Virus record (IMG/VR): IMGVR_UViG_3300031673_000014
Coordinates: 17,146-81,145 of that record
Length of the DNA: 64,000 nt
Reading direction: 5' to 3' (one strand)
Source of the DNA: a virus
Shown here: one piece after another, positions 1 through 64,000 of the stretch
Position numbering within the stretch: position 1 is the stretch's first letter
Layout of the letters: each line of letters starts with the position of its first letter
The notes under the pieces: generated by a model
Told to the model about the DNA's origin: nothing
The model's input: only the letters and a program-made list of their open reading frames with translations
The model's database searches: none
Position numbers and translations under genes: made by a program

Positions 1-1
1 G

Positions 2-187
2 TTCGGTCGGAATAATCTTATTAAATATTTGAAAGATGAAAAAATTATCATGAAATCTAATGAACCATATCAAAAATATCTACATTATTTTAAAGCTGTA
101 GAGGTTGAAACAAGTGTTGGATTAAAATTAAAACCAGTAGCTTTTCAGAAAGGTGTAGATTTTATTTTAAAAAGAATAGGGAAATAA
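2..187 (+). CDS. KilAC-type phage antirepressor, C-terminal fragment
   Basis: The frame is open from the window edge to a TAA at 185-187, giving 61 residues. The tail contains 'MKSNEPYQKY' followed by 'KPVAFQKGVDFILKRI', which matches the end of KilAC domains (a short helix, a 'pYQkYi' segment, a 'T.KG..yi.k.i' end). Proteins with this domain usually counteract a phage repressor. The start lies outside the window. A second KilAC protein is encoded on the minus strand near 26 kb, so the phage has at least two. Confidence 0.65.
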   Translation, partial: FGRNNLIKYLKDEKIIMKSNEPYQKYLHYFKAVEVETSVGLKLKPVAFQKGVDFILKRIGK

Positions 188-199
188 AATTAATTCCTC

Positions 200-228
200 T
201 TGACAACCTATCTAATCGGGTGTAGATT
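200..228 (+). promoter_or_regulatory. Sigma-70-like promoter with spacer operator CTAATCGGGTGTA
   Basis: TTGACA at 200-205 and TAGATT at 223-228 are 17 nt apart. The spacer ends in CTAATCGGGTGTA (212-224), an element seen again at 32507, 50332, 60768 and, on the minus strand, 23657-23669. It drives the sigma-like gene at 252. Confidence 0.75.
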
Positions 229-251
229 TTAGGTATATTCAAGGGGGAATT

Positions 252-1025
252 ATGAAGGAAATACGCTTAGTTGGAAGAGCTAAAAATAACATTTTTCTAT
301 CTATCTGTGAGAAAAAAGGATTATTCACAAATAGGGTGATAGCTGATTACTTTGGTATACCGGAAGGTAAAATAGGAAAGATTATTAATCTGGCTAAAGG
401 CTCTGTTTTAAACTCAAAAGGGGATTACTTAGAGTCATCGAAGATTATAGCAAAAAAGCTAAATCTACTTGAAGAAGATTTGTTTCCATTTTCATTATAC
501 AGCATTGAAGAGACCAAATTTAACCTAGAGATGAACATTGAAGACAGGGTTAAAATTTTAGACGATTCTTATATATTTGACAGGATAGAAAGCAATCAAT
601 TAAAAAAATCTTTAAACGATATACTTGATACAATCCCACCGAGGGAAAAGCTTGCAATCGAACACAAATACGGTCTTAACGGAGAAGAACCTAAAACCTT
701 AGAAGCCGTCGGAATGATCCTTAATGTTTCCAAAGAAAGATGCCGACAAATAATATGTAAGGGCGAAAGGAGACTAAGACATCCTAAAAGAGTATCCAAA
801 CTAATACAATTTATGGATTTCGAGCCTACCGACGGGGATGGAATAGGCTCTAGTGTTATTAAGATAAAAAGATTAAAAGAAGAAATAAAAGATCTTTATA
901 GAAAGGTTTCTTCTGGGGAAATATCCCGAAAGGAATATAGAGACTTTAATAGTCGTTTAAATTGTTTACAGATTATGCTCAATCGAGAGATATTAGAACT
1001 TAAAACAAAAAAGGGGGAATTATGA
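252..1025 (+). CDS. Sigma-70 region-4-like transcription regulator
   Basis: This is a 257-residue protein. Residues about 117-180 look like sigma-70 region 4: 'TIPPREKLAIEHKYGL', then a helix-turn-helix 'TLEAVGMILNVSKERCRQI' and 'GERRLRHPKR', as in primary sigma factors. Residues 25-80 look like a separate XRE-type helix-turn-helix. I see no region 2, so it is not a normal sigma factor. It may recruit or redirect RNA polymerase, perhaps at the late promoters. The start follows AGGGGGAATT. It is the first gene after a spacer-operator promoter, so it is probably controlled with other operator-bearing genes. Confidence 0.7.
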   Translation: MKEIRLVGRAKNNIFLSICEKKGLFTNRVIADYFGIPEGKIGKIINLAKGSVLNSKGDYLESSKIIAKKLNLLEEDLFPFSLYSIEETKFNLEMNIEDRVKILDDSYIFDRIESNQLKKSLNDILDTIPPREKLAIEHKYGLNGEEPKTLEAVGMILNVSKERCRQIICKGERRLRHPKRVSKLIQFMDFEPTDGDGIGSSVIKIKRLKEEIKDLYRKVSSGEISRKEYRDFNSRLNCLQIMLNREILELKTKKGEL

Positions 1026-1180
1026 TAGATATGGCACAGGAATGGAAAAAGAAAATAGACCAGTTAGACGAGAAGATTCGGAACACTGAATCCGGTAAAG
1101 ATGGAAGATTAAGACAATTAAGTGGCTGGAAAGCTAATATCCAATTAGCATATTTAAGATGTTTGGTGGCTAAAGTATGA
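1022..1180 (+). CDS. Small hypothetical protein (52 aa)
   Basis: The ATG at 1022 has a good ribosome site (GGGGGAATT) and its last four bases overlap the next gene as ATGA. The product is short and charged ('MIDMAQEWKKKIDQLDEK'), with a probable coiled-coil start. No family is recognised. It lies inside an apparent operon with the sigma-like gene and the kinase-like gene. Confidence 0.65.
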   Translation: MIDMAQEWKKKIDQLDEKIRNTESGKDGRLRQLSGWKANIQLAYLRCLVAKV

Positions 1181-1608
1181 AAGTAGTTTTTACTCAAGGG
1201 CTCCAAGGAAGCGGCAAAAGTACTTGGGCTAAAATGAAGGCAATGGATCCAGAGTGGAAAAGAGTTAATAGAGATGATCTCCGACTCATGTTGGATAACG
1301 AGAGGTTTAATCCTAAGAATGAAAATTTCATCACTGTTGTGGAAGATCAAATAATAGCTTCGGCAATAGCTTCGGGATATAATATCATCATTGATTCAAT
1401 GAATTTGAATACACAAAGAATCAGAGAAAGGTTTGCTCAGATCTCAAGATACATTCCTTCGGTTGTTTGCGAAATTAAAAGTTTTAGAGATGTACCATTA
1501 GAAGAGTGTTTAAAAAGAGATTCTGTTCGTGAATTTCCTGTTGGAGAGTTTGTGATAAGGAAAACGTATAATAAACATTTTGATATTACAACGGGGGAAT
1601 TGTTATGA
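1177..1608 (+). CDS. Polynucleotide-kinase-like P-loop phosphotransferase
   Basis: The 143-residue protein starts with a Walker A loop 'GLQGSGKSTW' (residues 8-17), followed by 'VNRDDLR', the usual motif after the first helix of T4 Pnk-type 5'-kinase domains, and 'IIDSMNL' as a Walker B-like strand. It has the length of a kinase domain alone with no phosphatase domain. It would phosphorylate 5'-OH nucleic acid ends in RNA or DNA repair. ATGA overlaps exist on both sides. Confidence 0.75.
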   Translation: MKVVFTQGLQGSGKSTWAKMKAMDPEWKRVNRDDLRLMLDNERFNPKNENFITVVEDQIIASAIASGYNIIIDSMNLNTQRIRERFAQISRYIPSVVCEIKSFRDVPLEECLKRDSVREFPVGEFVIRKTYNKHFDITTGELL

Positions 1609-1775
1609 ATGGCACAAGCCGCAACTGTTTTAATTATTCAAATATTGATCGAATTCTTCCAACAAAAGAAGAAGTTGACTTTCTCTGTAAAGATATCAAA
1701 ATTATAGATAAAGTTGCTGAGAACGCCATCCTAAGCGGTGATTTAGAGACAAAAATAAATCCTGTTGACAAATAA
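1605..1775 (+). CDS. Small hypothetical protein (56 aa)
   Basis: The ATG overlaps the stop of the kinase gene (ATGA) and follows GGGGGAATTGTT. The product begins 'MNGTSRNCFNYSNIDRI' and matches no family I know. Its last codons contain the TTGACA of the next promoter. Confidence 0.6.
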   Translation: MNGTSRNCFNYSNIDRILPTKEEVDFLCKDIKIIDKVAENAILSGDLETKINPVDK

Positions 1776-1793
1776 ATATTAAAGACTTAAAAT
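1765..1793 (+). promoter_or_regulatory. Predicted late promoter ahead of head genes
   Basis: TTGACA at 1765-1770 and TAAAAT at 1788-1793 are 17 nt apart. Transcription would start near 1800 and meet a strong terminator at 1826-1859, making a leader of about 60 nt unless the terminator is bypassed. Confidence 0.55.
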
Positions 1794-1825
1794 CATAACA
1801 TAAATCTAACGGGAGTTCGATAACG

Positions 1826-1859
1826 AGACCTGTTCCTTAACTGGGACAGGTCTTTTTTT
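1826..1859 (+). terminator. Intrinsic terminator directly before the protease start
   Basis: AGACCTGTTCC (1826-1836) pairs with GGGACAGGTCT (1843-1853) with one G-U pair, then seven T follow. The T tract ends at the start codon of the next gene, so the hairpin could act as a terminator and could also mask the start. Confidence 0.8.
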
Positions 1860-3353
1860 ATGCTTATGATAGAAAACGATTATATTTACACAGAAGCAAG
1901 AATCTCGAAAAGCATTGTCGGCGAACAATGGGAAACTGATAAGGCCGGAAATCCTATTATAATAATCGAGGCTTCTAATGAGGATCTTGACTATGAGGGC
2001 GAACGGGTCCTGAGATCTGCTCTATTAAACAGTAGAGATTACTTTCTTCAAAACGGCGTTATTTCTTATGATCACAAACATCTACCTTCCTCAGACAATC
2101 ACTCATGGGATCCTGAATGGAATTCCGAGAAATATGTAATAGGGAAACCTATAGATGCATGGGAAGGAAAAGACGATAACGGAAAAAAAGTAGTTCTTGT
2201 AAAAGCTGTCCTTTCCCGGTCAAATGCTATTGCCAAAGAGATAATTGGAAAACTTCGCGACGGACTAGAAACTGTTAAAGCTTCCGTTGGCGGTCGTAAA
2301 GTGAAAAAAGCGTTTAAAATGGATACGAACACATATAAAGAAGTACCTACCATTATGGCGGTAGACTGGGATGAAGTCGCTTTGACTTACAAGCCAGTTA
2401 ATCAGTCTCTTGGAGCTACAACTTTATGTCCGAAGGAATTTGTGAAATCTCTTACTGCCGGTTCAAGTGCGAATCCTGCAGAGATGTCCGGGGGAAATGC
2501 CTTACAAGTGCAATCCTTAGAGGGGTCTCCTGTTAGATCCTTAATGACTAAGTTAAGAAATAAAGAGATAAGCAAAAGTAGTGATGCAATTAATCATCTT
2601 GTGAATCTTGGTTACTCGACAGAGAAAGCCGGGAATGTCCTCAAGGTGATATTGAAAAAATATTTAGGAGATATTGTTATGGCAAAAAACGACAACGTTA
2701 ATGACATCATCGATTCCTCCACCGATGAGCTTTTAAAAGCCCTGGAAGACCTTGAGGGCGGTGGTGATGTTCTTATCAAAGGTATTGATAAGATGAAAGA
2801 TGATGGCGTGTACAAAAACCGTGGTGGTCACATGTACATGAAAAAAGCCGATGGAAAATATGAGAAGATGGATGAAGATTCACCTGATTATGACGGCGAA
2901 GATGATGATGATGATGACAATGATGAAGACGACATGGGTAAATCCCTTGGCGAAGAAGTCATTGATGCAACTGAAGTCATCGAAAGTATGGAAAAATCAA
3001 TCAAAAAACTTGTTGGAATGGTTGAATCCCTTTCGACAACTGTTGAAAAACAGAGTTCTTTGATGAAATCTATTGGGGCTGTTACTGCCGAAGATTCTGT
3101 TTTGATTAAATCAATTGCAGGAACTCCGCAACCGAGACAGACAACCAATGGGTTAAAAGTTGAACCAAGATTTCAAAAATCTCAGGTAGACGCGCTGATG
3201 AAAGTAACAACTGAATCGTTGATCAAATCAATGATTGATGCAGATATTGATGGAAACACAATGGCTGCGGCAAACCTTGCTTTCAGAAAAGGCGGAATTC
3301 AGGCTGTTGTGGCCAACGTTCCCCGAGTTGCTGAACTGCTGGTGAAGGAGTAA
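1860..3353 (+). CDS. Prohead protease fused to scaffold domain
   Basis: This 497-residue protein has an N-terminal prohead-protease/XkdF-like domain: 'SNEDLDYEGERV' near 39-50, a His in 'ISYDHKH' (68-74), a probable catalytic Ser in 'VKASVGG' (139-145) and the typical end 'WDEVALTYKPVN' (170-181). An acidic Asp-rich linker near residues 340-360 and a coiled-coil region follow, typical of a scaffold. Residues 198-221 repeat a motif found in the capsid protein. The start is uncertain: ATG at 1860 and 1866 both lack a clear Shine-Dalgarno and abut a terminator. Protease and scaffold in one gene recalls lambda C/Nu3. Confidence 0.8.
   Translation: MLMIENDYIYTEARISKSIVGEQWETDKAGNPIIIIEASNEDLDYEGERVLRSALLNSRDYFLQNGVISYDHKHLPSSDNHSWDPEWNSEKYVIGKPIDAWEGKDDNGKKVVLVKAVLSRSNAIAKEIIGKLRDGLETVKASVGGRKVKKAFKMDTNTYKEVPTIMAVDWDEVALTYKPVNQSLGATTLCPKEFVKSLTAGSSANPAEMSGGNALQVQSLEGSPVRSLMTKLRNKEISKSSDAINHLVNLGYSTEKAGNVLKVILKKYLGDIVMAKNDNVNDIIDSSTDELLKALEDLEGGGDVLIKGIDKMKDDGVYKNRGGHMYMKKADGKYEKMDEDSPDYDGEDDDDDDNDEDDMGKSLGEEVIDATEVIESMEKSIKKLVGMVESLSTTVEKQSSLMKSIGAVTAEDSVLIKSIAGTPQPRQTTNGLKVEPRFQKSQVDALMKVTTESLIKSMIDADIDGNTMAAANLAFRKGGIQAVVANVPRVAELLVKE
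2679..3353 (+). CDS. Possible nested scaffold protein from internal in-frame start
   Basis: Within the protease gene an in-frame ATG (codon 274) follows TTTAGGAGATATTGTT, a clear AGGAG ribosome site. Translation from it gives a 224-residue protein beginning 'MAKNDNVNDIID' that holds only the acidic linker and coiled-coil scaffold part. Lambda Nu3 is made in this way from inside gene C. This is an inference from the sequence signal. Confidence 0.5.
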   Translation: MAKNDNVNDIIDSSTDELLKALEDLEGGGDVLIKGIDKMKDDGVYKNRGGHMYMKKADGKYEKMDEDSPDYDGEDDDDDDNDEDDMGKSLGEEVIDATEVIESMEKSIKKLVGMVESLSTTVEKQSSLMKSIGAVTAEDSVLIKSIAGTPQPRQTTNGLKVEPRFQKSQVDALMKVTTESLIKSMIDADIDGNTMAAANLAFRKGGIQAVVANVPRVAELLVKE

Positions 3354-3357
3354 TAAG

Positions 3358-4791
3358 ATGGATGTAAACAATTTTGCAACAAGCAATTACGGGTTTGGCG
3401 GTGGCGTAGGAGTTGGTAATATTGATGCTGAAGCATTGAATAAAGCTCTTACTGCCGGTGATTCTGCTAATCCTGCCGCAATGGGAACTGGTGGTAATAC
3501 CCTTCAGTTCGAGTCACTTGAATCTCAGCTTATTTCGGCTCTTGCTGAAAGAGTAGAAGATTTTAAACTGATGAAGATGCAACCTAAAAACAAGGTCGGA
3601 TCTACTGTTCATCAGTACACACAGGCAACTAACTCAGGAGAGTATGAAGGGCTCGGTACTGCCGAACTTGGCGATCCCATTGAGTCAACGTCTGTATTCG
3701 CTAGAAATACTCGTAATGTGAAGTATTTCCAGACAAAAAGAGAAGTTTCAATTCAGGCTCAGTCATTAAGCCCTGTAATCGGCGGTGCGGCTGAAGCAAC
3801 CGAAGAAAGACTTGGAACACATGTTATGTTGAAAGGTACAGAGTACTATTGTTTCCATGGAAACGAAGCGGTTTCTCCAAACCTTCCAAGTGGGTATCCT
3901 GCACAGATTAGAGCTGAAGCTCCAAACAATGTTTTTAACATGAATGGACTGAAAGTTTCTGACGCTGGCGGTGAGGCTGTTATAGAAGCTGCAATCGGTT
4001 CTATTTATGAGCTCGGTGGTGAAGTATCAGATATGTTCTTCCCCCCTTCCATTGCTAATGACTGGCAGAATCTTTTAAAAGACAGATACCGATACAATTC
4101 TGGTGACAAAACAGCCGGAACAAAATTGACTACTTTTCAGTCAATGTACGGTCGAGACATTTGGATCTCTGGTAGAGCCGGAATCGACAAAATGTATAAG
4201 ATCAAAACAAGGCCTGTAGCGTCTTCTTTGACGACTTTAAGACCTACAGCTCCGACTTTCGCTCTCGCTGCTCAGGCTTTAACGGCTCCCGGAACTCCCG
4301 GTTTTGTAACTGCTACTGCAGGAACTTACCGATATACAGTTTTTGCTGTTGATGCAAGTGGTCTAGTTTCTGCCGCCGCTGCCGAGGCGAATCTCGCTCT
4401 TACTGCCGGTCAGGAAGCAAAAATAACAATCACTCCCGGTATTGCTCCTTTGGCAACTGGTTATATTGTTTGTCGTGGAAAGAAAGACGTTACTACAGGA
4501 ACTGATGTTCGTGAAATGTATAGAGTCGCTGATAGTGGTGCTGCTACTACTGTAACTCTTGATCAGAATGCTGAACTTCCGGGAACTGCAGAAATGCTTC
4601 TTCTTTCTTCTGAAGGCGTTGAAAACTCTTATCAGTGGGATTCGTTCCTTGATCTTAGAAGATTCAACCTTGGGCCAACAAGAGCGTCAATTCCTTTCCT
4701 ACTCTTATGGTATGGAACACCTGACCTGAAGATCGCCAACTTTAACGGGATCATCAAAAACGTCGGACACAGTGGTATTGACTGGTTCTAA
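3358..4791 (+). CDS. Major capsid protein
   Basis: A 477-residue protein directly after the protease/scaffold, with ribosome site AAGGAG. The N-terminal ~55 residues are Gly/Ala-rich and carry 'LTAGDSANPAAM' (31-42), shared with the protease, suggesting a processed arm. A region around residues 285-400 is Ala/Thr/Gly-rich with 'YRYTVFAVDASGLVSA' typical of Ig/fibronectin-type domains, apparently inserted before the final 'GVENSYQWDSFLDLRRFNLG' segment. A terminator follows, which fits a very strongly expressed gene. Identity comes mainly from position and composition. Confidence 0.8.
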   Translation: MDVNNFATSNYGFGGGVGVGNIDAEALNKALTAGDSANPAAMGTGGNTLQFESLESQLISALAERVEDFKLMKMQPKNKVGSTVHQYTQATNSGEYEGLGTAELGDPIESTSVFARNTRNVKYFQTKREVSIQAQSLSPVIGGAAEATEERLGTHVMLKGTEYYCFHGNEAVSPNLPSGYPAQIRAEAPNNVFNMNGLKVSDAGGEAVIEAAIGSIYELGGEVSDMFFPPSIANDWQNLLKDRYRYNSGDKTAGTKLTTFQSMYGRDIWISGRAGIDKMYKIKTRPVASSLTTLRPTAPTFALAAQALTAPGTPGFVTATAGTYRYTVFAVDASGLVSAAAAEANLALTAGQEAKITITPGIAPLATGYIVCRGKKDVTTGTDVREMYRVADSGAATTVTLDQNAELPGTAEMLLLSSEGVENSYQWDSFLDLRRFNLGPTRASIPFLLLWYGTPDLKIANFNGIIKNVGHSGIDWF

Positions 4792-4800
4792 AAATAACAA

Positions 4801-4820
4801 GAGCCCTTCGGGGCTCTTTT
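4801..4820 (+). terminator. Intrinsic terminator after capsid gene
   Basis: GAGCCC (4801-4806), UUCG loop, GGGCTC (4811-4816) and TTTT. It probably lowers transcription into the connector genes after the capsid gene. Confidence 0.85.
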
Positions 4821-4832
4821 AGGAGAAAAATA

Positions 4833-5324
4833 ATGAGTTACAAAGATAAACTTATAAAAGCTTTTCCCGTATTCAGTCATTTATTGAAAAACCCTCTCAT
4901 AAAATCAGCTACTATAGCTGGTGGAGCTGCAGGGGCTTTGACTGTAACCGGGATTAAGAAAGACGATGAGATCGTAAGTGTTGTGAACGTAAGCGGAAAT
5001 ACTCAGGTTCTTGCCGCTGGTGGTGCTGCCGGAGATTTAACGGCGACTGGAGTCTCTGCTGGTGATGTTCTAAAGAGTGTTATTAATTTAACAGATTTAA
5101 CAGATGTTACCTCCGAGTTCTCAATCACAGCGGATGATACGATAAATAACACTGGCGGAACAGCTACAACGGGAGACGTTCTACTGGTTGTTTTTGAAAA
5201 AGCAAAATCTGACTTGGCTTCTGAATTTATTGTTACTGCGGATAATACCGTAAACAATACCGGGGGAACTGCTACAACTGGCATGACTCTGCTCGTAACA
5301 TGGCTCCAATGGGCTATAAGATAG
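4833..5324 (+). CDS. Putative head decoration protein with internal repeats
   Basis: 163 residues. Two copies of a beta-rich unit occur: 'SEFSITADDTINNTGG' and 'SEFIVTADNTVNNTGG', each followed by 'TATTG..LLV'. An earlier 'GGAAGDLTATGVSAGDVL' unit is related to 'GGAAGALTVTGIKKDDEI'. The location directly after the capsid gene, the size and the repeats suit a capsid surface or decoration protein, but I do not recognise a named family. Ribosome site is TAGGAG. Confidence 0.6.
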   Translation: MSYKDKLIKAFPVFSHLLKNPLIKSATIAGGAAGALTVTGIKKDDEIVSVVNVSGNTQVLAAGGAAGDLTATGVSAGDVLKSVINLTDLTDVTSEFSITADDTINNTGGTATTGDVLLVVFEKAKSDLASEFIVTADNTVNNTGGTATTGMTLLVTWLQWAIR

Positions 5325-5335
5325 AATAGGGGGAA

Positions 5336-5683
5336 ATGATGGATTTAAAAGTATTGAGTATTGATGAAATGAAATCTTTAGCTGATGATTTTAAAATTAA
5401 ATATCATCCGGCTATCGGAGAAGATAAACTTCTTGAGAAACTCGAAAGACATGTTGAGGAAAACCCCGGATGCCTCGGAGAAGATGAAGAGGTAAAAGCT
5501 AAACCGATTGAGCCAGTGAAAACACCGGCAAAAAAAGGTAAAGTTAAAATCAAGTCTCAATTTTTTGGAAAAATATCTTCTTCTTTCGGAGTGATAGACT
5601 TCGGAGAAGACGGGATTGCAGAAGTTGAACCGGAAGTAGCAGAACATTTCTGTAGTCTTCCAGTAGGATATGAAAAATGTTAA
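5336..5683 (+). CDS. Head-module protein with HeH/LEM-like N-terminus
   Basis: 115 residues. The start 'LSIDEMKSLADDFKIKYHP' to about residue 40 resembles small HeH/LEM or Rho-N-type helical domains. A Lys/Pro/Glu linker follows, then a beta-rich C-terminus. Such proteins occur between capsid and connector genes in many phages. The function is unknown. Ribosome site is GGGGGAA. Confidence 0.55.
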   Translation: MMDLKVLSIDEMKSLADDFKIKYHPAIGEDKLLEKLERHVEENPGCLGEDEEVKAKPIEPVKTPAKKGKVKIKSQFFGKISSSFGVIDFGEDGIAEVEPEVAEHFCSLPVGYEKC

Positions 5684-6741
5684 TAGCTACAAAAAGTGGC
5701 ACAAACATAATTTTAAAAATCTCAAATGCAGTATCTTTCGTATTATCTCGAAAGGTTAATACTGGATCGTGGGAAGACTGGGACGGCTCCTCATGGGGAG
5801 GCGTTCCCGTTTCTTTATCCATAACAAATTTTACAGATTACGATTTGTCAGATGGAATCTATCAGTATAGATATACAACAACAGAAATCGTTTATTCAAA
5901 CTGTATAGCCATAGGCTCTGATGCTGTTGGTTGGACTTTTGAAAACTATATAGTACCTGATGGTCAATTCGGTGAAATCCTGACTGCAGATGATGTTAAA
6001 TACTCATTTATGTGGGGACAGGCTTTTCTTGCTTCCAACGGTGATGTATGGAGTGATGCTCAGACTAGAACGATGATCAAGTGGGCTGTAAAACAATTAG
6101 AAAAGAAATTAAACATAGATATATTCCCACGTGAGTATTTCTGTGATGACATAACAAACGACGCTATAGATGAGTCAGAATACGTTAAAAAAGAATTTCC
6201 ATATCCTAACAGGAGAAAAAGGAAATACACTATTGTATCGCGACATAGGCCGGTCAGGGAAGTTACCCGGCTCGATATGTACGCTCCGACTGACGATAAA
6301 ATATTAAATCTTCTCCAGTGGTTAAGAATAGACCGAAGAAACGGGAAATTCAGAATATATCCAAGGCAGGGGAAAATACAGAGTTTTACTTCAAATTCCT
6401 ATCCATGGATGAGACTGCTCGATATGTATGATTATCCCGATGCTTTTCATATAGACTATACTACTGGCTACAAAACAGCCGATCTTATCCCGGATGATTT
6501 AAGGGATATAATTGGAAAGATAGCAACTCTTAAAATGTTAAATGTGATCGGTGACGGTTTATTAGCTGGTTTTTCTTCATCTTCACTGTCTTTAGACGGA
6601 ATGAGCGAATCTTTTAGTTCTACTCAGTCGGCAACGTCGGCCTATTATGGGGCAAGGCTGGCTGTGTATAAAAAAGAAGTGGAAGAATACATCGACGAAA
6701 ATAAAAACAAATACGGAAATTTCTTAATAGGTAGTTTCTAA
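5677..6741 (+). CDS. Head-tail connector (adaptor) protein, putative
   Basis: 354 residues. An N-terminal beta domain (about 1-95) is followed by a helical part with 'WSDAQTRTMIKWAVKQLEKKLNIDIFPREYF' and a C-terminal 'IDYTTGY......IPDDLRDIIGKIATLKMLNVIGDG', the pattern of gp6/gp15-like connector adaptors. It overlaps its neighbours by a few bases. The order after the capsid gene supports the role. Confidence 0.6.
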   Translation: MLIATKSGTNIILKISNAVSFVLSRKVNTGSWEDWDGSSWGGVPVSLSITNFTDYDLSDGIYQYRYTTTEIVYSNCIAIGSDAVGWTFENYIVPDGQFGEILTADDVKYSFMWGQAFLASNGDVWSDAQTRTMIKWAVKQLEKKLNIDIFPREYFCDDITNDAIDESEYVKKEFPYPNRRKRKYTIVSRHRPVREVTRLDMYAPTDDKILNLLQWLRIDRRNGKFRIYPRQGKIQSFTSNSYPWMRLLDMYDYPDAFHIDYTTGYKTADLIPDDLRDIIGKIATLKMLNVIGDGLLAGFSSSSLSLDGMSESFSSTQSATSAYYGARLAVYKKEVEEYIDENKNKYGNFLIGSF

Positions 6742-7823
6742 TGGCTAATGCAGGACTCGGAGAAATAACACCAGTAAAACTTCAACTCTCAAGAGAAAAC
6801 TTTAACGCTTTAATAGGTCGTCATTCACAGCCTATACGGTGGCTTATTTCAGAAAAATGTCCTTGTGTACAGAATAACCTTAAAGTTGACGAGAACTGCC
6901 CTTTATGTAAAGGGAACAGCGTTATTTACAACAATCCAACGGGATCATTAAGAGTTGAATCTTTAAAAGCTCCCATTGACGGCGTAATTGATCAAACGAA
7001 TATTATATGGGTCCGGGACTTTTCCGGAAATGATTATCCGGTAACAACTCAAGATTGTATGGCTTATGTTACAGGGGTTAAAAAAGGGCAGGTTTATCAG
7101 GTTAAATATACCGAAGAAGTGAATTTGTCCGGTTCAGGAATAGCCGAATATATCGCGGATAAATTATATAAAATAGATATTCCGACATTGGTAGAGTTCG
7201 ATACTGTCCAGGGATCTATTTTGTCAGTGAGTGCCGTTGCTAATGGGTCTCCATTAACAGTGTCAACAATCTTTAGAAATTGCTTTGAGATAACCGATAC
7301 AATTTTACCGGCTGATGAAGTGACGGTCACTTATGAATATATCAATCCCTTCAAGTTTGCTTTGATTCAAAATAATTTTACTAAAACAGACCAGAAATTT
7401 CTCTCAGATATAGGGGGAGATGGAATATTGATATTCCCTCAGAGATGGGAAGTATACGAAAAGGATATTATAGTTGCTCTTAATGCAAGCCAAATAAAAA
7501 AGACTGTTTTCAGGTCCACAGGGGTAATTGATACATTGCCCTCTTTTTATCCTTACGAACTTAAGAGCGCTTATGTTCTCCGGGCAGGGGTGAAATACCC
7601 ATTTGAGCCGGGTGTTGATTTTGTTTTATATAGTGGAAATAAAATAAAATGGATCGGGGACGCTCCGACTGATAAAGAACAAGTAAGTATTTCATATTCA
7701 TATAATGTTGTTTACAGAGTCATGAGTGAATCTCCTGCTCCAAGAACAAGCGAAGATAACAGGTTTCCAAGAAAGGTTGCCCTTAAATTAGTTACCGATT
7801 TTAACGGCCGGGAGGGTTTCTGA
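6741..7823 (+). CDS. Neck/head-closure protein with Cys cluster, putative
   Basis: 360 residues. An N-terminal 'CPCV' and 'CPLC' pair near residues 40-60 could bind zinc or iron-sulfur. The remainder is beta-rich. The start overlaps the upstream stop (TAATG). Its place between the connector and HK97 gp10-like genes suggests a neck component. I cannot name the family. Confidence 0.5.
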   Translation: MANAGLGEITPVKLQLSRENFNALIGRHSQPIRWLISEKCPCVQNNLKVDENCPLCKGNSVIYNNPTGSLRVESLKAPIDGVIDQTNIIWVRDFSGNDYPVTTQDCMAYVTGVKKGQVYQVKYTEEVNLSGSGIAEYIADKLYKIDIPTLVEFDTVQGSILSVSAVANGSPLTVSTIFRNCFEITDTILPADEVTVTYEYINPFKFALIQNNFTKTDQKFLSDIGGDGILIFPQRWEVYEKDIIVALNASQIKKTVFRSTGVIDTLPSFYPYELKSAYVLRAGVKYPFEPGVDFVLYSGNKIKWIGDAPTDKEQVSISYSYNVVYRVMSESPAPRTSEDNRFPRKVALKLVTDFNGREGF

Positions 7824-8677
7824 TGATGACATTGTCAATTGTCCCTACCGATCCAGTTTTAATTGAATTGATAGGCGCTCTCGGAGGAATTGGATCAAAC
7901 GGTGGTCTTAGGTATACCGAAAGGGCTGTAGAAAAACTATCCTCAAATATTGCCTGGGCTTGGCAGCAAACCGTAGGATCTAAACATGTGATCGAAAAAA
8001 AGAAACTTACTCCATTTTCTCATGCTGTATTTTCCCGAGATGATGTTGTTCATTGGTTAGAATATGGACTTAAGCCATTTGATATGAAAATGACTCACCC
8101 TTTCGGAAAGAAGTCGAGAGTTGTTAAACCCCGTAAAGGATCAGGCGGAAAGGTAATATCATCATGGACTCAGACCAGAAAAGACGGAAGTACTTATACT
8201 GTCCATGCCGGAGATCCTTATTTAATAATCCCTATGAGACATAAAACTGCAGGACAAAAGAATAAAGAGGGAGATACAACAAGCCCTAGAACATTGTCTG
8301 ATGTATATTCAAAAGTTCAAAAAGGAATGAAAGATCCTTCTTTTGAGAGAAGTTTCGTTACTACTTCTCCAAGTAAAAGCGATAAAATAGAGCCAAATTA
8401 TTGGAAAGTGGCCGTAAATAGAGCTAAATATTCTTGGGGTACAAGATTCTCATTCCCGGAAGATGATACTTTTAAAAACCTACGAGGTATGGTTGTAATG
8501 GGAGAGAAAGGGGATAGTCAGTTTATGACCTTTAGAGTTGTTTCTGTGAACTCTCCGTCAAGTGCATGGATGCACCCCGGAATTAAAGCAAGGCATAACC
8601 TTGCCAATATTCTTGAGCGAGGCCGGGAAACAATGCAGGGAGTTATTGAAGATGCTCTGCGGAGGGATTTTAGATGA
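7823..8677 (+). CDS. Head-tail joining protein (HK97 gp10-like), putative
   Basis: 284 residues, basic. 'TERAVEKLSSNIAWAWQQTV' and a C-terminal 'WMHPGIKARHNLANILERGRETMQGVIEDALRRDF' fit the gp10-like tail-completion family, which ends in a HPG[FI] motif and a long helix. It overlaps the next gene by 4 bp. It is longer than the usual ~150 residues and carries a basic insert near 90-120. Confidence 0.55.
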   Translation: MMTLSIVPTDPVLIELIGALGGIGSNGGLRYTERAVEKLSSNIAWAWQQTVGSKHVIEKKKLTPFSHAVFSRDDVVHWLEYGLKPFDMKMTHPFGKKSRVVKPRKGSGGKVISSWTQTRKDGSTYTVHAGDPYLIIPMRHKTAGQKNKEGDTTSPRTLSDVYSKVQKGMKDPSFERSFVTTSPSKSDKIEPNYWKVAVNRAKYSWGTRFSFPEDDTFKNLRGMVVMGEKGDSQFMTFRVVSVNSPSSAWMHPGIKARHNLANILERGRETMQGVIEDALRRDFR

Positions 8678-9417
8678 TCGTAGCATATAGTTATATTCCA
8701 GTAATAGAAGAGATATTAATCGAAAGACTCACGAAATTCTTAATGGAAGATTGTAAATGGGCTGATCAGTTCCCGAATTTCCCACAAGTAAGGATTTCCA
8801 ATGAGTACCCATGGGTGCCTTATATGGCTTCGGAAGAATTTTTTACTAATGGGTGGCTGGATCTTAATAAAGTATCTGAGACTCTTTTCCCGAGTGCGAC
8901 TATTGTTACAAGTGCCGATTCTAAGTCTCCACAGTTATATGTTTCAATGAAGCCGACTACATTGGAAAAAACAGAAGTCACCGCTTTTAAAGCTCAGGCT
9001 GCTTTAGATGGATATTTGATATCTCCTGCGGCTTTAACTGAGATAGATACTCATTTTGTGACAAACGATTCTTTGAATGGTGTAAACATTGTATATCAGC
9101 GACGAGATACAATAAATATTGATATTACAACCGACGATCAGACAAATATTAAGAATAGATTGTACGATTTGATCAGTCTCTTTCTTATAGGTCATGGAAA
9201 TGTAGAGCTGAAAACTGATCTTGATATTGCCATTATTGAAAGTAGTGTAAATGGATCCCGGTCTGGTGTATATAATAATGATTTTGGTAGAGTCTTGAGA
9301 GGTGCGTCAATTCAGTTCAATGTGGATTATAAAATCTCTCAAGTTTTTTATAATACTGATTCTGGATTAATTGACAGTGTTTTAATCGATCATGAAGTTT
9401 CAGTCGTTGGAGGATGA
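8674..9417 (+). CDS. Tail terminator/neck protein, putative
   Basis: 247 residues following the gp10-like gene with an ATGA overlap. Mixed alpha/beta, no motif I can assign. The position just before the sheath is where tail-terminator proteins are found. Confidence 0.45.
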   Translation: MIVAYSYIPVIEEILIERLTKFLMEDCKWADQFPNFPQVRISNEYPWVPYMASEEFFTNGWLDLNKVSETLFPSATIVTSADSKSPQLYVSMKPTTLEKTEVTAFKAQAALDGYLISPAALTEIDTHFVTNDSLNGVNIVYQRRDTINIDITTDDQTNIKNRLYDLISLFLIGHGNVELKTDLDIAIIESSVNGSRSGVYNNDFGRVLRGASIQFNVDYKISQVFYNTDSGLIDSVLIDHEVSVVGG

Positions 9418-9601
9418 ATTGAAAGAAGATAAAAAAGATCCTGTAAAGGATCTAAGAACGTATCCCGTTAAGGAGTATTTAAAAACTACTACCCGAAAGG
9501 ATGCTGTTAAAAAGATGATGATGGATCTTTTCATCGGTCAATCAAGAACGATGGAAGAATGGGCAATTGCAGACAAACATATAAATGAAGGGAGGTGCTA
9601 A
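9392..9601 (+). CDS. Small hypothetical protein (69 aa)
   Basis: The frame overlaps the preceding gene by 26 bp and ends just before the sheath gene. The product is Lys/Asp-rich ('LKEDKKDPVKDLRTYPVKEY'). No good ribosome site precedes the ATG, so translational coupling is likely. Unknown function. Confidence 0.5.
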   Translation: MKFQSLEDELKEDKKDPVKDLRTYPVKEYLKTTTRKDAVKKMMMDLFIGQSRTMEEWAIADKHINEGRC

Positions 9602-9603
9602 AA

Positions 9604-11313
9604 ATGGGCGTTAATCCTGCGACCTTTTCAAGTGCTGGTCAAATTAGTCAGCATTACATACCTGGGGCTTACTCCAGAAGAAATTTTGTTTCAAATGAGG
9701 GCGGTGGAGTTTCTGCCGGAAACATTTGTATTTTAGGTTATGCAGAACTAGGGAAACCACAAGTTTTACAGGTTTTTGATTCTGCTAATGAGGCAAGGGC
9801 GGTCTTAAGCTCAGGAGAGGGACTTGAGGGTGTTATTCAGGCTTTTGCTCCGGGCAACGATCTTACTCCTCAGCAAGTCGGGTTTATCCGAGTCAACCCC
9901 GGGACACAATCTTCTCGTGTACTTCAAAAGTCTGCCGTTGATGTTTTTACAGTAAAATCATTCTCATACGGTGTCCCAATGAACCAATTGAGATTGAAAT
10001 ATTCTGCCGGAACTGTTGTCGGATCATATAAGGTTCAAACAGAGTTCAAAGGGAATACCAGCGAGACTGACAATATTGAAAGAGATTCTTTGTCGATTCA
10101 GTATATTGGTGCCGGTTCAGCCACAACGATGACTATCAATGCGACAACTCTGGCAACCACAGTTACAGGAGGTCCGGGTTCAGAAGATTTGTCTTTAACT
10201 CTTTTAGACTTCCCGACAATAAGCGAACTTGTCCAGTACATTGATAATCAGGCTGCTTATAGCTGTTCTGTTTTAACTGATGCTCCGACTCAATTATCTT
10301 CCCAGTTAGACTATGTAACTGCTCAGAATATTTTGACGGCTGCATATTCAGCAAAATCAGACTACCAAGCAGTTTACGAGGCTCTTGTTGCTGATGTTTA
10401 TATTGATTCTGTTGTAAAAAACGGCGTCATAAGAAATGCTCCCGATGTCGATCTGGACTATGTTTATCTCTCAGGTGCAACTTCAGGGGCTTATACAACT
10501 GCAGAGTTTACGGATTCCTTAACAGTTCTTGAACAAGAAGATGTTCAATTAATAGCTACTCCGTCAACACTAGAGTCTGTACATATCTTGATGAAAAATC
10601 ATTGTGTGATTATGAACTCTGTTGAAGGTAGGAGAGAAAGACAGTTCTATGTCGGTGGTGCTTTAGGGGAAGATGAAACGGCGGTAGCTGCAAGGGCTGT
10701 TGTTCTTAATTCTTCTTTTGGGTCTCTTTGTTCTCCCGGGTATTACCAGTTTAACGATTCAGGAATAGAAACTTTATATGCTCCGTCTTATTATGCTTGT
10801 AAACAGGTTGGTATGGTATCAGCTCTATCTCTGAACAATCCCACAACTTCAAAGGCAGTTAATGTTACGAAATGGGAAAAAGACTATACAAGAGCTAATA
10901 TGAACACTCTTATTAAAGCCGGTGTTTTGATTGGCGGTAAAGATCAGGACGGATCTTATATCACTATAAGATCGATTACAACTTACCAGGGATCTCTTTT
11001 ACAGCAAAATGAAGCTTCCATTATGAGAGAATCTCTTTATCAAAGTGCTGATCTTAGAAGAAGACTTGAAAAAGCTTTGATTGGTACTCCAAATGTTGGT
11101 CAGGCTCAGTTGGCTACTGTTGACTCAATTTTCGAGAGAACTATTCAAGATTGGAAGGGGCAGGGAATAATCGTTGCAAACGGCGGTATACTTTATTCTG
11201 GGTATACTCGTAAAATTGTTGCAGATCAGATTGTTGTTGAATATAACACGTGGAATACAGCGCCTACAAACTTTGTATTCGTAACTCATAACATTTCACT
11301 GTTGGTACAGTAA
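9604..11313 (+). CDS. Tail sheath protein
   Basis: 569 residues. The ATG at 9604 follows GGGAGGTGCTAAAA, which decides the start over an in-frame GTG at 9595. The opening 'FSSAGQISQHYIPGAYSRRNFV' and the C-terminal 'VTKWEKDYTRANMNTLIKAGVL' to 'SLLVQ' are typical of contractile sheath proteins, and the next gene is tube-like. It defines the phage as a myovirus. Confidence 0.85.
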   Translation: MGVNPATFSSAGQISQHYIPGAYSRRNFVSNEGGGVSAGNICILGYAELGKPQVLQVFDSANEARAVLSSGEGLEGVIQAFAPGNDLTPQQVGFIRVNPGTQSSRVLQKSAVDVFTVKSFSYGVPMNQLRLKYSAGTVVGSYKVQTEFKGNTSETDNIERDSLSIQYIGAGSATTMTINATTLATTVTGGPGSEDLSLTLLDFPTISELVQYIDNQAAYSCSVLTDAPTQLSSQLDYVTAQNILTAAYSAKSDYQAVYEALVADVYIDSVVKNGVIRNAPDVDLDYVYLSGATSGAYTTAEFTDSLTVLEQEDVQLIATPSTLESVHILMKNHCVIMNSVEGRRERQFYVGGALGEDETAVAARAVVLNSSFGSLCSPGYYQFNDSGIETLYAPSYYACKQVGMVSALSLNNPTTSKAVNVTKWEKDYTRANMNTLIKAGVLIGGKDQDGSYITIRSITTYQGSLLQQNEASIMRESLYQSADLRRRLEKALIGTPNVGQAQLATVDSIFERTIQDWKGQGIIVANGGILYSGYTRKIVADQIVVEYNTWNTAPTNFVFVTHNISLLVQ

Positions 11314-11324
11314 GGAGGTAGGAA

Positions 11325-11810
11325 ATGCCATTACCAAACGCGAGCGAAAAATTAATCCAACAGGGATCGTTTTGTAACGTTGTAATTTATGATGCAACGG
11401 CAAACCGGCAGACATTAGGATTAGTACAAAATGCTTCTTTTAATGAGGACTTCAACGTTGTAACTGCTCAGGTAATAGGATTCTTTGGTCCAGTTTCTCT
11501 GGATTCTCAGAACTATTCTTGTACGTTGACGTTGGGAACTTATGTTGCATTAAGGCCTAGAGAAGATATTGTAATTCCATACCTTGACGGAGGGGAGACA
11601 ACTATTCAGAAATTGTTGAAAACGAGATCTGAAATAGCTCTTACCGGAAAAGGGACGGTTCTTAGTCAGATAGACTTTGTTGATCTTCAGGCTGGAGTAG
11701 TATACAATTCCTTTAACCAGTGTGTAATATCCACAAACGGTGTTACTATTGGGGTTGCTGCTTATGTAACAGCAAATATTCAACTAATGTGTATCGAAAG
11801 AACACTATAG
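11325..11810 (+). CDS. Tail tube protein
   Basis: 161 residues directly after the sheath with ribosome site AAGGAGG. Beta-rich with the pattern of contractile-tail tube proteins ('VQNASFNEDFNVVTAQVIGFFGPVSLDSQNY'-like central strands). Sheath-tube-chaperone-tape measure order is the standard arrangement. Confidence 0.75.
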   Translation: MPLPNASEKLIQQGSFCNVVIYDATANRQTLGLVQNASFNEDFNVVTAQVIGFFGPVSLDSQNYSCTLTLGTYVALRPREDIVIPYLDGGETTIQKLLKTRSEIALTGKGTVLSQIDFVDLQAGVVYNSFNQCVISTNGVTIGVAAYVTANIQLMCIERTL

Positions 11811-11819
11811 GAGTAGTTA

Positions 11820-12206
11820 ATGTTTGAAGAGAATACCATTGTAGGTAAAATTGCAAAGGGGGAATTCCCGGAAGAAAGTGTTAAAACTAAATACGGTGAA
11901 TTTGTAATAAAATTTCCTTCAGGAGAAGATTTCATGATCATTTCCAGAAAGAAAGCGACTTATTTTGGCGGGCTTCCCATTAATTCGTTTGATATCAGAG
12001 TACAAAACGTGGCTGAGAGGGATGCAACTCTCTCAGTCATTATTAATCAATATCCTGAAAAATTCCCCGAGAAGTGGGAAGGGGACGGTTTTATAAACTT
12101 CCCGGATGAGGAGGTGAAGAACACCATTTATAAGGCGTTCAATACCTTTTACAGTAAAACTCAGGACCGAATATCAGGAAGGGGTCGAGGAAAAGATAAA
12201 GAATGA
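11820..12206 (+). CDS. Tail assembly chaperone, first frame
   Basis: 128 residues located between tube and tape measure, where chaperones analogous to lambda gpG/gpGT lie. Ribosome site is AGGAGTAGTTA. The end of this frame (12118-12206) is overlapped by an open second frame that continues into the next gene, suggesting programmed frameshifting. Confidence 0.65.
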   Translation: MFEENTIVGKIAKGEFPEESVKTKYGEFVIKFPSGEDFMIISRKKATYFGGLPINSFDIRVQNVAERDATLSVIINQYPEKFPEKWEGDGFINFPDEEVKNTIYKAFNTFYSKTQDRISGRGRGKDKE

Positions 12207-12237
12207 GGATCCAGAATTAACAGTTAGAATCTGGTAT

Positions 12238-12495
12238 ATGGATCGTTATTCACTTACTCCATTCGACAAAAGGTATTTAAAACTACCCTATGAATGGATG
12301 GAGTATTCTTATCTTAGATTTATGAGTAAAAATGGCTTTGAAGAAATTCGAGATTATCATCTTAAAACGATGTTTGAAGCTGAAAAAAACAAAAAGTACG
12401 ACGAAGAGTTGAAAGAGCAAATGGAACAGTATGGTGATGGATTTAGTCCGGCCATGATGGAAGACGTTATGAAAGCTTTTAAGGATGCAAAATGA
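12238..12495 (+). CDS. Tail assembly chaperone, second frame (likely frameshift product)
   Basis: 85 residues from the ATG, but no Shine-Dalgarno is present upstream (AATCTGGTAT). The frame is open back to 12118 and reads 'YQEGVEEKIKNEDPEL' before the ATG, a plausible protein. It lies in the +1 (or -2) frame relative to the preceding gene. A run AAGGGGT at 12179-12185 is a candidate slip site. The most economical reading is a frameshifted fusion product, as in many tail chaperones. Confidence 0.6.
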   Translation: MDRYSLTPFDKRYLKLPYEWMEYSYLRFMSKNGFEEIRDYHLKTMFEAEKNKKYDEELKEQMEQYGDGFSPAMMEDVMKAFKDAK

Positions 12496-14306
12496 TTGAA
12501 ACGGGAACGATAATAACGGTTCAAGACAATGCCAGCGCTAGTGCGAAGAGAATATCTGAAGAACTTCAGGGCGTTGCTAGAAGTGCTGATAACGTCAACT
12601 CTTCTTTTGATTCGAGAGTCTTAGACGAATATGATAAAAAGCTTACCCAGATAGGGGAAAACTTTTCTAAACTTCAACAAAAACAGCAAAATGTAAACAG
12701 AATGCAAGTGCAGAGAGGACATCAAATACAAGGGATGACTTCTTCTGCAGTGTCTACCTTAACACAGGCCGGAAGGGGAGATGTCGGAGGGGCTACTGAT
12801 ACTGCCGGGAAGGGCTTATCTGGTCTTGCTTCTCTTATGGGCGGCTCAGGAGCTTTACTTGCAGGAATGGCGGTTGCCGGTGTCGCGGTTGCCGGAACAA
12901 ACGCTTTAGCCAACCAATATGAACCAAGAAGCGGACCGGCTACAAAACTGGCCGGGTTACAGGGTGATTTTGGAACCGACATGGAAGCCAATACGAAGGC
13001 TTTGCGTGAAGCAATGGCTTCTACCGTAGAATCAGTGTCTAAATTCGGTATTACGTTTGAAGAAGGAGCCAAAGCTCAAGAGGCATTCTTAATGGCCGGT
13101 GGTACTGATTTTCCGGGAAGTCGTGCCGGTGATTATGCTATGGCTGGAAGGGGCTCAATAGGGCAATTGTCTGCTACTTCGGGTTTATTCCAAAGATATG
13201 GACAGACAGGAGTATTAGATACTGCAGAAAAATTAAGAAAGTCCCAGGGTTTAGAGGTTGCTCAATACGGGGAACTTTTAACAGGAATAGAAAGTGCTTT
13301 TACTTCTGCCCTTTCCCGGGGTGTAATCAGAGATCCTAACGATATAGCAATAACTCAGGCTTTTATGGCAAGGGGCGGAGAAACATTTCAGGGTGCTTTA
13401 GGTGCTCAGAAAGTTGCTGGTATGGATCAGGCAACCGCTAATGCCGGGAATCTGCAAAGTCAAGAAGATATCTTTTTATATAGAGCAGGTCAAAAACTTA
13501 AAGCCAATAAAAGTGGTGGTTTAATAGAAACTCAAATGTTACTTGAACAAGGGCTTTCTCCTGAGTTATTAAATAACTTATTCGGGGAATATGAAGCTTA
13601 TGGCTATGGCGAAACAGAGCAAATAAAGAAACTTCAATCTGCTTTTGGTCTTAGTGTTACCGATGCCAGCAAGATATACGGTATGGATCGAGCAAACATG
13701 ACTCAAAATGATCTTGATAACTATACCGGAGTAAAATCAGGAACCGGACAAACAATAGAAACACAATATACTGAGAATATAGAGAACCTAAGACAAACTA
13801 TTGCCGGGGAAATGGGAGCTGTTGCTTTTGATATAAGGGCGAAATTTGTAGAAGGTGGCACAGAGCTTTTAGATAAATTTAAATCGTGGTTTTCTGAACT
13901 TGGAGATTCAAAAACTGCCGAGGCAATTCATACCAGAACAATTGTTGCTTCTTCTATTCAAATAAATGAAAACATGGCTACCGATACTTTTGGGGCTGAG
14001 GTATATTTGCCAGCGGTAAATATGGGAAAATCAAGGGCTGGGTACTCGGAGCTTGTTACAAAAATAGATGAAGCTAGGGCAGATGGAGCGACAGAAGCAC
14101 AGCTTTCCGGAATAACCGGAAGATATATGGAATATACTAAAAAAGACTCTGTTGGAGGCGTAGACATTGCCCCTACAGAGCTTGCAGTTCTTAATATGAT
14201 GATCGATGCTATTACCGCTTCTAATCAAAAAGTAATAGAGGCTATAAACAGCCCTATGCAAGTTTACGGCAGAACTAGAGGCGTTGACCTGGGAGAAACT
14301 CCGTAA
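12492..14306 (+). CDS. Tail tape measure protein
   Basis: 604 residues. N-terminal helical/coiled-coil part (about 1-80), a Gly/Ala hydrophobic region around residues 95-145 ('SLMGGSGALLAGMAVAGVAVAG') and a long helical remainder. Position after the chaperones supports the call. At roughly 1.5 angstrom per residue the tail would be short, near 90 nm. This is an inference. Confidence 0.75.
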   Translation: MIETGTIITVQDNASASAKRISEELQGVARSADNVNSSFDSRVLDEYDKKLTQIGENFSKLQQKQQNVNRMQVQRGHQIQGMTSSAVSTLTQAGRGDVGGATDTAGKGLSGLASLMGGSGALLAGMAVAGVAVAGTNALANQYEPRSGPATKLAGLQGDFGTDMEANTKALREAMASTVESVSKFGITFEEGAKAQEAFLMAGGTDFPGSRAGDYAMAGRGSIGQLSATSGLFQRYGQTGVLDTAEKLRKSQGLEVAQYGELLTGIESAFTSALSRGVIRDPNDIAITQAFMARGGETFQGALGAQKVAGMDQATANAGNLQSQEDIFLYRAGQKLKANKSGGLIETQMLLEQGLSPELLNNLFGEYEAYGYGETEQIKKLQSAFGLSVTDASKIYGMDRANMTQNDLDNYTGVKSGTGQTIETQYTENIENLRQTIAGEMGAVAFDIRAKFVEGGTELLDKFKSWFSELGDSKTAEAIHTRTIVASSIQINENMATDTFGAEVYLPAVNMGKSRAGYSELVTKIDEARADGATEAQLSGITGRYMEYTKKDSVGGVDIAPTELAVLNMMIDAITASNQKVIEAINSPMQVYGRTRGVDLGETP

Positions 14307-15763
14307 TGAATAACACGTATTACAGAAATCCCGAGTGGATTGTAAAAGTACAAAGACCTGATTATACAAAATCGACAATAACCTATAAGACTGTCCCGGA
14401 GTGGTCTCAAACTGGGTACCAAGTTTCTAAAGTGGAATTCTCATCATCTTTAGACAAAACTAATTATCTATACGGAAACACTGATTTAATCGGATATGAA
14501 TATGAAGAATCAATAGGCAGTCCTGGAAACCCGTTTTCATTGACGCTTGTGCCTATCGAAGATAAAAAAGGACATACCTGGAAAGATAAAATAAAAGCCA
14601 GAGATGTTGTTTCAATTATAGAATTCGGGAAAGTACGATATATAGGAATTGTAAAATCAACCGGCTATTCTTCATCAATGGATAATAACGGCAACCCGAT
14701 AAGGTCAATTGTTATATCAGGGGAATCGTTAGGGGGGATGATAAGCAGTTTTAATTTGCCGATGAACTTATATCTTTGGTATAATGTCGGAGCTGATGCT
14801 GCAAACCGAAAACTTTTTGAAGACCTAAATTCAGTTGCTGCAAAAGGTCAATCTATAGGTGAAGTTTTTAGGAAAATAAAAGAAGATTTTTTTGAAGTTG
14901 TATTTGGCGCTGATTTTGGGGGATTTATAGCCGTACTAGATGCGTATTTTTCTCTTGATATTGATAAATTGGAAGCTTACTATCCGATGAACTTGAAACC
15001 ATTCCAGATCGATACTAATAATTTATGGGAAATATTCAGGCAGATTGCGCCTACTCCCATATATGAACTGTTTGGAAGATTTGAGAAAGATAAATACCGT
15101 CTAATATGCCGGGAAACTCCGTTTGATACTCAAGATTGGAATAAGCTAAAGAGAACAGAAATAAATACATTATATTTAATAAGTCAAAACTTGAGTGATT
15201 CAGACGGCCAAGTCTATACTCATTATTTTTCACAGATGCCAAATTCTGCATTAACCGAGGCAGAAATTTGGGTAAATAGTTCCTTGAGTGAGATATCTGT
15301 TTTCGACAAAGATAAACTTCCTATTTACGGTTACAACCAATTAAAGGCGACATTTCCATTTTTTGATTTAGATAAAGGAAGGGCAGAATCTTCTATAAAC
15401 TTTTTGAAAAACAATTCTGCAAGAATGTATGCATGGTATAAAAATAATGTCGATTTTCTTTCTGGTAAAATTGAGATGATGACCGTACCAGATAAAGAGA
15501 ATAATTATATTTCTATTGGAGAACGGATATCCCATTTCCAAGGATCAAACAATTCGATTGAATTTTATGTGGAAGCGGTTAAAAGAAAGATGGATTATCC
15601 CGGGACAATGACATCGGAATACTCTGTTACACGAGGGTATGAGTACGGGTATGCGTCGGTAACGGTTGAAGGCGTAACTTTGAGCACACCCCAGGTAAAA
15701 AGGATTTCCCAACAAGGTAGAAAGATGATACAATCTGAGAAAGATATAACAGGAGGGAGATAA
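14306..15763 (+). CDS. Baseplate hub protein, putative
   Basis: 485 residues. It follows the tape measure with a 1-bp overlap and precedes a gpV-like spike gene, the place of the gp27/gpD-like hub. The N-terminal beta-rich part includes 'ARDVVSIIEFGKVRYIGIV', similar to hub beta-barrels. Confidence 0.6.
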   Translation: MNNTYYRNPEWIVKVQRPDYTKSTITYKTVPEWSQTGYQVSKVEFSSSLDKTNYLYGNTDLIGYEYEESIGSPGNPFSLTLVPIEDKKGHTWKDKIKARDVVSIIEFGKVRYIGIVKSTGYSSSMDNNGNPIRSIVISGESLGGMISSFNLPMNLYLWYNVGADAANRKLFEDLNSVAAKGQSIGEVFRKIKEDFFEVVFGADFGGFIAVLDAYFSLDIDKLEAYYPMNLKPFQIDTNNLWEIFRQIAPTPIYELFGRFEKDKYRLICRETPFDTQDWNKLKRTEINTLYLISQNLSDSDGQVYTHYFSQMPNSALTEAEIWVNSSLSEISVFDKDKLPIYGYNQLKATFPFFDLDKGRAESSINFLKNNSARMYAWYKNNVDFLSGKIEMMTVPDKENNYISIGERISHFQGSNNSIEFYVEAVKRKMDYPGTMTSEYSVTRGYEYGYASVTVEGVTLSTPQVKRISQQGRKMIQSEKDITGGR

Positions 15764-16378
15764 TTGAAAGTATTAAAATTTAATAATTCGCCCCGCCCGA
15801 TCAATCAAACCAATTCAAGATCTTCATTTTTTTCAAAATCACTATCGGTAACATATGGAAGTATAGATAGTAATAATACCGACAGTACTTGTAATGTTCT
15901 TTTAAAGAGTGGATTCGTAGCTACAAATATCAGACTTTTATCAACGGTATTTCCTTCAAAAGATCCGACTTATGGCGGTGTTAATTATCCTCAAATAGAA
16001 GCTGAGGTTTTAATCATTCATCCTGAAGGAGACTTGAGTTCGGGGTTTATAATTCCTTCTCCTCTCGATGTAAGAGATGATACCGTTAAAACTGACCTAT
16101 TTGATCAGGGAGACATAACGTTGCTCCCTGGGGGCTGGAAACATCTATATGATAAAGAAACTGGCAAAGCACAATTCTTACATGGAGACTTTTTTAGTCT
16201 TATAGCAGATCCCGATACTGAAAAGGTTACTTTTGTGGATTTTAAACAAAATAAAATCACGACTGATACCAATGGAATGCTTTTGGAAGATCTAAATGGA
16301 AACACCATAAGCATGGAAGCGGCAACTCCGACAACAAAAAAAGTCTTAATAAATGGTAATTTGGAGATATTACAGTAA
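15764..16378 (+). CDS. Baseplate spike protein (gpV-like), putative
   Basis: 204 residues from a TTG start supported by AGGAGGGAGATAA. A basic N-terminal part is followed by an OB-fold-like section and a C-terminal repetitive beta region ('TDTNGMLLEDLNGNTISMEA') expected for a spike beta-helix. Immediately downstream of the hub. Confidence 0.6.
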   Translation: MKVLKFNNSPRPINQTNSRSSFFSKSLSVTYGSIDSNNTDSTCNVLLKSGFVATNIRLLSTVFPSKDPTYGGVNYPQIEAEVLIIHPEGDLSSGFIIPSPLDVRDDTVKTDLFDQGDITLLPGGWKHLYDKETGKAQFLHGDFFSLIADPDTEKVTFVDFKQNKITTDTNGMLLEDLNGNTISMEAATPTTKKVLINGNLEILQ

Positions 16379-16770
16379 TGGCTAGAAAACTTTTAGCAGT
16401 AGAAGGATTAACAATATCTCACAGTTCAGGTTCGGCGGTTTCCGGTGGGACTTTCACTATTACAAGTGCTCCCTCTTTAAAATATGCTGTTAAAAATGTC
16501 ACTTTTAAAAAGGTATACAGAGGAACTTTAACTTTTACCTTTACCGGAGGTAGTCACTCTTCCGGGACTTCTGGTTCAGCTACAGGGGCAGGGACCATAA
16601 ATTTTACAGCTACAAAAAATAAGATTGACGGACAGTTTGTTTTAAGAGTAGAGGATACCGGGACTTTAACAGGAGTTTATATTCCCCCAAGTGTCCCACC
16701 GCCTACTGTGGCGTTTACTTCTAATGTAGAGATATCAGATGCCGGACAGTCTAAGGCTTTAGGAGAATAG
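16378..16770 (+). CDS. Small baseplate/spike-tip-like protein
   Basis: 130 residues rich in Gly, Ser and Thr, with a Pro-rich 'YIPPSVPPPTV' near residue 100. It lies between the spike and the LysM baseplate gene. PAAR-like tip proteins occur here, but no PAAR motif is visible, so the role is open. Confidence 0.45.
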   Translation: MARKLLAVEGLTISHSSGSAVSGGTFTITSAPSLKYAVKNVTFKKVYRGTLTFTFTGGSHSSGTSGSATGAGTINFTATKNKIDGQFVLRVEDTGTLTGVYIPPSVPPPTVAFTSNVEISDAGQSKALGE

Positions 16771-16771
16771 A

Positions 16772-18457
16772 ATGGCTTATACAGATTTATATAAAAAATC
16801 AATATTTTTTGAAATACTTTCTGTTGATTCAAATGGGCAGCCGTTGGTTACTGTAGAGTCTTTCGCTTTTACAATACCGCCGTCTAGTTTGGAGATTGTT
16901 CAAACTCAGAGAGTTACAAAAACAGCTACTCCCGGAGGATTCTTTATTGATAACTACGGAATGGGCAGCGCCAATATAACAATAAGTGGAGAAACTGGAA
17001 ACGAAGAGAAGCGATTGTCTATTTTAGGACCGGGCAAAACCCCCCGATCTCTTACCGGTCAAGAATGTTTCTTTTATTTCAGAGATAAAATAGCAAGATA
17101 TTCACAGAAAAATCAAAACTATGTTATGAGGTTTTATGATCTTACCCATAAAGGAGGTAAGAATATTTTCAACCGTTTGTCGTTCGGCGGCAATTCTCAG
17201 TTTTCAGAGGCATGGGAAGTTGTTTTAGATGAATCGGCAATGAGAAGAACTTCAGCAAAACCTTTCTTTTATCCATATACAATCAATCTAACTGGACTAA
17301 GGCCACTGGGAACTTATAATTCTGGTGCTGTTGGGAAAGTTATTGGATTTTTAAGCGATATAAAAAATAAAATTGATGCTGTAGTAGCGGCCATTGAAGA
17401 ATTCAAAACAAACATAACTTTCTTACTTGATAATGCTTTTGAGTTTGTTTCTGATGTAGCCAGTATCTTGACTTCTGTAAATTCGTTTGTTTCTCAGCTC
17501 ACAAGTTTTACGGGTCTGGTTTTAGAGTATGAAAAGAAACTAGGCGGTCTATTTGATGATGTAATCTCAGAGACCAGCCAATTCATATCATCAGGATTGC
17601 AATTAATATCATTTCCTTACGATGTATTAGAAACGGCCAGACTTGAAGCTTTAGATGTAGTGGATAAAACAAACCAGTTAATTAGCAGCGCAAAAACGGC
17701 AGGAAAAAATGTTTTAAATAAATATGACTGGACAGAAAATATCGATCCTGTCTCTAATATCGGGTTGTCCCTTATAGCGATAGAAGAAAAATTTAATGTT
17801 ATTGTATTGTTGGCAAAACAGGATTCGTCTTTTGAACCGATAGGAGGAATAATTTTAAACGGAATTGTTACTCCGGTCTATGGTCAAGTTTCATATGTCG
17901 TACAAGAAAATACACGGCTAGATAAATTAGCGAGGGATATTTACGGAGATCCGGACCTTAAAGATGTCATTGCTGGTATAAACGGAATATATTCAAATGA
18001 TGAATTGACAGCTTCGACCATATTGAGTCTTCCAATTTTATCCCCCGATATAAGATATGCAAATAACGCCGTCTATAACACTCCGGATAATAGAAATGAT
18101 GTGTTAGGTAAAGACGCTCACGTTGTCGAGGGAGTTTTTGATTTAAACTCAGAAGATTATGCTATTACGGCAGGGGAAGGAACAATTTTACAGGCTATTT
18201 CATTTAGACTGACAGAAAAAAAAGGCCGTCAAATTCGTGATGGATCATATGGGATTGTGGCTCAGATAGGTACAGCTTTAAATAGTGATGCTCCTTTTGA
18301 GTATTTAAGCGTATCGTTGGCCGAGACATTGATCCAAGATCCGAGAATAACCGCCGTTTATGGATTGAACTTCTTAGGTGACGGAGATAAACTATATCAG
18401 GAATTTAAAGTGGATACTTTATCTAAACCAGCTATAACATACCGGGAGGGACTATGA
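16772..18457 (+). CDS. LysM baseplate protein fused to gp25-like domain
   Basis: 561 residues. The N-terminus is a beta-rich tail domain. Residues about 370-415 are a LysM-type domain ('YVVQENTRLDKLARDIYGD' to 'STILSLPIL'), as in gp53-like tube-initiator proteins. The last ~125 residues ('RNDVLGKDAHVVEGVFDLNS' ... 'ETLIQDPRITAVYGL') look like a gp25/gpW baseplate wedge domain. These are separate proteins in P2- and T4-like phages. Confidence 0.65.
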   Translation: MAYTDLYKKSIFFEILSVDSNGQPLVTVESFAFTIPPSSLEIVQTQRVTKTATPGGFFIDNYGMGSANITISGETGNEEKRLSILGPGKTPRSLTGQECFFYFRDKIARYSQKNQNYVMRFYDLTHKGGKNIFNRLSFGGNSQFSEAWEVVLDESAMRRTSAKPFFYPYTINLTGLRPLGTYNSGAVGKVIGFLSDIKNKIDAVVAAIEEFKTNITFLLDNAFEFVSDVASILTSVNSFVSQLTSFTGLVLEYEKKLGGLFDDVISETSQFISSGLQLISFPYDVLETARLEALDVVDKTNQLISSAKTAGKNVLNKYDWTENIDPVSNIGLSLIAIEEKFNVIVLLAKQDSSFEPIGGIILNGIVTPVYGQVSYVVQENTRLDKLARDIYGDPDLKDVIAGINGIYSNDELTASTILSLPILSPDIRYANNAVYNTPDNRNDVLGKDAHVVEGVFDLNSEDYAITAGEGTILQAISFRLTEKKGRQIRDGSYGIVAQIGTALNSDAPFEYLSVSLAETLIQDPRITAVYGLNFLGDGDKLYQEFKVDTLSKPAITYREGL

Positions 18458-19542
18458 GCGAAATATTAACGCAAAAAGATTTCTACGAAGCAATGAAGTC
18501 TTATCTCGTTGCTAATCAGGATAGAGTTACAGACTTTAATAAAGGATCTACTTTAGATACTCAGTTAAATGCAATTGCTACTCAGTTAAATCAGGCTATG
18601 GTAAAGGCAAGTGGAGGGTTTAAGGTCCAGTTTGAACAAATTCCTTACCAAGTTTTTGACTTTAATAGAAAAACACCGAATACAGCTTCAGGAACAGTCA
18701 TATTCTCTCGCCAGACTCCCGATGCTGTACAAATAACAATTCCTATAGGAACTTTGGTAGGAACTGTTAGCGGTCTTTTATATGCTACTCAGGCAGAGGC
18801 AATCATCCTATCGGGTAATCTAAATTCTTCCGTTGTATCTATAATCGCAAACGATATAGGAACGGCTTACAATGCGGTTATCGGAGATGTGAACCAGATA
18901 AACTCATCAGTCCCCGGGATAAACTCAGTTACGAATAATACTGCGGTTGCCGGTGGTACTGATAAAGAAAATAACTCATCGTATTTTACCAGGTTCACTA
19001 ATTTTATACTTGGGTTGGCGGGTTCTAATCGGTTTGGAATATTAACCGCTGCTACTTCTGTTGAAACTATTCAATCTGGATATGTTGAAGATCATTTCCC
19101 CCCGGAATCGGGGCTTTATAATTACACTATTTATGTTGATGATGGCTCTGGAAGTGTCCCTCAATTAAAACTGGACGAAATAGAACTTGTTATATATGGA
19201 AATGATACATCTATTTACAAAGGGTATAATGCAGCCGGAATTAATTTTCGTGTATTATCTGCCGGGCTTATATCTATAGCCGTCGCGTATACGGTCGAAG
19301 TGGATGTCGTTAGTTATGATCTTGATGCTACCGAAACGCAAATACAAGAAACCATATTAGGCTATGTGAATTCATTATGGGTTGGAGCAGAGGTAATCAG
19401 AGCTGAGATAATAAAACTGATCCAGGGACTTGATGCTGTTTTGAACACTACCGTTTTAACTCTGAACGGAGGAGTAATTGATATTGCGGTTCTTCCAGCT
19501 CAGGTAGCAAGAATCAGTACAATTGTAGGTACACTGTCATGA
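18454..19542 (+). CDS. Baseplate J-like wedge protein
   Basis: 362 residues. 'GTVIFSRQTPDAVQITIPIG' early in the protein, 'GGTDKENNSSYFTRFTNFI' in the middle and the 'VYVDDGSGS'-like loop are hallmarks of the gp47/gpJ baseplate family. It follows the gp25-like domain with an ATGA overlap, as expected. Confidence 0.85.
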   Translation: MSEILTQKDFYEAMKSYLVANQDRVTDFNKGSTLDTQLNAIATQLNQAMVKASGGFKVQFEQIPYQVFDFNRKTPNTASGTVIFSRQTPDAVQITIPIGTLVGTVSGLLYATQAEAIILSGNLNSSVVSIIANDIGTAYNAVIGDVNQINSSVPGINSVTNNTAVAGGTDKENNSSYFTRFTNFILGLAGSNRFGILTAATSVETIQSGYVEDHFPPESGLYNYTIYVDDGSGSVPQLKLDEIELVIYGNDTSIYKGYNAAGINFRVLSAGLISIAVAYTVEVDVVSYDLDATETQIQETILGYVNSLWVGAEVIRAEIIKLIQGLDAVLNTTVLTLNGGVIDIAVLPAQVARISTIVGTLS

Positions 19543-20627
19543 GTCAAATTACAGAGCTTAATGAACAGATATTAGAAGCCATACTGAAAACAGATCCTTT
19601 CTATGAAGCTCTTTATGGAAAAGTAAACTTTTTACCAGAAACCACAATCACCGGTCCGAATGATTTTAACTGTGGAGCGATAGCAAACGGACTGGAATAT
19701 CTTTATCAGTTCGTAAGAGAACTCACAGAACCGGAAATTGCCAACTTGAAAGCTCCTTATATTGATATAGTAGTTTTCTTCTTTACCGGGCTTAAGCGAT
19801 TCGTTGATGAGACAACAGTTAAGTTTTTAAACAGAATGCAATCTCTTACAGTAAGAGAGTGTGGTGGTTGGAGCGCTGACAAATTAGGTACTCCATGGGA
19901 TATTTTAAATGTTTTATGTTATTATTTAGACCGAGAATTGTTATATTATATCCCTAATCATGTTTTGACTAATCTGATGGTAAATGGGGACTTTGAAACG
20001 GCTTTGGGCGCTGAGTGGGTTACTGCAGGAGCAAGGACGATAAGTGATGCATTTTCCGGAGACTGGAAGATGGACTTTTCAACTTTTAGTTCTCTGGCTC
20101 AGACTATAGCGGTGACGGCAGGATCTTTTATTATGAATTGTTTCATAAACCCTGCAGTTGATCCCGTTGGAGATACGGACATCTTTTCATTTAAAATACA
20201 AAGGTCTTCGGATAGTAAATATTTCAATACTTCTACCCTGGTATGGCAAGTTGCGGATCCTTTAAATGTTCATTCAACAGATAAAGCAGGGTATAGCCTG
20301 GCTGAATATTTTGTAATAGTCGATGGAAGTTATAATATAACGATAACTTTTACAAAAGTTGTTTCATTTATGTTAGATCATGTTGAATTCGGGGAGAAAC
20401 TTTACCCCGCTTTTGAGATAATTTATGTAGATAGTGGGTTTGCGGATAGTTTTGCTGCGACCTGGTTAGATGGTACAGTCAGCCCCGAAAACGCTTCTTA
20501 TATCGAGCAAGACTTTATGTTTTCCAGTTCAACGAGTGTGTATTCGGATGTTTATTTCCAGTCGCTTATCGATACGGTAAAAGCTTCCGGAGTCAAAGGA
20601 ATTTTTAATAGAGAGGTTAGATCATGA
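19539..20627 (+). CDS. Baseplate-to-fibre protein (gpI-like) with inserted beta domain
   Basis: 362 residues. The N-terminal third ('LTVRECGGWSADKLGTPWDILNVLCYY') is compatible with gpI-like wedge proteins. A jelly-roll/carbohydrate-binding-like segment begins 'NLMVNGDFETALGAEWVTAGA' near residue 147, a common start of such domains. The C-terminus ends 'GVKGIFNREVRS'. Located between gpJ-like and fibre genes. Confidence 0.55.
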   Translation: MSQITELNEQILEAILKTDPFYEALYGKVNFLPETTITGPNDFNCGAIANGLEYLYQFVRELTEPEIANLKAPYIDIVVFFFTGLKRFVDETTVKFLNRMQSLTVRECGGWSADKLGTPWDILNVLCYYLDRELLYYIPNHVLTNLMVNGDFETALGAEWVTAGARTISDAFSGDWKMDFSTFSSLAQTIAVTAGSFIMNCFINPAVDPVGDTDIFSFKIQRSSDSKYFNTSTLVWQVADPLNVHSTDKAGYSLAEYFVIVDGSYNITITFTKVVSFMLDHVEFGEKLYPAFEIIYVDSGFADSFAATWLDGTVSPENASYIEQDFMFSSSTSVYSDVYFQSLIDTVKASGVKGIFNREVRS

Positions 20628-22840
20628 AAAGAGCTAGATGGGAAGGAAACGAAATAATATTAACTGATGACATGGAAAACAACTCTATTAGTCTGGTAGA
20701 GAATAACGATGAATCTTTCGAGATAATCGGGGCTACTACCATAATGAGGGGCTTCCAGTGTACTCAATCGGTAACTCCGGGCATGAGTGCCATTATTCCT
20801 TATGGGATAGCATACGATGAGACCTTAAAGAAGCTACTTGTCAATCTCGCTTCTGTAACCGCGACATTTACGGCGGCTGACCCGGTATCTGCAAGAAGAG
20901 ATATTGTCGAAATAAGAAGACTTGAATTTGAAACTACCTTAGCAAACAGACAGTTTAAAAATGCAGGAACCGGGGCTATTTCTACTTCTCCGATTAATAC
21001 AGAGACCGAATACAATATAGAAGTAAAAGTCGTTGCCGGATCTCCCGGGGGAAGTGCTCCTTCGGTAGAAGCTGGATGGATAAAGATAGCAGAAGTTTTG
21101 ATCCCGGCTGCCTCTTCAACTGTTGTTAATGCGAATATTTTTAATGTAAATTCGGTTGCTACCGGGCTTTCTAATACTTCATGGACAACAGATATAACAT
21201 CAATTCACAGAAACGGTTCGTTAAGTGAGATGAAAACTCAGCTTTATGGACTAACTCAATCAATAACAACAATTTCTCTTACGGTAACAGGACTTACGGC
21301 TACAGCAACCTTAACCTCAACAGGACAAACCATACTTGCAAGAGATGGTGGTCAGGTACTGGTTTCAGGACATTCAGGGACAACTTATAACCTCGGAGTA
21401 AAAACTGTAGCAGGGAATGCACTAGCTCTGGGAAATGCGACAGGTAACGGTGATATATTCTTAGATTTTACAAACTCAGTAACAGCTGTTAGAGCTAGGA
21501 TTGCCAGTAAAAACGAAACAACGGCAGATTTAGACTTTTATACAGGTGGGAACATTACTACACCCAAACTGTCTATTCTTAATAGTGGTAACGTCCTAAT
21601 AGGAACACCTACTGACTCAACAATTGGAATCCTTCAATTAGAAACAGACTCAGTTAATACTTTGAATATAAGGAACTCAACAGGAACTGTTAACAAAAGA
21701 AGTTATGGATTTTATGCTGCGAATGACTTTCTAAGGTTAAGATCATTTGATGATGCTGGAGCATCAGCATTTAGTGCAATTATGGAATGGACACACGGAG
21801 GAAATGTCTTAATCAGGGGTGGAGCAGACACAGGCGAAGGTCTACATGTCGGTTCAGGTGGGATGAGGGTTACTGGGACAAATGGTTCTATAATAATTCA
21901 ATCAACAGGCGACACTTTCCAAATGACTAGAAACTCTACAAATTTTTTATGGGCTACTGGCTCTATTGCAACGGTAGCTATTGGTACAGGGCCAACAGTA
22001 ACGCTTACAGATGCAAACCTGATTTGTAACGCCGATCAATCAGTAACAGTAAATACAACTTTACTTGTAGACACAATAAGCGAGAAGACAGCAAGTGCAG
22101 GTGTAACTATTGATGGTTTACTCATTAAAGATTCTGGAATTGGAGCATCTCTTACTATAACCGGTTCTTTAACTGCTACAACTTCTTTGATTACTAATAC
22201 TATTTCAGAAAGAACAACTGCTTCTGGAGTTACAATAGACTCTGTATTATTAAAAGATAATAGTGTTACAGCTACAAGCATTTTTACAGGCACAATAAGC
22301 GAGAAGACAGCAAGTGCAGGTATAACATTTAATAATATTGTAAAAGTAGACACAATAAGCGAGAAGACAGCAAGTGCAGGTATAACATTTAATAATATTG
22401 TAAAAGTAGGCACAATCAGCGAGAAGACTGCAAGTGCAGGGGTGACTTTTAATAATGTTGTAAAAGTAGACACAATCAGCGAGAAGACTGCAAGTGCAGG
22501 GGTTAGTGTTCAGGCTTCAAGTGGAGAGCAGTTATTAACAAAGATTATTCCTATTGGTGATTGGGATATGACAACCACCAATAGTTTATCAGTAGCTCAT
22601 ACTATTCCTGATTATTCAAAAATAAGAACAGTATACGTTCTGGTGAGAAGGGATTCGGATGCTGCAACACCTCAAGTTACACGACTTGATTATGATGACA
22701 ACATTGTTTCTGGATATTATACAAATATAGGGGTCACGAACATGTTATTAGTTGCTATCTCCGGAGGGATTTTTGACAATATTAACTATAATCAAACCAG
22801 CTACAACCGAGGTTGGATCACAATCACCTATGAAGTGTAG
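20624..22840 (+). CDS. Tail fibre protein with 20-residue repeats
   Basis: 738 residues, last gene of the structural operon. The N-terminal part resembles baseplate-attached fibres; the middle is Thr/Ser/Gly-rich; residues about 480-625 hold repeats of the form 'TISEKTASAG(V/I)T'. The C-terminal ~100 residues after the repeats are probably the receptor-binding end. No chaperone gene or reverse transcriptase follows. Confidence 0.75.
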   Translation: MKRARWEGNEIILTDDMENNSISLVENNDESFEIIGATTIMRGFQCTQSVTPGMSAIIPYGIAYDETLKKLLVNLASVTATFTAADPVSARRDIVEIRRLEFETTLANRQFKNAGTGAISTSPINTETEYNIEVKVVAGSPGGSAPSVEAGWIKIAEVLIPAASSTVVNANIFNVNSVATGLSNTSWTTDITSIHRNGSLSEMKTQLYGLTQSITTISLTVTGLTATATLTSTGQTILARDGGQVLVSGHSGTTYNLGVKTVAGNALALGNATGNGDIFLDFTNSVTAVRARIASKNETTADLDFYTGGNITTPKLSILNSGNVLIGTPTDSTIGILQLETDSVNTLNIRNSTGTVNKRSYGFYAANDFLRLRSFDDAGASAFSAIMEWTHGGNVLIRGGADTGEGLHVGSGGMRVTGTNGSIIIQSTGDTFQMTRNSTNFLWATGSIATVAIGTGPTVTLTDANLICNADQSVTVNTTLLVDTISEKTASAGVTIDGLLIKDSGIGASLTITGSLTATTSLITNTISERTTASGVTIDSVLLKDNSVTATSIFTGTISEKTASAGITFNNIVKVDTISEKTASAGITFNNIVKVGTISEKTASAGVTFNNVVKVDTISEKTASAGVSVQASSGEQLLTKIIPIGDWDMTTTNSLSVAHTIPDYSKIRTVYVLVRRDSDAATPQVTRLDYDDNIVSGYYTNIGVTNMLLVAISGGIFDNINYNQTSYNRGWITITYEV
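22292..22500 (+). repeat. 60-bp tandem repeats in the tail fibre gene
   Basis: The block CACAATAAGCGAGAAGACAG starts at 22292, 22352, 22412 and 22472 with only a few changes, giving an exact 60-bp period (20 codons). A further copy of the core is at 22072. The near identity suggests recent unequal recombination. Confidence 0.9.
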
Positions 22841-22866
22841 AAGGTGGTGGTTTTAAAACATAAAAA

Positions 22867-23217
22867 TTATTTATTCGGATAAATTTGAATAAAGGTGTAA
22901 TAGTAAGATGCTTCATACTCAGTTATTTTATTTCCTGTGTATGCACTATATAACTGACCATCAAGGACAACAACTGCATGGTCAGTTATTCCCCCAATTC
23001 CAACGGATCTCTGTCTATAAGGTGTACAGTAAACAGAAGCATACCCAAAATCAACACCCAATGAAAAATGTGCAATATTCATAAAAAGAAGAGCGTGGGT
23101 CACACAATTCCCTTTCCCAATTATAGATGGAAATGTTGGACTAGTTGGAAATGTAACAGTTTCTTGGTGAGAAAAATTTATATTGTTACAATACTTGCTG
23201 GGGATACTGCCTTTGTT
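22867..23217 (-). pseudogene. Decayed transglutaminase-like cysteine protease gene
   Basis: The frame is open from 23217 down to 22867 but has no usable start except a GTG at 23103 in mid-domain. Translation shows 'GKGNCVTHALLF' and later 'GGITDHAVVVLDG', the Cys and His segments of transglutaminase-like or bacterial-type cysteine proteinases. An overlapping frame just upstream reads 'NNYVILVHETKAVSPAS' and would join well after one frameshift near 23190. I read this as a frameshifted gene in a minus-strand accessory block. Confidence 0.55.
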
Positions 23218-23238
23218 TCATGTACAAGGATGACATAG

Positions 23239-23634
23239 TTATTTAAGTCTCCTGGTATCAAAGTTAATATATATTTTATCATACTGATCAAAGTACCCAT
23301 AACTCCTATCAATGTTATGGGTACAGAGATGCTGATACCCTATTTCCAATATCCATAGATTGATTCCTGCTGTTACATAATACTTTTCTTTATATGGTGA
23401 AAAATAAAATGATCTTGATTTTGTAATATCTACTTCTTGATTTACATCAACGAACAGAAACTTCCATGCTATGCCTATCCCTATATTTGTTGAAAAATAC
23501 ATGTTCTCATCATTTGTAAATCTATCCTCTTTCATAGGATAATAAGCAAACTCCCCAAATGAATAGAAACTAAAATCACTTGCATATAAATAACTGCTCA
23601 ATAATAACATCAATAAAACTATAATCTTTTTCAT
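23239..23634 (-). CDS. Secreted beta-rich outer-membrane-like protein
   Basis: 131 residues. A clear signal peptide 'MKKIIVLLMLLLSSYLYAS' is followed by alternating aromatic/hydrophobic strands ('FSFYSFGEFAYYP', 'NMYFSTNIGIGIAWKFLF', 'YYVTAGINLWILEIGYQHL'), as in small outer-membrane beta-barrels. It is transcribed against the structural operon from its own operator-bearing promoter. This looks like a lysogenic-conversion gene and implies a host with an outer membrane. The start follows AGGGGGAATTT. Confidence 0.65.
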   Translation of the reverse strand: MKKIIVLLMLLLSSYLYASDFSFYSFGEFAYYPMKEDRFTNDENMYFSTNIGIGIAWKFLFVDVNQEVDITKSRSFYFSPYKEKYYVTAGINLWILEIGYQHLCTHNIDRSYGYFDQYDKIYINFDTRRLK

Positions 23635-23652
23635 AAATTCCCCCTACTTTTA

Positions 23653-23680
23653 ATTATACATACGATTAGAATAAAAGCAA
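23653..23680 (-). promoter_or_regulatory. Minus-strand promoter with spacer operator CTAATCGTATGTA
   Basis: On the minus strand TTGCTT (675-680) and TATAAT (653-658) are separated by 16 nt; the operator element occupies 23657-23669. It drives the secreted protein gene. Confidence 0.75.
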
Positions 23681-23691
23681 GGGAAATCGCT

Positions 23692-24117
23692 TTATTCCCC
23701 GATCATTCCTAATTTATCAAAAACAGATAGATCAGAAAGAGATAGAACAGCTTTTTCGTCTTTCATCTCTTTCATCAAAGCTTTGAACGTTTCTTTTTTC
23801 AGGACCGGGAAATCCAGTTTTACAGGAACCGGAGAATTCAGGAACAATTCAGTTTCAGTAAGGTTTGATTCTTGCTCGTCTGCAGAGTTATAACCACCGG
23901 GATTGAATTGTGTTATTCTTTTTTCTGCCATTTTTCCATACTTCAAAGCAATAGAATTTGATCCTTTTGTGAACAATTCATCAACTTTGACGAAATCCTG
24001 CTTTAATTTAGCAACCATGATAGATTCTTCCCAGTCCGGAAACCCTGGAAGTTCAAAAAGTTTTGTCATAGCAACTCTACTCTCTCTGAAATCTTTAAAA
24101 GTAAACTCTTCTTTCAT
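23692..24117 (-). CDS. Hypothetical protein (141 aa)
   Basis: Acidic, helical protein starting 'MKEEFTFKDFRESRVAM' after AGAGAGGATAAT. No family recognised. It lies downstream of the helicase on the same strand and probably shares its transcript. Confidence 0.6.
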   Translation of the reverse strand: MKEEFTFKDFRESRVAMTKLFELPGFPDWEESIMVAKLKQDFVKVDELFTKGSNSIALKYGKMAEKRITQFNPGGYNSADEQESNLTETELFLNSPVPVKLDFPVLKKETFKALMKEMKDEKAVLSLSDLSVFDKLGMIGE

Positions 24118-24169
24118 ATTATCCTCTCTTGAATTTATTTAAGGTGAATTAAATTCCCCCTGATTCCTA

Positions 24170-25666
24170 TTATACTTTCTTGGCTGTAAGAGTCAAGATG
24201 ATGTTTCTTGCAGTCTCCATTTCACTCATATTCATTTCTTTTAATTGACACTTCCGGCCAATAGCGACATATATCTTCATCCATAAGATATTCCTTCTCC
24301 GGAAACTTTCGGTATGGATTATTCTCTTTTTACCGTCCAGTTCCTTTACTGATTGCTCACCTACGTACCGATTGATCATTGCGTTAATTTCTTCACGGAA
24401 AGATTTTTCTTTCATTGACGGGGTAATATGAGCGTTTCCAGAGATTATCTCAAGTTCTGGTTTATGCTGTCCCGGGAGACCTTTTCCTCCGTCTTTTTTT
24501 TCTTTATATTCAAGAGCCCTGTCTTGTTCCCATATCCAATTCTTGAAAAAAGATATGAAGTCCGGATCTGCCGGTGCTGTGATATAAGCGAAGTCTTTGT
24601 ATGTTTTGAATCTTGTCGCTCGATTCAGGCATTGGATTAACCATGGCTCAGAGCGGTATATGTGCAGAATGATCATAAATGCTGTATTCGGGGCATCTAA
24701 TCCTTCTGAAGCTTGATTACAGCTACTTAAGACAGGGAATTCACCTTTTCTATAACTTTTTATTATACCAAGAGAATCTTTCATTTGAGAGTCAACGGAT
24801 TTACATTTACACCACTTATGATTTACATGTCTGGAATACTCTCTGGCTAGTTCAATGTCAGCTCCAACAATAATCATTTGAGCCCAAGGATTATTTCTTC
24901 TATATTCCATAAATTCAGACATTGCATTGTCTATTACTTGAAAAGCATAATCACTTCGAACGGCTGCATTAAGATGTTCTCTGTCCATAGAGTCATATTC
25001 AATAATCTTTTCACCTTTTTTATATTCCCCGGATCCGTCTATAAGATTTAATTTTACAGGAATAATGGCATCTTCTCTGAGGGCATCTTCCCGGGTATAT
25101 GTTACCCATCGTATATTTTTAGTTTCTGTTTTATCCAGCATATTATTTTTATATGGGAAAAATGAGATCTTATCCCCGGTGTGACGAAAGGCGGTCCCGG
25201 TCATAAAAACACAAAGTTTTGCTAATTTTACCAACTCAAGAAAAGGCTTCTCCCAGCTCCCATCACTGGAAACGTGATGATGTTCATCAGCAATAAGAAT
25301 ATAATTATATTTTTTGAAATCTTCTATTATATTGTCGGCATTACTGGCAATGGCTTGAAAAGTTATCCCGAATCCGTCTAATCCCCTTGATGGATCTTTT
25401 CCGTTATCCGCAACCCTTATTGTTTTCCCGGAATCAAAGAAAGGATCAATCATACTTTCTTCAATTTGGTATACTAACGATAACCGGGGCGCGACATGCA
25501 TAATTTTATCAAAGCCATTACCAATTAGATGTTTTGCAAATAGAATAGAATCTCCGCTTTTACCGGATCCCGGATGAGCATCTATAAATATTTTATTTAT
25601 TGGTTCACCTTCAATAATTTCGTTACATATAGAAATTACTTCAGATTGATGTTTTCTCCAAGCCAT
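24170..25666 (-). CDS. SF2 DEAD/DEAH-type helicase
   Basis: 498 residues. Walker A 'AHPGSGKS' (30-37), motif Ia 'VAPRLSLVYQ', motif II DEHH (127-130), motif III 'MTGTAF', and motifs V/VI 'SEGLDAPNT' and 'QCLNRATRF'. This is a complete SF2 helicase core of the UvsW/restriction-helicase type. It could act in recombination or replication fork processing. Ribosome site AAGGATAATAAATA. Confidence 0.85.
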   Translation of the reverse strand: MAWRKHQSEVISICNEIIEGEPINKIFIDAHPGSGKSGDSILFAKHLIGNGFDKIMHVAPRLSLVYQIEESMIDPFFDSGKTIRVADNGKDPSRGLDGFGITFQAIASNADNIIEDFKKYNYILIADEHHHVSSDGSWEKPFLELVKLAKLCVFMTGTAFRHTGDKISFFPYKNNMLDKTETKNIRWVTYTREDALREDAIIPVKLNLIDGSGEYKKGEKIIEYDSMDREHLNAAVRSDYAFQVIDNAMSEFMEYRRNNPWAQMIIVGADIELAREYSRHVNHKWCKCKSVDSQMKDSLGIIKSYRKGEFPVLSSCNQASEGLDAPNTAFMIILHIYRSEPWLIQCLNRATRFKTYKDFAYITAPADPDFISFFKNWIWEQDRALEYKEKKDGGKGLPGQHKPELEIISGNAHITPSMKEKSFREEINAMINRYVGEQSVKELDGKKRIIHTESFRRRNILWMKIYVAIGRKCQLKEMNMSEMETARNIILTLTAKKV

Positions 25667-25750
25667 TATTTATTATCCTTTCTGCAAAATAATACGCGAT
25701 GATCATAATCTTGCACCGTTAAATAAGATAGGTCGAAATCCTGTCCGATC

Positions 25751-26374
25751 TTATTTATTCTCTTTAATATATTTCTTCCTGAAATTATCTATGTTCTGCA
25801 TTGTCATAACTGCTTGAGGGTAGTTTCTACTCTCGGAGACGTTTGTTCTAAGAGTCAATAATCCAAGATTTAAAGATTTTTGAGAGGGTATATTTTTCCC
25901 GGTCAACAACCCATTATCTCTCATAATGTCAAATATTTCTGTTTGGCTTAACCCTAAATGTTTGCCAGCATCACGAATAGAATAATGTTTTGATTCATCT
26001 CTCAGGGCAGCATCAGCAAGTGCAGCTTTTGGTTTTAGAATTGCATTTTCTTCCTCTAGTTTCTTATACCTCTGAATAGCGAGCTCATAACCTTTTACGA
26101 TCATCAAAGCTTCTTCTGCCTGTGTTGTTGGCAACTTCCTACGATCATCGGAAGTGATTAAAGAACTATTTTCCTTAATTCTCATTGAAACTGCCGTTAC
26201 TTCATATTCGTTCAAATAAGTAATCTTACCATTCTTAACTTTATCAGGAAAAATCTCATTAACCCTTTTTATTACAAGGGCATAACTTACTCCTAATGAA
26301 TCTGCAACTTCTTTTATGGTCATTGTTTTTTCTGGAAAATCTTCTTGTGGAAATAATGCAAGATCTCTGTTCAT
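25751..26374 (-). CDS. KilAC-domain antirepressor with N-terminal helix-turn-helix
   Basis: 207 residues from the ATG after AAGGAGTTTTTT. N-terminal 'MTIKEVADSLGVSYALVIKRV' is a helix-turn-helix; a coiled region ('YKKLEEENAILKPKAALADAAL') leads to a KilAC domain ('YSIRDAGKHLGLSQTEIFDIMRDNGLL'). The ribosome site is buried in a perfect 18-bp hairpin and a 20-codon leader frame precedes it. A longer form from GTG at 26407 is possible through coupling to the leader. Confidence 0.75.
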   Translation of the reverse strand: MNRDLALFPQEDFPEKTMTIKEVADSLGVSYALVIKRVNEIFPDKVKNGKITYLNEYEVTAVSMRIKENSSLITSDDRRKLPTTQAEEALMIVKGYELAIQRYKKLEEENAILKPKAALADAALRDESKHYSIRDAGKHLGLSQTEIFDIMRDNGLLTGKNIPSQKSLNLGLLTLRTNVSESRNYPQAVMTMQNIDNFRKKYIKENK

Positions 26375-26379
26375 AAAAA

Positions 26380-26455
26380 ACTCCTTAAGTCTTCCTGTAG
26401 CGACCACTAAAAAGCTAGTTCGGAAAACTTTATAGGGCAGGAAGACTTAAGGAGT
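26380..26455 (-). promoter_or_regulatory. RBS-sequestering leader hairpin of the antirepressor
   Basis: Positions 26380-26397 and 26438-26455 are perfect 18-bp inverted repeats around a 40-nt loop. In the minus-strand mRNA the downstream arm contains the AAGGAG of the antirepressor, so the site is fully paired. A smaller inner stem (CTAaAAAG/CTTTaTAG) extends the structure. Confidence 0.85.
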
Positions 26456-26469
26456 CTTTCAAATCCCAA
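26407..26469 (-). CDS. Possible 20-codon leader peptide
   Basis: A TTG start preceded by GGAGAG gives a 20-codon frame that runs through the first hairpin arm and stops at TAG inside the loop. The TAG shares its G with a GTG that is in frame with the antirepressor. Translation would open the hairpin and allow reinitiation. Confidence 0.4.
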   Translation of the reverse strand: MGFERLLKSSCPIKFSELAF

Positions 26470-26515
26470 ACTAATATAACTCTCCGCTAAAAGAGCAGAT
26501 CAACGATCTTCCATA

Positions 26516-26544
26516 ATAATACAGACATTAAAGAACATTGTCAA
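26516..26544 (-). promoter_or_regulatory. Minus-strand sigma-70 promoter for the antirepressor
   Basis: Read on the minus strand, TTGACA (544-539) and TATTAT (521-516) are separated by exactly 17 nt. It would start transcription near 26508, leaving a leader of about 130 nt. Confidence 0.75.
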
Positions 26545-26562
26545 ACAATATAAAATAAACTA

Positions 26563-26575
26563 GACATACGATTAT
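26563..26575 (-). promoter_or_regulatory. Operator-like element ATAATCGTATGTC
   Basis: This differs at two positions from the CTAATCGTATGTA element at 23657-23669. It lies between the divergent antirepressor and 26607 genes, upstream of the minus-strand promoter and within the weak plus-strand promoter region. Confidence 0.55.
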
Positions 26576-26606
26576 TATTGTGCTACTGTTTAGTTCAGGG
26601 GGATAT

Positions 26607-27638
26607 ATGAACTATACCGAATATCTAAAAAGAATTGATGTTTTAAAAAAACAGAACATCAAAGTAGGAAGTTTTGACTTTAATGGTCAAATGCCGATTG
26701 AATTCCTTAAGATTGAAATAATTGAGGAAGAAGTGACCGATTCTGCTTTTCATTGGCAGGACAAGTGGTCAAATAATGGGGGGAAATGGGTAAAAGAAAA
26801 ATCTATCGTTGACTGGGATAAAAACTACATTCTTATGCTTGGCGGTTTGTGTGGGATCGAGTCTGATCACTCTAAAAGCGAAAAAATGGGAAAATACTCA
26901 TATCTTTCAAAGTCTACCTGTTATCGTGTTCTTCCTTCGGGGAAAAAAGAGTATGAGTCTGCAGAATATGAATTTGATGCTGAGGTCAGGGCTGAAGAAG
27001 TAGTTTTGAAAAATGAGATTAAAGCCATGGAGTATGAGGAGAAAAAAGCTTCTAATTCTCTACGGCAGAATGACAGAGAAGTTTCCCGGAAATACAAAAG
27101 TGATTTTGAGAAACAATTAGTCGTTGTTGAAATGGCTAAATTCGGCAGACAGAGGGCTGACACTGGGGCTCACAAGAGAGCAATACAAAAGATGATAAAA
27201 TTACCGTCTGCAAACGAATCGTTGATTGGTACTCATTTATTCTGTTTTCAGTGTGTTCCTGATTTTTCTAATAAAAATGTTCGTCAAAAGTATCTTGAAA
27301 CTGACAGTCCCGGTTCTTCTGTTTTCGGACAAATAGAACATAGAGATTCTGATGTTATTGATCAGAAAGATACTGAACCATCGGCAATGTTCCAGATAGC
27401 AGAAAAAAAAGGATCGTTAAAATCAAATGCTGTTTTATACAAGTTGGCAGGATTTGTACTTGAGTCTGAGGCACACGCTGAAGGTTTTCTGGATCTTTTA
27501 AAGGGGTATAATGAGATTGAAGATAAAACTTCAAAGTTGATATTCTGGGTAGATCTATTTGAATCAATAGATCCTATTATTAAAAATGGCACTATCGGTG
27601 CTAAAAAAGATTACTTAAAAAACTGGGGGAATAAATGA
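26607..27638 (+). CDS. Hypothetical protein, possibly a recombination protein
   Basis: 343 residues from the ATG after CAGGGGGATAT. 'VVEMAKFGRQRADTGAHKRAIQKMI' near residues 170-200 resembles the 'aeT.A..RAir' pattern of single-strand annealing proteins (Rad52/Erf/Sak groups), but this is weak. It is the first gene of the operon that contains the SbcD-SbcC fusion, which would fit a recombination role. Confidence 0.5.
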   Translation: MNYTEYLKRIDVLKKQNIKVGSFDFNGQMPIEFLKIEIIEEEVTDSAFHWQDKWSNNGGKWVKEKSIVDWDKNYILMLGGLCGIESDHSKSEKMGKYSYLSKSTCYRVLPSGKKEYESAEYEFDAEVRAEEVVLKNEIKAMEYEEKKASNSLRQNDREVSRKYKSDFEKQLVVVEMAKFGRQRADTGAHKRAIQKMIKLPSANESLIGTHLFCFQCVPDFSNKNVRQKYLETDSPGSSVFGQIEHRDSDVIDQKDTEPSAMFQIAEKKGSLKSNAVLYKLAGFVLESEAHAEGFLDLLKGYNEIEDKTSKLIFWVDLFESIDPIIKNGTIGAKKDYLKNWGNK

Positions 27639-27769
27639 AAAGTTTACTTAACAACGTTATCATACTGACAAGTATAATGGCCGGATTTATACTGACCTTT
27701 GTATGGTTTGGATGGAAAATGGCTATAGTATTATTATTATTAACACAATTCGCAGGGGGAATAGAATGA
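27635..27769 (+). CDS. Small membrane protein (44 aa)
   Basis: ATG after GGGGGAATAA. 'LLNNVIILTSIMAGFILTFV' and 'MAIVLLLLTQFAG' form one or two membrane segments. A holin-like role is possible but unsupported. Confidence 0.55.
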   Translation: MKSLLNNVIILTSIMAGFILTFVWFGWKMAIVLLLLTQFAGGIE

Positions 27770-28020
27770 AAATATCTATAGAAATGGAAATACCGGACAA
27801 TGTTTTAAAAGGAATGTTCGGTGTTGCGGATGTGAACATAAAAATGGTTGAAGACATGGTAAGAATATCTTTTTATCAAGAGGTTGCCTCTAAACATGGC
27901 GATATTGATAGTGTATTGGATTGGATTGCATCGGATGATGTTTCAGAAGTTGAAAGAAGATTCCGTAAAAACCTTATTGAAATGACAAGAAAGTTCAATC
28001 AAAAGAGGAAATCTAAATGA
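27766..28020 (+). CDS. Hypothetical protein (84 aa)
   Basis: Start ATG at 27766 overlaps the previous stop and follows AGGGGGAATAGA. The protein begins 'MKISIEMEIPDNVLKGMF' and is helical and basic at the end. Overlaps the next gene by 4 bp. Confidence 0.6.
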   Translation: MKISIEMEIPDNVLKGMFGVADVNIKMVEDMVRISFYQEVASKHGDIDSVLDWIASDDVSEVERRFRKNLIEMTRKFNQKRKSK

Positions 28021-31000
28021 AAACAGCGCATATAGCAGACTTACACCATAGTCCAGAGAGACATAAAAAAGTAATGAGAATCTTGGATCAGGTTATTGAG
28101 ATCCTTCCAGATGTTGATTTATTGACAAATTCCGGTGAGAATTTCAATAATCCTTACAATATTGGAGAGGTTTACAATCAGCTGCTTGATAAGTGGGGAG
28201 AGGCTACAGCGATTAAACCGGTGGCTACAATAGATGCTACTCAAGGAAAGCACGAACGGGAAGGAATGCTAAGAGGTCTCAAAAGTGCTGGTATAGTTAT
28301 TATAAAGCCCGGAATGGCTTATGGGTATGGAGCAGGACAGATCTATCCTAAAATTGATGGGCTTGAGCCAGAAATGCTATTATTCGGCGTTCCTCATGCT
28401 CATAAGGGAAAAATCGTGATGGGTGAAATGTCCAGAGATGAAGCCAATGCTAAAGTAAATCAGGAAATGGCAAAACTGTATTCTTTTTATGGTGCATTGA
28501 GAGCGAATAATCCCGATATACCAGCCCTTGCCGTTGGTCATGGAGTCGTACAGGGTAAGAATACCAGAGATTTACATGCTATTAAGAACAGTTCTATTTA
28601 TTCAACTGAAGCTGAATTAAAACAAATGGGCTGTGATTTTTACGCATGGGGACATTATCATGTCCCTACAGAGTTTGAATTAATCAAGGGCGGTTATCTC
28701 GGTTCGTTTGCCTGGGATTGGAACGAATTGAACTATAAACCGGCAATTACTATCATGGACTGGGATACAATGGAAGTTACCAGACATGAGCTTGATATCA
28801 ATACAAGAAAAAAACTTGTTATGTTTCCAGGGGATAAAATACCAGACCTGACCGGTTGTGATGTTCATTTGATCAATAATGAAACTGAATGGACTGAATC
28901 TGACTGCAGAGATGCCGGAGCCGGACAGATAAAAATAACAACAGAGGTTGAACTTGAAAACAAGATAAGATCTCAGGCAGTAGTCGAAGCCGTTTCTTAT
29001 CCGGAAAAATTCAAAGCGGTTTATCCCGATGCAACCGATAGGCAATTACAGGTTTGTGATGAAATGTGGGAAGCTGACAAAGCAGAGGGTAAGATACCCG
29101 AAGAAAAGGTCATAACTCCTCTATACCTGACTGTCCATGGATCAAAGAACTTCCTAGAAAGAATAGGCAGGGAAACAATAAAGATTGATTTTAGAGACCA
29201 TGACGGCCTTGTAATGCTTATCGGTGACGGTGGACTCGGAAAGACAACGTTGTTTGATTATGCTAATCCGTTTCCGCTGCTTTTCGCTCAGGGGAATTCA
29301 TTACTTTCTACTTTCGAGATGGAAGATTCTTTTATTGAGCAGGGATGGGATATAAACGGGGAAGTTTTTATTATAAAGAAATTTTTCAAACCTACTTTAA
29401 AAAGTCCTAAAGCCGAATATTATGCTTTTAAAGAAAATGGCGAAAAGATATCCGGTCTGGATTCTGGGAATGTTGGACCGTATAGTGATTGGTGTCTGTC
29501 TATGTTTGGATCTCCCCGAAGATATTCTTCTTCTGTTTTCAATACTCAGTTTGACGACAATCCTGCGACATTCTCAGGGCAAAAGATAAATCCTTCCATA
29601 TTTCAGGCAAATAATATTGAGTTAAAATCATTATTTCATGAGCTGGCAGGAACAGATTTGAAACATCTTGAGCTGCAATGTAAAGCAAAAGCCGACGAAT
29701 TCAAAGATATGGCTGAGAATGAGCTTATGAAAAAGTCCGGTGTAGAAGAAAGTATTCCCGATACTGCGGTATTTATGGAAAGGATGTCAGAAATAAATCA
29801 CGAAATTGCTGATAAGAGTATTGTGTTAGGGGCAATAGACAGTGAAATATTATCCTGCAAAGTAAAAATCAAAGATATAGAGAAGATTGAAGAGGGAAAT
29901 AGAGACATTGATACAACAGTCTTTATTCTTAACGGACAGATTGGTACGGAAACTGCGAACAGGAATACCCTTAACCATGAGCTGTCAGGGCTTAATAATG
30001 TCGACATTGATACTGTTACCAAGGTTTTAGAAAAGATGGATTCTGACAAGGTTATATACGATTCTCGCTTAAAAGAACTTCCAGAGATCAAAAGACATAA
30101 TGTTGATATTCAACAAACATTTATGAAAGCTCTTGAAAATTGGAATACTGATAACCTGGGAATTGTAGAGCATAACAACAGTGTTTCATCTATTAAAAAA
30201 GAGATTGAAACTGCCATGTTGAATAAAACAAGGGCAATTACAAGAAAAAAAGATAAACAGGTCAGAGCTGAACAGGATCAAAAAAACCAGAACATAAACA
30301 TTGAAAATGAATATGGAAGACTTAAGGTAGGGATTGAACAATCCATATCCACTTTGAATGAACAGATCAAAACCGGAAAGGAAATGGTTGAAAATATCGT
30401 TGCCTGTCCTAAGTGTGGATATCAGGATGAAGATTCTCTCAAAAAGAAGTCTGACTATGAAGCAAGAATAAAGCTGAGAGAGACCGAACTTGATGGTAAA
30501 GTGAAAGAACTTCTTGAATTGGTAGAGCCGGAAAAAGTAACCGTAAAGGCTGATTGTTCGGAAGAAGATAAAGAAATTGTCGAATATGATGAGATAATCA
30601 ATCAGGTAGTACCAGAGATAAAGCCAGTCCCCGATAAACCGATTGAACCGGTTTACTTGAATGAAGATCTCCCGGTGTTTGATTTTGACAAATATTCTTC
30701 TTTGAAAGACCAGATTTCTTCTTATTCTGAATCAAAAATAACAGAACTGCAGACAAGAATTTCAGAGTGTACAAAGAGAATAGCTGATTTACAGAATCAA
30801 AAAGAGTCTAAAATAAAGACCGAAATTGATTATTCTCCTGTTGATCAATTGAAGGCTGCCGAAGAAAAACTGAAAACTATTGAAAAAGAGATCCAACAAT
30901 TAAACAATGAGATTTCTTTAAAAGAGTCTAAGATATCTGATATCAATAAGATGAGAGAATCACTTGTTGAATACGACAACCGGATAGAGAAGTATAATGA

Positions 31001-31505
31001 GGAATTTACTTTCTGGGCTGATATGAAAGAGAAATGGGGTCCTAAAGGGATACCGGCCAGAATACTTGAGCATACAGGACCTTATGTTGATCAGGAGGCG
31101 AACAGGATACTCGCGAAATATTACCCATTGTATAAAGTTCACTCAGAGACTACAAAAATGTCCAGTGATGGTAAAAAAGAGCTGGAAGTGTTTAATATCT
31201 CAGTAGTGAATCAAGAGACTACCAGAACAAAGCCGTTGAACTGTATAAGTGGAGAAGAGAGAAACTTCATTAATGAGGCTCTACGGTATGCTTTCAGGAA
31301 AGTAAACGAACAGAATTCACTTGTCCGGTATAATGTTATGTTTGAGGACGAGCCCGACTCACATGTTTCTAGTGCTCAATTACATACGTTTTGGGATTTA
31401 TTAACCGATATATCAGAAGATCGATTATCTTTTTGTATATCTCATTCTCCGGAAGTGAAACATAGATCAGCGACAACAATAGATATAATAGATTTGGAGG
31501 GGTAA
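28017..31505 (+). CDS. SbcD-SbcC (Mre11-Rad50-like) fusion nuclease-ATPase
   Basis: 1162 residues in one frame. The N-terminal 250 residues are an SbcD-like metallophosphoesterase: 'ADLHH' (7-11), 'GKHE' (77-80), 'GHG' (174-176) and 'GHYH' (212-215). From about 370 an SbcC-like SMC-type ATPase begins: Walker A 'GDGGLGKTT' (403-411), long coiled coils, zinc hook CPKC (797-800), signature 'SGEE' (from 1078), Walker B 'VMFEDEPD' (1107-1114) and H-loop 'ISHS'. Normally these are two proteins. Motif II 'GE' (40-41) and 'GKHE' deviate from 'GD' and 'GNH', so nuclease activity needs testing. Confidence 0.85.
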   Translation: MKTAHIADLHHSPERHKKVMRILDQVIEILPDVDLLTNSGENFNNPYNIGEVYNQLLDKWGEATAIKPVATIDATQGKHEREGMLRGLKSAGIVIIKPGMAYGYGAGQIYPKIDGLEPEMLLFGVPHAHKGKIVMGEMSRDEANAKVNQEMAKLYSFYGALRANNPDIPALAVGHGVVQGKNTRDLHAIKNSSIYSTEAELKQMGCDFYAWGHYHVPTEFELIKGGYLGSFAWDWNELNYKPAITIMDWDTMEVTRHELDINTRKKLVMFPGDKIPDLTGCDVHLINNETEWTESDCRDAGAGQIKITTEVELENKIRSQAVVEAVSYPEKFKAVYPDATDRQLQVCDEMWEADKAEGKIPEEKVITPLYLTVHGSKNFLERIGRETIKIDFRDHDGLVMLIGDGGLGKTTLFDYANPFPLLFAQGNSLLSTFEMEDSFIEQGWDINGEVFIIKKFFKPTLKSPKAEYYAFKENGEKISGLDSGNVGPYSDWCLSMFGSPRRYSSSVFNTQFDDNPATFSGQKINPSIFQANNIELKSLFHELAGTDLKHLELQCKAKADEFKDMAENELMKKSGVEESIPDTAVFMERMSEINHEIADKSIVLGAIDSEILSCKVKIKDIEKIEEGNRDIDTTVFILNGQIGTETANRNTLNHELSGLNNVDIDTVTKVLEKMDSDKVIYDSRLKELPEIKRHNVDIQQTFMKALENWNTDNLGIVEHNNSVSSIKKEIETAMLNKTRAITRKKDKQVRAEQDQKNQNINIENEYGRLKVGIEQSISTLNEQIKTGKEMVENIVACPKCGYQDEDSLKKKSDYEARIKLRETELDGKVKELLELVEPEKVTVKADCSEEDKEIVEYDEIINQVVPEIKPVPDKPIEPVYLNEDLPVFDFDKYSSLKDQISSYSESKITELQTRISECTKRIADLQNQKESKIKTEIDYSPVDQLKAAEEKLKTIEKEIQQLNNEISLKESKISDINKMRESLVEYDNRIEKYNEEFTFWADMKEKWGPKGIPARILEHTGPYVDQEANRILAKYYPLYKVHSETTKMSSDGKKELEVFNISVVNQETTRTKPLNCISGEERNFINEALRYAFRKVNEQNSLVRYNVMFEDEPDSHVSSAQLHTFWDLLTDISEDRLSFCISHSPEVKHRSATTIDIIDLEG

Positions 31506-31507
31506 TT

Positions 31508-31843
31508 GTGGGAAGACCAGCAAAAAAATATGGAGGAGATGCTCGAAAAGAGTATCTCGATGTAGCAAAAAAACTTTTCATAAAGAAAGGTTTTGCAAAT
31601 ACTTACATAAGAGAAATAGGCCGGTTGTCAGGGTATAATGAGAGTAATCTTTACACTTATTGGAAAACAAAAGAGGATCTTTTTAATGAAATTACAGCTT
31701 GTGTTTCTGATATGGATTTGGATTCTGCTTGCCAATTTCCTATAGAGTATGCAATTATGGTAGAGAAGATGCTTTCTGAAGAAGGAACTTTGATTACTAA
31801 GTTATCAGAATTAAGCCCGGAACTTTTAGTTTCAATGCTATAA
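31508..31843 (+). CDS. TetR-type DNA-binding domain protein, short
   Basis: 111 residues from GTG after GGAGGGGTAATT. Residues about 10-58 are a TetR N-terminal domain: 'YLDVAKKLFIKKGFANTYIREIGRLSGYNESNLYTYWKTKEDLF'-type spacing. The usual 120-150-residue ligand domain is missing, leaving about 50 residues. It may be a truncated or minimal regulator. Confidence 0.7.
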   Translation: MGRPAKKYGGDARKEYLDVAKKLFIKKGFANTYIREIGRLSGYNESNLYTYWKTKEDLFNEITACVSDMDLDSACQFPIEYAIMVEKMLSEEGTLITKLSELSPELLVSML

Positions 31844-31884
31844 ATATGAGGGGGAGAAATCCCCCGGTATCAAGAGAGGAAACT

Positions 31885-32493
31885 TTGAAAAACGTAATTA
31901 TTTATTTATCTGTTATTTTTTGTTTTATAATATTAGGGATTTTGATCGGTCGTTATATAATCCCTAGGGATCCTGTAGTGATTGAAAAAGTGGTCGAAAA
32001 AATTGTTTATTTGGAAAAGCCGAAAATAGAAAAAGTGTTCAATTATATAAATCCTATCCATGAAGAAGACTATATTAAATTAAGCAGTCCATACGGTCTA
32101 AGAGAAATTCCGAAAGGGATCTATACCGGGGGAGCATTAGACCGGGATCATGAGGCACTTGATTTATATGGTACTTGGCAAGCCCGGATTGTGGCCGTCG
32201 CTGATGGTGTTGTTAAAGAAAAATGGTATGTTCCTAATGAATATAAAGGCTATAAAGGACATCCGATTTATGGCGGATATATTGTAATACTTCATTCAGA
32301 CGGAAGCGAGACAGGTTACGGACATCTTAGCTGGATAAGCTCAGAGGTCCATGAGGGAGACTTTGTTTCTCAGGGTCAAGTAATTGCCCGGCAGGGTGAC
32401 ACGGGACTGTCAGACGGCGGACATCTTGATTTTTCCGTTAAGATAAATGGAGAATATGTAAATCCGTTAAAATATGTTGACATAGAAGAATAG
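31885..32493 (+). CDS. Membrane-anchored M23-family (LytM) peptidase
   Basis: About 202 residues from TTG at 31885 (after AGAGAGGAAAC); an upstream ATG at 31846 lacks a ribosome site and lies next to a GGGGG/CCCCC hairpin. 'NVIIYLSVIFCFIILGILIG' is a signal anchor. The catalytic domain has 'DRDHEALDLYG' (HxxxD), 'GYGHLSW' and 'GGHLDFSV'. In active M23 enzymes the last motif is HxH; here it is HLD. It is the only cell-wall hydrolase I see and so the best lysis candidate. Confidence 0.75.
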   Translation: MKNVIIYLSVIFCFIILGILIGRYIIPRDPVVIEKVVEKIVYLEKPKIEKVFNYINPIHEEDYIKLSSPYGLREIPKGIYTGGALDRDHEALDLYGTWQARIVAVADGVVKEKWYVPNEYKGYKGHPIYGGYIVILHSDGSETGYGHLSWISSEVHEGDFVSQGQVIARQGDTGLSDGGHLDFSVKINGEYVNPLKYVDIEE

Positions 32494-32495
32494 TA

Positions 32496-32523
32496 TTGAC
32501 ATCTATCTAATCGCATGTATAAT
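32496..32523 (+). promoter_or_regulatory. Promoter with spacer operator CTAATCGCATGTA
   Basis: TTGACA (32496-32501), 16-nt spacer, TATAAT (32518-32523). Operator at 32507-32519. Close match to the minus-strand promoter at 23653-23680. Confidence 0.85.
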
Positions 32524-32540
32524 TAAGTGCAGGGGGAAAT

Positions 32541-32840
32541 GTGAAAAAATCTAAAGTATATTTTGAAGAATTAAAAGAAGCTCTCGAATCTAAAAATGAA
32601 GAATCTATTAATAAAAAAATAGTTTCTGTTTTCAATGATATTTTCATAAAGGAAATACCTGAGATAATTGAAATGAGAAGGGCTGAGTCTGATTCTGCAA
32701 TGAAGGCTATTTTTAGGGAACAAAACCAGAAGTGGAATTCTATCTGTAATAAGTGTGAATCTATTGGATGTAATGTCTTAAAAAGAGATGCAATAAAAAA
32801 TATTGTTGAAAAAGATGTTCTCCATGGTGAAGCATTGTGA
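32541..32840 (+). CDS. Hypothetical protein (99 aa)
   Basis: GTG start after AGGGGGAAAT, 17 nt from the promoter. Helical with 'NKCESIGCNVLK' near residue 75. First gene of the long replication/recombination operon from the operator promoter. Confidence 0.6.
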   Translation: MKKSKVYFEELKEALESKNEESINKKIVSVFNDIFIKEIPEIIEMRRAESDSAMKAIFREQNQKWNSICNKCESIGCNVLKRDAIKNIVEKDVLHGEAL

Positions 32841-33364
32841 GAATTAAAGTCAATCAAGTTATGCCTAAAGACGGATTTAAACAGCCATGGTTAAAAGCTA
32901 TCATTCTCGATGGTGAGATAAAAGAACAATCAGTCTACGAATTAATATTGATTGACGAACAAACTGATCAGCAAAGAAAATTGTTTAATCCTTTATGCCG
33001 GTTGTATTTCGATTCTCTATGTTATCAGAGGGTTGCTGTCGATTGGCTTGATCTCCGGGACCAGATAAAACTTAAGCTTGGAGCCGGGTATGAAACTATT
33101 CGGTTTACAACTTCTGATTATGCTATCCATGAGATACCGTACAAAGAGAAAAACGACATTCCTAAAGATGTTATAGAAGATTACCGGAAAGGCAATGAGG
33201 CCAGAGTACAGCTCATTTTAAAGTCTATGAGGGACTACTCAAAGAAAGAAATGACCGATATAACTGATTCGCTTATTCGCGAGATGATTACTGCAGGAGT
33301 CGGTCAATCCAGCAAGGCAAAAAGATTTAATGAGATCCTGGAAAAGATAAAATTTCAGGAATAG
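32837..33364 (+). CDS. Hypothetical protein (175 aa)
   Basis: GTG start overlapping the previous stop. Mixed fold, C-terminal basic helix ('SSKAKRFNEILEKIKF'). Its place shortly before ninG recalls NinB-type recombination genes, but I see no decisive motif. Confidence 0.55.
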   Translation: MRIKVNQVMPKDGFKQPWLKAIILDGEIKEQSVYELILIDEQTDQQRKLFNPLCRLYFDSLCYQRVAVDWLDLRDQIKLKLGAGYETIRFTTSDYAIHEIPYKEKNDIPKDVIEDYRKGNEARVQLILKSMRDYSKKEMTDITDSLIREMITAGVGQSSKAKRFNEILEKIKFQE

Positions 33365-33372
33365 GGGGAATT

Positions 33373-33723
33373 GTGAAAAGATGCGAAATACTTGCACGTG
33401 TTATTTGTGATATTCAAAAAAGTTTTATATCTTCTTCTTTTTATGATGATGGTGATAGAACCCATAGCAATGTCTCTCAGATAGGATTTATTAAAGAATA
33501 TAGTGGATCTTATGGATCAATCGGAGCTCTTTGTGGATTATCTGTTACTGAAGAAGACGCTAAAGAAGAGGGGCTAGATTTAAAATATTCGGGGGAGTAT
33601 TCAGGAAGGGTAGAGATCTTTACATACAATAATGTTAGGGTTAAAGCGATGCTTCTTAGCCAAAGCGGCCCTTACAGCTACGCCGGACCGATGATATTGT
33701 TTTATAAAATTAAGGGGGAATAA
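33373..33723 (+). CDS. Hypothetical protein (116 aa)
   Basis: GTG start after AGGGGGAATT. Contains 'YSGEYSGRVEIFTYNNVRVKAMLLS', a beta-rich segment. No family recognised. Confidence 0.55.
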   Translation: MKRCEILARVICDIQKSFISSSFYDDGDRTHSNVSQIGFIKEYSGSYGSIGALCGLSVTEEDAKEEGLDLKYSGEYSGRVEIFTYNNVRVKAMLLSQSGPYSYAGPMILFYKIKGE

Positions 33724-34287
33724 ATGAAGGTAGAAGTTTTTAGAGAAGTAGAAGAGATCGATTCTAATGAGTCCGGATATGTTCAGTTTTCGAGAGAAAG
33801 ATATAATTCTGAATATTTCGGGGGAATGCCGGAAGCTGTTGATTTTTCAAGAGAGCAATACAAAGTCAGGACGGTTGCTCAGGTTAGAGCTTTACCGACA
33901 ACAATCAATAGAGAACACGTCCTTAGAGAAAAAACAAAACTCCTGCAGGATGGTTTTAAGGAAAGAGACCGAACCGGATATGAAGATCCCAGGCTTATAC
34001 TTTTTGACAAAAGAAAGGATTTTGTTATTGCTGATAAAATGATCGATTCTTATATCGGAAGCATGTCAGAAGAAGATCCAGAAATTCTCGACAAAAGAGG
34101 AATGAATCTTCTTTTAATTGATCTTGTCTGTGAGGTAAATAAGCAAAAGACAGATCTTGAATCTAAAAAAGAGCTTATCGGGAATTATAGAGCAGAATAT
34201 CTTAGGTTGCAAAACAGCCATAGATATCTGAAATCCAGAAATATTTTTCAGAGAATATTTTTATGGAAAAAATCGATAAAGGAATAG
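33724..34287 (+). CDS. Hypothetical protein with cationic C-terminal tail
   Basis: 187 residues after AAGGGGGAATAA. Mostly helical with an end 'IFQRIFLWKKSIKE'. The same tail ('LFQRIFMWKKYTKGE') ends the unrelated protein at 45178-45579. It resembles amphipathic membrane-targeting tails. Confidence 0.55.
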   Translation: MKVEVFREVEEIDSNESGYVQFSRERYNSEYFGGMPEAVDFSREQYKVRTVAQVRALPTTINREHVLREKTKLLQDGFKERDRTGYEDPRLILFDKRKDFVIADKMIDSYIGSMSEEDPEILDKRGMNLLLIDLVCEVNKQKTDLESKKELIGNYRAEYLRLQNSHRYLKSRNIFQRIFLWKKSIKE

Positions 34288-34288
34288 T

Positions 34289-34681
34289 ATGAAACCGAAC
34301 GAAAAGAAAGCTAAAGAGATATTTTCCAGATATGTAAGGGTCCGGGATTGTGTTAAGACTTCTGGCACCCCTCATATTGGAAAATGTTTTACTTGTGGGA
34401 GAGTATTCACTTATGATGAGCTTCATTGTGGCCATTTTGTAAGCGGTAGAGGGAATTCTTTATTCTTTGAAGAACATAATTCTACTATTCAGTGTGGGAC
34501 TTGTAATACATCTCTGGGAGGCAATCCAGAGGTTTACCGTAAAAAGATGATCAATAAGTATGGAATAGAAGAGGTTGAACGACTTGAATCTCTCAGGCAT
34601 GTTCCTGTAAAAATAAGAGAGTCGGAGTTTAAAGAATTGAGTATTAAATTTGACATTAAATTTAAGAATATGTTAGATTAA
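34289..34681 (+). CDS. ninG: NinG/Rap-type recombination protein
   Basis: 130 residues. 'CFTCGRVFTYDELHCGHFVSGR' is followed by 'EEHNSTIQCGTCN' and 'GGNPEVYRKKMINKYG', the conserved Cys/His and 'CxxCN' pattern of NinG, which has a His-me/HNH-like metal site and promotes recombination in lambda-like phages. It is shorter than lambda NinG (204) and lacks the N-terminal part. Confidence 0.8.
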   Translation: MKPNEKKAKEIFSRYVRVRDCVKTSGTPHIGKCFTCGRVFTYDELHCGHFVSGRGNSLFFEEHNSTIQCGTCNTSLGGNPEVYRKKMINKYGIEEVERLESLRHVPVKIRESEFKELSIKFDIKFKNMLD

Positions 34682-34700
34682 ATTTAACAGGGGGAAAATT

Positions 34701-35414
34701 ATGGATATAAAGAAATTAGTAGATGATCAGACAACAAAATTTATAGAGTCTGGCGAATTGGAAAAATTGATCACTGAGAATGTGCAGAAGTCTATAGAAA
34801 AGGTAATTACCGAAAAATTTGGAGGATATTCTTTTCAGAGAGATTTAGAAAAAAAACTATCTGAAGAAATTGAGCCGTTACTAGGAGAAATCTCTTTTTC
34901 CGGATATAGAAATGTGATTATTGACAGGATAAAAGCTATTCTTACCGGCCTTGTAGATTCTGAATTGGTTGAAAAAGTGGAGGAAGCATATAAAGATATT
35001 TTTATCTCTTCTTCAGAGCCATTAAAGATGTCAGATTTTTTCAAAATAGTTCGAGATTGCTATCTTGATGAAGACGGACAATCTTACGGGGAATTTTTTA
35101 AAATAGAAATTTCTGATGACGAAGGCTCAGATCCCACCTTTAGACATATAGAAATTTCATTTTCGGAAGATGAAGGCGACTGTCGATGCACAAACAGCTT
35201 TAGAATGATGTCTTATAAACAGGAATTATTCACTATCTACTCTTTAAAAACAGAGCATTTATCTTATGAGAAAGATTCTAAGACATTATTAAAAGTGAAA
35301 TATCTTGATAAATTCGAAAGAATTCTTTTGAATGCTTATATAAACGATCAGAAAATAATCTTTGATATTGAAGAGGATGATATTGATCGATCAAAATTTG
35401 AAGGTGACTATTAA
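34701..35414 (+). CDS. Hypothetical protein (237 aa)
   Basis: Start after AGGGGGAAAATT. N-terminal helical half ('KKLVDDQTTKFIESGELEKLITENVQKS'-like) and acidic beta-rich C-terminal half. It overlaps the methylase gene by one base. Unknown. Confidence 0.55.
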   Translation: MDIKKLVDDQTTKFIESGELEKLITENVQKSIEKVITEKFGGYSFQRDLEKKLSEEIEPLLGEISFSGYRNVIIDRIKAILTGLVDSELVEKVEEAYKDIFISSSEPLKMSDFFKIVRDCYLDEDGQSYGEFFKIEISDDEGSDPTFRHIEISFSEDEGDCRCTNSFRMMSYKQELFTIYSLKTEHLSYEKDSKTLLKVKYLDKFERILLNAYINDQKIIFDIEEDDIDRSKFEGDY

Positions 35415-36163
35415 TGGGAGCGGCTTTTAATACTGCAAAAAACAAGTATTTTGATAAAACAAAGAATCATACAATCTTTACACCGCCAACGGTCTGTAAT
35501 TGGTTATATGAAATATTGCAACCGGAACTGGAAGATGTTAAGACTGTATTTGACCCGGCCTGTGGCTCAGGTAATCTACTGATGCCGTTTAAACAAAATC
35601 CTGATATTGTAACAATGGGATGTGATATCGAAGATTTTGGAGCAGATATAGATCATTTGTTCAAAGACGATTTCCTGACATGGAAAGGGGAATTCCCGGA
35701 AATTGACTTATGTATGATTAATCCGCCGTTTAATCATACCCCGGAGTCCCGGAAGAAATGGGGAAAAACGAATCTTCTCCCGGAGCTATTTATTCAAAAA
35801 TGCTTTGATTTATTCGGGAAAGATGTAAAAGCGGTTTTGTTTACTCCAATGGGGTTTAGGTTGAATACTAGATGTTATACTGAGAAGCAGGGCAGCCGAT
35901 ACCGGAATATAAGAGATAATATGGGGAAAATTACTTCTATAGTCTCTATTCCTCTTGATATGTTTCCAAATCCTGATTTTGATGAAAGACTTCCAGAGCA
36001 GAGGAAAAATCCAAGGTTAAAAATTCCGAACTCCAATATCAAGCGAAAAGAGATTCAACAGGAAATAATTTTCTTTAATATGCCGAAGCTGGATCCTCAT
36101 TATTGTCTTCCGGATTCAGTCATTGAAGACCTGAGAGAGATGGACCGGGAGACCTGGGGATGA
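35414..36163 (+). CDS. N6-adenine DNA methyltransferase
   Basis: 249 residues. SAM-binding motif I 'FDPACGSGN' (46-54) precedes catalytic 'NPPF' (103-106), the order of gamma/alpha-class adenine methylases. No restriction partner is nearby, so it is probably an orphan enzyme that protects phage DNA or regulates. Confidence 0.8.
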   Translation: MGAAFNTAKNKYFDKTKNHTIFTPPTVCNWLYEILQPELEDVKTVFDPACGSGNLLMPFKQNPDIVTMGCDIEDFGADIDHLFKDDFLTWKGEFPEIDLCMINPPFNHTPESRKKWGKTNLLPELFIQKCFDLFGKDVKAVLFTPMGFRLNTRCYTEKQGSRYRNIRDNMGKITSIVSIPLDMFPNPDFDERLPEQRKNPRLKIPNSNIKRKEIQQEIIFFNMPKLDPHYCLPDSVIEDLREMDRETWG

Positions 36164-36291
36164 ATATCTTTTGTGAGGAGTTAATATCTCTTGAAATTAA
36201 GAAAAAACTCGATGATAAAGAAGCTATAACCGAATACTGGGAAAATATTGCTATAGAAGCATTTGAGGCAGGAGAAGAAAATGACAATTGA
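36160..36291 (+). CDS. Small acidic hypothetical protein (43 aa)
   Basis: ATGA overlap with the methylase stop; the end overlaps the next gene. 'MNIFCEELISLEIKKKL' with an acidic end. Short but tightly packed between genes, so likely real. Confidence 0.5.
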   Translation: MNIFCEELISLEIKKKLDDKEAITEYWENIAIEAFEAGEENDN

Positions 36292-36514
36292 AATGTTTAT
36301 GAAAATACCAGTAGATCAGCTATCGAATTTCAAGACAAATTTAATCTATGCTTATTTGAATCAATTCTCTGATCCTATTGGACAAGTTGTGAAGGTCAAG
36401 GATGAGGCAGGAGAGGGTATTTATAGATGTGATGTATTTGTCTATCAGAATCATGAAAAAGAAGTCCTGGAAGCCATGGCGAAGGAAGTAGGGCGATTAT
36501 CTAATGGTAATTGA
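36281..36514 (+). CDS. Hypothetical protein (77 aa)
   Basis: ATG at 36281 after GGAGAAGAAA. 'MTIEMFMKIPVDQLSNFK' start; no known family. Confidence 0.55.
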   Translation: MTIEMFMKIPVDQLSNFKTNLIYAYLNQFSDPIGQVVKVKDEAGEGIYRCDVFVYQNHEKEVLEAMAKEVGRLSNGN

Positions 36515-36689
36515 GTTACAAGTTAAGATTTCTCCCTATACGAGATATTTACATATTACACCGGTTTACGTTGAAGGTAGGGAAGTAGGGTTTATAGATG
36601 AAATAATTTCTCATTTAGACGGGGATGTATTTCTGTGCTCTATTGTTTTGAATAAAGAGTCAGAGAAAATGATAAAGGATAGGCGTTAA
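36504..36689 (+). CDS. Hypothetical protein (61 aa)
   Basis: ATG 11 bp before the end of the preceding gene. 'TRYLHITPVYVEGREVGFIDE' is beta-rich. The last gene before an 86-nt AT-rich gap. Confidence 0.5.
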   Translation: MVIELQVKISPYTRYLHITPVYVEGREVGFIDEIISHLDGDVFLCSIVLNKESEKMIKDRR

Positions 36690-36775
36690 TTTTTTTTGCT
36701 CAAATAATATTATATAGTTGTAATAAGAATAATATGAGTATAATATAGATAAATTAAGAGATAAGGAGTTGTTAT

Positions 36776-36922
36776 ATGTGGTTGACTGTAAAAGAATATG
36801 CTGAAAAGCATGGTATAACCGATCAGGCAGTAAGAAAGCGAATGAAAGCAGGGCATATCCCTGAAATTAGAATCAGAAAAAACGACGGGGGAAAGATTGA
36901 GATAAAAGAGAGGGAATCATGA
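36776..36922 (+). CDS. Small MerR/excisionase-like helix-turn-helix protein (48 aa)
   Basis: Ribosome site AAGGAGTTGTTAT. 'WLTVKEYAEKHGITDQAVRKRM' is a helix-turn-helix followed by 'AGHIPEIRIR', the pattern of small MerR/Xis-like proteins. It overlaps the replication regulator by 4 bp. The AT-rich upstream gap (36690-36775) probably holds its promoter, with a TATAAT at about 36740. Confidence 0.65.
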   Translation: MWLTVKEYAEKHGITDQAVRKRMKAGHIPEIRIRKNDGGKIEIKERES

Positions 36923-37626
36923 CTATAAAAGAAATTTCAGATTTTACCGGGAAAGAGATAAGAACTATAAGAAGATGGATTGCCAAAGCAGGTGACAAAG
37001 TGTCACAGGTGCCCCATGACAAAATGTCACAGGGTATTCCTTTCGATTATTCAATAGATGATGTTGAATGCATATTGCAGTCAGGATCAATGTCTAAAGA
37101 TGCCGTAACTATTGTTATGAGTAATGCAAGAAACAATAATAAAACATCGGACACTTTGGCAGACAATACGTCCGGCGGTGATATTGTTGTGTATAATGCA
37201 CATAATCAAACAGAATTGTTTTTAAGATTTTTTGATAAAATACAAAAAGATAATTTAAATGCAATTGATAGAATGCAAAAAGACAATCAAATATTCATGC
37301 AAAATATTATTGCTGAGATCAGGTTGCAAAATGCAACCCAATCAAAACCTAATAATCAGTTACAAATAGAAGATATACCAGAAAAGCCATTAAGAGAGGC
37401 ATATAAAGAGAAAATGAGAGAATATGCCTTCAAGTCTGGTAAAGATTTTGGAACAGCGTATCGATATGTTTATGATGAAATCGGTTCTATATATGGGATT
37501 AGGGTAATGGCAAGAGCTAAAAATAGAAAATGCACCGGAGTTGATATACTTGAATCTGACGGATATCTGAATAAAGGAATCTCTGTAATCATAAAGCTGA
37601 TCAAAACATTAGAAGAGGGAGTTTAA
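36919..37626 (+). CDS. Phage DNA-binding protein with HTH and ORF6C-like C-terminus
   Basis: 235 residues. N-terminal helix-turn-helix 'TIKEISDFTGKEIRTIRRWI', a variable middle, and a C-terminal 'YRYVYDEIGSIYGIRVMARAKNRKCTGVDILE' segment as in ORF6C/antirepressor-like C-termini. Just upstream of the replisome organiser. The gene contains two palindromes. Confidence 0.6.
   Translation: MTIKEISDFTGKEIRTIRRWIAKAGDKVSQVPHDKMSQGIPFDYSIDDVECILQSGSMSKDAVTIVMSNARNNNKTSDTLADNTSGGDIVVYNAHNQTELFLRFFDKIQKDNLNAIDRMQKDNQIFMQNIIAEIRLQNATQSKPNNQLQIEDIPEKPLREAYKEKMREYAFKSGKDFGTAYRYVYDEIGSIYGIRVMARAKNRKCTGVDILESDGYLNKGISVIIKLIKTLEEGV
36992..37029 (+). repeat. Paired palindromes TGACA-N3-TGTCA
   Basis: GTGACAAAGTGTCAC (36992-37006) and TGACAAAATGTCA (37017-37029) are two near-identical palindromes with centres 24 bp apart, inside a coding region. 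They could be operator or origin sites, or only reflect the repeated peptide 'DK.SQ'. Confidence 0.6.
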
Positions 37627-38333
37627 TGGCCGAGCGTAGAATGTTTGCAAAGACAATAATAGATTCTGATATATTTCTTGATATGCCTCAGACAACACAA
37701 AATCTATATTTCCATTTGAATATGAGAGCTGATGATGAGGGGTTTGTCAACTCTCCTAAAAAGATTATGAGAATGGTCGGGTCTAATCAAAACGATTTAG
37801 AAATATTATTGGCGAAACGTTATTTAATAGCGTTTGAATCCGGTGTAATCGTAATTAAACACTTTAAATTACATAATACAATCAGAAAAGACAGGATGAA
37901 GGAAACTCTTTATCTTGAGGAAAAATCAAAATTAAGAGAGAAAGTAAATGGGTCGTATACAGAGGTTCAACCAGATGACAACCAAATGTCAACCAAGTGT
38001 ACTCCTAGTGTATTAGATTGTAGTATAGTTAAGTCTAGTATAGATGAGATTAATACGGCAGAGCCGAAATCTAAAAAACCTACAAAAGAGATAAAAAATA
38101 AACATGGTGAATATGGAAGAGTTTTTTTAACTGAAAAACAATTTGATAAGTTAGTAGTAGATTATGGAGAGTCTAAAGCAAAAGGCATGATTGAAAACAT
38201 TGATACATATTTTCAAGAACACCAGAGTAAAATTAAAAACTTTTCAGATCACAACTTGACAATGCGGAAATGGGCCGGTGCTCCTGCAGAAAAACAGAAA
38301 GACGGTGAAAAAGAGGATCTCATATGGAATTAA
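37626..38333 (+). CDS. Phage replisome organiser (DnaD-like) protein
   Basis: 235 residues. The N-terminus 'MAERRMFAKTIIDSDIFLDM' through 'RADDEGFVNSPKKIMRM' is the well-known replisome-organiser N-terminal domain, a winged helix that loads the host helicase at the phage origin. C-terminal half is helical. Its own gene or the upstream palindromes may hold the origin. Confidence 0.8.
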   Translation: MAERRMFAKTIIDSDIFLDMPQTTQNLYFHLNMRADDEGFVNSPKKIMRMVGSNQNDLEILLAKRYLIAFESGVIVIKHFKLHNTIRKDRMKETLYLEEKSKLREKVNGSYTEVQPDDNQMSTKCTPSVLDCSIVKSSIDEINTAEPKSKKPTKEIKNKHGEYGRVFLTEKQFDKLVVDYGESKAKGMIENIDTYFQEHQSKIKNFSDHNLTMRKWAGAPAEKQKDGEKEDLIWN

Positions 38334-39016
38334 AAACAATAACGCTATTAAACGGAAAAGAGATCCAACTGAATCAGGCTTTCAATATGGATTGCCTTCA
38401 GTTTATGAAAATGCTTCCTGACAAATGTATTGATTTAGTTTTGACTGATCCTCCTTATGGGATTGGTGCTGATAAGGGTGTTGGAGGTGGTTCAAAGCGT
38501 GGAGATGTTAAAAAGTTTTCAGGAGATTGGGATTCAAAAATACCAGAAAAAGAACTATTTGAACAGATATTCCGGATATCAAAAAATCAAATAATTTGGG
38601 GTGGTAACTATTTTACGGAATATTTAAAACCAACATCATCATGGATAATATGGGATAAGAGAGAAGGACTTCCGGAAAGAACATTTGCAGATTGTGAGAT
38701 GGCTTGGAATAGCATCAAAAGCCCTGCAAGAATATTTCGCCACAAGTGGGACGGTATGATTCAAGAGAACATGAAAGACAAAGATATTAGAATACATCCA
38801 ACTCAAAAACCTGTAAAACTTTTTAAATGGTGTATAGAAAAATATGTAACAAATGAGAAAATAATATTTGATCCATTTTTAGGATCTTTTTCTTCTTCTA
38901 TTGCATGTAATTCTTACGGGTTAAATTGGTTAGGTTGTGAATTATCGGAGGAGTTTTATACGTCAGGCTATCACCGATACGAACAAGAAACAAAGCAGAT
39001 GTTAATGGAGTTTTAA
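38324..39016 (+). CDS. Beta-class DNA methyltransferase (N6-A/N4-C)
   Basis: 230 residues. Catalytic 'DPPYGIG' (42-48) precedes motif I 'DPFLGSFSSSIAC' near 190, the beta-class order. 'HPTQKPVKL' is typical. Second methylase of the window, probably an orphan. Confidence 0.85.
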   Translation: MELKTITLLNGKEIQLNQAFNMDCLQFMKMLPDKCIDLVLTDPPYGIGADKGVGGGSKRGDVKKFSGDWDSKIPEKELFEQIFRISKNQIIWGGNYFTEYLKPTSSWIIWDKREGLPERTFADCEMAWNSIKSPARIFRHKWDGMIQENMKDKDIRIHPTQKPVKLFKWCIEKYVTNEKIIFDPFLGSFSSSIACNSYGLNWLGCELSEEFYTSGYHRYEQETKQMLMEF

Positions 39017-39019
39017 AAT

Positions 39020-39481
39020 ATGGAACTGAGAGAGCTAGAGGACAAGATTGTTAAATATTATGACATTCATAAAAGCAAATATGTCCAGAGTGTTGTTATG
39101 GCTTATGTAAAATCTCATTATGACAAAAAAAATTACGATTCCCTCCTTCAGTCAATAATAAGATCACATCCGTTTAATTTTGGTTTTCCTGATGTATGTG
39201 CCATAGAAGACGCTCAGGATAAACTTTATATCAGAGATAAAAAGTCACTAAGAAAGAGCCAGACTTCTTCGGATTGGAAAATTCCAATAAAACCATTGAC
39301 AGAAGAAGAGAGAAAAGAAGCCGAACCAATGTGGAAAGATTGGAAGAAATTTGTCGGTAAAATATCCTATAAGGCAAAAGATAAATTATCCTGTTCAACT
39401 TGTACTTACTTAAAACCAACGAAAACAGGGATATGTGAAAAGTGTATAGATTTTTCAAAACATGAAACGGGGGAAAAATGA
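39020..39481 (+). CDS. Hypothetical protein with C-terminal zinc ribbon (153 aa)
   Basis: C-terminal 'CSTCTYLKPTKTGICEKC' holds two CxxC pairs. The N-terminal part is helical. Between the methylase and YopX genes; role unknown. Confidence 0.55.
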   Translation: MELRELEDKIVKYYDIHKSKYVQSVVMAYVKSHYDKKNYDSLLQSIIRSHPFNFGFPDVCAIEDAQDKLYIRDKKSLRKSQTSSDWKIPIKPLTEEERKEAEPMWKDWKKFVGKISYKAKDKLSCSTCTYLKPTKTGICEKCIDFSKHETGEK

Positions 39482-39819
39482 CAGATAGCAAATTTAGAAT
39501 ATTTTGGACACTTCCTGAAAGTGATAGTAGTGGTTTTGATTACTTCAAAGCCGGTGAGATTTATTTTCAATCAGATCCTAATCAAGAATTTGACGAGTTA
39601 GAGCAATTTGTAGGAGTTAGTGATAAAAATGGGAAAGATTATTTCATCGGAGATAAAGGTCGCTTTGATAACGGAGATACTTTCGTCTTAAAAATGGAAG
39701 ATAACTGTTTACAAGTATATGTTGATTGGATAGGCGATCCAGAATGTGAAGATCAGGCAAGAGATTTATACAGAATCTCAAAAGCTGAAATAGTAGGTAA
39801 TATACACGAGGGGGAATAA
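39478..39819 (+). CDS. YopX-family protein
   Basis: 113 residues. 'LEQFVGVSDKNGKDYFIGD' and the end 'AEIVGNIHEG' match the YopX family of small phage proteins of unknown function. ATGA overlap upstream. Confidence 0.7.
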   Translation: MTDSKFRIFWTLPESDSSGFDYFKAGEIYFQSDPNQEFDELEQFVGVSDKNGKDYFIGDKGRFDNGDTFVLKMEDNCLQVYVDWIGDPECEDQARDLYRISKAEIVGNIHEGE

Positions 39820-40061
39820 TGAAAGAGAGGCCGATAATTTTTAATACTTCACTTGAAATAACTGATGTCAGAGTTGAAATGGTTCAGGAGATAGACAACG
39901 ATTCTGCAATAAAAGAGGGAATTATTGTTGAATCAGGGCTTGAAAATGGGATAAATAACCTTGCAAAGGCTAGATTTGCTGATTTATGGGATTCTATCTA
40001 CAAAAACTGGGATAAGAGCCCATGGGTATGGGTAATTGAGTTTAAAAGGATCGAAAGATGA
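39819..40061 (+). CDS. ASCH-like phage protein, internally shortened
   Basis: 80 residues. The start 'MKERPIIFN' and the parts 'LEITDVRVEMVQEI' and 'WVWVIEFKRIE' match the two ends of a common phage ASCH-like protein of about 150-200 residues, but the middle part (usual 'TQTRRV' region) is missing. It may be a deletion derivative. Confidence 0.55.
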   Translation: MKERPIIFNTSLEITDVRVEMVQEIDNDSAIKEGIIVESGLENGINNLAKARFADLWDSIYKNWDKSPWVWVIEFKRIER

Positions 40062-40264
40062 AAATCTCATATACCGATGGAATGTTTGAAGTAGACTCTC
40101 CGAATATCTGCTATGGAAGATTTGAAAATATGTATCATTCTGGTGATGGTGTTGGTCTACAGGTTAATAATGAGTCCCGGAGAGAAGAAATTGAAAAGAA
40201 ATGTGATGAAATATACAAATTGGTTGTCGAGCTGGATAATCTAACAAAAGAGGAGGTTTTTTAA
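40058..40264 (+). CDS. Hypothetical protein (68 aa)
   Basis: ATGA overlap upstream, 1-bp overlap downstream. C-terminal helix 'EEIEKKCDEIYKLVVELDNL'. Unknown. Confidence 0.5.
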   Translation: MKISYTDGMFEVDSPNICYGRFENMYHSGDGVGLQVNNESRREEIEKKCDEIYKLVVELDNLTKEEVF

Positions 40265-40485
40265 TGCAACCAGAATCAGTAAATATGTTTTTTCGCGAAG
40301 TAAAAGATGAATTGAGGATAAGAAAATTAAAACAAGGGGCTTTTGCTGAAAAAATTGGATTGTCCCCGACTTCTATGAGCTGTTACATGAAAAGGAAAAA
40401 GACTCCTTCACTTAAAACTCTTGAGGACATTGCTGAGGGCTTAGGAATGAATGTTATAGTTTGTTTGGGGGATAAGGATGATTGA
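40264..40485 (+). CDS. XRE-family helix-turn-helix regulator
   Basis: 73 residues after AGAGGAGGTTTTT. 'QGAFAEKIGLSPTSMSCYMKRKKTPSLKTLEDIAEGLGM' pattern is a complete XRE/Cro-type domain with no oligomerisation domain. It is a candidate for the Cro- or repressor-like partner of the spacer operator. Confidence 0.8.
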   Translation: MQPESVNMFFREVKDELRIRKLKQGAFAEKIGLSPTSMSCYMKRKKTPSLKTLEDIAEGLGMNVIVCLGDKDD

Positions 40486-40786
40486 TTTTTTAAATGATGC
40501 TGAGTGTAAGATTATATGGGATGCCTGGATGAAATGGCACAGTGTTGAAGGTTCAAGCTTTGATGCTTTATGGTTTGGATATTCTGATTTGTCGGACCAG
40601 ACCAGAATTGATGTAAAAAAACTTAAGAAGTTTATAAAAGTACTGAGAGATGGAAATATTGCTTATTCATCTTCTTTGTGGAGTGAAGAGGGAATGTTGA
40701 GAGGCAAAGGCAATTTTATCCATGATAAGTATCTGTATAAGCCCTGGGATGAAATAAAAATAATTCTTGATAAGGATAAAATATGA
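40478..40786 (+). CDS. Hypothetical protein (102 aa)
   Basis: Eight-base overlap with the XRE gene; ribosome site GGGGGATAAGG. Trp/Asp-rich ('CKIIWDAWMKWHSVEG'). Ends with the peptide 'IILDKDKI', also found at the end of the next gene ('IILDKD'). Confidence 0.5.
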   Translation: MIDFLNDAECKIIWDAWMKWHSVEGSSFDALWFGYSDLSDQTRIDVKKLKKFIKVLRDGNIAYSSSLWSEEGMLRGKGNFIHDKYLYKPWDEIKIILDKDKI

Positions 40787-41007
40787 GTATTGTCATTCAT
40801 AATAAAACCGGGAAATTTTATATTCTTATTAAATTATTTGCTATAGATTCCACAAATGGGAAACATAGATATTTTTCTGTTTACAAGAGACCTTTCGGAA
40901 AGCATGTTTTTGTAAGAAGAACTCATGAGTTTTGTATGAAATTTACTCATTGGAAAGACTGGGACTTTAAAAACAGAAGAAGAAAAATAATTCTTGATAA
41001 AGATTGA
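40783..41007 (+). CDS. Small basic hypothetical protein (74 aa)
   Basis: Overlaps the previous stop. Basic ('KRPFGKHVFVRRTHEF', 'NRRRKIILDKD'), could bind nucleic acid. Last gene before the hairpin region. Confidence 0.5.
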   Translation: MSIVIHNKTGKFYILIKLFAIDSTNGKHRYFSVYKRPFGKHVFVRRTHEFCMKFTHWKDWDFKNRRRKIILDKD

Positions 41008-41056
41008 ATCATGGATTATAGTTGATTTATCAGTTTAGAACCTGACTATACGAACA

Positions 41057-41075
41057 ATAATCTAAATTAGATTAT
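41057..41075 (+). promoter_or_regulatory. Palindrome ATAATCTAA-A-TTAGATTAT
   Basis: A perfect 9-bp inverted repeat around one base. It is AT-rich and lies 3 bp before a long hairpin, so it could be an operator controlling that RNA or the AntA/AntB gene. Confidence 0.65.
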
Positions 41076-41077
41076 GA

Positions 41078-41174
41078 GACTGGTAATAGTTTTCAGAGGA
41101 ATAATACAATATGGCCGTTGTTCGTGGTTTGTATCATTCGTTCTAACTCGGGAAACTATTGCTGGTCTTTTTTT
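41078..41174 (+). ncRNA. 90-nt hairpin RNA or attenuator ahead of antirepressor
   Basis: GACTGGTAATAGTTT (41078-41092) pairs with AAACTATTGCTGGTC (41153-41167) over 15 bp with three wobbles, followed by seven T. Inside, GAATAATACAA (41099-41109) pairs with TTGTATCATTC (41129-41139) with one mismatch. No frame spans it. It is terminator-like and its T tract ends 14 nt before the antirepressor start codon. Confidence 0.65.
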
Positions 41175-41188
41175 ATTTGGAGGATTTT

Positions 41189-41887
41189 ATGAACGATTTA
41201 ATTAAGATTGAAAACAAGAACGGAATTGAGACCGTCAACGCAAGAGAACTTCACGAGTTTTTAGAGAGTAAACAGGATTTTTCTACATGGGTAAAAGGTA
41301 GAATTAAAAAGTATGATTTTTCTGCAAACATCGATTTTATTTGCTTCCATAAAAAAATGGAAGCCAACAATGCAACCATAATAGACTATCATATCTCACT
41401 TGATATGGCTAAAGAACTCTCCATGGTTGAAAATAACGAAAAGGGAAGAGAAGCCAGAAGATACTTTATTGAGTGTGAGAAAAAGGCTAAAGGCTTTGTT
41501 ACTCAAAATATAAACAGTTCTGATGTAATTATACAACTGCTACAGCAAAACCAGATAATCATGAAATCACTTATTGAAAGAGTTGATAAGGTAGAGAGTA
41601 ATTCTTTTATTGTTTCTTCCGGGAAAAAGCAAAAATATAAACTTCCCCCGGCGAAACAAATGGAATTCCAGAGTATTGGAGAAGATTATTACACAATAGC
41701 AGCTTACCAGAAGATCAGGAAAATTTCTCTTTACGATACGTCTTCACATGGGAAAATTCTTACTGGAATATGCAATCGGGAAGGAATACAGATAAGTTCT
41801 GTTAAAAGCACTACTTTCGGGATAGTAAATTCTTATCCTGAATCAGTTCTTAAGAAATATTTTGATTCTATGGTGGTCGGGAAGTAA
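41189..41887 (+). CDS. AntA/AntB-type antirepressor
   Basis: 232 residues from the ATG after TTTGGAGGATTTT. 'NARELHEFLESKQDFSTWVKGRIKKYDF' and 'YHISLDMAKELSMVENNEKGREARRYFIECEKK' are the AntA/AntB domain. The C-terminal part is variable. Antirepressors of this kind bind and inactivate the phage repressor. Expression is probably controlled by the hairpin upstream. Confidence 0.85.
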   Translation: MNDLIKIENKNGIETVNARELHEFLESKQDFSTWVKGRIKKYDFSANIDFICFHKKMEANNATIIDYHISLDMAKELSMVENNEKGREARRYFIECEKKAKGFVTQNINSSDVIIQLLQQNQIIMKSLIERVDKVESNSFIVSSGKKQKYKLPPAKQMEFQSIGEDYYTIAAYQKIRKISLYDTSSHGKILTGICNREGIQISSVKSTTFGIVNSYPESVLKKYFDSMVVGK

Positions 41888-41964
41888 TGAAATATGTTTT
41901 ATTTGCTTTAATAATTGTTCTTATTCTGGTTGTGTTCTGGTTAGTTTCGGGAGATGGTAAATGA
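41887..41964 (+). CDS. Tiny membrane peptide (25 aa)
   Basis: TAATG overlap with the antirepressor and ATGA overlap with the next gene. 'YVLFALIIVLILVVFWLV' is a single membrane helix. Short, but the junctions support translation. Confidence 0.5.
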   Translation: MKYVLFALIIVLILVVFWLVSGDGK

Positions 41965-42212
41965 CTGTAGAAGATTTAATTGAACAGCTCAAGGTTTCAC
42001 TTGAAATGGGAGTTATTGATAAAAACGATATTGTTTCTATAACTACAAATACTGGAAAAGGCTGGAATACGGAATTTGTTAGATCAATAACAGCTCCGAC
42101 TATGAGATATCCAGCTCCTAAAGAACAGAGAGCAATACATCAAATATCTTTTGTAAAGTTTATAGAAATAGAAGACGAGAAAAACCAGATAAAAATGAAT
42201 TTTTTAATTTGA
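41961..42212 (+). CDS. Hypothetical protein (83 aa)
   Basis: Begins 'MTVEDLIEQLKVSLEMGVI'. Resembles small phage proteins that follow regulators; no known function. Its end overlaps the -35 of the next promoter. Confidence 0.5.
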   Translation: MTVEDLIEQLKVSLEMGVIDKNDIVSITTNTGKGWNTEFVRSITAPTMRYPAPKEQRAIHQISFVKFIEIEDEKNQIKMNFLI

Positions 42213-42237
42213 TTAATAACAGAATAAGAGTTATTAT
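42209..42237 (+). promoter_or_regulatory. Promoter of the large RNA
   Basis: TTGATT (42209-42214), 17-nt spacer, TATTAT (42232-42237). Predicted start near 42245. No gene begins for the next 830 nt. Confidence 0.65.
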
Positions 42238-42842
42238 TTTAATATCGGGGGATATGAGAAAATTCCCCTTTAAATCTTTTCCGTATGGAGAAGAAAATTA
42301 TACCTAATTAAAAGTATCTAAAAATTAGGTCCCGATTTTATAGCAATGTAGTAGTAGTGGTAGGATCGAAAAGGAGGGAACTACCTGTAGGTTAAAGTAT
42401 CGATGAAAAGATTCTGCCGTGGAACTGTCAAAGGTTTTCGGCGGTAAATTAACGTAGATGGTTAAGGCTATCCGTTTATGTTATACTGAAATAAATGCAA
42501 TTCGATTTTACAGGTCTTATTGTGTTTTAACGATCTTGCCCGTATGGGCTGATCTAAACAAGGGATAGTAACTGGTCCCGAAAACAATTGATTATATTTT
42601 CCCTCACACGAGGGGTTCTTCGGGGACGGTCAAGGGTCCCCGGAGATAAATACTTGTGTTAATGTTGATAGTGTTGCAAGTGCTAATGTTGATCAAGTAG
42701 AGACTGAAATCAGGCAGTCTTTAAAGAAATCTGTGATACCACGGGAGGTAAAAGATAAATCCCTATACCAGCGGAAAAGCTGTGATTTCCTAAAAGTCCA
42801 GGTTGTTTGAGATATTTCAACTGTAAAAGAAATACTCGTCAA

Positions 42843-42915
42843 TGGGAGCTGGTGAAATATGGGATCACGGCAATACAAGTTATGGCAATATGCGGTTCAA
42901 GTCCGTGGCTTCCAA
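42843..42915 (+). tRNA. tRNA-shaped element inside the large RNA
   Basis: All four arms can be drawn with standard spacing: acceptor TGGGAGC/GCTTCCA, D arm GTGA/TCAC with a GG-containing loop, anticodon arm, 4-nt variable loop and T arm TGCGG-TTCAAGT-CCGTG. The anticodon loop ACAAGTT has C instead of U33 and the anticodon stem has one A-G mismatch, so charging (formal anticodon AAG) is doubtful. No CCA is encoded. Confidence 0.5.
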
Positions 42916-43013
42916 TTGCCTCGCATGAGGTAAAACATAAAAGAAATATTAAGAAGTGTTTTGAATTAGAACAAACAGGTTTCTGACGGTTTCTTATTAT
43001 GTAATTCTCCTTA

Positions 43014-43054
43014 GCCGGATCGATGAAGAGGCACTTCGGTGATCCGGCGTTTTT
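43014..43054 (+). terminator. Intrinsic terminator ending the large RNA
   Basis: GCCGGATC (43014-43021) pairs with GATCCGGC (43041-43048), with an inner GAAG/CTTC stem, then GTTTTT. Confidence 0.9.
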
Positions 43055-43075
43055 ATTTCCAGAATCGGGGGATCT

Positions 43076-43570
43076 ATGGAATGTGAAAAATGTAACTATA
43101 TGGACAAAACCTGTACCATAGAGAGTCTTTATGGCATAGATCAATTAAAGTCATGCCCTTTCTTGAATGAGCCAGTGCTGAACGAATACGGTTGGCTTAT
43201 GAATCCGCCATTTACAGAGAAGTACCAATTATCTTCAGGTCATGTTTTTCTTATCCCGGAAAAGATAGATTCTAAATGGATTGTTCATTGGAGTTTATTT
43301 AAAGATGGGGCTGGAAGCTGCGGAAGATCAGAAATAGATTTATTTATCCTGGCATATAAAAAAGCAATAAAAGATTTATTGTCAACTTATAGGTTGACAG
43401 ATATTGACCGGGAAGAAATACAATATATATCTGATAATAAATTTGATAACAGAAGATCGTTTCTTCCGAGAGAAAACAAAATAGAAGAAATCCCCGAAAA
43501 AATTGAATACATAAGCCCGTTTTCGGATATGGAATTTGGGGAAATAGGAGATCAACTAGAATTGTTTTAA
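43076..43570 (+). CDS. Hypothetical protein with N-terminal Cys cluster (164 aa)
   Basis: Ribosome site GGGGGATCT. 'MECEKCNYMDKTC' and a later 'SCPF' give four cysteines that could bind zinc. The C-terminus is acidic. First gene after the large RNA. Confidence 0.55.
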   Translation: MECEKCNYMDKTCTIESLYGIDQLKSCPFLNEPVLNEYGWLMNPPFTEKYQLSSGHVFLIPEKIDSKWIVHWSLFKDGAGSCGRSEIDLFILAYKKAIKDLLSTYRLTDIDREEIQYISDNKFDNRRSFLPRENKIEEIPEKIEYISPFSDMEFGEIGDQLELF

Positions 43571-43573
43571 TTA

Positions 43574-43612
43574 GACTATTTACTATAATAAGGTATATTA
43601 AATTAAGGAGAC
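43574..43612 (+). repeat. Leader repeat unit 1 (promoter/RBS cassette)
   Basis: GACTATTTACTATAATAAGG followed by TATATTAAATTAAGGAGAC is identical to 44051-44089. It contains TATAAT and the ribosome site AAGGAGA, so the whole promoter-to-RBS stretch is duplicated ahead of small genes. Confidence 0.85.
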
Positions 43613-43618
43613 ATGAAG

Positions 43619-44044
43619 ATGAAGAAAACAATTTACATTATTATTGATGGGTGTTATTCAGACTGGTTTATACATGGATATTTTAATGATATAGAAAAAG
43701 CTGAAAAATATGTTGTTTGGTATAATGCCAATCATAATGGGTATGGTGATGAGGCATACATTCAGGAACATGAACTACTTGAACCTGAAATAGATTACAA
43801 TGCTATTAAAGTTCTTAGGAATCACAAGGTTGTTTTTGATAAGCGTGGCAACTCATGGAACATGAGGAATGAACCTGATAGATATGATATATATACAGGA
43901 GTTAAAAAAAAGACTGTTTCTGGACTTTGGGCACATAAAAAACAGATATATCATGTTGAAGTAACAACACACGAAAGAAAAAAAGCTGAAAAAATAGCAC
44001 AGGATTTGTTATACAAATGGCTTGCTGAATCTAATGGACTATAA
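43619..44044 (+). CDS. Hypothetical protein (141 aa)
   Basis: The ATG at 43619 is preferred because it is 8 nt from GGAG; an ATG at 43613 is too close. 'MKKTIYIIIDGCYSDWFIHGYF' start, basic end. No known family. First of four small genes with the repeated leader. Confidence 0.6.
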   Translation: MKKTIYIIIDGCYSDWFIHGYFNDIEKAEKYVVWYNANHNGYGDEAYIQEHELLEPEIDYNAIKVLRNHKVVFDKRGNSWNMRNEPDRYDIYTGVKKKTVSGLWAHKKQIYHVEVTTHERKKAEKIAQDLLYKWLAESNGL

Positions 44045-44050
44045 AAATAA

Positions 44051-44089
44051 GACTATTTACTATAATAAGGTATATTAAATTAAGGAGAC
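44051..44089 (+). repeat. Leader repeat unit 2
   Basis: Identical over 39 nt to 43574-43612, ahead of the gene at 44094. Confidence 0.85.
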
Positions 44090-44093
44090 AATA

Positions 44094-44297
44094 ATGAAAT
44101 ATCCGTACATACATAGCACATCAAAATTAAGGAAACATAAAGGGTTATGCAAAATATGCTTAGAGCCAAAATCTGACACAAGGGTTGATGTTGCTTTTAA
44201 TGTATTTAGAGGTGATGATAGTGTTTATACAGTACATAGAGATTGTTTGTATAATATTGGTAAAAAAGAATTTATTGAAAGATTATTTGTTAAATAA
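44094..44297 (+). CDS. Small hypothetical zinc-site protein (67 aa)
   Basis: 'GLCKICLEPKS' and 'VHRDCLYN' could form a Cys3His zinc site. Basic start. Second gene of the leader-repeat group. Confidence 0.6.
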   Translation: MKYPYIHSTSKLRKHKGLCKICLEPKSDTRVDVAFNVFRGDDSVYTVHRDCLYNIGKKEFIERLFVK

Positions 44298-44302
44298 AAC
44301 AG

Positions 44303-44326
44303 CTACTATAATAAATAAAAGGAGAC
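44303..44326 (+). repeat. Leader repeat unit 3 (shortened)
   Basis: CTACTATAATAAATAAAAGGAGAC matches the unit-4 sequence but lacks the GACTATT start. It precedes the frame with an ATA in place of a start codon. Confidence 0.7.
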
Positions 44327-44333
44327 ATACAAA

Positions 44334-44507
44334 ATAAGTAGAACTTACAAAGATAGACTTCCTAAAAAGTACAGGAAAGGATATTGCTGGCTTTCGGACT
44401 CATATAATAATAAAATTCTTAGGAGGCGCATTGAAAGAAGTGATATACAAAATGGTTCATCTTTTAAAAAACTAGCGAATAAATTAGATGAATATGCAGG
44501 AATGTAG
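44334..44507 (+). CDS. Small basic ORF with ATA at the start position (57 aa)
   Basis: After unit 3 a 58-codon frame reads 'SRTYKDRLPKKYRKGYCWLS' and ends 'LDEYAGM'. At the expected start there is ATA, 8 nt from GGAG; no ATG, GTG or TTG lies near. Either ATA is used or the gene lost its start codon by one base change. Confidence 0.45.
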   Translation: MSRTYKDRLPKKYRKGYCWLSDSYNNKILRRRIERSDIQNGSSFKKLANKLDEYAGM

Positions 44508-44512
44508 GACAA

Positions 44513-44542
44513 GTCTATTTACTATAATAAATAAAAGGAGAC
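44513..44542 (+). repeat. Leader repeat unit 4
   Basis: GTCTATTTACTATAATAAATAAAAGGAGAC, same core as units 1-3, ahead of the gene at 44546. Confidence 0.8.
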
Positions 44543-44545
44543 AAT

Positions 44546-44782
44546 ATGATTTGTGATAGAAATAGTGAAGACATAATTAAATGTCATGCTTACAATAATG
44601 GTGAGTGCATGAACAGTGTTACGTGCGGTGGAATTATGGCTACTTCTCCAATTAAAACCATTCATAACAGAGTTTTTTACAGTTCTATAATAGATCCAAC
44701 GTTATATCATTGCGAACATTCTACTGCAAAAATAAGCAAATATCCCTACTGCCCTTTTTGTGGCGAGAAAATAGATAAATAA
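44546..44782 (+). CDS. Small zinc-ribbon protein (78 aa)
   Basis: C-terminal 'YPYCPFCGEKI' and several other cysteines ('CHAYNNGECMNSVTCGG') suggest a zinc ribbon. Last gene of the leader-repeat group; followed by a terminator. Confidence 0.6.
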   Translation: MICDRNSEDIIKCHAYNNGECMNSVTCGGIMATSPIKTIHNRVFYSSIIDPTLYHCEHSTAKISKYPYCPFCGEKIDK

Positions 44783-44818
44783 AAAACCCCGTCCGGTTAA
44801 CAACACGAACGAGGTTTT
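44783..44818 (+). terminator. Terminator, usable on both strands
   Basis: AAAACC-CGT (44783-44792) pairs with ACG-GGTTTT (44809-44818) with one mismatch. It has A runs before and T runs after, so it can act in both directions. The minus strand beyond it has GGGGGAATT-ATG-AAA-TAG at about 44848-44866, an RBS followed by an immediate stop, probably a gene remnant. Confidence 0.65.
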
Positions 44819-45028
44819 AATCTTAAGAGTTATCCAACGTTTGTCTATTTCATAATTCCCCCTATAAGATATTTTTTAAACCGATTACTAATCTACCGGA
44901 TAACATCCGATTTATGTATAAAGTTAATCCCTTTAAATTGAGCTGTCAAGAACAAAAAATAAAAATAACCATTGATTAATACATGAAACGAGTATAAACT
45001 ATGTACAAAAGACAAAAAGGGGTAAGAA

Positions 45029-45175
45029 GTGAATGTAAAGACAGAATGCTATGGAGAAGTTGAAAAACTACTCATAGCACACCAGAAGAAGTATTTCTCG
45101 CATATAAAATCTACAGGGGCGTACTTGGTTGAAATGGCAAGGCAAAGAGCCGAAAAAGACATGAAGGGAGAATAG
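45029..45175 (+). CDS. Small hypothetical protein (48 aa)
   Basis: GTG after AAGGGGTAAGAA. Helical, 'YGEVEKLLIAHQKKYFSHIK'. Upstream at 44972 TTGATT with TATAAA at 44993 may be its promoter. Confidence 0.55.
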   Translation: MNVKTECYGEVEKLLIAHQKKYFSHIKSTGAYLVEMARQRAEKDMKGE

Positions 45176-45177
45176 AA

Positions 45178-45579
45178 ATGGAAGTGGAAATCTATAAATA
45201 TGACAGCAAAGTAGAAATACCAAAATTTATGAATACTGGAAAAGAAAGGACTTCGATCCAATTTGAATTAAAAACCGGAGGGACTATTCGTTTTGAGATA
45301 AATAATATTCTTCAAAAAGAAAACTTTCTTGTATCATCGACTAATGCAAGAGAAAAAAGGACAGAGCTTGCAACTAATAATTTTTTGCTGGTCAAAGAAT
45401 CTTTGGGTAGGGAGTTCTGGGAGAAAAATAGATATTATTGTATAGCCGATAAAAAAATAAATGCAATACAAACGGAATCGGTTTTTAATAGCTATAAAGA
45501 TGAAGCAATTTACAAAATTAAATCTCTTAACCTGTTTCAGAGAATATTTATGTGGAAGAAATACACAAAGGGGGAATAG
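45178..45579 (+). CDS. Hypothetical protein with cationic C-terminal tail (133 aa)
   Basis: Ends 'LFQRIFMWKKYTKGE', the same tail as the protein at 33724-34287, although the rest differs. Upstream ribosome site AGGGAGAATAGAA. Unknown. Confidence 0.55.
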   Translation: MEVEIYKYDSKVEIPKFMNTGKERTSIQFELKTGGTIRFEINNILQKENFLVSSTNAREKRTELATNNFLLVKESLGREFWEKNRYYCIADKKINAIQTESVFNSYKDEAIYKIKSLNLFQRIFMWKKYTKGE

Positions 45580-46337
45580 TGAATCAGGACCAATTAAAAA
45601 TAAAACTTGATAGTTTTACAGAACATAAAGACTTCCAGGTTATCTTCTCCGGGAAGCACAGTACTAAAGTTGATGGAATATATAATCCCGAAAAACATGA
45701 AATAATAATTCACAACAAAAACTTTAGCGAAGAAAACGGATTAATGTATACAGCGATACACGAGCTGGCTCACCACATTGATTTTAAAGACAACCGGGAG
45801 AAAACTACCCGGAACGCACACGGGGGAGAGTTTAGAACAATATTCCATTTTTTACTTGAAAAAGCTATTGAGTCCGGAGACTACAAAGAATTTGAAGATC
45901 CCTTTCTTGATCAGGTAGTCGCGATAAACAAAGAGCATACCGTTTTCTTGAAAAAGTTCGGAAAAGCTTTGATTGCATTACTGGAAAAATGCCAGCAATC
46001 ATTCAATTTAAGCTATTTTGAAGACATTGTGGATCGTAAATTGTCTTTAAAATACGGACAGGCAAAAGAGATTATGGCCGTTTATGCAATGGATATATCC
46101 GAAGAGATCGGCGGGGAGTTCTCGAAAAAGGTAGCAAAGATAAAAGATCCTGCTGAGAGAAGAGAAGCCGAAGAAAAAGGTGAAATTCCTGTAAAGATAA
46201 AAACTGTTCTTTCCGGTCCGGAAAGCGAACTAGCTGAAGCTGAAAAAGCTCTGAGAAGAATTGAGAAGGCAATAGAAAACCTGGAAAGGAAAAGACAGGT
46301 CTATTTAGATCAAATTGAGGGGTATGAACATGAGTGA
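45579..46337 (+). CDS. SprT-like zinc metallopeptidase
   Basis: 252 residues from GTG overlapping the previous TAG (GGGGGAATAGTG). Zinc motif 'HELAHHIDF' (61-69) with a third ligand in 'NAHGGEFR' about 15 residues later. The C-terminal 100 residues are helical with a final coiled coil. SprT/Spartan-like peptidases act on DNA-bound proteins. Confidence 0.7.
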   Translation: MNQDQLKIKLDSFTEHKDFQVIFSGKHSTKVDGIYNPEKHEIIIHNKNFSEENGLMYTAIHELAHHIDFKDNREKTTRNAHGGEFRTIFHFLLEKAIESGDYKEFEDPFLDQVVAINKEHTVFLKKFGKALIALLEKCQQSFNLSYFEDIVDRKLSLKYGQAKEIMAVYAMDISEEIGGEFSKKVAKIKDPAERREAEEKGEIPVKIKTVLSGPESELAEAEKALRRIEKAIENLERKRQVYLDQIEGYEHE

Positions 46338-46476
46338 TCAAGAAAAAAAAGCCAGAGAATATCTTAAAAAAAGAGAAGAAAGACTGTCCCAGAAAACAGG
46401 TACAATATTTCAATATAGTGGATATGAAGAGAATTTGATAATTCAGTCTTACATTTCCGGAATGGAGGCCAAGTGA
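46330..46476 (+). CDS. Small hypothetical protein (48 aa)
   Basis: Eight-base overlap upstream, 4-base overlap downstream. Lys/Glu-rich start 'MSDQEKKAREYLKKREERL'. Unknown. Confidence 0.5.
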   Translation: MSDQEKKAREYLKKREERLSQKTGTIFQYSGYEENLIIQSYISGMEAK

Positions 46477-46730
46477 AAGATAATAGCTTGGAAGCAAAGA
46501 CAGCAGCCGAAACAATAATGTCAATATGCACTGATTATCTCATGGGAGGGCAAAATACAGAGTCTTTCAAAAGAAATATAAGAATGTATAGCAAGTTTCT
46601 AAACCATGGAAAACACGCAATATCAAGAATTGAAAACATTTTCATTGATGGGTGGGAAAATGATGATAGTGGAAATCATTATGACATGCTGAAAAGCATT
46701 TCTGAGATAATAAAAGAGGGCAAAAGTTAA
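46473..46730 (+). CDS. Hypothetical protein (85 aa)
   Basis: GTG start at a GTGA overlap after AATGGAGGCCAA. Helical. Unknown. Confidence 0.5.
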   Translation: MKDNSLEAKTAAETIMSICTDYLMGGQNTESFKRNIRMYSKFLNHGKHAISRIENIFIDGWENDDSGNHYDMLKSISEIIKEGKS

Positions 46731-46731
46731 A

Positions 46732-47577
46732 ATGAAAGATCTAAAATATTACGAAGAAAAACAGAAAAATCTACTTGAAAACACAATTAAGCTGGATCTC
46801 TTGAGGGGACCAGTTCCTATAACAGTGGATTGCACGATTGAAACAGAAGAAGATCTTGAAAAATCCTCTGTACAATTTGCTTTAAGGCGAACATGGCGAA
46901 GGGCTGCTCAGGTAGACTTTGAAAAGTCTCACGTCCCGGAGATGAGATTTATAAAACCTATGCCTGGATCATTATTAAACGGAATTCCTCTTGATGAAGG
47001 GATAATCCTGCCTATTTTCGCTGCCGACATGCTGGAGGATAGCGAAATTACAACAGCAATGATGATTGAGGGCTTAATTTTGCATCTTAAGCATGAATTT
47101 GATACTTATTACTACAGATTGCTCATATCGTTTGATCTGAGCGTTTTACCAGAGCAAATACAAGAAAAAATACAGGAATGGGGGGGAAGGTTGATGATTA
47201 AAGGTGAAATAAAAAAGTTAAAAGACATCGCAGACAGTGGCACAATAATAACGGTTTCAGGGATAGTAAACGAAATAGAATATGATGTAATTGAAGGTGG
47301 AAAAGAAAAGCTTAACCGGGGAAGTTTATTTCTCCTTTCCGGTACAAAAGCAATAGAAGTTGATGTTATAGTCGAAGTGTGGGGATCTCCTGGAATCTCT
47401 AAATCAGATACAAACCAGAGAAGATTGGTATCTCTCCCAATTAGGGAGACATTTCAAGCTAAAATATCACACATAAAAGTTAGCAGAGTAAACGGGTTAG
47501 ATTTCATATCAAGACTTTGGGTTTCTGTGGTTAGCGACTACTCAGAGAAGATACAGGAGAAAACCGAAAATGCATAA
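46732..47577 (+). CDS. Hypothetical protein (281 aa)
   Basis: Begins 'MKDLKYYEEKQKNLLENTIK'. The second half is beta-rich ('GTIITVSGIVNEIEYDVIEGG'). Weak ribosome site, likely coupled to the upstream gene. No family recognised. Confidence 0.55.
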   Translation: MKDLKYYEEKQKNLLENTIKLDLLRGPVPITVDCTIETEEDLEKSSVQFALRRTWRRAAQVDFEKSHVPEMRFIKPMPGSLLNGIPLDEGIILPIFAADMLEDSEITTAMMIEGLILHLKHEFDTYYYRLLISFDLSVLPEQIQEKIQEWGGRLMIKGEIKKLKDIADSGTIITVSGIVNEIEYDVIEGGKEKLNRGSLFLLSGTKAIEVDVIVEVWGSPGISKSDTNQRRLVSLPIRETFQAKISHIKVSRVNGLDFISRLWVSVVSDYSEKIQEKTENA

Positions 47578-47830
47578 AACACCGAAAAGAAGAATGAGCA
47601 CAAGATATTTTCCGAATCGAGAAGTAACGGTCGGAGAGTACAAAATTTCAATAAACAGGACGGGAGCAGTATATCAGACTAATTGTCCCGGTCACAGAAA
47701 ACTTGATTCTATGTTTATCGGCGGAGCTCTCCATGTAGTTCTTCCGAATGAAGAAACCGTTGAGATAATCCAGAACGAAAAAGGTGAACTGGAAGAAAAG
47801 AAAATTGTAAAGACGGTTCCTGTAGTATGA
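47570..47830 (+). CDS. Hypothetical protein (86 aa)
   Basis: 8-bp overlap upstream. Basic start 'HKTPKRRMSTRYFPNREV' and a beta-rich body. Unknown. Confidence 0.5.
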   Translation: MHKTPKRRMSTRYFPNREVTVGEYKISINRTGAVYQTNCPGHRKLDSMFIGGALHVVLPNEETVEIIQNEKGELEEKKIVKTVPVV

Positions 47831-48144
47831 AAATATATCTTTCAGGTGGAATAACCAATGTAAAGAACTATGATGAAGTATTTCAGGCAGCCGAAACACT
47901 TCTTAACACAAAAGGAATGGACTCAAAAAGAATTTATATTTCAAAATCCAACCTGGAAGTAGTAAACCCGGTAAAACTTCCTCATTTCCATGATCATTCA
48001 TGGGAAGCATACATGAAAGAATGCATTATCACTCTATGTGATTGTCAAATGATTTATATGCTCAAAGGCTGGTGGAAGTCCAGGGGAGCAAGAATTGAAT
48101 GGATTACTGCTAAGATATTAAAAATTGAGGTAGAGTATCAATGA
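47827..48144 (+). CDS. DUF4406 protein (nucleoside deoxyribosyltransferase-like)
   Basis: 105 residues. 'MKIYLSGGITNV' and 'WEAYMKECIITLCDCQMIYML..W..S.GARIEW' match DUF4406, a small Rossmann-like family related to nucleoside 2-deoxyribosyltransferases. Substrate unknown. Confidence 0.75.
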   Translation: MKIYLSGGITNVKNYDEVFQAAETLLNTKGMDSKRIYISKSNLEVVNPVKLPHFHDHSWEAYMKECIITLCDCQMIYMLKGWWKSRGARIEWITAKILKIEVEYQ

Positions 48145-48260
48145 TTGTTTGCTGTTTAAAATGCCGGACAGATAGAAAGAAGAAAGTGAGGATGATATTG
48201 AAAAGAAATCATGTATTTTGTCCGGTATGCAAAAGGGCGGTCAAGAGGAGAGTGTTATGA
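48141..48260 (+). CDS. Tiny zinc-ribbon protein (39 aa)
   Basis: 'MIVCCLKCRTDRKKK' and 'FCPVCKRAVKRR' form two CxxC pairs in a very basic peptide. ATGA overlaps on both sides. Confidence 0.6.
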   Translation: MIVCCLKCRTDRKKKVRMILKRNHVFCPVCKRAVKRRVL

Positions 48261-48373
48261 ATTACAATAGAAAACTAAAAAAATCACAAAGACGGTACGC
48301 ATTACAAGAATTGCGTAGGATAGCCAAGATTAGAGATGAGCTTAAAAAAACATCCAACCCGGGGAGGAAATGA
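48257..48373 (+). CDS. Tiny basic protein (38 aa)
   Basis: ATG after AGAGGAGAGTGTT. Arg/Lys-rich ('YNRKLKKSQRRYALQELRR'). Unknown, could bind nucleic acid. Confidence 0.5.
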   Translation: MNYNRKLKKSQRRYALQELRRIAKIRDELKKTSNPGRK

Positions 48374-48377
48374 AATA

Positions 48378-48497
48378 ATGACATATTTTTTTCTAGTTCT
48401 AATATTGGCCCAATTAGTGGCAATTGGAGTCTTTCTAATTGTAATTATTAACAAATTAGACCAGATTATTCACAGGAGAAATCAAAATGAAAGATGA
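48378..48497 (+). CDS. Small membrane protein (39 aa)
   Basis: 'YFFLVLILAQLVAIGVFLIV' is a membrane helix; short basic tail. RBS GGGAGGAAATGAAATA. Overlaps the next gene by 11 bp. Confidence 0.55.
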   Translation: MTYFFLVLILAQLVAIGVFLIVIINKLDQIIHRRNQNER

Positions 48498-48948
48498 TGA
48501 CTCAGGAACACAATCAAAGCAACCTTGTCCATGTTGTGGGGAAAGATTACCAGAAAACGGTAAAGAGCTTTGCAGTAGGTGTGATACCCTTCCCTCACAG
48601 TCAGAACTAGAATACAGCTCAGGGATGCCCTTAATGAAAGATGAAGAGATGAAACCATATAAAGACATTGCAATTCTACAAAGAGAAATGAATGATCAGG
48701 CTCAAGAGATTATTAACAGAGACAAAGAAATCTCTGAGCTAAAAGATATAATCTCAGTTCAAAAAGAAGATCTTGAAAATGTCAGATTGTTAGCTGTAGA
48801 GCTGAGAGAATGTAATAAAATACTCGCAAAATTTAATCTAAATAATGCAGGGAAGATAGCAGAATGGAAATCCGAATTCGAACGGGTAGATTCAGAAAAG
48901 GATGATTTACTAAAATTGGTTGAAGATTTAAGAGAAGAACCAAGATGA
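48487..48948 (+). CDS. Zinc-ribbon plus coiled-coil protein (153 aa)
   Basis: 'PCPCCGERL' and 'LCSRCDTLP' form a treble/zinc-ribbon-like start; residues 60-150 are a coiled coil. RBS AGGAGAAATCAA. Similar architecture to the gene at 52685. Confidence 0.6.
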   Translation: MKDDDSGTQSKQPCPCCGERLPENGKELCSRCDTLPSQSELEYSSGMPLMKDEEMKPYKDIAILQREMNDQAQEIINRDKEISELKDIISVQKEDLENVRLLAVELRECNKILAKFNLNNAGKIAEWKSEFERVDSEKDDLLKLVEDLREEPR

Positions 48949-49052
48949 ATAAATTAAAACAGATCTTAAGCGATATGGGATATTTCTTCTCCCGATGGTG
49001 TTCAAATGCACTCATAAGCTATCTAAGCCCGAAAAGGAAAAAGAATGGCTGA
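48945..49052 (+). CDS. Tiny hypothetical protein (35 aa)
   Basis: ATGA overlap upstream; end overlaps the next gene. 'MGYFFSRWCSNALISYL' then basic. Uncertain. Confidence 0.4.
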   Translation: MNKLKQILSDMGYFFSRWCSNALISYLSPKRKKNG

Positions 49053-49275
49053 TAAAACTCTTTGTAACGATTGCGGAAATGAAGTAAAATATATTAATAC
49101 CAGAAAAGAGGGTATACTCAAGTGTGTATCTTCTACGGTAAAAGCAGTACAAGAATCAGGAAGGATAATAGAGGTATTTTTAATTCATGAATGTAACAAT
49201 AGGTCACTTGATGAAACATCTATCGGAGAAGTTAAAGAAAGGAAACTATGGGTCGGTCCTGATACACATCCGTGA
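49045..49275 (+). CDS. Small zinc-site protein (76 aa)
   Basis: 'LCNDCGNEVKY' and 'HECNN' suggest a zinc site. Its last 89 bases overlap the following gene, so one of the two ends may be misjudged. Confidence 0.5.
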   Translation: MADKTLCNDCGNEVKYINTRKEGILKCVSSTVKAVQESGRIIEVFLIHECNNRSLDETSIGEVKERKLWVGPDTHP

Positions 49276-49510
49276 TGGCGTCATTACCGGAGTCAAAGAT
49301 AATATTGAATGGAATGCCGATTCTTTTGTAGAATTTGTAGAAAATGCACAAAAACCAATAACTCGTTATGTAGTAAAGAATAAAAAGAACGAAATGCCCG
49401 AAAATGACGTAAAAATAGATACAATTGAAGTTATGATTATACCAACTGAAAGCATTAATGCGAAAAAATTGCATAATGATGCTATTATTTTACCGGATGA
49501 AAAAGAATGA
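49187..49510 (+). CDS. Hypothetical protein (107 aa)
   Basis: ATG 49187 inside the previous gene, GAGG 12 nt upstream. 'MNVTIGHLMKHLSEKLKKGNY' resembles the starts of small phage proteins. Followed by a ~100-nt gap with TAGACA-17-TATAAC at about 49557. Confidence 0.5.
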   Translation: MNVTIGHLMKHLSEKLKKGNYGSVLIHIRDGVITGVKDNIEWNADSFVEFVENAQKPITRYVVKNKKNEMPENDVKIDTIEVMIIPTESINAKKLHNDAIILPDEKE

Positions 49511-49612
49511 TATCGAATAAACCGTTATTGAGTAAGAAAATAAAAATATGCATTATAGACATTAGTAATGTATTTAATTATAACAAAATAAAAAACGGGG
49601 GAATTGTTTAAA

Positions 49613-50311
49613 ATGGCGTGTAAAATCTGTAATGACAAAAAACTACCCCTTATCAACAGGATGATACTAGATAATGCCCCGAATACCGCTATAGTAAAAA
49701 GATTTGGATATGATCCCAGAACAATAAAAAAGCATAAAAAAAACTGTATATCAGAATCAATTTTAAAAACTGCTCAAGCCCGGGAGATAATTGCTTCTTC
49801 TGCTTTGCTGGAAAACGTAGAATCTAAAATAGAAATGATGGACAAGTTAATCGAGGGCTGCGCCGACTACCTGGTAGATCCAGATGATCCTAATAAATAT
49901 TTTCTAGGTGCACGGGGATCAGAAATTCAGGTTGTTTATCAAGAAATTAACGAAAACGGGAAACCCGGGACACTTCAGAAAAAAGCTACCCTTCAGGCTC
50001 TCTTAGATGCCATTTCAGAAGATGGTCACTACATTGTGATGAATACTACAATAAAGCATTCTGATCCCAGGGATCTTCTTTTAAAGGGTATTTCAGAATT
50101 AAAATCGGTTGCAAAAATGTTGATTGATGCAAGTCAGGTCGTAATAGAACACGAGCGCCTTAATTTAGCGTATGAGCGAATATCTAAAGAGGGCGGTTCT
50201 ATATCAATAGAAAAAGAAATATCCTCTTTAACAGAGAGAATAACCATTGCCCTTAAAGGGAGCAATACAGAGGAATTATCAAAACTTGCCGGACTGCCGG
50301 ATCTGGACTAA
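49613..50311 (+). CDS. Terminase small subunit, putative
   Basis: 232 residues. The start 'CKICNDKKLPLINRMILDNAPNTAIVKRFGYDPRTIKKHKK'-type region is a helix-turn-helix used by small terminases to bind pac/cos DNA; a long helical body follows. The start codon is uncertain (TTG 49604 is closer to GGGGGAA than ATG 49613). It is separated from terminase large subunit by 7 kb of accessory genes, which is unusual. Confidence 0.55.
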   Translation: MACKICNDKKLPLINRMILDNAPNTAIVKRFGYDPRTIKKHKKNCISESILKTAQAREIIASSALLENVESKIEMMDKLIEGCADYLVDPDDPNKYFLGARGSEIQVVYQEINENGKPGTLQKKATLQALLDAISEDGHYIVMNTTIKHSDPRDLLLKGISELKSVAKMLIDASQVVIEHERLNLAYERISKEGGSISIEKEISSLTERITIALKGSNTEELSKLAGLPDLD

Positions 50312-50319
50312 AATTATGC

Positions 50320-50348
50320 TTGATTAAATTACTAATCGGGTGTATTCT
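50320..50348 (+). promoter_or_regulatory. Promoter with spacer operator CTAATCGGGTGTA
   Basis: TTGATT (50320-50325), 17 nt, TATTCT (50343-50348). Operator at 50332-50344 is identical to that at 212-224. Confidence 0.75.
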
Positions 50349-50366
50349 TTTTATCAGGGGGAATAT

Positions 50367-50678
50367 GTGAAAGCAGAGAAAATAATATCTAATTACATAG
50401 CTGAGTTTGATCGGTTGACAAATACCGAAGAGAAATTCTCAGGGAATAAACAGGGTGAGGATCACTTGAATAGTTTTGTTTGTCCAGACTGCCGGGACAT
50501 TCTTATAAATCAGGGCGACGCTCTTTTTTGTGAAAATCCTGAATGTAGTAACACCGAAAGGTATGAATATACTTACATGAAGATTACTGGAAAGCCAACC
50601 TTTACCATAGAAAAAGATTTTCCAGATCCCTTGAAAGAAATATATGATATTGATCCGATGATGGTGAAAGATGACTGA
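50367..50678 (+). CDS. Zinc-site protein (103 aa)
   Basis: GTG at 50367 after AGGGGGAATAT. 'VCPDCRDIL' and 'LFCENPEC' are a zinc ribbon. First gene of an operator-controlled transcript. Unknown. Confidence 0.6.
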   Translation: MKAEKIISNYIAEFDRLTNTEEKFSGNKQGEDHLNSFVCPDCRDILINQGDALFCENPECSNTERYEYTYMKITGKPTFTIEKDFPDPLKEIYDIDPMMVKDD

Positions 50679-51066
50679 AAAATGTGACTTCACAGAAATG
50701 GAGATGTGCGATAGGGCAAAAGACAGTGGAATAATCACTTTCGGAATTTCTATAACGAATGGATTTGCTGCAACAATAGTTGGATCAGGTCTAAAAATTG
50801 ACTATTGCCCGTATTGTGGATCAAGTCTTAAGGATTTCAAATTAATAATGAAACCTATATTTTCCCGGGGATTAAATTTTAAATATAAGATTGATACAAT
50901 GAGATTGGAAAACTTTTTTGTAACTCAAGAAGAGGCTATTGGAAGATATAAGTTCCAAGACCATATTGAGGATCTTAAGAAAGAAAAGTCTCCCTCATAT
51001 GTCAAAAAAAGTCTTAATGATATTTTAAACTCCAATGAAGGAGCTACGAATTTCAATGAAATCTAA
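50671..51066 (+). CDS. Hypothetical protein with CPYCGSS site (131 aa)
   Basis: ATGA-type overlap upstream. 'YCPYCGSSLKDF' mid-protein. C-terminal helical. Unknown. Confidence 0.55.
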   Translation: MTEKCDFTEMEMCDRAKDSGIITFGISITNGFAATIVGSGLKIDYCPYCGSSLKDFKLIMKPIFSRGLNFKYKIDTMRLENFFVTQEEAIGRYKFQDHIEDLKKEKSPSYVKKSLNDILNSNEGATNFNEI

Positions 51067-51220
51067 TTGTTTATCATACTGCAAAGATACCGGGAAATGT
51101 AATTCAAGAGAAAGTTCATGCTTCTATAAGAGCATGGATAATTTAAACTGTAAATCAAAGGGAGTTGTCCCTGAAATAAAAAACCATGATTATTATCATA
51201 ACAGAGCAAGGGGGGAATGA
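51056..51220 (+). CDS. Small Cys-rich protein (54 aa)
   Basis: ATG 51056 overlaps the previous stop; an earlier ATG at 51035 is possible. 'CLSYCKDTGKCNSRESSCFY' has four Cys. Unknown. Confidence 0.5.
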   Translation: MKSNCLSYCKDTGKCNSRESSCFYKSMDNLNCKSKGVVPEIKNHDYYHNRARGE

Positions 51221-51226
51221 AACGAT

Positions 51227-51385
51227 ATGATAAAAGGCAATATAAAGATAAATCAAGAGGTAGCCAACCGGATCCGTGATGAATATTATATCCCTGGGGT
51301 CACAGCAAAAAGTTTGGCTGAAAAGTATGGTGTATGTATATCTACCATTTCAAATATAATAACTTTTAAAACGTGGAGAGGATAA
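51227..51385 (+). CDS. Small helix-turn-helix protein (52 aa)
   Basis: 'GVTAKSLAEKYGVCISTISNII' is a resolvase/Hin-type or homeodomain-like helix-turn-helix. RBS GGGGGAATGAAACGAT. The stop and next ATG share a base. Confidence 0.65.
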   Translation: MIKGNIKINQEVANRIRDEYYIPGVTAKSLAEKYGVCISTISNIITFKTWRG

Positions 51386-51867
51386 TGAGATATAATTTTA
51401 CAAAAGAGACCGAAACGGCAAAACTACCAACCAGACATACTCAGGTATCTGCAGGAGTAGATTTTTATTCTGATGAAACCGTCGCTATCCCGGCAAACGG
51501 TAGGGCGGTAATATCAACTGGAATTTCATGGAATCCCTCATTTAATTCAAAAGAATCTTTTAGTTTTCCTTTTTCATGCTTTGTATCATTAATCATACAA
51601 TCCCGGTCAGGGCTTGCCTTTAAAGAAAATATTGAATGCTCAAATGCCGGAGTTATTGATCAGGATTATGTTTCTACTGCCGAAAACAAAGCTGTAATCA
51701 ACGTTATGATGCATAATCACAATAGTGAACCGCGACATATTTACAAGGGAATGAAGATCGCTCAGGGAGTCCCTAATTTAATACCGTATTTTGAAGATGT
51801 GGAGAATTTGGATGTTACCCGGGATGGTTTGGGGTTTGGAAGTTCGGATGAAAAGGAAAACAAATGA
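51385..51867 (+). CDS. dut: dUTP diphosphatase
   Basis: 160 residues from ATG after GGAGAGGATA. All five trimeric dUTPase motifs are visible: 'AGVDFYS', 'SRSGLA', 'GVIDQDY', 'KIAQGV' and 'RDGLGFGSS'. It converts dUTP to dUMP, keeping uracil out of phage DNA and supplying dTMP synthesis. Confidence 0.9.
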   Translation: MRYNFTKETETAKLPTRHTQVSAGVDFYSDETVAIPANGRAVISTGISWNPSFNSKESFSFPFSCFVSLIIQSRSGLAFKENIECSNAGVIDQDYVSTAENKAVINVMMHNHNSEPRHIYKGMKIAQGVPNLIPYFEDVENLDVTRDGLGFGSSDEKENK

Positions 51868-52013
51868 GAAGGGTAATAAATGTGGTAATATCAGCAATAG
51901 CACCCGTTGTACTTCATAATGACATGTCAGTTTATCAAACTATGATGCTTTATTTGGCTTGTCTGTTTGTTTTAAATTCAATTGATTTTATGTATGGAGA
52001 TACAAAAAAATGA
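51864..52013 (+). CDS. Small membrane protein (49 aa)
   Basis: ATGA overlaps on both sides. 'VINVVISAIAPVVLH' and 'MMLYLACLFVLNSIDFM' are two hydrophobic segments. Unknown; holin-like shape. Confidence 0.55.
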   Translation: MRRVINVVISAIAPVVLHNDMSVYQTMMLYLACLFVLNSIDFMYGDTKK

Positions 52014-52192
52014 AATATAAAGAGTGTCCATTTTGCGGATCAATTCCATGTATAAATTCACAATTTCCTAACAGTGTAATAATAATGCATTACCCTAGAT
52101 GTTACATGCTGTCCGGCATGATCCAGCACCAATTACTGATAAACGATCCAGAATCATGGAATACACGATTCGAGAAGAAGGAAATAAAATGA
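52010..52192 (+). CDS. Lar-like zinc-ribbon protein (60 aa)
   Basis: 'ECPFCGSIPC' start, a single later Cys in 'PRCYM' and 'WNTRF' at the end resemble the Lar/restriction-alleviation zinc-ribbon family, though the second CxxC is reduced. Function inferred only. Confidence 0.5.
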   Translation: MKYKECPFCGSIPCINSQFPNSVIIMHYPRCYMLSGMIQHQLLINDPESWNTRFEKKEIK

Positions 52193-52530
52193 GAAACCCT
52201 ATAGATGTTAATAAAATAGAATTAGTAGATTTCCATAAACTATTCGATAAAATATGGACGGAAGATATTACAGATGAAGATGAAATGATGTTTTTTAAGT
52301 TCTATAAAGCAGGGGTAAATATTCATAAAGAATATTATAGAAAACTAGAATCATACTGCGAGAAGCTTGAAAAAGATAAAGAGATTGCGGTTGAGATATT
52401 GGGTGAAGTATTACAAGATGCTGATTCGTTATATATGCAGCTTCAACATGCTCAAGACAATCCACCACCTACCGTTAATTATTTTAAAAAAGAAAAAGAA
52501 ATACTTCGGAAACTAAGGAGTGAATTGTGA
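52189..52530 (+). CDS. Hypothetical protein (113 aa)
   Basis: ATG overlaps upstream stop. Helical, acidic; ends 'EKEILRKLRSEL'. A remnant of the same C-terminal peptide ('LSKLRSE') occurs at 53930-53956. Confidence 0.55.
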   Translation: MRNPIDVNKIELVDFHKLFDKIWTEDITDEDEMMFFKFYKAGVNIHKEYYRKLESYCEKLEKDKEIAVEILGEVLQDADSLYMQLQHAQDNPPPTVNYFKKEKEILRKLRSEL

Positions 52531-52688
52531 TTGAAGCAAGATGTTTGGTTTGTGGTTCCCCAATGGGAGAGTTGATGACTCATTTATCATCACGTAATCA
52601 CGAAGGGAGAGAGACAGAATGTTGCTCAGAAGAATGTGAAGAAATATACTATGACCAAGAAGAACAATGGCAAGAGGAGCAAAAATGA
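52527..52688 (+). CDS. Small zinc-site protein (53 aa)
   Basis: GTG after AAGGAGTGAATT. 'CLVCGSPM' and 'CCSEEC' make a zinc ribbon; Glu/Gln-rich end. Confidence 0.6.
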   Translation: MIEARCLVCGSPMGELMTHLSSRNHEGRETECCSEECEEIYYDQEEQWQEEQK

Positions 52689-53191
52689 ATAATGAAGTTA
52701 ACTGTGATAATCCAGAATGTAGAGACGGTAAGATTGGGTATGGGCTAAATGATAATGTTATTAAACCATGCCCCGATTGCACAGACCAAGAGGAAAAGAA
52801 TGATTTAATAATAAAATTAAAAGATAACGACCCTGCGAAAGATTGGTATAATAAATTAACTGAATCTGAAAAAACAATTTTTTATGCGGGATACAAGCAT
52901 CAATCAGTAAAACTAAAACAGCAAGCCGAAGAGATTGAGTCAAATAAGGCATTTTTAAGTTATTATTCTAAAAAGATTACAGAGTTAAAAGAAGAGATTG
53001 AACAGCTAAACAAAGAAAAGGTTCATTACTTTGATATGACTGTTAAACTTAAAGAACAAATAGAATCAATGAAGTGCTGCGGGAATTGCGGAAATGAAAA
53101 GTATTACTATACGGATAAAAGAGTGTGTAATGTTGGGGTACAAGACTGTTTACCTGGATGGCGAAATAAATGGAAATCAATATTATTATAG
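52685..53191 (+). CDS. Zinc-ribbon and coiled-coil protein (168 aa)
   Basis: 'CDNPECRDG' with 'CPDCTDQ' gives an N-terminal zinc site, a coiled coil follows, and 'CCGNCGNEKYYY' makes a second site at the end. The RBS-start stretch AGAGGAGCAAAAATGAATAA is repeated exactly ahead of the gene at 54555. Confidence 0.6.
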   Translation: MNNEVNCDNPECRDGKIGYGLNDNVIKPCPDCTDQEEKNDLIIKLKDNDPAKDWYNKLTESEKTIFYAGYKHQSVKLKQQAEEIESNKAFLSYYSKKITELKEEIEQLNKEKVHYFDMTVKLKEQIESMKCCGNCGNEKYYYTDKRVCNVGVQDCLPGWRNKWKSILL

Positions 53192-53202
53192 GTGAGGGGA
53201 GA

Positions 53203-53409
53203 ATGGAAGATTTATATAAAGAATTTTTAAAACAAAACGGATATCCAGAACCAACCGAAATAAATCTTATTAGCATTAAAAGACCTAATATAGATCCTAA
53301 GCTAAATAATATATATTCTAAATCTATTCAATGTGGAATGACTAATTATAGATTTAAGAATTTTATGGATCATATAGAGTCTATTGTTGATGGTGAGGGG
53401 AGAGAGTGA
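53203..53409 (+). CDS. Hypothetical protein (68 aa)
   Basis: The ATG at 53203 follows GAGGGGAGA and is preferred to an upstream ATG at 53170. 'MEDLYKEFLKQNGYPEP' start. Unknown. Confidence 0.5.
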   Translation: MEDLYKEFLKQNGYPEPTEINLISIKRPNIDPKLNNIYSKSIQCGMTNYRFKNFMDHIESIVDGEGRE

Positions 53410-53410
53410 G

Positions 53411-53535
53411 ATGATAATGGCAGCTGCAATAAAACATGATGGTGTAGTTTAGTACATGATTTTATTGAATCAAAAGATATTGAAAAAGAACTTGTAAAAT
53501 ACTTAGAAGAGCATAAGGATAATAATCATGATTGA
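53411..53535 (+). pseudogene. Short broken frame
   Basis: 'MIMAAAIKHDGVV' from ATG 53411 ends at a TAG; another frame continues 'HDFIESKDIEKELVKYLEEH' to a TGA at 53533-53535. A single frameshift near 53450 would join them into a 40-residue protein. Low certainty. Confidence 0.3.
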
Positions 53536-53896
53536 CGATAAAATGAAAAAAATAATTAAAGATATAAAATATCTTGTTAATGAATTAGAATTTGAATATA
53601 AGAATACAAATAATAAAGAGTTCCATCATCATAAAAAATATCAAGATTACAAATTGGGGTCTGATATTTTAAACGAACTAACAAGACTTATGATTGGGTT
53701 TGATATTGAAAAACTAGAAGATAAAAATGAATTATTAAAATGTTACAAAATTATAAACACTTGCTACGATCTTTTAAGTGATTCCATACATTCATTAAGA
53801 GAATCAGATACATTCGAGCAAGAGTTACTTTCAGGCGGCATAATGTATTATATAGATACTATTGAAATCACAAAAATACGAGAGTATATAAAATAA
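53528..53896 (+). CDS. Hypothetical helical protein (122 aa)
   Basis: RBS AAGGATAATAATC. Rich in Lys, Asn and Glu, all helical. Unknown. Confidence 0.55.
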   Translation: MIDDKMKKIIKDIKYLVNELEFEYKNTNNKEFHHHKKYQDYKLGSDILNELTRLMIGFDIEKLEDKNELLKCYKIINTCYDLLSDSIHSLRESDTFEQELLSGGIMYYIDTIEITKIREYIK

Positions 53897-53959
53897 AATA
53901 GGTTTATTTAAATTAGGAGAGGATAAGGCAAAAGCACTATCCAAACTAAGGAGTGAATG

Positions 53960-54541
<582 letters not shown>

Positions 54542-54554
54542 AAGAGGAGCAAAA

Positions 54555-54851
54555 ATGAATAATGAAGTTAGATGTGAAACATGTGGTGGTAAAGAATATT
54601 GCTATAGAGATAAATTAAATATGATAGATAGGGATACCTGTAGAGATAATCAATTTAATGACTATTGGCCGGAAGGAACTATTCAACCCGATTGCACAGA
54701 CCATCAGACAGAGGATGATCAGATAAATATAGAGGATAAATTATATATTATATGGAAAGATGGGTTTGATTCAGAAAATCTTAGTCAGTATGAGTTTAAT
54801 GATGATATATGCAAGCTTGAAGAAAGCGTGCAAGAGAAGCCGGATTTTTAA
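54555..54851 (+). CDS. Zinc-site protein (98 aa)
   Basis: 'CETCGGKEYC' start. The first codons and RBS copy the gene at 52685; the remainder diverges. Acidic end. Unknown. Confidence 0.55.
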   Translation: MNNEVRCETCGGKEYCYRDKLNMIDRDTCRDNQFNDYWPEGTIQPDCTDHQTEDDQINIEDKLYIIWKDGFDSENLSQYEFNDDICKLEESVQEKPDF

Positions 54852-54931
54852 TGAAGATGAATCAAACACTGAATAAAGACATAACTTTATTTGACAAAAA
54901 AGAGATTGATCGATTATGGTGTGAAGTATAG
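54851..54931 (+). CDS. Tiny ORF (26 aa)
   Basis: TAATG overlap with the previous gene. 'LNKDITLFDKKEIDRLW'. Possibly a decayed gene end. Weak. Confidence 0.3.
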   Translation: MKMNQTLNKDITLFDKKEIDRLWCEV

Positions 54932-54959
54932 AGTGAATAGGTAAAACTTATGACCACGA

Positions 54960-54988
54960 TTGACATAAAGAATAGATTCGGTTATATT
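54960..54988 (+). promoter_or_regulatory. Sigma-70 promoter of rha
   Basis: TTGACA (54960-54965), 17 nt, TATATT (54983-54988). The spacer has TAGATTCGGTTATA, a possible degenerate copy of the spacer operator. Confidence 0.7.
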
Positions 54989-55008
54989 TATCTGAAAGGT
55001 GGGTAAAT

Positions 55009-55701
55009 ATGAAAAATATAGTTATTTTAAATGGGAACTCTGTTTACACGACAACTCTTATAATAGCTGAGGGTGTTGGTAATGATCACAGGAATGTAAT
55101 GAGGTTGCTTAAAAGGTATTCAAGTACAAAGATTCTTTCGACCTTTGAAACCGCAAAAGTATCAAATGGTGGTAGACCTGTAGAATATGCTATTCTAAAT
55201 GAAACACAAGCTACATTTTTAGTCACTCTTATGAACAACTCTGAAATAGTGGTGTTGTTTAAGGAAGCTCTTACAAATGCGTTTGTGAGGCAAAGAGAGA
55301 TTATTTCAGGGCTTATTCAACAAAGAAAAGATCCAGACTGGCAAAATATAAGAAAGGATGGAAAGACCGTATACATTCAAAAGACGGATATAATAAAAAG
55401 ATTTGTAGACTATGCTACAAGTCAAGGAAGTAAGTCAGCTAAAATGTATTATATGAATTTTGCAAAAATGGAGAATTCTGCATTATTTTTCTTTGAACAA
55501 AAATATAATAACCTCCGAGAGATAATGACGATCAAACAATTAATGCAAGTAGCTACTGCCGATAGCGTAATTGAAAAGGCTATCCAAGATGGTATGGAAT
55601 CTGAAATGTATTACAAGGATATATATAAACAGGCAAAAGAGAGAATTATATCGTTTGCAGAGATTATAGGAAGATCGCCAATATTGGCACTGGGGGAATA
55701 G
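55009..55701 (+). CDS. rha: Rha-family phage regulatory protein
   Basis: 230 residues. 'TTTLIIAEGVGNDHRNVMRLLKRY' followed by 'GGRPVEYAILNETQATFLVTLMNNSE' is the Rha domain. Rha proteins are phage regulators that interfere with growth in some hosts. RBS AAGGTGGG. The C-terminal ~130 residues are helical. Confidence 0.85.
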   Translation: MKNIVILNGNSVYTTTLIIAEGVGNDHRNVMRLLKRYSSTKILSTFETAKVSNGGRPVEYAILNETQATFLVTLMNNSEIVVLFKEALTNAFVRQREIISGLIQQRKDPDWQNIRKDGKTVYIQKTDIIKRFVDYATSQGSKSAKMYYMNFAKMENSALFFFEQKYNNLREIMTIKQLMQVATADSVIEKAIQDGMESEMYYKDIYKQAKERIISFAEIIGRSPILALGE

Positions 55702-55702
55702 A

Positions 55703-55885
55703 ATGTCATATGAGTATGATCTAATTAAAGACAAATTGGAAGAAATCAGAGCTGCCGAAGAGAACGGAAAACTTGAGTTAAACGACTGGGAGATAAACTT
55801 CATTGATGGTGTTTATGAAAATTATAAGTGGACCGGCGCTCAGGAAGATAGAATAAAATTAATTCACAATAGGATTGAGTCATGA
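55703..55885 (+). CDS. Small acidic protein (60 aa)
   Basis: RBS GGGGGAATAGA. 'YDLIKDKLEEIRAAEENGKLEL' and 'IDGVYENYKWTGAQEDRI' resemble small phage proteins with a helix-loop-helix. Overlaps the next gene. Confidence 0.55.
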   Translation: MSYEYDLIKDKLEEIRAAEENGKLELNDWEINFIDGVYENYKWTGAQEDRIKLIHNRIES

Positions 55886-56091
55886 ATTTGTATGATGAAA
55901 AAGATTTTGAGGATGCAGCCGATAAACCGCCATTAGGATTAACACCTATCAAAAACTGGGAGCAGGGCAAAGATAAAGAACGTATAGCCGATATAGTCGA
56001 TGCAATGACCCGGTACTCGGAAAACGAAAAGGTGATCCCTCTTGACTGGATAAGCGAGCTGTGGGGCAGGGTTACAAACCTGGGGGGATAA
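55882..56091 (+). CDS. Small hypothetical protein (69 aa)
   Basis: ATGA overlap. 'LGLTPIKNWEQGKDKERIADI' and 'WISELWGRVTNL' pattern; common in phages, function unknown. Confidence 0.55.
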   Translation: MNLYDEKDFEDAADKPPLGLTPIKNWEQGKDKERIADIVDAMTRYSENEKVIPLDWISELWGRVTNLGG

Positions 56092-56610
56092 ATGAACATA
56101 CAAGATAAGATTTTAAAATTACTAAAAGAAAAACCTATGAGCCGAATTGCAATTGTAAAGGCAATTCCTGAAGAAATGGCTCATGCGGTCAATGGTAATC
56201 TAAACGCTTTGTTGATCGGTAGTAAAGTTATATATGATGGTATAGGTTATTCTATTGCACCGAAACTAAGCAAATATAGAAATGTAAAAACAGAAGTTGA
56301 CGGTATTAAGTTTGACTCAAAAGGCGAAGCCGGGCGATATCAGAAATTGCTTTTACTGGAAAAGGCCGGAATGATTACAGACCTTAAAAGACAGGTGCCG
56401 TTTATTATTGCTGATGCTGTTAAATGGGACGGTAAGGTTATCAGGGCTAAAAAATATGTCTGTGATTTTGCTTATACTGATATAAGTACTGCAGAAATAA
56501 AGAAAGTTGTGGAAGATTTTAAGGGTAAAAAGACAGATTTGTATTTACTTAAAAGAAGTCTATTCTTGAATAGATACCCGGAATATTGGTTTCGGGAGAC
56601 AGAAAAATAA
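56092..56610 (+). CDS. DUF1064 nuclease-like protein
   Basis: 172 residues. N-terminal winged helix (1-60). From residue 63, 'KYRNVKTEVDGIKFDSKGEAGRYQKLLLLEKAG'-type sequence, then 'YVCDFAY' and 'VVEDFKGKKTDLY', matching DUF1064. The E...D...ExK pattern fits a PD-(D/E)XK endonuclease, possibly for Holliday-junction-like substrates. Confidence 0.7.
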   Translation: MNIQDKILKLLKEKPMSRIAIVKAIPEEMAHAVNGNLNALLIGSKVIYDGIGYSIAPKLSKYRNVKTEVDGIKFDSKGEAGRYQKLLLLEKAGMITDLKRQVPFIIADAVKWDGKVIRAKKYVCDFAYTDISTAEIKKVVEDFKGKKTDLYLLKRSLFLNRYPEYWFRETEK

Positions 56611-56622
56611 TAGGAGACAAAA

Positions 56623-56862
56623 ATGCCAGTAGGTGAAATTAAATTAAGAACCATAAAAGTATCAGGTAGTTACCAGTCTTTCTCTAAAGGGGAAGATGTT
56701 AAAATAACAGATGAAAATGGAAATATAATCTATGCTGAAGGTCTTGATATTACAATGGGAGTTCATGGAGAGTTTAATAAAGCTGTTCTTCGTGAAATTG
56801 TTGGGATTGAATTTTGTGGTGAAATTGAAAATACAACCAATAAAAAAAGAAATCCCCGGTAA
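56623..56862 (+). CDS. Hypothetical protein (79 aa)
   Basis: RBS AGGAGACAAAA. Beta-rich ('GEDVKITDENGNIIYAEGLDI'). Unknown. Confidence 0.5.
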   Translation: MPVGEIKLRTIKVSGSYQSFSKGEDVKITDENGNIIYAEGLDITMGVHGEFNKAVLREIVGIEFCGEIENTTNKKRNPR

Positions 56863-56923
56863 AGAAATGGAGCTTAATCGTGAATAATGGGGGAATACCC
56901 ATAAAAATATTATAGGAGTGTTT

Positions 56924-57066
56924 ATGAGTGAAGGAACAGCAAAGACTATGAGTTTCGGTGAAGCTTTAGAGGTTTTAAAAAAAGGGCATAAAGTAGCAAG
57001 GTGGGGTTGGAACGGTAGCTGGCAAGCCAGACAGATATCCTGGCTGAAGATTGGGTGGGTGTATGA
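56924..57066 (+). pseudogene. Broken Tad2 (DUF2829, anti-Thoeris) gene
   Basis: From the ATG (RBS AGGAGTG) the frame reads 'MSFGEALEVLKKGHKVARWGWNG', the N-terminus of DUF2829/Tad2. The other frame then reads 'ASQTDILAEDWVGV' with a stop at 57064-57066, the exact Tad2 C-terminus. The central ~30-40 residues are gone and the frame is shifted. The ancestral stop overlaps the next ATG as ATGA, confirming the original frame. The present frame would run to 57085 with a foreign tail. Confidence 0.7.
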
Positions 57067-57338
57067 AGCATTTAGAGATTATTGAATCAATAAAAAAACT
57101 GAACAATAAGATTGATCAGTTAGAAGGGTTTGTGAGTCGTATTGAAGATGATTCGCCGACATGTTTAACTGGTGATGACAGAAAAGAAGAAGACCCTCTT
57201 TCAATGAGCCAGTTTCTTTCCGGGGGTGGTCGAGTTTTAATAGAACATCTTAATGATAGAGTTGATCATATCCATAAAAAACTATCAGATCTGCTAGAAG
57301 GAACTAGAGATATAGTAATAGATAAGCCAGAAAAATAA
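57063..57338 (+). CDS. Hypothetical helical protein (91 aa)
   Basis: ATG at 57063 overlaps the ancestral stop of the Tad2 gene. 'IIESIKKLNNKIDQLEGFVSRI' is a coiled coil. Unknown. Confidence 0.55.
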   Translation: MKHLEIIESIKKLNNKIDQLEGFVSRIEDDSPTCLTGDDRKEEDPLSMSQFLSGGGRVLIEHLNDRVDHIHKKLSDLLEGTRDIVIDKPEK

Positions 57339-57343
57339 TTTAA

Positions 57344-57372
57344 TTGACAATCCAAGTGAAAGGATATAATGT
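57344..57372 (+). promoter_or_regulatory. Predicted late promoter ahead of terminase
   Basis: TTGACA (57344-57349); -10 is either TATAAT (57365-57370, 15-nt spacer) or TAATGT (57367-57372, 17 nt). A terminator at 57414 follows. Confidence 0.55.
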
Positions 57373-57413
57373 TAATTTGGTTTTCATAATTTTCCTTTAT
57401 TTATTTTTACATT

Positions 57414-57446
57414 AGTCCCGGTTAGTGCAGCCGGGGCTTTTTCTTT
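57414..57446 (+). terminator. Intrinsic terminator in terminase leader
   Basis: AGTCCCGG (57414-57421) pairs with CCGGGGCT (57431-57438), with T-rich tail TTTTTCTTTT. Confidence 0.75.
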
Positions 57447-57530
57447 TATAATCATCCAAGTATTTAGTCTCAAATTTAACAAGATAAATCAGGGCTTTTT
57501 TTATCCGCAAATAGTGTGTATAATGATTTT

Positions 57531-59132
57531 ATGTGGACAGGTGAACAAAAAGTTGTCGTAGCAACGGCAGCACTAACGACAATGAATCCAGAGTTTAAAC
57601 TCGACTTCTGGCAGGACTGGTATTTAAAGTCCAATGAAAGATTTTTAGTTGTCAATAAGAGCCGTCGTATTGGATGGTCTTATATTACTTCTTTGAAGAG
57701 TGTAGTCGAAGCAAATTCCCCGGATGTCTATAAATATCAGAATGTTTTCGTTTCGTATGGTATGAACGATGCCATAGGAAAAATATCCGATGCCAGAAAT
57801 GCGTTAATGAATCTTCCGGACCGGTGGAGAAAAGAAATATCTTCTGATTCTAAAACATCACTTGAATTTTGGGATAAAGACAGAAAAAGTAAATCTCAGC
57901 TTATATCACTCCCTAATCGTACACTGAGGGGTTTTGGTACTTCTAATCCTTTCGGGGGAATCAGTCTCGATGAATTCGCTTTTCATCAAGATGATAAGAA
58001 AGTTTACGAATCAGCTTTACCGTGTCTCACAAGGGGCGGTTTGCTGTCAATTGGATCAACTCCTTTAGCAAAGGCCGGAATGTTTTATGATATCCTTTCT
58101 GACAAAGATAAATATGCGAGGTATCAAAGATTAAATATTCCCTGGTGGTGGGCTTCTGCTCTGTGTATCGATGTAAATACAGCTCTTAAAATAGCGCCTG
58201 ACTTAACCACGTGGGAACGGGTTGATCAATTCGGAACTGATATTTTAAAAGAAATATTCTCTTCTATGGGATTATCATCTTTTAAACAGGAATTTGAATG
58301 TGAATTCACCGATGAGTCCGAAGCTTTCATAACACTCGAAATGATTAAGTCCTGTACTCCTCAGCAAGTAGAACAGTATGAATATCAAAATATTGCTGAA
58401 TTACTCAATGGTGTAGATATTCCTGAAATATGTACCGGGTTTGATCCAGACGGACAACCGATATTTGAATCGGTAACAGCTCCGGCCTATGATCCTGAGA
58501 TCCATGGTGTGTTATTTGCCGGGTGGGATATGGGAAGGACTAAAGACGCTTCTGTATTTACATTAATCGGATATAAAGACGGGAAATTTCATGTCTGGAT
58601 GTCATACGAATTAAAAAATACTCCATTTGATGAACAGAAAGAATTTGCTTCTCTGGCATTGTCTTCACTTCCAATACAACAATTTTTAATAGATAAGAAC
58701 GGTCTCGGTATGGACTTTGCGGAATGGGCTGAAAAGAAATTTCCGACTATTGCTCATGGTGTCCAGTTTACCAACGAAACTAAAGAAGTTATGGCCAATA
58801 AAGTTTACCTGGGATGTGAGCGAAGAGAATATGTTTTCCCGATGAACAAAAAACTTCATGCAGATATCCATTGTATAAGAAAGACTCTTACTGCAATGAA
58901 ATTCAATAAGTATGATGGAAGTACCAAAGACTCTCATGCAGACCGTTTCTGGAGCTTGGCGCTTGCTACAATGGGAATTACGACAGAGAATAGTAATATA
59001 TCTCAATTTTATTCTCAGTATAGGAAAAATAAGGGTGAAACTAAAAAGAGTGTTAGAATATCGACAGGGAATCCCGAATTAGATAGAATCAAAAGAATGG
59101 TAAGAAGGGGTAATAGGCATGGTAGACGGTAA
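57531..59132 (+). CDS. terL: Terminase large subunit
   Basis: 533 residues. ATPase motifs: Walker A-like 'NKSRRIGWS' (42-50), Walker B 'ISLDEFA' (144-150), 'SIGSTP' coupling motif. Nuclease domain: Asp333 in 'AGWDMGRTKDAS' and Asp residues in 'DSHADRFWSLALA' near the end. It packages phage DNA through the portal. No clear Shine-Dalgarno; a TATAAT lies 9 nt before the ATG. Confidence 0.9.
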   Translation: MWTGEQKVVVATAALTTMNPEFKLDFWQDWYLKSNERFLVVNKSRRIGWSYITSLKSVVEANSPDVYKYQNVFVSYGMNDAIGKISDARNALMNLPDRWRKEISSDSKTSLEFWDKDRKSKSQLISLPNRTLRGFGTSNPFGGISLDEFAFHQDDKKVYESALPCLTRGGLLSIGSTPLAKAGMFYDILSDKDKYARYQRLNIPWWWASALCIDVNTALKIAPDLTTWERVDQFGTDILKEIFSSMGLSSFKQEFECEFTDESEAFITLEMIKSCTPQQVEQYEYQNIAELLNGVDIPEICTGFDPDGQPIFESVTAPAYDPEIHGVLFAGWDMGRTKDASVFTLIGYKDGKFHVWMSYELKNTPFDEQKEFASLALSSLPIQQFLIDKNGLGMDFAEWAEKKFPTIAHGVQFTNETKEVMANKVYLGCERREYVFPMNKKLHADIHCIRKTLTAMKFNKYDGSTKDSHADRFWSLALATMGITTENSNISQFYSQYRKNKGETKKSVRISTGNPELDRIKRMVRRGNRHGRR

Positions 59133-60612
59133 TCAGTTTAGAGAAGCAATGCAAAAAGCTGTTAAAAAGGATCAGAGAAAAGAAGAGTTAAAATCGAAAC
59201 TTATTGATCCAAGATATAGAGGATATCAAAGAGGGCTTTTGAGTCCGGAAAAATCCTATTCAATGCAATTGTTCAGGAGAATTTCAGAAAAAGCATGGTT
59301 AATAAATGTCGTAATAGGACATATTATTGATAAAACAATTCCTTATATGAGACCGGAATCGGCAAGAGGGTCCAGATATTTCGATATAGAATTGAAAGAT
59401 CCGGACAAAAAGCTTACCGATAAGCTTAAAAAAAGAGCTATGGAAATTCAGGAATTCTTTCTTCAAACAGGCTGGGATAGACTTAATCCAGACCGGGAAG
59501 ATGACCTACCCCATTACACGAAAAAGATTTTAAGAGATCTTCTCACCTTAGACCAGGTTGCAGCCGAAAAGGTAAAAACGTATAGCGGAGACATGCATTC
59601 GTTTTATGCCATAGATGCAGCTACTATCTTAAGATGTACTGAAGAGGGCTATGAGGGCGACGATAAGATTAAATTCGTTCAAATGATCCAGTCTCAAATA
59701 GTTTCTACTTATCATGCCGGACAAATAATATTTCAATTTGACAATCCCCGGACTGATGTACTTCATTATGGATATGGATATTCAAAAATAGAACAGTGTG
59801 TTGGATTGATCATATCTTCAATTAATACTTTTGCTTTCAATGCCGGAGCGTTTACAGAAGACAAACTCCCCCGGGGTATGCTACTCCTCAATGGCGATAT
59901 TGGTATGGAAGAAGTCGAAGAGATAGAAGACTATCTAATCGACGTTATGGGTCCCGATGGAATATCAGGAGCTACCGGCCGGTGGGGGATCCCGATTATC
60001 CCTTCCGGGAAAAGTGGAGACAAAAGTTCTATTTCATGGCAACCAATGGGAAATTCCAATCAGGAAATGCAATATAGCCGATGGCAAGACTTTCTTAACA
60101 TGGGAATAGCCGCCATTTACGGTGTAGATATAGAGTCAACCGGGATAAAGAACGAAAAGGGCGCTAAAATCATGGAATCGGGCTCTGCCGAAGCTCATAA
60201 GTATTCTGATGATAAAGGTATAGGTAATGCCTTAACGTTCTTAGAACGTCATTTTCAGACCATCCTGGATGAAATAGATCCTCAGTTCCGTTTTGTCTTC
60301 CATGGTTTTGAACAGGACGATGCAAAAGAAATGAGAGACGCTACTAAATCAGAGCTTGAAAGTAGTAAATCTCTTAATGAACTGAGACTGGAAAAAGATT
60401 TAAAACCAGTTCCTTTCAAGTTTGCCGATGTTCCGGGATTACAGAATCCTCAGTATTTACAAGCTTATCAGGCCGAAGTCGGTGGAGGTGAAGAAGAGGG
60501 TGCTCCCGGGGGAGATCCCGGAGCTGAAGATCAAGGGATGGATGAGTTTGATCAGGGTTTTGATGATTTTGAAAAATCAATGAATAACGATATTATAACA
60601 ATTGTTATATAA
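59119..60612 (+). CDS. Portal protein
   Basis: 497 residues overlapping terL by 14 bp. 'VIGHIIDKTIPYMRP', 'LPHYTKKILRDLLTLDQVAAEKVKTYSG' and 'LNMGIAAIYGVD' are typical of phage portals of the SPP1/HK97 type. The end is Gly/Glu/Asp-rich, perhaps a disordered tail. Forms the dodecameric DNA channel. Confidence 0.85.
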   Translation: MVDGNQFREAMQKAVKKDQRKEELKSKLIDPRYRGYQRGLLSPEKSYSMQLFRRISEKAWLINVVIGHIIDKTIPYMRPESARGSRYFDIELKDPDKKLTDKLKKRAMEIQEFFLQTGWDRLNPDREDDLPHYTKKILRDLLTLDQVAAEKVKTYSGDMHSFYAIDAATILRCTEEGYEGDDKIKFVQMIQSQIVSTYHAGQIIFQFDNPRTDVLHYGYGYSKIEQCVGLIISSINTFAFNAGAFTEDKLPRGMLLLNGDIGMEEVEEIEDYLIDVMGPDGISGATGRWGIPIIPSGKSGDKSSISWQPMGNSNQEMQYSRWQDFLNMGIAAIYGVDIESTGIKNEKGAKIMESGSAEAHKYSDDKGIGNALTFLERHFQTILDEIDPQFRFVFHGFEQDDAKEMRDATKSELESSKSLNELRLEKDLKPVPFKFADVPGLQNPQYLQAYQAEVGGGEEEGAPGGDPGAEDQGMDEFDQGFDDFEKSMNNDIITIVI

Positions 60613-60621
60613 AGAAGTATA

Positions 60622-60650
60622 TTGACAACCAGCCCTATAGAATATATCTT
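60622..60650 (+). promoter_or_regulatory. Predicted promoter of a short leader RNA
   Basis: TTGACA (60622-60627), 17 nt, TATCTT (60645-60650). Followed by a 70-nt segment and a terminator. A 23-codon frame from ATG 60660 crosses the hairpin but has no ribosome site. Confidence 0.55.
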
Positions 60651-60676
60651 TAAAGCATGGATGAGCTTGCTCTCCT

Positions 60677-60720
60677 ACCCCGGCAACATATTCCCCTGAA
60701 TCTGAAAGCCGGGGTTCTTT
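60677..60720 (+). terminator. Intrinsic terminator after portal
   Basis: ACCCCGGC (60677-60684) pairs with GCCGGGGT (60708-60715), with a T-rich tail. Confidence 0.75.
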
Positions 60721-60755
60721 ATTTATAATACTTTCACGAATAACTAAAATAATGT

Positions 60756-60784
60756 TTGACAGAGAAACTAATCGGTTGTATATT
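60756..60784 (+). promoter_or_regulatory. Promoter with spacer operator CTAATCGGTTGTA
   Basis: TTGACA (60756-60761), 17 nt, TATATT (60779-60784). Operator at 60768-60780. Drives the gene at 60808. Confidence 0.8.
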
Positions 60785-60807
60785 TTAAGTATCAACAGGG
60801 GGAATTT

Positions 60808-61038
60808 ATGACAAATATTCAAGAATCGGTAATAAGAGCGACAATTTTTACAGAGATAAAATCTTTTTCTAACCAGGAAATAAAAGATATTATCCAAAAC
60901 AAAGCGAATGTTATTTTAAATGGCAGTCTTTGTGCGTCGGGTGATGTAGCGTTTACAGGAAAAGAACTTTTTTGTGGATCATATATAAATAATATTCTTG
61001 CTGTAGTCGATTATGAAGGGAACAGGCTTACGGCATAA
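60808..61038 (+). CDS. Hypothetical protein (76 aa)
   Basis: RBS CAGGGGGAATTT. Helical first half, 'VILNGSLCASGDVAFTGKELF' in the second. First gene of an operator-controlled unit inside the head module. Unknown. Confidence 0.6.
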   Translation: MTNIQESVIRATIFTEIKSFSNQEIKDIIQNKANVILNGSLCASGDVAFTGKELFCGSYINNILAVVDYEGNRLTA

Positions 61039-61050
61039 AGGAGAAAACCC

Positions 61051-61242
61051 ATGACAGTAATTGAAAGACGTTATTTTAGCGGATTGATAGAAATCCAGAT
61101 AGACCATACCAGATCAAGTAGCGGTCATAATGAATTGGATAGTCACGATGAGTATGAGTCATCATTTGAGACTATTGAAAAAGTGAATGAATTCATCGAA
61201 GATATAGATGAGGAATTCACAAGATTACCAGATATCAATTAG
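61051..61242 (+). CDS. Hypothetical protein (63 aa)
   Basis: RBS AAGGAGAAAACCC. Acidic; 'FETIEKVNEFIEDIDEEF'. Unknown. Confidence 0.55.
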   Translation: MTVIERRYFSGLIEIQIDHTRSSSGHNELDSHDEYESSFETIEKVNEFIEDIDEEFTRLPDIN

Positions 61243-61250
61243 GGGGATCC

Positions 61251-61535
61251 ATGGAAAAGAATATACCAGTAGCAGAAATAATGATGCTCGACCTTATGCA
61301 GAGCGATGCAATAGAAGACTATTCAAACAAAATGAGAGTCTATATGTTTTGTATGGATATGGAGAACGTCGGAAAGGAATTGATGGGAGAGGAATATTCT
61401 GAGCTTCTTTTTATTGAGAAGTTTATCGAGAAGATTCAGGAAAGTTCTGGATATTTGAGTTTTGCTTCTTTCTGTGAAGTAGATTTAGAGGGATTGGAAG
61501 ACCTTGCTGAAAAGGTTTTTAAATTATTAGCATAA
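61251..61535 (+). CDS. Hypothetical helical protein (94 aa)
   Basis: RBS AGGGGGATCC. Met/Glu-rich, all helical. Unknown. Confidence 0.55.
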   Translation: MEKNIPVAEIMMLDLMQSDAIEDYSNKMRVYMFCMDMENVGKELMGEEYSELLFIEKFIEKIQESSGYLSFASFCEVDLEGLEDLAEKVFKLLA

Positions 61536-61574
61536 ACAATCTTGTGATTGTACAAATATATTTATGGGGGAATT

Positions 61575-62459
61575 ATGAAAGCAAAAGACTTAACTGTGAA
61601 TTGTACATATTGTGGCAAAAGGTTTTTGCCAAGTGCCAGCGCAAGGTGTCGTCATAAAAAACACGGAACTAATATCTTTTGCTCAAGAGAATGTCACCAT
61701 ATGAACTCTGGACACCATTTCGGGAAATATAATATCAAATGCAAAACGTGTGGTAAAGAAATGGTTTCTACATATGATGGGAGAAAATATTGTTGTCTCA
61801 AATGCTATATGGCTGACCCGGAAACGAAACATAGATTAGAAGATATGAATCTTAAGAAGAAGAAAGATGCAGAAGTGATAAAGAAATGTGCTTATTGTGG
61901 GACGGTTTTACATATGAAAAAATCCAGAGAATCTAAAAGGAACTATTGCAATAAGGTATGTTCGAGGGCTTATATGTCGGAGAGATTTGACCGATTCGTT
62001 GTATCTGAAATGTCTTTAGGTAAAATAAACAATTACGATGAGTTTTTATCTAAAGAGATATTACCATGCCCTGTGGATGGATGCGACTGGGAAGGGGAGT
62101 GGTTGTCATCTCATATGAATTTTGAACACGGGATAAAGAAAGATGATTTTAAAAAAATGATGGGGTTCAATATCAAGTCGGCGATAATGACATCAGGTCT
62201 TCATCTTCAGTTCCTAAATAAAGATACAACACATTTAGACCAATATAAGGGCAAGGCTATTGGGAACTTAAAACATAAGAGAAAAGATAATTATTACTCA
62301 AGTGAGGCAAGTGAACATAAATCTAAAGAGTTCGCCCTAAGAGAAAATATTAAAGAGTGTGTAGTCTGTGGAGAAGAATTTAGAATAACCAATTTTGGAA
62401 ACCATAGATACTGCTCTGTAAGGTGCCGGGAAAAAGAATATTATAAAGATAAACTGTAA
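61575..62459 (+). CDS. Multi-zinc-finger protein (HNH/MucR-like parts)
   Basis: 294 residues from ATG after GGGGGAATT. At least four Cys clusters: 'CTYCGKRF...CSRECH', 'CKTCGKEM...CCLKC', 'CAYCGTVL...CNKVC', and a final 'CVVCGEEF...CSVRC'. A part near 175-215 ('CPVDGCDWEG..SSHMNFEHG') resembles Ros/MucR-type fingers. Zinc-finger arrays like this occur in phage DNA-binding or homing-type proteins. No clear HNH triad is seen. Confidence 0.65.
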   Translation: MKAKDLTVNCTYCGKRFLPSASARCRHKKHGTNIFCSRECHHMNSGHHFGKYNIKCKTCGKEMVSTYDGRKYCCLKCYMADPETKHRLEDMNLKKKKDAEVIKKCAYCGTVLHMKKSRESKRNYCNKVCSRAYMSERFDRFVVSEMSLGKINNYDEFLSKEILPCPVDGCDWEGEWLSSHMNFEHGIKKDDFKKMMGFNIKSAIMTSGLHLQFLNKDTTHLDQYKGKAIGNLKHKRKDNYYSSEASEHKSKEFALRENIKECVVCGEEFRITNFGNHRYCSVRCREKEYYKDKL

Positions 62460-62461
62460 GG

Positions 62462-62482
62462 GCTCCTCCGGGAGCTTTTTTT
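62462..62482 (+). terminator. Intrinsic terminator
   Basis: GCTCC (62462-62466), TCCG loop, GGAGC (62471-62475), seven T. Ends the operator-driven unit from 60756. The next 190 nt hold no gene. Confidence 0.85.
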
Positions 62483-62669
62483 ATTGCAAAAATCTTATAT
62501 ATGAACTAATCTAAACCAATGATTAAATCTAATCCAGCCATTTAGAATAACGGCATTTCGTGTCTGAGTGGTTGGTGCACACCACGTTTCATAATGATCA
62601 GGCAAGGTTCCTTAGTTCGAGTCAAGGAAATGGTTGTATATAAATGCTTTTATAGGTTAAAATTACGGT

Positions 62670-63773
62670 ATGAAAATAGTGAAACTGGAAATAAACGATA
62701 TCAATGATCTTAATAGGGCTGATAAGTTCCAGAAAGCTATTGATATCTTATCAAAAGAACTGAATATCCCGGCAACAATAGAACATAAAGAGCATGGAAA
62801 AGAAGAATTTCCCTTTATTGCTCAAAACGAATTATATGAAATGTATAAAACTCGTTTCGGTTTACTCATGGATGATCTATATTCCCGGGTATGTTCAACA
62901 GTCGGACTCCGGCCAATCTCTACTTTCAAGAAATCAATCGATCCTAAAGCGCCAAAGCTCGGTAAAGAGATATTATGGAATCCAGAGACAGGACTTCCAA
63001 TTACTCAAAAAGATCTTGACAGGCTCTTAGGTGCCGTTGATAAGTTCATGAATAGAAATAATCCCACAAAAGAATTTGTAATTAATCAGGCTGCCGTCTC
63101 CAGGATAATCTCGGATATGAGAAAAAAATCAGATATGGAAGCTTTGAGAAAAATTCCTCTTAAAGATGTTGTTTTCAAAAAAACAAGTTGGGATCAGTTC
63201 AAAGACTATACAGATATTAAAAACTTCTTCCCGAGTTCAGATATTAACCGGTTGAAATTCAGAGAGAGAATAGTCGGAAATTATATTCAGGATGTAAACG
63301 ATAAAACCAGAAAGGGAATAAGAGACATTCTTGATCAGGGATATATGGCCGGAAAATCAAAAGGACAAATATCTCAGGACCTATTCTATAAGTTTGGAGA
63401 CTTGAATAAAGACTGGGACAGGATAATTGATACTGAAGGTGTGAATATCTTTAATGCCGAATACATAGATGAGCAGAAAAGCGAATCCCTGCCCGGTGAG
63501 CCCTTGTATTTCGTTCGTAGAGAGTATGGCGATGCAAATACTTGTTCTTTCTGTATGGGCGCAGTACAGGATCAAATTATTGCTCGATGGTCTGATGTTC
63601 CCTTATCTGATGAAAATATAAATGATCCTATTGCCTCTATTGCTATCTGGGATGGGAAGAGTAACTATGGAGTTAAGAGGGATAGTTGGGCGTGGTCTGC
63701 TGGACCAAACCATCCCCGATGTCGCGGCTCATGGGATAGATACTATGAAGAACTGGGAGATATTGAATTATGA
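62670..63773 (+). CDS. Minor head protein (SPP1 gp7/Mu F-like)
   Basis: 367 residues. The C-terminal domain has 'DTEGVNIFNAEY', 'YGDANTCSFCMGAVQ' and 'NHPRCRGSWDRYY', the typical pattern of phage head morphogenesis proteins. Cysteines may bind metal. Weak ribosome site. Confidence 0.8.
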   Translation: MKIVKLEINDINDLNRADKFQKAIDILSKELNIPATIEHKEHGKEEFPFIAQNELYEMYKTRFGLLMDDLYSRVCSTVGLRPISTFKKSIDPKAPKLGKEILWNPETGLPITQKDLDRLLGAVDKFMNRNNPTKEFVINQAAVSRIISDMRKKSDMEALRKIPLKDVVFKKTSWDQFKDYTDIKNFFPSSDINRLKFRERIVGNYIQDVNDKTRKGIRDILDQGYMAGKSKGQISQDLFYKFGDLNKDWDRIIDTEGVNIFNAEYIDEQKSESLPGEPLYFVRREYGDANTCSFCMGAVQDQIIARWSDVPLSDENINDPIASIAIWDGKSNYGVKRDSWAWSAGPNHPRCRGSWDRYYEELGDIEL

Positions 63774-63922
63774 AATGTGAATGCGGACTTAATTTAGAGA
63801 ATATCGGCGGTCTTATGTTATGCCCTGAGTGTGATATAATAGAAGAACCAATGGATAAAACATTGAGTGATGCTAAATGGGTACAGGAGAAACACGATGA
63901 TAGTAATCAGAAAATCAATTAA
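63770..63922 (+). CDS. Small zinc-ribbon protein (50 aa)
   Basis: ATGA overlap upstream. 'MKCECGLNL' and 'LCPECDIIEE' form a zinc ribbon. Its last 26 bases overlap the next gene. Confidence 0.6.
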   Translation: MKCECGLNLENIGGLMLCPECDIIEEPMDKTLSDAKWVQEKHDDSNQKIN

Positions 63923-64000
63923 CTTAAAAGGGAAAGGCGACAAATTTAATCTCGAAAAGATTTCCGAAAAACATAAGGTTTCTCTTGATAAAATAGAAAA
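63897..64000 (+). CDS. Start of a head-module gene (DUF5661-like?), truncated by window
   Basis: ATG after ACAGGAGAAACACG. 'FNLEKISEKHKVSLDKIE' recalls the start of small phage proteins (DUF5661 type), but only 34 residues are available. The gene continues past the window. Confidence 0.4.
   Translation, partial: MIVIRKSINLKGKGDKFNLEKISEKHKVSLDKIE

What the first reader, a model, noticed from the sequence alone, without database searches (positions are those of the whole stretch)
1765..1859. Lambda 6S-like leader: promoter then terminator just before the head operon
A promoter is followed about 30 nt after its start by an 11-bp terminator whose T run touches the protease start codon. Similar promoter-terminator leaders lie before terL (57344-57446) and after the portal (60622-60720). 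In lambda, Q loads at the late promoter and reads through such a terminator. No Q homologue is recognised, so an unknown antiterminator is implied; the sigma-like protein is one candidate.
Basis: inference. Interest (0 to 1): 0.7.

Follow-up and report, generated by a model that had tools for sequence, protein, structure and literature searches.

The report
Three conserved short-RNA units in phage
In an uncultivated phage, a strong promoter followed almost at once by a transcription stop signal just before the head genes is real and conserved in relatives; two similar units look like free-standing small RNAs, and one of them carries a loop that matches the ribosome-binding sites of phage genes.

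Summary
TTGACA-17-TAAAAT (1765-1793) is followed by an 11-bp hairpin and T7 that touch the protease ATG at 1860. An unbiased scan of this phage and an 87.8-kb relative finds exactly three such units in each, at matching places (head operon, before terL, after portal); shuffles give none. Around the head leader (L1), three genomes conserve the promoter, a new box GGAGTTYGATAAC, the hairpin and the T-run, while the initially transcribed stretch and synonymous sites have drifted.

The single lambda/Q reading does not fit all three. L2 and L3 are followed by separate promoters. The terL promoter ends 6-7 nt before ATG in every relative examined, so terL mRNA is probably leaderless. L3 looks like a small RNA: its terminator loop AUUCCCC is complementary to GGGGGAAU, an RBS motif strongly enriched in this phage. 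Relatives carry anti-Shine-Dalgarno loops at the same place, as in Listeria LhrC. The sigma-like gene is absent from the relative that has all three leaders. No Q or NusG homologue was found.

L1 is best read as a promoter-proximal attenuator fused to the protease ribosome-binding region. What controls read-through is unknown. Nothing was tested experimentally.

The parts
1765..1793 (+). L1 promoter: TTGACA (1765-1770), 17-nt spacer, TAAAAT (1788-1793)
   Evidence: same hexamer positions and A-rich spacer in L002 (4411) and L014 (443)
1811..1824 (+). Conserved box GGGAGTTCGATAAC (consensus GGAGTTYGATAAC), 5' of the hairpin, Shine-Dalgarno-like at its start
   Evidence: 92-100% identical between three genomes whose 4-fold degenerate sites are 43-54% identical; exact-pattern scan of IMG/VR found only the two relatives
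1826..1853 (+). L1 terminator-type hairpin, 11 bp, loop TTAACT
   Evidence: all pairs kept in 3 genomes, one compensatory G-C to A-U change
1853..1859 (+). T7 run, conserved, followed directly by the NTG start
1860..3353 (+). Head maturation protease (first gene of head operon)
   Evidence: phrog_1028 E 7.7e-13
3358..4791 (+). Major head protein
   Evidence: phrog_752 E 1.2e-41
57344..57370 (+). L2 promoter TTGACA-15-TATAAT
   Evidence: 15-nt spacer kept in the relative (61420)
57414..57444 (+). L2 terminator hairpin and T-run, after a T-rich unstructured leader
   Evidence: counterpart at g1 61488
57519..57530 (+). TATAAT plus 6 nt directly before terL ATG (57531): probable leaderless terL promoter
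   Evidence: same 6-7 nt spacing in seven relatives; g0/g1 scan
57531..59132 (+). terL (start revised from GTG 57516 to ATG 57531)
60622..60650 (+). L3 promoter TTGACA-17-TATCTT
   Evidence: at the same place in four relatives
60659..60675 (+). L3 small 5' hairpin (CUUG loop; UUCG loop in the relative)
60677..60723 (+). L3 terminator hairpin with 23-nt loop and T-rich tail
60690..60696 (+). L3 loop AUUCCCC, complementary to the GGGGAAU of many phage RBSs
60756..60784 (+). Separate promoter TTGACA-17-TATATT for the gene at 60808
252..1025 (+). Sigma-like protein (Sigma70 region 4), not shared with the relative
   Evidence: PF04545 E 1.2e-9; phrog_351; no hit in g1

Best explanation
L1 is a conserved promoter-proximal attenuator of the head operon. 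A sigma70-type promoter starts an RNA about 60 nt long. A box GGAGUUYGAUAAC leads into an intrinsic-terminator hairpin whose U-run ends at the protease start codon, so terminator and ribosome-binding region are one element. By default most polymerases stop and leave a ~60-nt RNA. Something relieves the hairpin when head proteins are needed: a phage or host factor, or a 30S subunit bound at the GGAG box that blocks the hairpin. L2 and L3 are not leaders of the same kind. They are free-standing short transcription units, and L3 most likely yields a small RNA whose terminator loop (AUUCCCC) pairs with GGGGGAAU-type Shine-Dalgarno sequences of phage mRNAs. Shown: anatomy, conservation, non-chance pairing, separate downstream promoters, RBS motif and loop complementarity. 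Inferred: that the promoters and terminators are active, that read-through is regulated, and that L3 acts in trans.
For: Promoter-terminator pairing exceeds chance in two genomes and sits at three matching places. In L1 the promoter is 69-97% identical, the box 92-100%, the hairpin 71-86% and the T-run plus NTG 88-100%, against 43-54% at 4-fold degenerate sites and 28-44% in the initially transcribed stretch. Upstream genes are unrelated, with no significant similarity in the 400 nt before the -35. The spacings box-to-hairpin and hairpin-to-start are constant in 3/3, whereas promoter-to-box distance varies. L3: promoter plus terminator hairpin after portal in five genomes. The large hairpin loops of L3 in five genomes all hold an anti-SD 6-mer, against 2-5% of random windows. 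The g0 loop pairs with g0 RBSs far better than shuffled loops (42 of 90 RBSs at <= -10 kcal/mol, shuffles 6.4, 0/200). GGGGGAAT occurs 26 times against 3.5 expected, 19 of them just before a start codon.
Against: No RNA data. Only three L1 sequences and one compensatory change; the shuffle control does not reach significance (164/500). For the relative g1 the L3 loop is not clearly better than shuffles (32/200). C/U-rich loops pair with purine-rich SDs in general, so target specificity is not shown, and part of the word list was chosen with the loops in view. The GGGGGA-class RBS is rarer in the structural operon, but not significantly (p 0.18 and 0.46). The host is unknown, so sigma70-type recognition and terminator strength are assumed.
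Confidence: 0.5

Rival explanations
1. lambda Q / AlpA / GafZ-like antitermination at L1: a phage protein binds an element in the -35/-10 spacer, loads on RNA polymerase and lets it pass the terminator and later ones through the 20-kb head-tail operon.
For: Same order promoter - short leader - intrinsic terminator - late operon. Spacer 16/17 identical between this phage and L014, and A-rich with shared blocks in g1. Such factors share no sequence (lambda Q, Q21, AlpA, GafZ: PMC6606751, PMC9371919, PMC11150451), so absence of a homologue says little.
Against: Q and AlpA need an early -10-like pause sequence, while the initially transcribed stretch of L1 is not conserved. No member of PF03589, PF06530 or PF02357 found. 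The strongest conservation is the box next to the hairpin, at a variable distance from the promoter. The sigma-like candidate is not shared.
Confidence: 0.2
2. Split ribosome-binding site: the conserved GGAG is the protease Shine-Dalgarno, and the hairpin between it and NTG folds to bring them together, as in T4 genes 25 and 38. The T-run is incidental.
For: Constant GGAG-hairpin-NTG spacing in 3/3 while promoter distance varies. No other good SD: only AGG inside the 3' arm. Linear spacing of 44-46 nt is cut to about 14-16 nt by the core hairpin, and to about 2 nt if AUAA pairs with UUAU. T4 precedent: 22 to 5 and 27 to 11 nt (PMC3014915).
Against: Spacing after folding of the core hairpin alone is long. 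An uninterrupted U7 directly after an 11-bp GC-rich stem is what a terminator needs and is conserved. The extended pairing would cover part of the start codon.
Confidence: 0.15
3. L1 is mainly a trans-acting small RNA, its conserved single-stranded GGAGUUYGAUAAC being the seed, and head genes are transcribed by occasional read-through.
For: Same promoter-terminator architecture as L3. Phage small RNAs with trans functions are known (StxS and others, PMC12197685).
Against: Its single-stranded part does not pair with phage RBSs better than shuffles (149/200). The T-run abuts the head operon start with no room for another promoter.
Confidence: 0.1
4. Ordinary partial terminator plus constitutive promoter with no regulation, and the three units are unrelated accidents of phage intergenic regions.
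For: Compact phages often pack promoters and terminators together (general knowledge); promoter-like sites alone are no more frequent than in shuffles.
Against: All three units recur at matching places in a relative whose synonymous sites have largely drifted; none of 60 shuffles contains one.
Confidence: 0.05

Closest known systems
lambdoid late leader (pR' - tR' with Q; lambda '6S RNA'); AlpA; GafZ
   Same: Promoter, very short leader, intrinsic terminator, then the late or lysis operon
T4 gene 25 / gene 38 split ribosome-binding sites
   Same: Shine-Dalgarno-like GGAG and start codon separated by a hairpin at fixed spacing
   Different: Hairpin is followed by U7 and has terminator shape; spacing after folding is longer unless weak extra pairs form
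Anti-Shine-Dalgarno sRNAs: Listeria LhrC, Staphylococcus RsaE, alphaproteobacterial ar14/ar15 ('cuckoo')
   Same: L3: own promoter, one or two hairpins including the terminator hairpin, C/U-rich loops complementary to Shine-Dalgarno sequences (PMC8079631, PMC10746234)
   Different: Phage-borne; loops differ (AUUCCCC here, UUNNCUCCUUUU in relatives); no Rfam family reached
P1/P7 c4 RNA
   Same: Phage RNA whose loops pair near a phage ribosome-binding site (PMC12197685)
   Different: c4 is known to target one phage mRNA (ant); L3 has its own promoter and terminator and many possible targets

Membership tests
lambda Q-type late leader | Promoter followed within ~200 nt by an intrinsic terminator before the late operon | tested here: met
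lambda Q-type late leader | -10-like sigma pause element in the initially transcribed region | tested here: not met
   no conserved element; the stretch is 28-44% identical among three relatives
lambda Q-type late leader | Q binding element in the -35/-10 spacer | tested here: inconclusive
   spacer 16/17 identical between own phage and L014, partly kept in g1; no known binding protein
lambda Q-type late leader | Q or other known antiterminator gene in the genome | tested here: not met
   PF03589, PF06530 and PF02357 searches negative; Q proteins diverge, so weak evidence
lambda Q-type late leader | Terminated ~60-200 nt RNA in vivo and factor-dependent read-through | not testable with these tools
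   no RNA data
LhrC / RsaE / ar14-15 anti-SD sRNAs (for L3) | Hairpin loops with UCCC or CCUCC anti-SD motifs, including the terminator loop | tested here: met
LhrC / RsaE / ar14-15 anti-SD sRNAs (for L3) | Match to the Rfam family above gathering score | tested here: not met
   no match at gathering; LhrC 19.5 bits against 110, RsaE 19.2 against 79, ar15 13.7 against 40 for the relative's L3
LhrC / RsaE / ar14-15 anti-SD sRNAs (for L3) | Stable sRNA that represses mRNAs by RBS pairing | not testable with these tools
   complementarity only
T4-type split RBS (for L1) | SD and start codon joined by a conserved hairpin giving ~5-11 nt effective spacing | tested here: inconclusive
   fixed spacing 3/3; effective 14-16 nt by core hairpin, ~2 nt with weak extra pairs

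The most novel reading that the evidence does not exclude
The phage switches translation with an RNA. L3, made from its own promoter near the packaging genes, masks GGGGGAAU-type ribosome-binding sites of many phage genes, while terL (leaderless) and the protease (SD and start separated by the L1 hairpin) escape by not using such sites. Relatives have retuned the L3 loop to CUCCUUU.
Probability: 0.15. Interest if true: 0.75.

Novelty: new variant of a known kind. Interest (0 to 1): 0.5.

Why it matters
It turns a single-sequence guess into a conserved, testable control region in an uncultivated phage lineage, with a defined box and hairpin to mutate. It separates three look-alike units into one operon leader and two probable small RNAs. 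If L3 does what its loop suggests, a phage would carry an anti-Shine-Dalgarno small RNA with a large set of its own genes as matched targets, a kind of control best known so far from bacterial chromosomes.

Tried and rejected
Sigma-like protein as shared factor: rejected for a shared mechanism, no tblastn hit in g1. Q and NusG families: negative; Pfam/PHROG scans of about 20 further conserved or regulatory-looking proteins gave an antirepressor, Rha, NinG, TetR-N and methylases but no antiterminator. Leader peptide in L1: no conserved start codon after GGAG. A long-range pairing of the L1 5' end with the start codon (GCAU/AUGC in L014, GCAA/UUGC in g1, aCAU/AUGc here): suggestive by eye, three sequences too few. 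A shared motif among L1, L2 and L3: none seen. Loop-by-genome duplex matrix: not specific, because all C/U-rich loops pair with SDs. Cis pairing of the L3 loop with the next gene's SD: seen in four genomes but not in L005, and generic SD complementarity explains it. More relatives of protease and head protein: only two contigs in IMG/VR; head-protein and portal scans of GTDB genomes found none. Portal-based scans added distant GC-rich relatives without L3. The terminator at 43014 follows a tRNA and was taken as ordinary.

Full report
What the window is. The window is bases 17146-81145 of an 81,145-base viral record. Structural genes have only distant relatives among named phages (TerL 34% to Brevibacillus phage Emery; head protein about 27%). 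Two IMG/VR contigs carry close head genes: IMGVR_UViG_3300027845_000349 (87,804 b, 'g1'; loci L002, L006) and IMGVR_UViG_3300035698_013432 (L014). Six further contigs with 63-75% identical TerL were found. g1 is broadly syntenic with the own record, 'g0'. The host is unknown.

The observation. At 1765-1859 there is TTGACA-17-TAAAAT, then about 26 nt after the predicted start an 11-bp hairpin, then T7 ending at the protease ATG. L2 (57344) and L3 (60622) are as described. A strict scan of both whole records finds exactly three promoter-terminator units on the plus strand in each, and none in 60 shuffles per strand. The three in g1 (4994, 61420, 66271) lie before the protease, upstream of tRNAs and terL, and after the portal (with a methylase-like gene inserted before it), the same places as here. 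This is more than chance.

Anatomy of L1. Alignment of the three genomes and comparison with synonymous sites show which parts are kept: -35 to -10 (69-97%), a box GGAGTTYGATAAC (92-100%), the hairpin (71-86%, all pairs kept, one G-C to A-U compensatory change) and T-run plus NTG (88-100%). Four-fold sites in the protease and head genes are 43-54% identical and the initially transcribed stretch 28-44%. No significant similarity remains in the 400 nt before the -35, so conservation begins at the promoter. Box, hairpin, U-run and start codon keep fixed spacing, while promoter-to-box distance varies between 13 and 17 nt. The hairpin folds strongly (about -21 to -25 kcal/mol for the leader). A weak SD (AGG) for the protease lies in the 3' arm, and the better SD-like GGAG lies before the hairpin.

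Anatomy of L2 and L3. L2 has a T-rich unstructured leader and a terminator. terL in this phage and seven relatives has a -10-like hexamer ending 6-7 nt before ATG, with no SD, so its mRNA is probably leaderless and L2 is not its leader. L3 is followed about 33 nt after its T-run by another promoter, TTGACA-17-TATATT; L003 and L007 likewise have a TTGACA promoter right after the L3 terminator. L3 recurs after the portal region in g1, L003, L005 and L007. In L003 and L007 it folds into two hairpins, each with a 12-nt loop of the type UUNNCUCCUUUU; here and in g1 into a small hairpin (CUUG or UUCG loop) and a terminator hairpin with a 23-nt loop containing AUUCCCC.

The RBS class. The motif GGGGGAAT occurs 26 times in the own record (expected 3.5) and 18 times in g1 (expected 2.4), mostly directly before start codons. 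The L3 loop is its complement over 7 nt (8 in g1). In the own record the loop pairs with RBSs far better than shuffled loops; in g1 the excess is not significant. These genes include the sigma-like gene (252), 27703, 33373, 33724, 45552, 49604 and 50340. The class is scarce in the structural operon but not significantly so.

Mechanism. For L1 I favour a promoter-proximal attenuator fused to the translation start. The T-run and hairpin are kept as a terminator would need, no promoter fits between hairpin and gene, and the box beside the hairpin is the best candidate for whatever relieves it (an RNA-binding factor, or a 30S subunit on GGAG). A lambda Q, AlpA or GafZ-like protein (PMC6606751, PMC9371919, PMC11150451) is not excluded: the spacer is well kept, and such proteins share no sequence. 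But the early pause element they use is not conserved, and no candidate was found. A T4-type split RBS (PMC3014915) explains the rigid GGAG-hairpin-NTG spacing and may act on read-through mRNA. For L3 I favour an anti-SD small RNA working like LhrC (PMC8079631) or ar14 (PMC10746234), without membership in those families.

Limits. No RNA data, three L1 sequences, five L3 sequences, unknown host. All function statements are inferences from sequence.

Noticed in passing
57519-57533 and L003-L009 upstream of terL: A -10-like hexamer ends 6-7 nt before the terL ATG in this phage and seven relatives, with no Shine-Dalgarno: a probable conserved leaderless terL mRNA. The MuF-like gene at 62670 has TAAAAT + 6 nt + ATG, and g1 has TAAACT + 6 nt + ATG.
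   Followed up: partly
RBSs at 252, 23239(-), 27703, 33373, 33724, 39819, 45552, 49604, 50340, 60808, 61548: Distinct ribosome-binding-site class AGGGGGAAUA-AUG, strongly enriched in this phage and in g1.
   Followed up: partly
4799-4818: Conserved hairpin with TTCG loop between the major head protein and the next gene (AAGAGCCC-TTCG-GGGCTCTT here; paired variants in g1 and L014), followed by TTTTAGGAG.
   Followed up: no
L023 4557-4990 (g1): About 440 nt of apparently non-coding DNA upstream of L1 in g1, with another promoter-like site and a large hairpin followed by T6; no Rfam match at gathering.
   Followed up: no
42843-43070: tRNA-Leu(aag) followed by a conserved long-loop terminator and a gene with a GGGGGA-type RBS; similar arrangement in g1 at about 44385-44615.
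   Followed up: partly
25751-26407, 55009-55701: Phage antirepressor (KilAC domain) and Rha-type regulatory protein genes.
   Followed up: no

What the first reader, a model, noticed from the sequence alone, without database searches (positions are those of the whole stretch)
26380..26469. Antirepressor controlled by RBS-burying hairpin and overlapping leader peptide
An 18-bp perfect inverted repeat hides the AAGGAG of the KilAC gene. A 20-codon frame with a GGAG-type site passes through the first arm, and its TAG shares a base with a GTG in frame with the antirepressor. Ribosomes on the leader would open the helix. This resembles translational attenuation as in erm leaders, and is analogous in purpose to the c4 antisense control of ant in P1/P22, but the layout is different.
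Basis: partly seen in the sequence, partly recalled or inferred. Interest (0 to 1): 0.82.

Follow-up and report, generated by a model that had tools for sequence, protein, structure and literature searches.

The report
Locked leader hairpins before antirepressor genes
A phage antirepressor gene starts behind a 23-base-pair RNA hairpin that hides its ribosome-binding site and looks like a transcription stop signal, and two other antirepressor-type genes of the same phage have hairpins of the same shape, so this is probably a shared 'default-off' lock rather than a one-off with a leader peptide.

Summary
The hairpin is real. An 18-bp perfect inverted repeat (23 bp in RNA, one G·U) lies in the leader of a leftward KilAC gene (ATG 26374-26372). 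It buries AAGGAG completely and is the longest inverted repeat in the window; shuffled sequence never reached it. A good sigma-70 promoter (26544-26516) puts the whole hairpin in the mRNA. The 3' arm runs into UUUUUU that touches the AUG, so the element also looks like an intrinsic terminator. And it is not alone: the second KilAC gene and the AntA gene of this phage have leaders of the same shape (18-23-bp stem, 6-7-nt bulge on the 3' side, U-tract, start codon within 25 nt). The AntA leader has an orthologue in a related phage with two compensatory changes, and a distant KilAC phage has a similar leader. In all of those the Shine-Dalgarno lies after the U-tract, so the shared feature is the terminator-like hairpin; SD burial is special to this copy. 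The leader peptide is weakly supported: TTG start, 12-nt spacing, not conserved, and a ribosome at its stop codon does not open the helix. Best reading: a default-off attenuator that doubles as a translational lock. No experiment exists.

The parts
26516..26544 (-). sigma-70-type promoter of the KilAC operon: TTGACA 26544-26539, 17-nt spacer, TATTAT 26521-26516; TSS inferred near 26509
   Evidence: 11 of 12 consensus matches; the only promoter-like site in 25600-27000
26499..26511 (-). GAAGATCGTTGAT at the inferred transcription start; identical 13-mer, at the same 4-nt distance from the -10, in the second KilAC leader (G000:C1 16537)
   Evidence: the only two exact copies in the 81-kb genome; no other site with fewer than 2 mismatches
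26407..26469 (-). candidate 20-codon leader frame (TTG...TAG); weakly supported
   Evidence: sequence; shuffle control and ribosome-constrained folding
26438..26460 (-). 5' arm of the leader hairpin (perfect core 26455-26438)
26398..26437 (-). hairpin interior: inner helix, 9-nt apical loop UUCCGAACU (26425-26417), 6-nt 3' bulge UCGCUA (26403-26398)
   Evidence: MFE and centroid agree
26375..26397 (-). 3' arm containing the SD AAGGAG (26386-26381) and ending in UUUUUU (26380-26375), which is both U-tract and SD-AUG spacer
   Evidence: SD P(paired)=1.0; T-tract score 4.5, reached by about 0.2% of genome positions
25751..26374 (-). KilAC-domain antirepressor-like protein, 207 aa (wHTH-like N-terminus plus ANT/KilAC)
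   Evidence: PF03374 E=2.3e-12; PHROG anti-repressor Ant E=7.7e-16
24170..25666 (-). next gene of the leftward operon, DEAD/ResIII-type helicase
40994..41022 (+). promoter of the AntA leader (TTGATA-17-TATAGT)
   Evidence: 10 of 12 matches
41077..41168 (+). sister leader hairpin: 21 bp, 48-nt interior, 7-nt 3' bulge, U-tract; SD GGAGG comes after the U-tract
   Evidence: orthologue L005 7109-7198
41189..41887 (+). AntA/AntB antirepressor
   Evidence: PF08346 E=8.3e-27; phrog_5817 E=6.5e-44
1..187 (+). C-terminal end of the second KilAC antirepressor gene; its start and its leader hairpin (G000:C1 16605-16679) lie just left of the window
   Evidence: PF03374 E=8.3e-18

Best explanation
The element is a default-off leader of an early antirepressor operon. 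A host sigma-70 promoter starts the RNA near 26509. The long hairpin forms as its 3' arm emerges, and the U-tract then makes most transcripts stop just before or at the AUG, releasing a leader RNA of about 130 nt. Any transcript that reads through is still closed, because the same 3' arm holds the SD. So the hairpin is a terminator and a translational lock at once, and KilAC is made only when something keeps the two arms apart. It is one of a set of leader hairpins of the same shape that this phage lineage places before antirepressor-type genes. Shown by sequence: promoter match, hairpin, buried SD, U-tract, the sister leaders, structure kept through sequence change. Inferred: that it terminates transcription, that the state is off by default, and that a trans-acting factor (protein or RNA binding the interior loop) opens it.
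For: Longest inverted repeat in the window, none like it in shuffles; minus-strand RNA is the better folded strand. Promoter upstream of the whole hairpin. Nothing upstream on that strand needs a terminator, because the neighbouring gene (26607) is divergent. A scan for stems of 13 bp or more with long interior and U-tract gives exactly three hits scoring 22 or more in 81 kb (26.0, 24.2, 23.7); 60 shuffled genomes gave none (max 18.9). All three lie before antirepressor-domain genes (5 such genes of 127 called; P about 3e-5, chosen after the fact). The two KilAC leaders share their 5' end, including an identical 13-mer at the same distance from the -10 (local alignment 44 against at most 43 in 500 shuffles), yet their arms are unrelated in sequence and equal in shape. 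The AntA leader and its orthologue differ by two compensatory double changes and three pair-preserving single changes against one break in the outer and lower inner helices. U-tract scores 4.5-5.9 for the five leaders. Same shape before KilAC in unrelated contig L011.
Against: No RNA data. The stem is AU-rich with a 40-nt interior, unlike textbook terminators, and the standard terminator scan (loops 3-8) did not report it. No competing antiterminator fold was evident. The exact 26-kb hairpin has no orthologue, so covariation at this copy rests on a paralogue. Two of five antirepressor-type genes (pRha, Bro-N) lack such a leader. 44 KilAC loci tested for arms over the SD and about 16 antirepressor leaders tested for U-tract hairpins mostly lack it.
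Confidence: 0.6

Rival explanations
1. Pure translational attenuation by a leader peptide: ribosomes on TTG 26469-TAG 26407 open the helix and expose the KilAC SD or restart at GTG 26407.
For: The frame exists and crosses the 5' arm. The second KilAC leader also has a TTG frame of 20 codons 12 nt after a GGAG (about 2% by shuffling). A ribosome held at codons 8-10 would free most of the SD. In Gifsy-1, anrP translation does depend on an upstream ORF (PMC4825925).
Against: TTG start with poor spacing; 16% of shuffles give such a frame here; no peptide similarity between the two KilAC leaders; no such frame with an SD seen in the AntA leaders or L011; ribosomes at codons 12-20 leave the SD closed; sister hairpins do not hide an SD.
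Confidence: 0.13
2. SD sequestration with an alternative start: a phage-specific promoter inside the hairpin makes a later transcript that lacks the 5' arm and is translated, as for T4 genes e, soc and 49.
For: T4 precedent (PMC3014915). The interior contains CTATAAAG. A transcript starting at 26424 would leave the SD mostly open. The phage encodes a sigma-like factor.
Against: The only sigma-70-like site of 9/12 or better in 25600-27000 is the upstream promoter. The promoter motif repeated in this phage (CTAATCGNNTGTATAATT) is not in the hairpin. It would not explain U-tracts or the sister leaders.
Confidence: 0.1
3. Terminated-leader RNA acting in trans: the short leader RNAs of the antirepressor genes regulate one another by loop-loop pairing, in the manner of IsrK or c4.
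For: 9-nt apical loops in four leaders by my reading of the folds; the AntA and second KilAC loops share CCGYTGTTYGWGG, found nowhere else in the genome; the KilAC-1 loop has CGAAC complementary to GUUCG of the AntA loop (-6.0 kcal/mol, 1.6% of shuffles) and pairs less well with the KilAC-2 loop.
Against: Short complementarity, tested after the fact; motif defined from the sequences it finds; no Rfam c4 match.
Confidence: 0.12
4. Chance or mutational palindrome (template switch, transposon scar) without function.
For: A perfect long inverted repeat can arise in one step; no orthologous copy of this exact hairpin is known.
Against: Sister leaders with unrelated sequence and the same shape, compensatory changes; no other copy of the arm; no flanking direct repeat found.
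Confidence: 0.05

Closest known systems
IsrK-orf45-anrP of Salmonella prophage Gifsy-1 (PMC4825925)
   Same: One promoter makes a short RNA that ends at an intrinsic terminator; read-through gives an antirepressor mRNA that is translationally closed by structure; an upstream ORF is involved.
   Different: There the structure closes an upstream ORF and the short RNA opens it in trans; here one hairpin is both terminator candidate and SD lock at the antirepressor itself. No sequence relation was tested.
c4 antisense RNA / icd-ant of P1, P7 and P22 (Rfam RF01695)
   Same: Structured RNA in the leader of an antirepressor gene; the AntA gene here belongs to the P1 AntA/AntB family.
   Different: No Rfam c4 match in any of the four leaders scanned at E up to 10 or 1; self-complementary leader rather than antisense pairing to an icd ribosome site.
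Leader intrinsic terminators / attenuators, including the proposed RBS-sequestering 'bifunctional terminators' (Naville and Gautheret 2010, PMC2965389)
   Same: Hairpin plus U-tract inside the leader, adjacent to the start codon, RBS inside the hairpin; those authors proposed concerted transcriptional and translational attenuation and wrote that no case had been demonstrated by then.
   Different: Phage antirepressor genes; very long stem and interior; no metabolite or tRNA motif found.
T4 gene e, soc and 49 initiation-region hairpins (PMC3014915)
   Same: SD buried in a hairpin to hold back a phage gene.
   Different: No promoter inside the hairpin was found; U-tract present.
erm-type translational attenuation
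   Same: Leader frame through the 5' arm of a helix that hides the SD.
   Different: Weak start, no stall signal known, frame not conserved.

Membership tests
Leader intrinsic terminator (attenuator) | stable hairpin in the 5' leader, downstream of the promoter | tested here: met
Leader intrinsic terminator (attenuator) | U-rich tract immediately after the stem | tested here: met
   UUUUUU, T-tract score 4.5
Leader intrinsic terminator (attenuator) | short G+C-rich stem with small loop (typical, not universal) | tested here: not met
   AU-rich 23-bp stem, 40-nt interior with 9-nt apical loop; the consensus scan did not report it. I therefore say 'works like' a terminator, not 'is' a canonical one
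Leader intrinsic terminator (attenuator) | RNA polymerase actually stops there, with conditional read-through | not testable with these tools
   needs 3'-end mapping or in vitro transcription
erm-type translational attenuation | SD of the gene sequestered in a helix | tested here: met
   P(paired)=1.0
erm-type translational attenuation | translated leader peptide with a proper start | tested here: inconclusive
   TTG, GGAG 12 nt away; 16% by chance
erm-type translational attenuation | ribosome stalling in the 5' arm opens the helix | tested here: inconclusive
   in silico only a ribosome at codons 4-10 frees the SD, and only partly; no stall signal known
c4 antisense RNA (RF01695) | match to the c4 covariance model | tested here: not met
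   no match in four leaders
IsrK-anrP system | short RNA pairs in trans with the read-through mRNA and opens it | not tested
   only weak loop-loop complementarity between leaders computed
T4 e/soc/49-type lock | promoter between the arms giving an unlocked transcript | tested here: not met
   no sigma-70-like site and no repeated phage promoter motif in the hairpin; unknown promoter types not covered
KilAC antirepressor (PF03374) | KilAC/ANT domain above the curated cut-off | tested here: met
   47.6 bits against 25.3

The most novel reading that the evidence does not exclude
These phages carry a family of structured leader RNAs dedicated to antirepressor genes. The terminated leaders are themselves regulatory RNAs that sense one another through their apical loops, so that antirepressors are switched on in a set order. 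The KilAC-1 copy is a natural terminator that also buries the SD.
Probability: 0.12. Interest if true: 0.82.

Novelty: new variant of a known kind. Interest (0 to 1): 0.58.

Why it matters
Antirepressors decide whether a phage leaves its quiet state, so how they are kept silent is a central question, and only a few RNA-based locks (c4, IsrK) are worked out. A recurring leader hairpin before three antirepressor-type genes of one phage, partly kept in a relative and seen before KilAC in an unrelated contig, would be a further RNA layer on this switch. The KilAC-1 copy would also be a simple natural test of a terminator that closes the ribosome site at the same time, an arrangement that was proposed in 2010 but, by that paper, had not been demonstrated.

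Tried and rejected
Relatives of KilAC, helicase and the 26607 protein: none in IMG/VR or GTDB genomes by single-protein patterns, so no direct covariation at this copy. The closest relative (G001) lacks KilAC, helicase and the SbcC-like gene here and has a Rha-type regulator and exonuclease genes instead. Repeat or mobile-element origin: arm unique in the window, no match in IMG/VR. Rfam: only sub-threshold chance hits. A first test of 44 KilAC loci, which asked only for perfect arms over the SD, found none and would have missed L011; the better question was a hairpin with a U-tract. About 16 antirepressor leaders of known phages: none comparable by the scan, except a weaker 9-bp hit before AntA of Bacteroides phage C3_41T2LP that folds into a longer imperfect stem. 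More orthologues of the AntA leader by exact 3'-arm pattern: only G001. MAFFT of the two KilAC leaders misaligns the shared 13-mer, so an anchored local comparison was used. Internal promoter: none found.

Full report
What was checked. The window is bases 17146-81145 of an 81-kb IMG/VR phage contig (G000). The finding lies between a leftward operon (KilAC 26374-25751, then a helicase) and a divergent rightward gene (26607). On the minus strand the order is: promoter TTGACA-17-TATTAT (26544-26516), inferred start near 26509, hairpin 26460-26375, ATG 26374-26372.

The hairpin. The perfect part is 18 bp (26455-26438 with 26397-26380), 40 nt apart. It is the longest exact inverted repeat in the window; 60 shuffles reached at most 16. 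In minus-strand RNA it is 23 bp with one G-U and is more stable than on the plus strand (-40.2 against -34.3 kcal/mol). AAGGAG is paired with probability 1.0. The arm does not recur in the window or in IMG/VR. The stem ends in UUUUUU that directly touches the AUG; its T-tract score (4.5) is reached by about 0.2% of genome positions. The standard terminator scan missed it because it allows loops of 3-8 nt only.

It is one of a set. A scan of the 81-kb genome for stems of 13 bp or more with an 18-70-nt interior and a U-tract gave three strong hits (scores 26.0, 24.2, 23.7). Sixty shuffled genomes gave none above 18.9. The three lie immediately upstream of KilAC-1 (this finding), a second KilAC gene (G000:C1 hairpin 16605-16679; the gene's end is in window 1-187) and an AntA/AntB antirepressor (hairpin 41077-41168, gene 41189). 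The genome has five recognised antirepressor-domain genes among 127 called; the other two (pRha near window 55009, Bro-N at G000:C1 9171) have no such leader. The chance of all three landing on these five is about 3e-5, computed after the pattern was seen.

Shape and conservation. KilAC-1, KilAC-2, AntA, the AntA-leader orthologue in phage G001 (L005 7109-7198) and a KilAC leader in an unrelated contig (L011, KilAC about 31% identical) all fold as a long outer stem, a 6-7-nt bulge on the 3' side, an inner helix and an apical loop; the apical loop is 9 nt in KilAC-1 directly, and in KilAC-2 and the AntA pair when the CC/GG closing helix is taken (my reading of the folds for the last three). The two KilAC leaders share GAAGATCGTTGAT exactly 4 nt after the -10, found nowhere else in the genome, and a short stretch after it, while their arms are unrelated: structure kept, sequence changed. 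Between the AntA leader and its orthologue the outer and lower inner helices show two compensatory double changes, three pair-preserving single changes and one break; the apical part shows three further breaks under the alignment used. In G001 this leader stands before a different gene, and the homology ends at the U-tract, so the leader behaves as a module.

What separates the two readings. In KilAC-2, AntA, its G001 orthologue and L011 the SD is downstream of the U-tract and not in the stem. The property common to the set is therefore the terminator-like hairpin. Burial of the SD is an extra feature of KilAC-1. The same trick may occur in the late-gene leader (1825-1860), where a short-loop terminator runs into the ATG of the head-protease gene and a conserved version exists in G001.

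The leader peptide. The TTG frame is real but weak: GGAG ends 12 nt upstream, and 16% of shuffles of the pre-arm sequence give a comparable frame. The KilAC-2 leader also has one (20 codons, TTG, 12 nt after GGAG; 2% of shuffles), which keeps the idea alive, but the peptides are unrelated. Folding with a ribosome footprint shows the SD partly free with a ribosome at codons 4-10 and closed at codons 12-20, so ending at TAG next to GTG would not by itself open the site.

Mechanism. Best supported is a default-off leader: most RNA would stop in the U-tract, and read-through RNA would remain untranslatable until the helix is prevented or opened. The opener is unknown. A loop-loop interaction between leaders is possible but thin: the KilAC-1 loop complements the AntA loop over 5 nt (-6.0 kcal/mol, 1.6% of shuffles).

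Comparison. The nearest experimental precedent is IsrK-orf45-anrP of Gifsy-1: a terminated leader RNA, a translationally closed antirepressor read-through mRNA and an upstream ORF (PMC4825925). Naville and Gautheret (PMC2965389) proposed terminators that also sequester the RBS and wrote that none had been shown by 2010; later cases may exist, my searches were limited. T4 e, soc and 49 use an internal promoter (PMC3014915), not found here. c4 membership is not supported by Rfam.

Limits. One genome plus one relative and one distant contig; no RNA data; several statistics were formulated after seeing the pattern; IMG/VR searches may leave out near-identical records.

Noticed in passing
window 212, 32507, 50332, 60768 (+) and 23669 (-): Five promoter-like sites share CTAATCGNNTGTATAATT (0-2 mismatches), most followed by an AGGGGGAA-type SD: a phage promoter family with a conserved spacer block, perhaps an operator.
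   Followed up: partly
window 1765-1860; L003 4993-5100: The late head-protease leader has a sigma-70-like promoter and a strong short-loop terminator whose U-tract runs into the ATG, conserved in G001: reminiscent of a late-gene leader terminator that needs antitermination.
   Followed up: partly
L003 4553-5042: G001 has about 490 noncoding bases before its late genes with a 14-bp hairpin (4584-4622) and a 21-bp long-interior hairpin with U-tract (4636-4718); candidate small RNA.
   Followed up: no
L005 7016-7224 vs window 40983-41191 and 36910-37141: The AntA leader of this phage stands before a different gene in G001, a homologue of window 36919; homology breaks at the U-tract, so the leader moves as a module.
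   Followed up: partly
window 26497-26509 and 26537-26549: Two dyads, AGATC-NNN-GATCT near the inferred start and ATTGT-NNN-ACAAT over the -35, each found once in the window; possible operators of the KilAC promoter.
   Followed up: partly
L004 13543-14292: At the matching divergent junction G001 carries a Rha-type regulator instead of KilAC, beside leftward recombination exonuclease genes.
   Followed up: no
L081 1100-1201: AntA gene of Bacteroides phage C3_41T2LP has a long imperfect leader hairpin followed by a T-rich stretch (-33.7 kcal/mol for the segment); possible further member.
   Followed up: no
window 252-1025: The phage encodes a sigma-factor-like protein (phrog_351, E=3.7e-15) directly after the second KilAC gene.
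   Followed up: no

What the first reader, a model, noticed from the sequence alone, without database searches (positions are those of the whole stretch)
28017..31505. SbcD and SbcC fused in one 1162-residue polypeptide
Nuclease and ATPase halves of the Mre11-Rad50 system normally are separate subunits (gp47 and gp46 in T4). Here both are in one continuous frame with a zinc hook CPKC. Two nuclease motifs are altered (GD to GE, GNH to GKH), which might change metal binding or leave a structural nuclease.
Basis: partly seen in the sequence, partly recalled or inferred. Interest (0 to 1): 0.72.

Follow-up and report, generated by a model that had tools for sequence, protein, structure and literature searches.

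The report
Phage-encoded fused SbcD–SbcC DNA-end protein
This phage carries the two halves of a DNA-break processing machine (SbcD nuclease and SbcC ATPase) as one long protein; such fusions are already known and common in other phages, and the odd part here is that two metal-binding positions of the nuclease half are changed.

Summary
Confirmed: window 28017-31505 is one uninterrupted 1162-codon ORF with an SbcD/Mre11 phosphoesterase domain (about residues 1-364) joined to an SbcC/Rad50 ATPase (about 365-1162) with a CPKC zinc hook. No stop, frameshift or internal start codon lies at the joint. Both motif changes are real in the sequence: GD to GE (E41) and GNH to GKH (K78). The other active-site and ATPase motifs checked are present.

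The fusion is not new. Mre11-Rad50 fusions were described in 2011 in Mimivirus, a Bacillus phage, plasmids and eukaryotes (PMC3175470). My survey adds Sphingomonas phage PAU, Tenacibaculum and Chryseobacterium phages, Microcystis phage Mel-JY01, a 735-kb phage, and 29 of 30 IMG/VR loci found with two of these as queries. All of those aligned keep GD and GNH. The window protein is closest to the split sbcD/sbcC genes of Leptospira phage LE1 (86/95 support), suggesting a separate fusion event; one shared origin is not rejected (AU p = 0.10). A sister phage lacks the gene and has a YqaJ-type exonuclease in the same slot.

Most likely a single-chain SbcDC that tethers and processes phage DNA ends, with weakened or altered nuclease chemistry. 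New variant of a known kind; modest interest.

The parts
28017..31505 (+). Fused SbcD-SbcC (Mre11-Rad50-like) gene, 1162 aa
28017..29108 (+). SbcD-like calcineurin-type phosphoesterase domain plus helical C-terminal region, residues 1-364
   Evidence: Pfam Metallophos; hhalign E 1.8e-9; Foldseek to E. coli SbcD
28038..28046 (+). Phosphoesterase motif I, D8-x-H10, intact
   Evidence: alignment
28134..28139 (+). Motif II, G40-E41 in place of GD
   Evidence: alignment; DNA GGT GAG
28245..28256 (+). Motif III, G77-K78-H79-E80 in place of GNH[D/E]
   Evidence: alignment; DNA GGA AAG CAC GAA
28539..28541 (+). Motif IV, H175, intact
   Evidence: alignment
28650..28661 (+). Motif V, G212-H-Y-H215, intact
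   Evidence: alignment
29088..29126 (+). Joint between SbcD and SbcC parts; no stop and no ATG/GTG/TTG at the expected SbcC start
29109..31505 (+). SbcC/Rad50-like SMC-type ATPase, residues 365-1162
   Evidence: phrog_77 E 5.5e-26; hhalign E 7.8e-21
29223..29249 (+). Walker A, GDGGLGKTT, residues 403-411
   Evidence: alignment
30405..30416 (+). Zinc hook CPKC, residues 797-800, between two long predicted helical arms
   Evidence: helices 688-794 and 807-836 (low confidence)
31248..31262 (+). ABC signature, SGEER, residues 1078-1082
   Evidence: alignment
31347..31352 (+). Walker B acidic pair, D1111-E1112
   Evidence: alignment
31443..31445 (+). H-loop histidine, H1143
   Evidence: alignment
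27703..28020 (+). Upstream 105-aa ORF of unknown function, overlapping the fusion gene by ATGA (same operon by position)
31508..31843 (+). Downstream TetR_N-type HTH protein starting 2 bp after the fusion's stop codon; conserved in sister phage G001

Best explanation
It is a single-chain SbcDC (Mre11-Rad50) protein of a contractile-tailed phage. By analogy with SbcCD, two copies should pair through the ATPase heads and the zinc hook, so each complex automatically holds two nuclease and two ATPase domains. ATP binding and hydrolysis by the SbcC part would clamp DNA ends or hairpins and present them to the SbcD part, serving recombination, end processing or end tethering during phage replication. 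Shown: the fused reading frame, the domain identities, intact ATPase motifs, the hook, and the GE and GKH changes. Inferred: the dimer, the DNA-end role, and that the nuclease is weakened or uses metal differently because one usual metal-binding Asn is a Lys and one metal-bridging Asp is a Glu. The fusion probably arose separately from the large known phage fusion clade, from adjacent overlapping sbcD-sbcC genes like those of Leptospira phage LE1.
For: Both halves found by profile methods. The halves match, in order, the two overlapping LE1 genes (P0002 387 aa + P0003 779 aa, total 1166 aa against 1162). Walker A, signature, Walker B, H-loop, hook and motifs I, IV and V are present. Tight operon: ATGA overlap upstream, 2-bp gap downstream. 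Tree: window groups with LE1-like split proteins (86/95) apart from the fusion clade (100/98). Known fusions elsewhere fit the geometry of the Mre11-Rad50 complex (PMC3175470). In sister phage G001 the slot between the tail genes and the TetR-type gene holds a YqaJ exonuclease and a partner gene instead, as expected of an exchangeable recombination module.
Against: No experiment and no close homologue, so no selection test on the changed residues. Both AlphaFold2 models are of low confidence (mean pLDDT 49.8 and 42.9). A single shared origin with the other fusions is not rejected (AU p = 0.10), and the window branch is long (1.79). The function of phage SbcCD outside T4-like phages is largely inferred.
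Confidence: 0.72

Rival explanations
1. The protein is a nuclease-dead, ATP-driven DNA-end tether or clamp: the SbcD part is kept only for structure and DNA binding because E41 and K78 spoil the two-metal site.
For: K78 replaces the Asn that is invariant in the other 20 aligned proteins, and E41 replaces the equally invariant Asp. ATPase motifs and hook are intact.
Against: D8, H10, H79, H175, H213 and H215 are all kept, and E is a conservative change for D. Active-site drift is also seen in other fusions (GHxH to GDxH; and Mimivirus R555 in PMC3175470).
Confidence: 0.35
2. The protein is a fully active nuclease; the GE and GKH changes are tolerated and the enzyme works like E. coli SbcCD.
For: Most ligand positions and the catalytic His are kept.
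Against: Asn at motif III is invariant in all 20 comparison proteins and in the 29 fused IMG/VR loci.
Confidence: 0.25
3. The fusion shares one origin with the large phage/Mimivirus-type fusion family and has merely diverged.
For: Same domain order and hook; AU test does not reject one clade (p = 0.10); signature SGEER resembles SGMER/SGKER of that clade.
Against: Best tree places it with split LE1-like genes (86/95). It keeps GHYH like LE1, whereas 29 of 29 fused IMG/VR loci have xDIH.
Confidence: 0.22
4. Assembly or sequencing error joined two separate genes.
For: Only one metagenomic record; no reads available.
Against: Uninterrupted 1162 codons, coding-like composition across the joint, stops in both other frames; total length and order match LE1's pair; fusions recur in many phages.
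Confidence: 0.03

Closest known systems
SbcD and SbcC of Leptospira phage LE1 and related IMG/VR loci (L048-L052)
   Same: Closest in sequence to both halves (pairwise E 1e-15 and 5e-6); same order; similar total length; GHYH motif V; tree partner (86/95).
   Different: Two separate genes, overlapping by 4 bp in LE1, L049 and L052; GD and GNHD intact; no CxxC hook in the LE1, L049 and L050 proteins aligned.
Phage SbcD-SbcC fusions: PAU gp288, PTm1, PTm5, pT24, MA9V-1, MA9V-2, Mel-JY01, 735-kb phage LR756501, 29 IMG/VR loci
   Same: One polypeptide, SbcD first; CxxC hook in all but one of the 29 IMG/VR loci.
   Different: About 20% identical to the window protein; those aligned keep GD and GNH[D/E]; nearly all have D for the first His of GHxH; separate clade (100/98).
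Mimivirus R555 and other Mre11/Rad50 fusions of Yoshida et al. 2011 (PMC3175470)
   Same: Same fusion order and proposed geometry; altered nuclease motifs are also reported there.
   Different: R555 alters other residues (an Asp to His, and His206 to Asp), is 1351 aa long and belongs to a virus of eukaryotes. Its sequence was not aligned here.
T4 gp47/gp46 and E. coli SbcD/SbcC
   Same: Same two domains and motifs.
   Different: Separate subunits, canonical GD and GNHD; separate branches in the tree.

Membership tests
SbcD/Mre11 nuclease | Calcineurin-like phosphoesterase fold with SbcD similarity | tested here: met
   Pfam Metallophos above cut-off; hhalign E 1.8e-9; Foldseek ranks 1-7 E. coli SbcD (low-confidence model)
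SbcD/Mre11 nuclease | All five motifs DxH, GD, GNH[D/E], H, GHxH | tested here: not met
   Three of five exact (DLH, H175, GHYH); GD is GE41, GNH is GK78H
SbcD/Mre11 nuclease | Mn2+-dependent nuclease activity | not testable with these tools
   Needs a bench assay
SbcC/Rad50 ATPase | Walker A, ABC signature, Walker B, H-loop | tested here: met
   GDGGLGKTT, SGEER, D1111-E1112, H1143
SbcC/Rad50 ATPase | Zinc hook CxxC between two coiled-coil arms | tested here: met
   CPKC 797-800 aligned with other hooks; flanking helices (low confidence)
SbcC/Rad50 ATPase | Family profile match | tested here: met
   phrog_77 E 5.5e-26; hhalign E 7.8e-21
Mre11/Rad50 fusion proteins (Yoshida 2011) | Both parts in one reading frame, nuclease part first | tested here: met
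Mre11/Rad50 fusion proteins (Yoshida 2011) | Common origin with the other fusions (not claimed by the 2011 paper, which argues for several fusion events) | tested here: inconclusive
   Best tree separates it; AU p = 0.10

The most novel reading that the evidence does not exclude
An independently fused SbcDC whose nuclease centre has been given up, leaving a self-contained ATP-driven DNA-end clamp or tether that works in phage recombination in place of a YqaJ-type exonuclease module.
Probability: 0.25. Interest if true: 0.5.

Novelty: new variant of a known kind. Interest (0 to 1): 0.32.

Why it matters
The fusion fixes the 1:1 ratio of nuclease and ATPase and gives a compact single-gene version of a machine normally studied as two proteins. 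If the altered site is inactive, it would separate the tethering role of SbcCD from its cutting role in a natural protein. The survey also shows that phage SbcD-SbcC fusions are common and often annotated only as 'metallo-phosphoesterase' or 'AAA domain containing protein'.

Tried and rejected
Close relatives of the whole protein or its pieces: none in the phage collection at E 1e-5, IMG/VR or genome contigs; plasmids were searched only with the 735-kb phage fusion, without a match. A profile scan with alignment A3 had no stretch conserved enough. The genome-contig scan with LE1 SbcC found nothing. Alignment A5 misplaced the window after motif III and neither it nor A4 was used for structure. 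The full-length AlphaFold2 model is too poor for a fold search, so none was run on it. A sequence search of the PDB with the single protein gave only chance hits. Considered and rejected: internal start giving a separate SbcC (no start codon near the SbcC start); frameshifted pseudogene; chance ORF (both halves have significant homology). OR846945 ('Listeria phage' clone) looked like a fusion in tblastn but has two ORFs; Eldridge and Grass likewise have two genes. Literature searches for Mre11 residue-number mutants gave nothing used here.

Full report
Observation. The ORF at 28017-31505 (+) is real, starts with ATG and has 1162 codons without a stop. The parent record G000 is an 81,145-bp IMG/VR virus record with this one copy. 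The gene sits in a tight run of genes: the 105-aa ORF upstream overlaps it by ATGA, a GAGG stretch lies 8 bases before the start codon, and a TetR_N-type gene begins 2 bp after its stop.

Identity of the halves. The first half matches Pfam Metallophos above its cut-off, aligns with an SbcD profile made from nine split proteins (96.3%, E 1.8e-9), and its low-confidence AlphaFold2 model (mean pLDDT 49.8) finds E. coli SbcD structures at ranks 1-7 of the PDB. The second half matches the PHROG SbcC family (E 5.5e-26) and an SbcC profile (99.3%, E 7.8e-21). Walker A, signature, Walker B, H-loop and the CPKC hook are present.

The joint. LE1's SbcD gene overlaps its SbcC gene by 4 bp, in a different frame. 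In the window the two parts are in one frame, with no ATG, GTG or TTG at the expected SbcC start. Stops crowd both other frames there and codon-position composition is steady. Without reads an assembly error stays formally possible but is unlikely.

Active site. D8, H10, H79, H175, H213 and H215 are kept. E41 stands for the Asp of motif II and K78 for the Asn of motif III. In the 20 other proteins aligned (10 fused, 10 split) both positions are invariantly D and N, and so they are in the 29 fused IMG/VR loci (24 distinct proteins, some of them among the 20). From general knowledge of the family (not tested here), these residues help bind the two metal ions, so weakened or altered catalysis is likely but not shown.

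Is the fusion rare? No. Yoshida et al. 2011 (PMC3175470) described fusions in Mimivirus, Bacillus phage 0305phi8-36, plasmids, bacteria and eukaryotes. With the fused protein of a 735-kb phage (LR756501, 1202 aa) I found matches over most of the query, each lying in a single annotated gene, in Tenacibaculum phages pT24, PTm1 and PTm5, Chryseobacterium phages MA9V-1 and MA9V-2, Sphingomonas phage PAU and Microcystis phage Mel-JY01 (gene tables read for PAU, PTm1, Mel-JY01 and MA9V-1). Two IMG/VR scans that used two fusions as queries gave 30 loci, 29 of them single-ORF fusions. These scans look for relatives of known fusions, so they show that fusions are common, not what fraction of all phage SbcCD is fused.

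Origin. A tree of 21 proteins and 482 columns puts the window protein with LE1-like split proteins (86/95) and the ten fusions in a separate clade (100/98). Forcing it into the fusion clade costs 9 log-likelihood units, AU p = 0.10. A separate fusion is therefore favoured, not proven; the window branch is long. Keeping GHYH, as LE1 does, rather than the xDIH of 29 of 29 fused IMG/VR loci points the same way.

Context. A sister phage, G001 (IMG/VR 3300027845_000349, 87.8 kb), shares most structural genes, mostly at 55-85% identity, but has no match to the window protein, the SbcC family or Metallophos. Between its tail genes and the conserved TetR-type gene it has, among others, a YqaJ exonuclease and a partner of PHROG family 7838. 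In the window the same slot holds an SF2-type helicase, a KilAC-domain protein, a 352-aa protein, the 105-aa protein and the fusion. This suggests, by position only, that the fusion belongs to an exchangeable recombination module.

Verdict. A genuine single-chain SbcDC, a new variant of a known kind. The fusion itself is already known; the altered nuclease motifs are the distinctive and untested part.

Noticed in passing
L025 2171-3088 (LR756508.1, 484-kb uncultured phage): The fused sbcD-sbcC gene appears interrupted in its SbcD part by a 305-aa Cys-rich ORF that looks like an intron-borne homing endonuclease.
   Followed up: partly
L009-L018, L053-L071: All 29 fused IMG/VR loci have D for the first His of the GHxH motif, the change reported for Mimivirus R555 in PMC3175470.
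   Followed up: partly
window 23239-31505 against G001 25879-32435 (L043): Apparent swap of a recombination module between sister phages: YqaJ exonuclease plus partner in G001, helicase/KilAC/fusion block in the window.
   Followed up: partly
window 26580-27638: 352-aa ORF upstream of the fusion with only a weak match to an unknown PHROG family (phrog_11083, E 0.0011).
   Followed up: no
L008 5992-8490: Fecal phage MT835601: the SbcC gene seems to carry an intein-like insert at its Walker A motif, and a RecA-like gene lies between sbcD and sbcC.
   Followed up: no
L050 and L051: In two LE1-like loci the sbcD and sbcC genes are separated by about 470 bp instead of overlapping.
   Followed up: no
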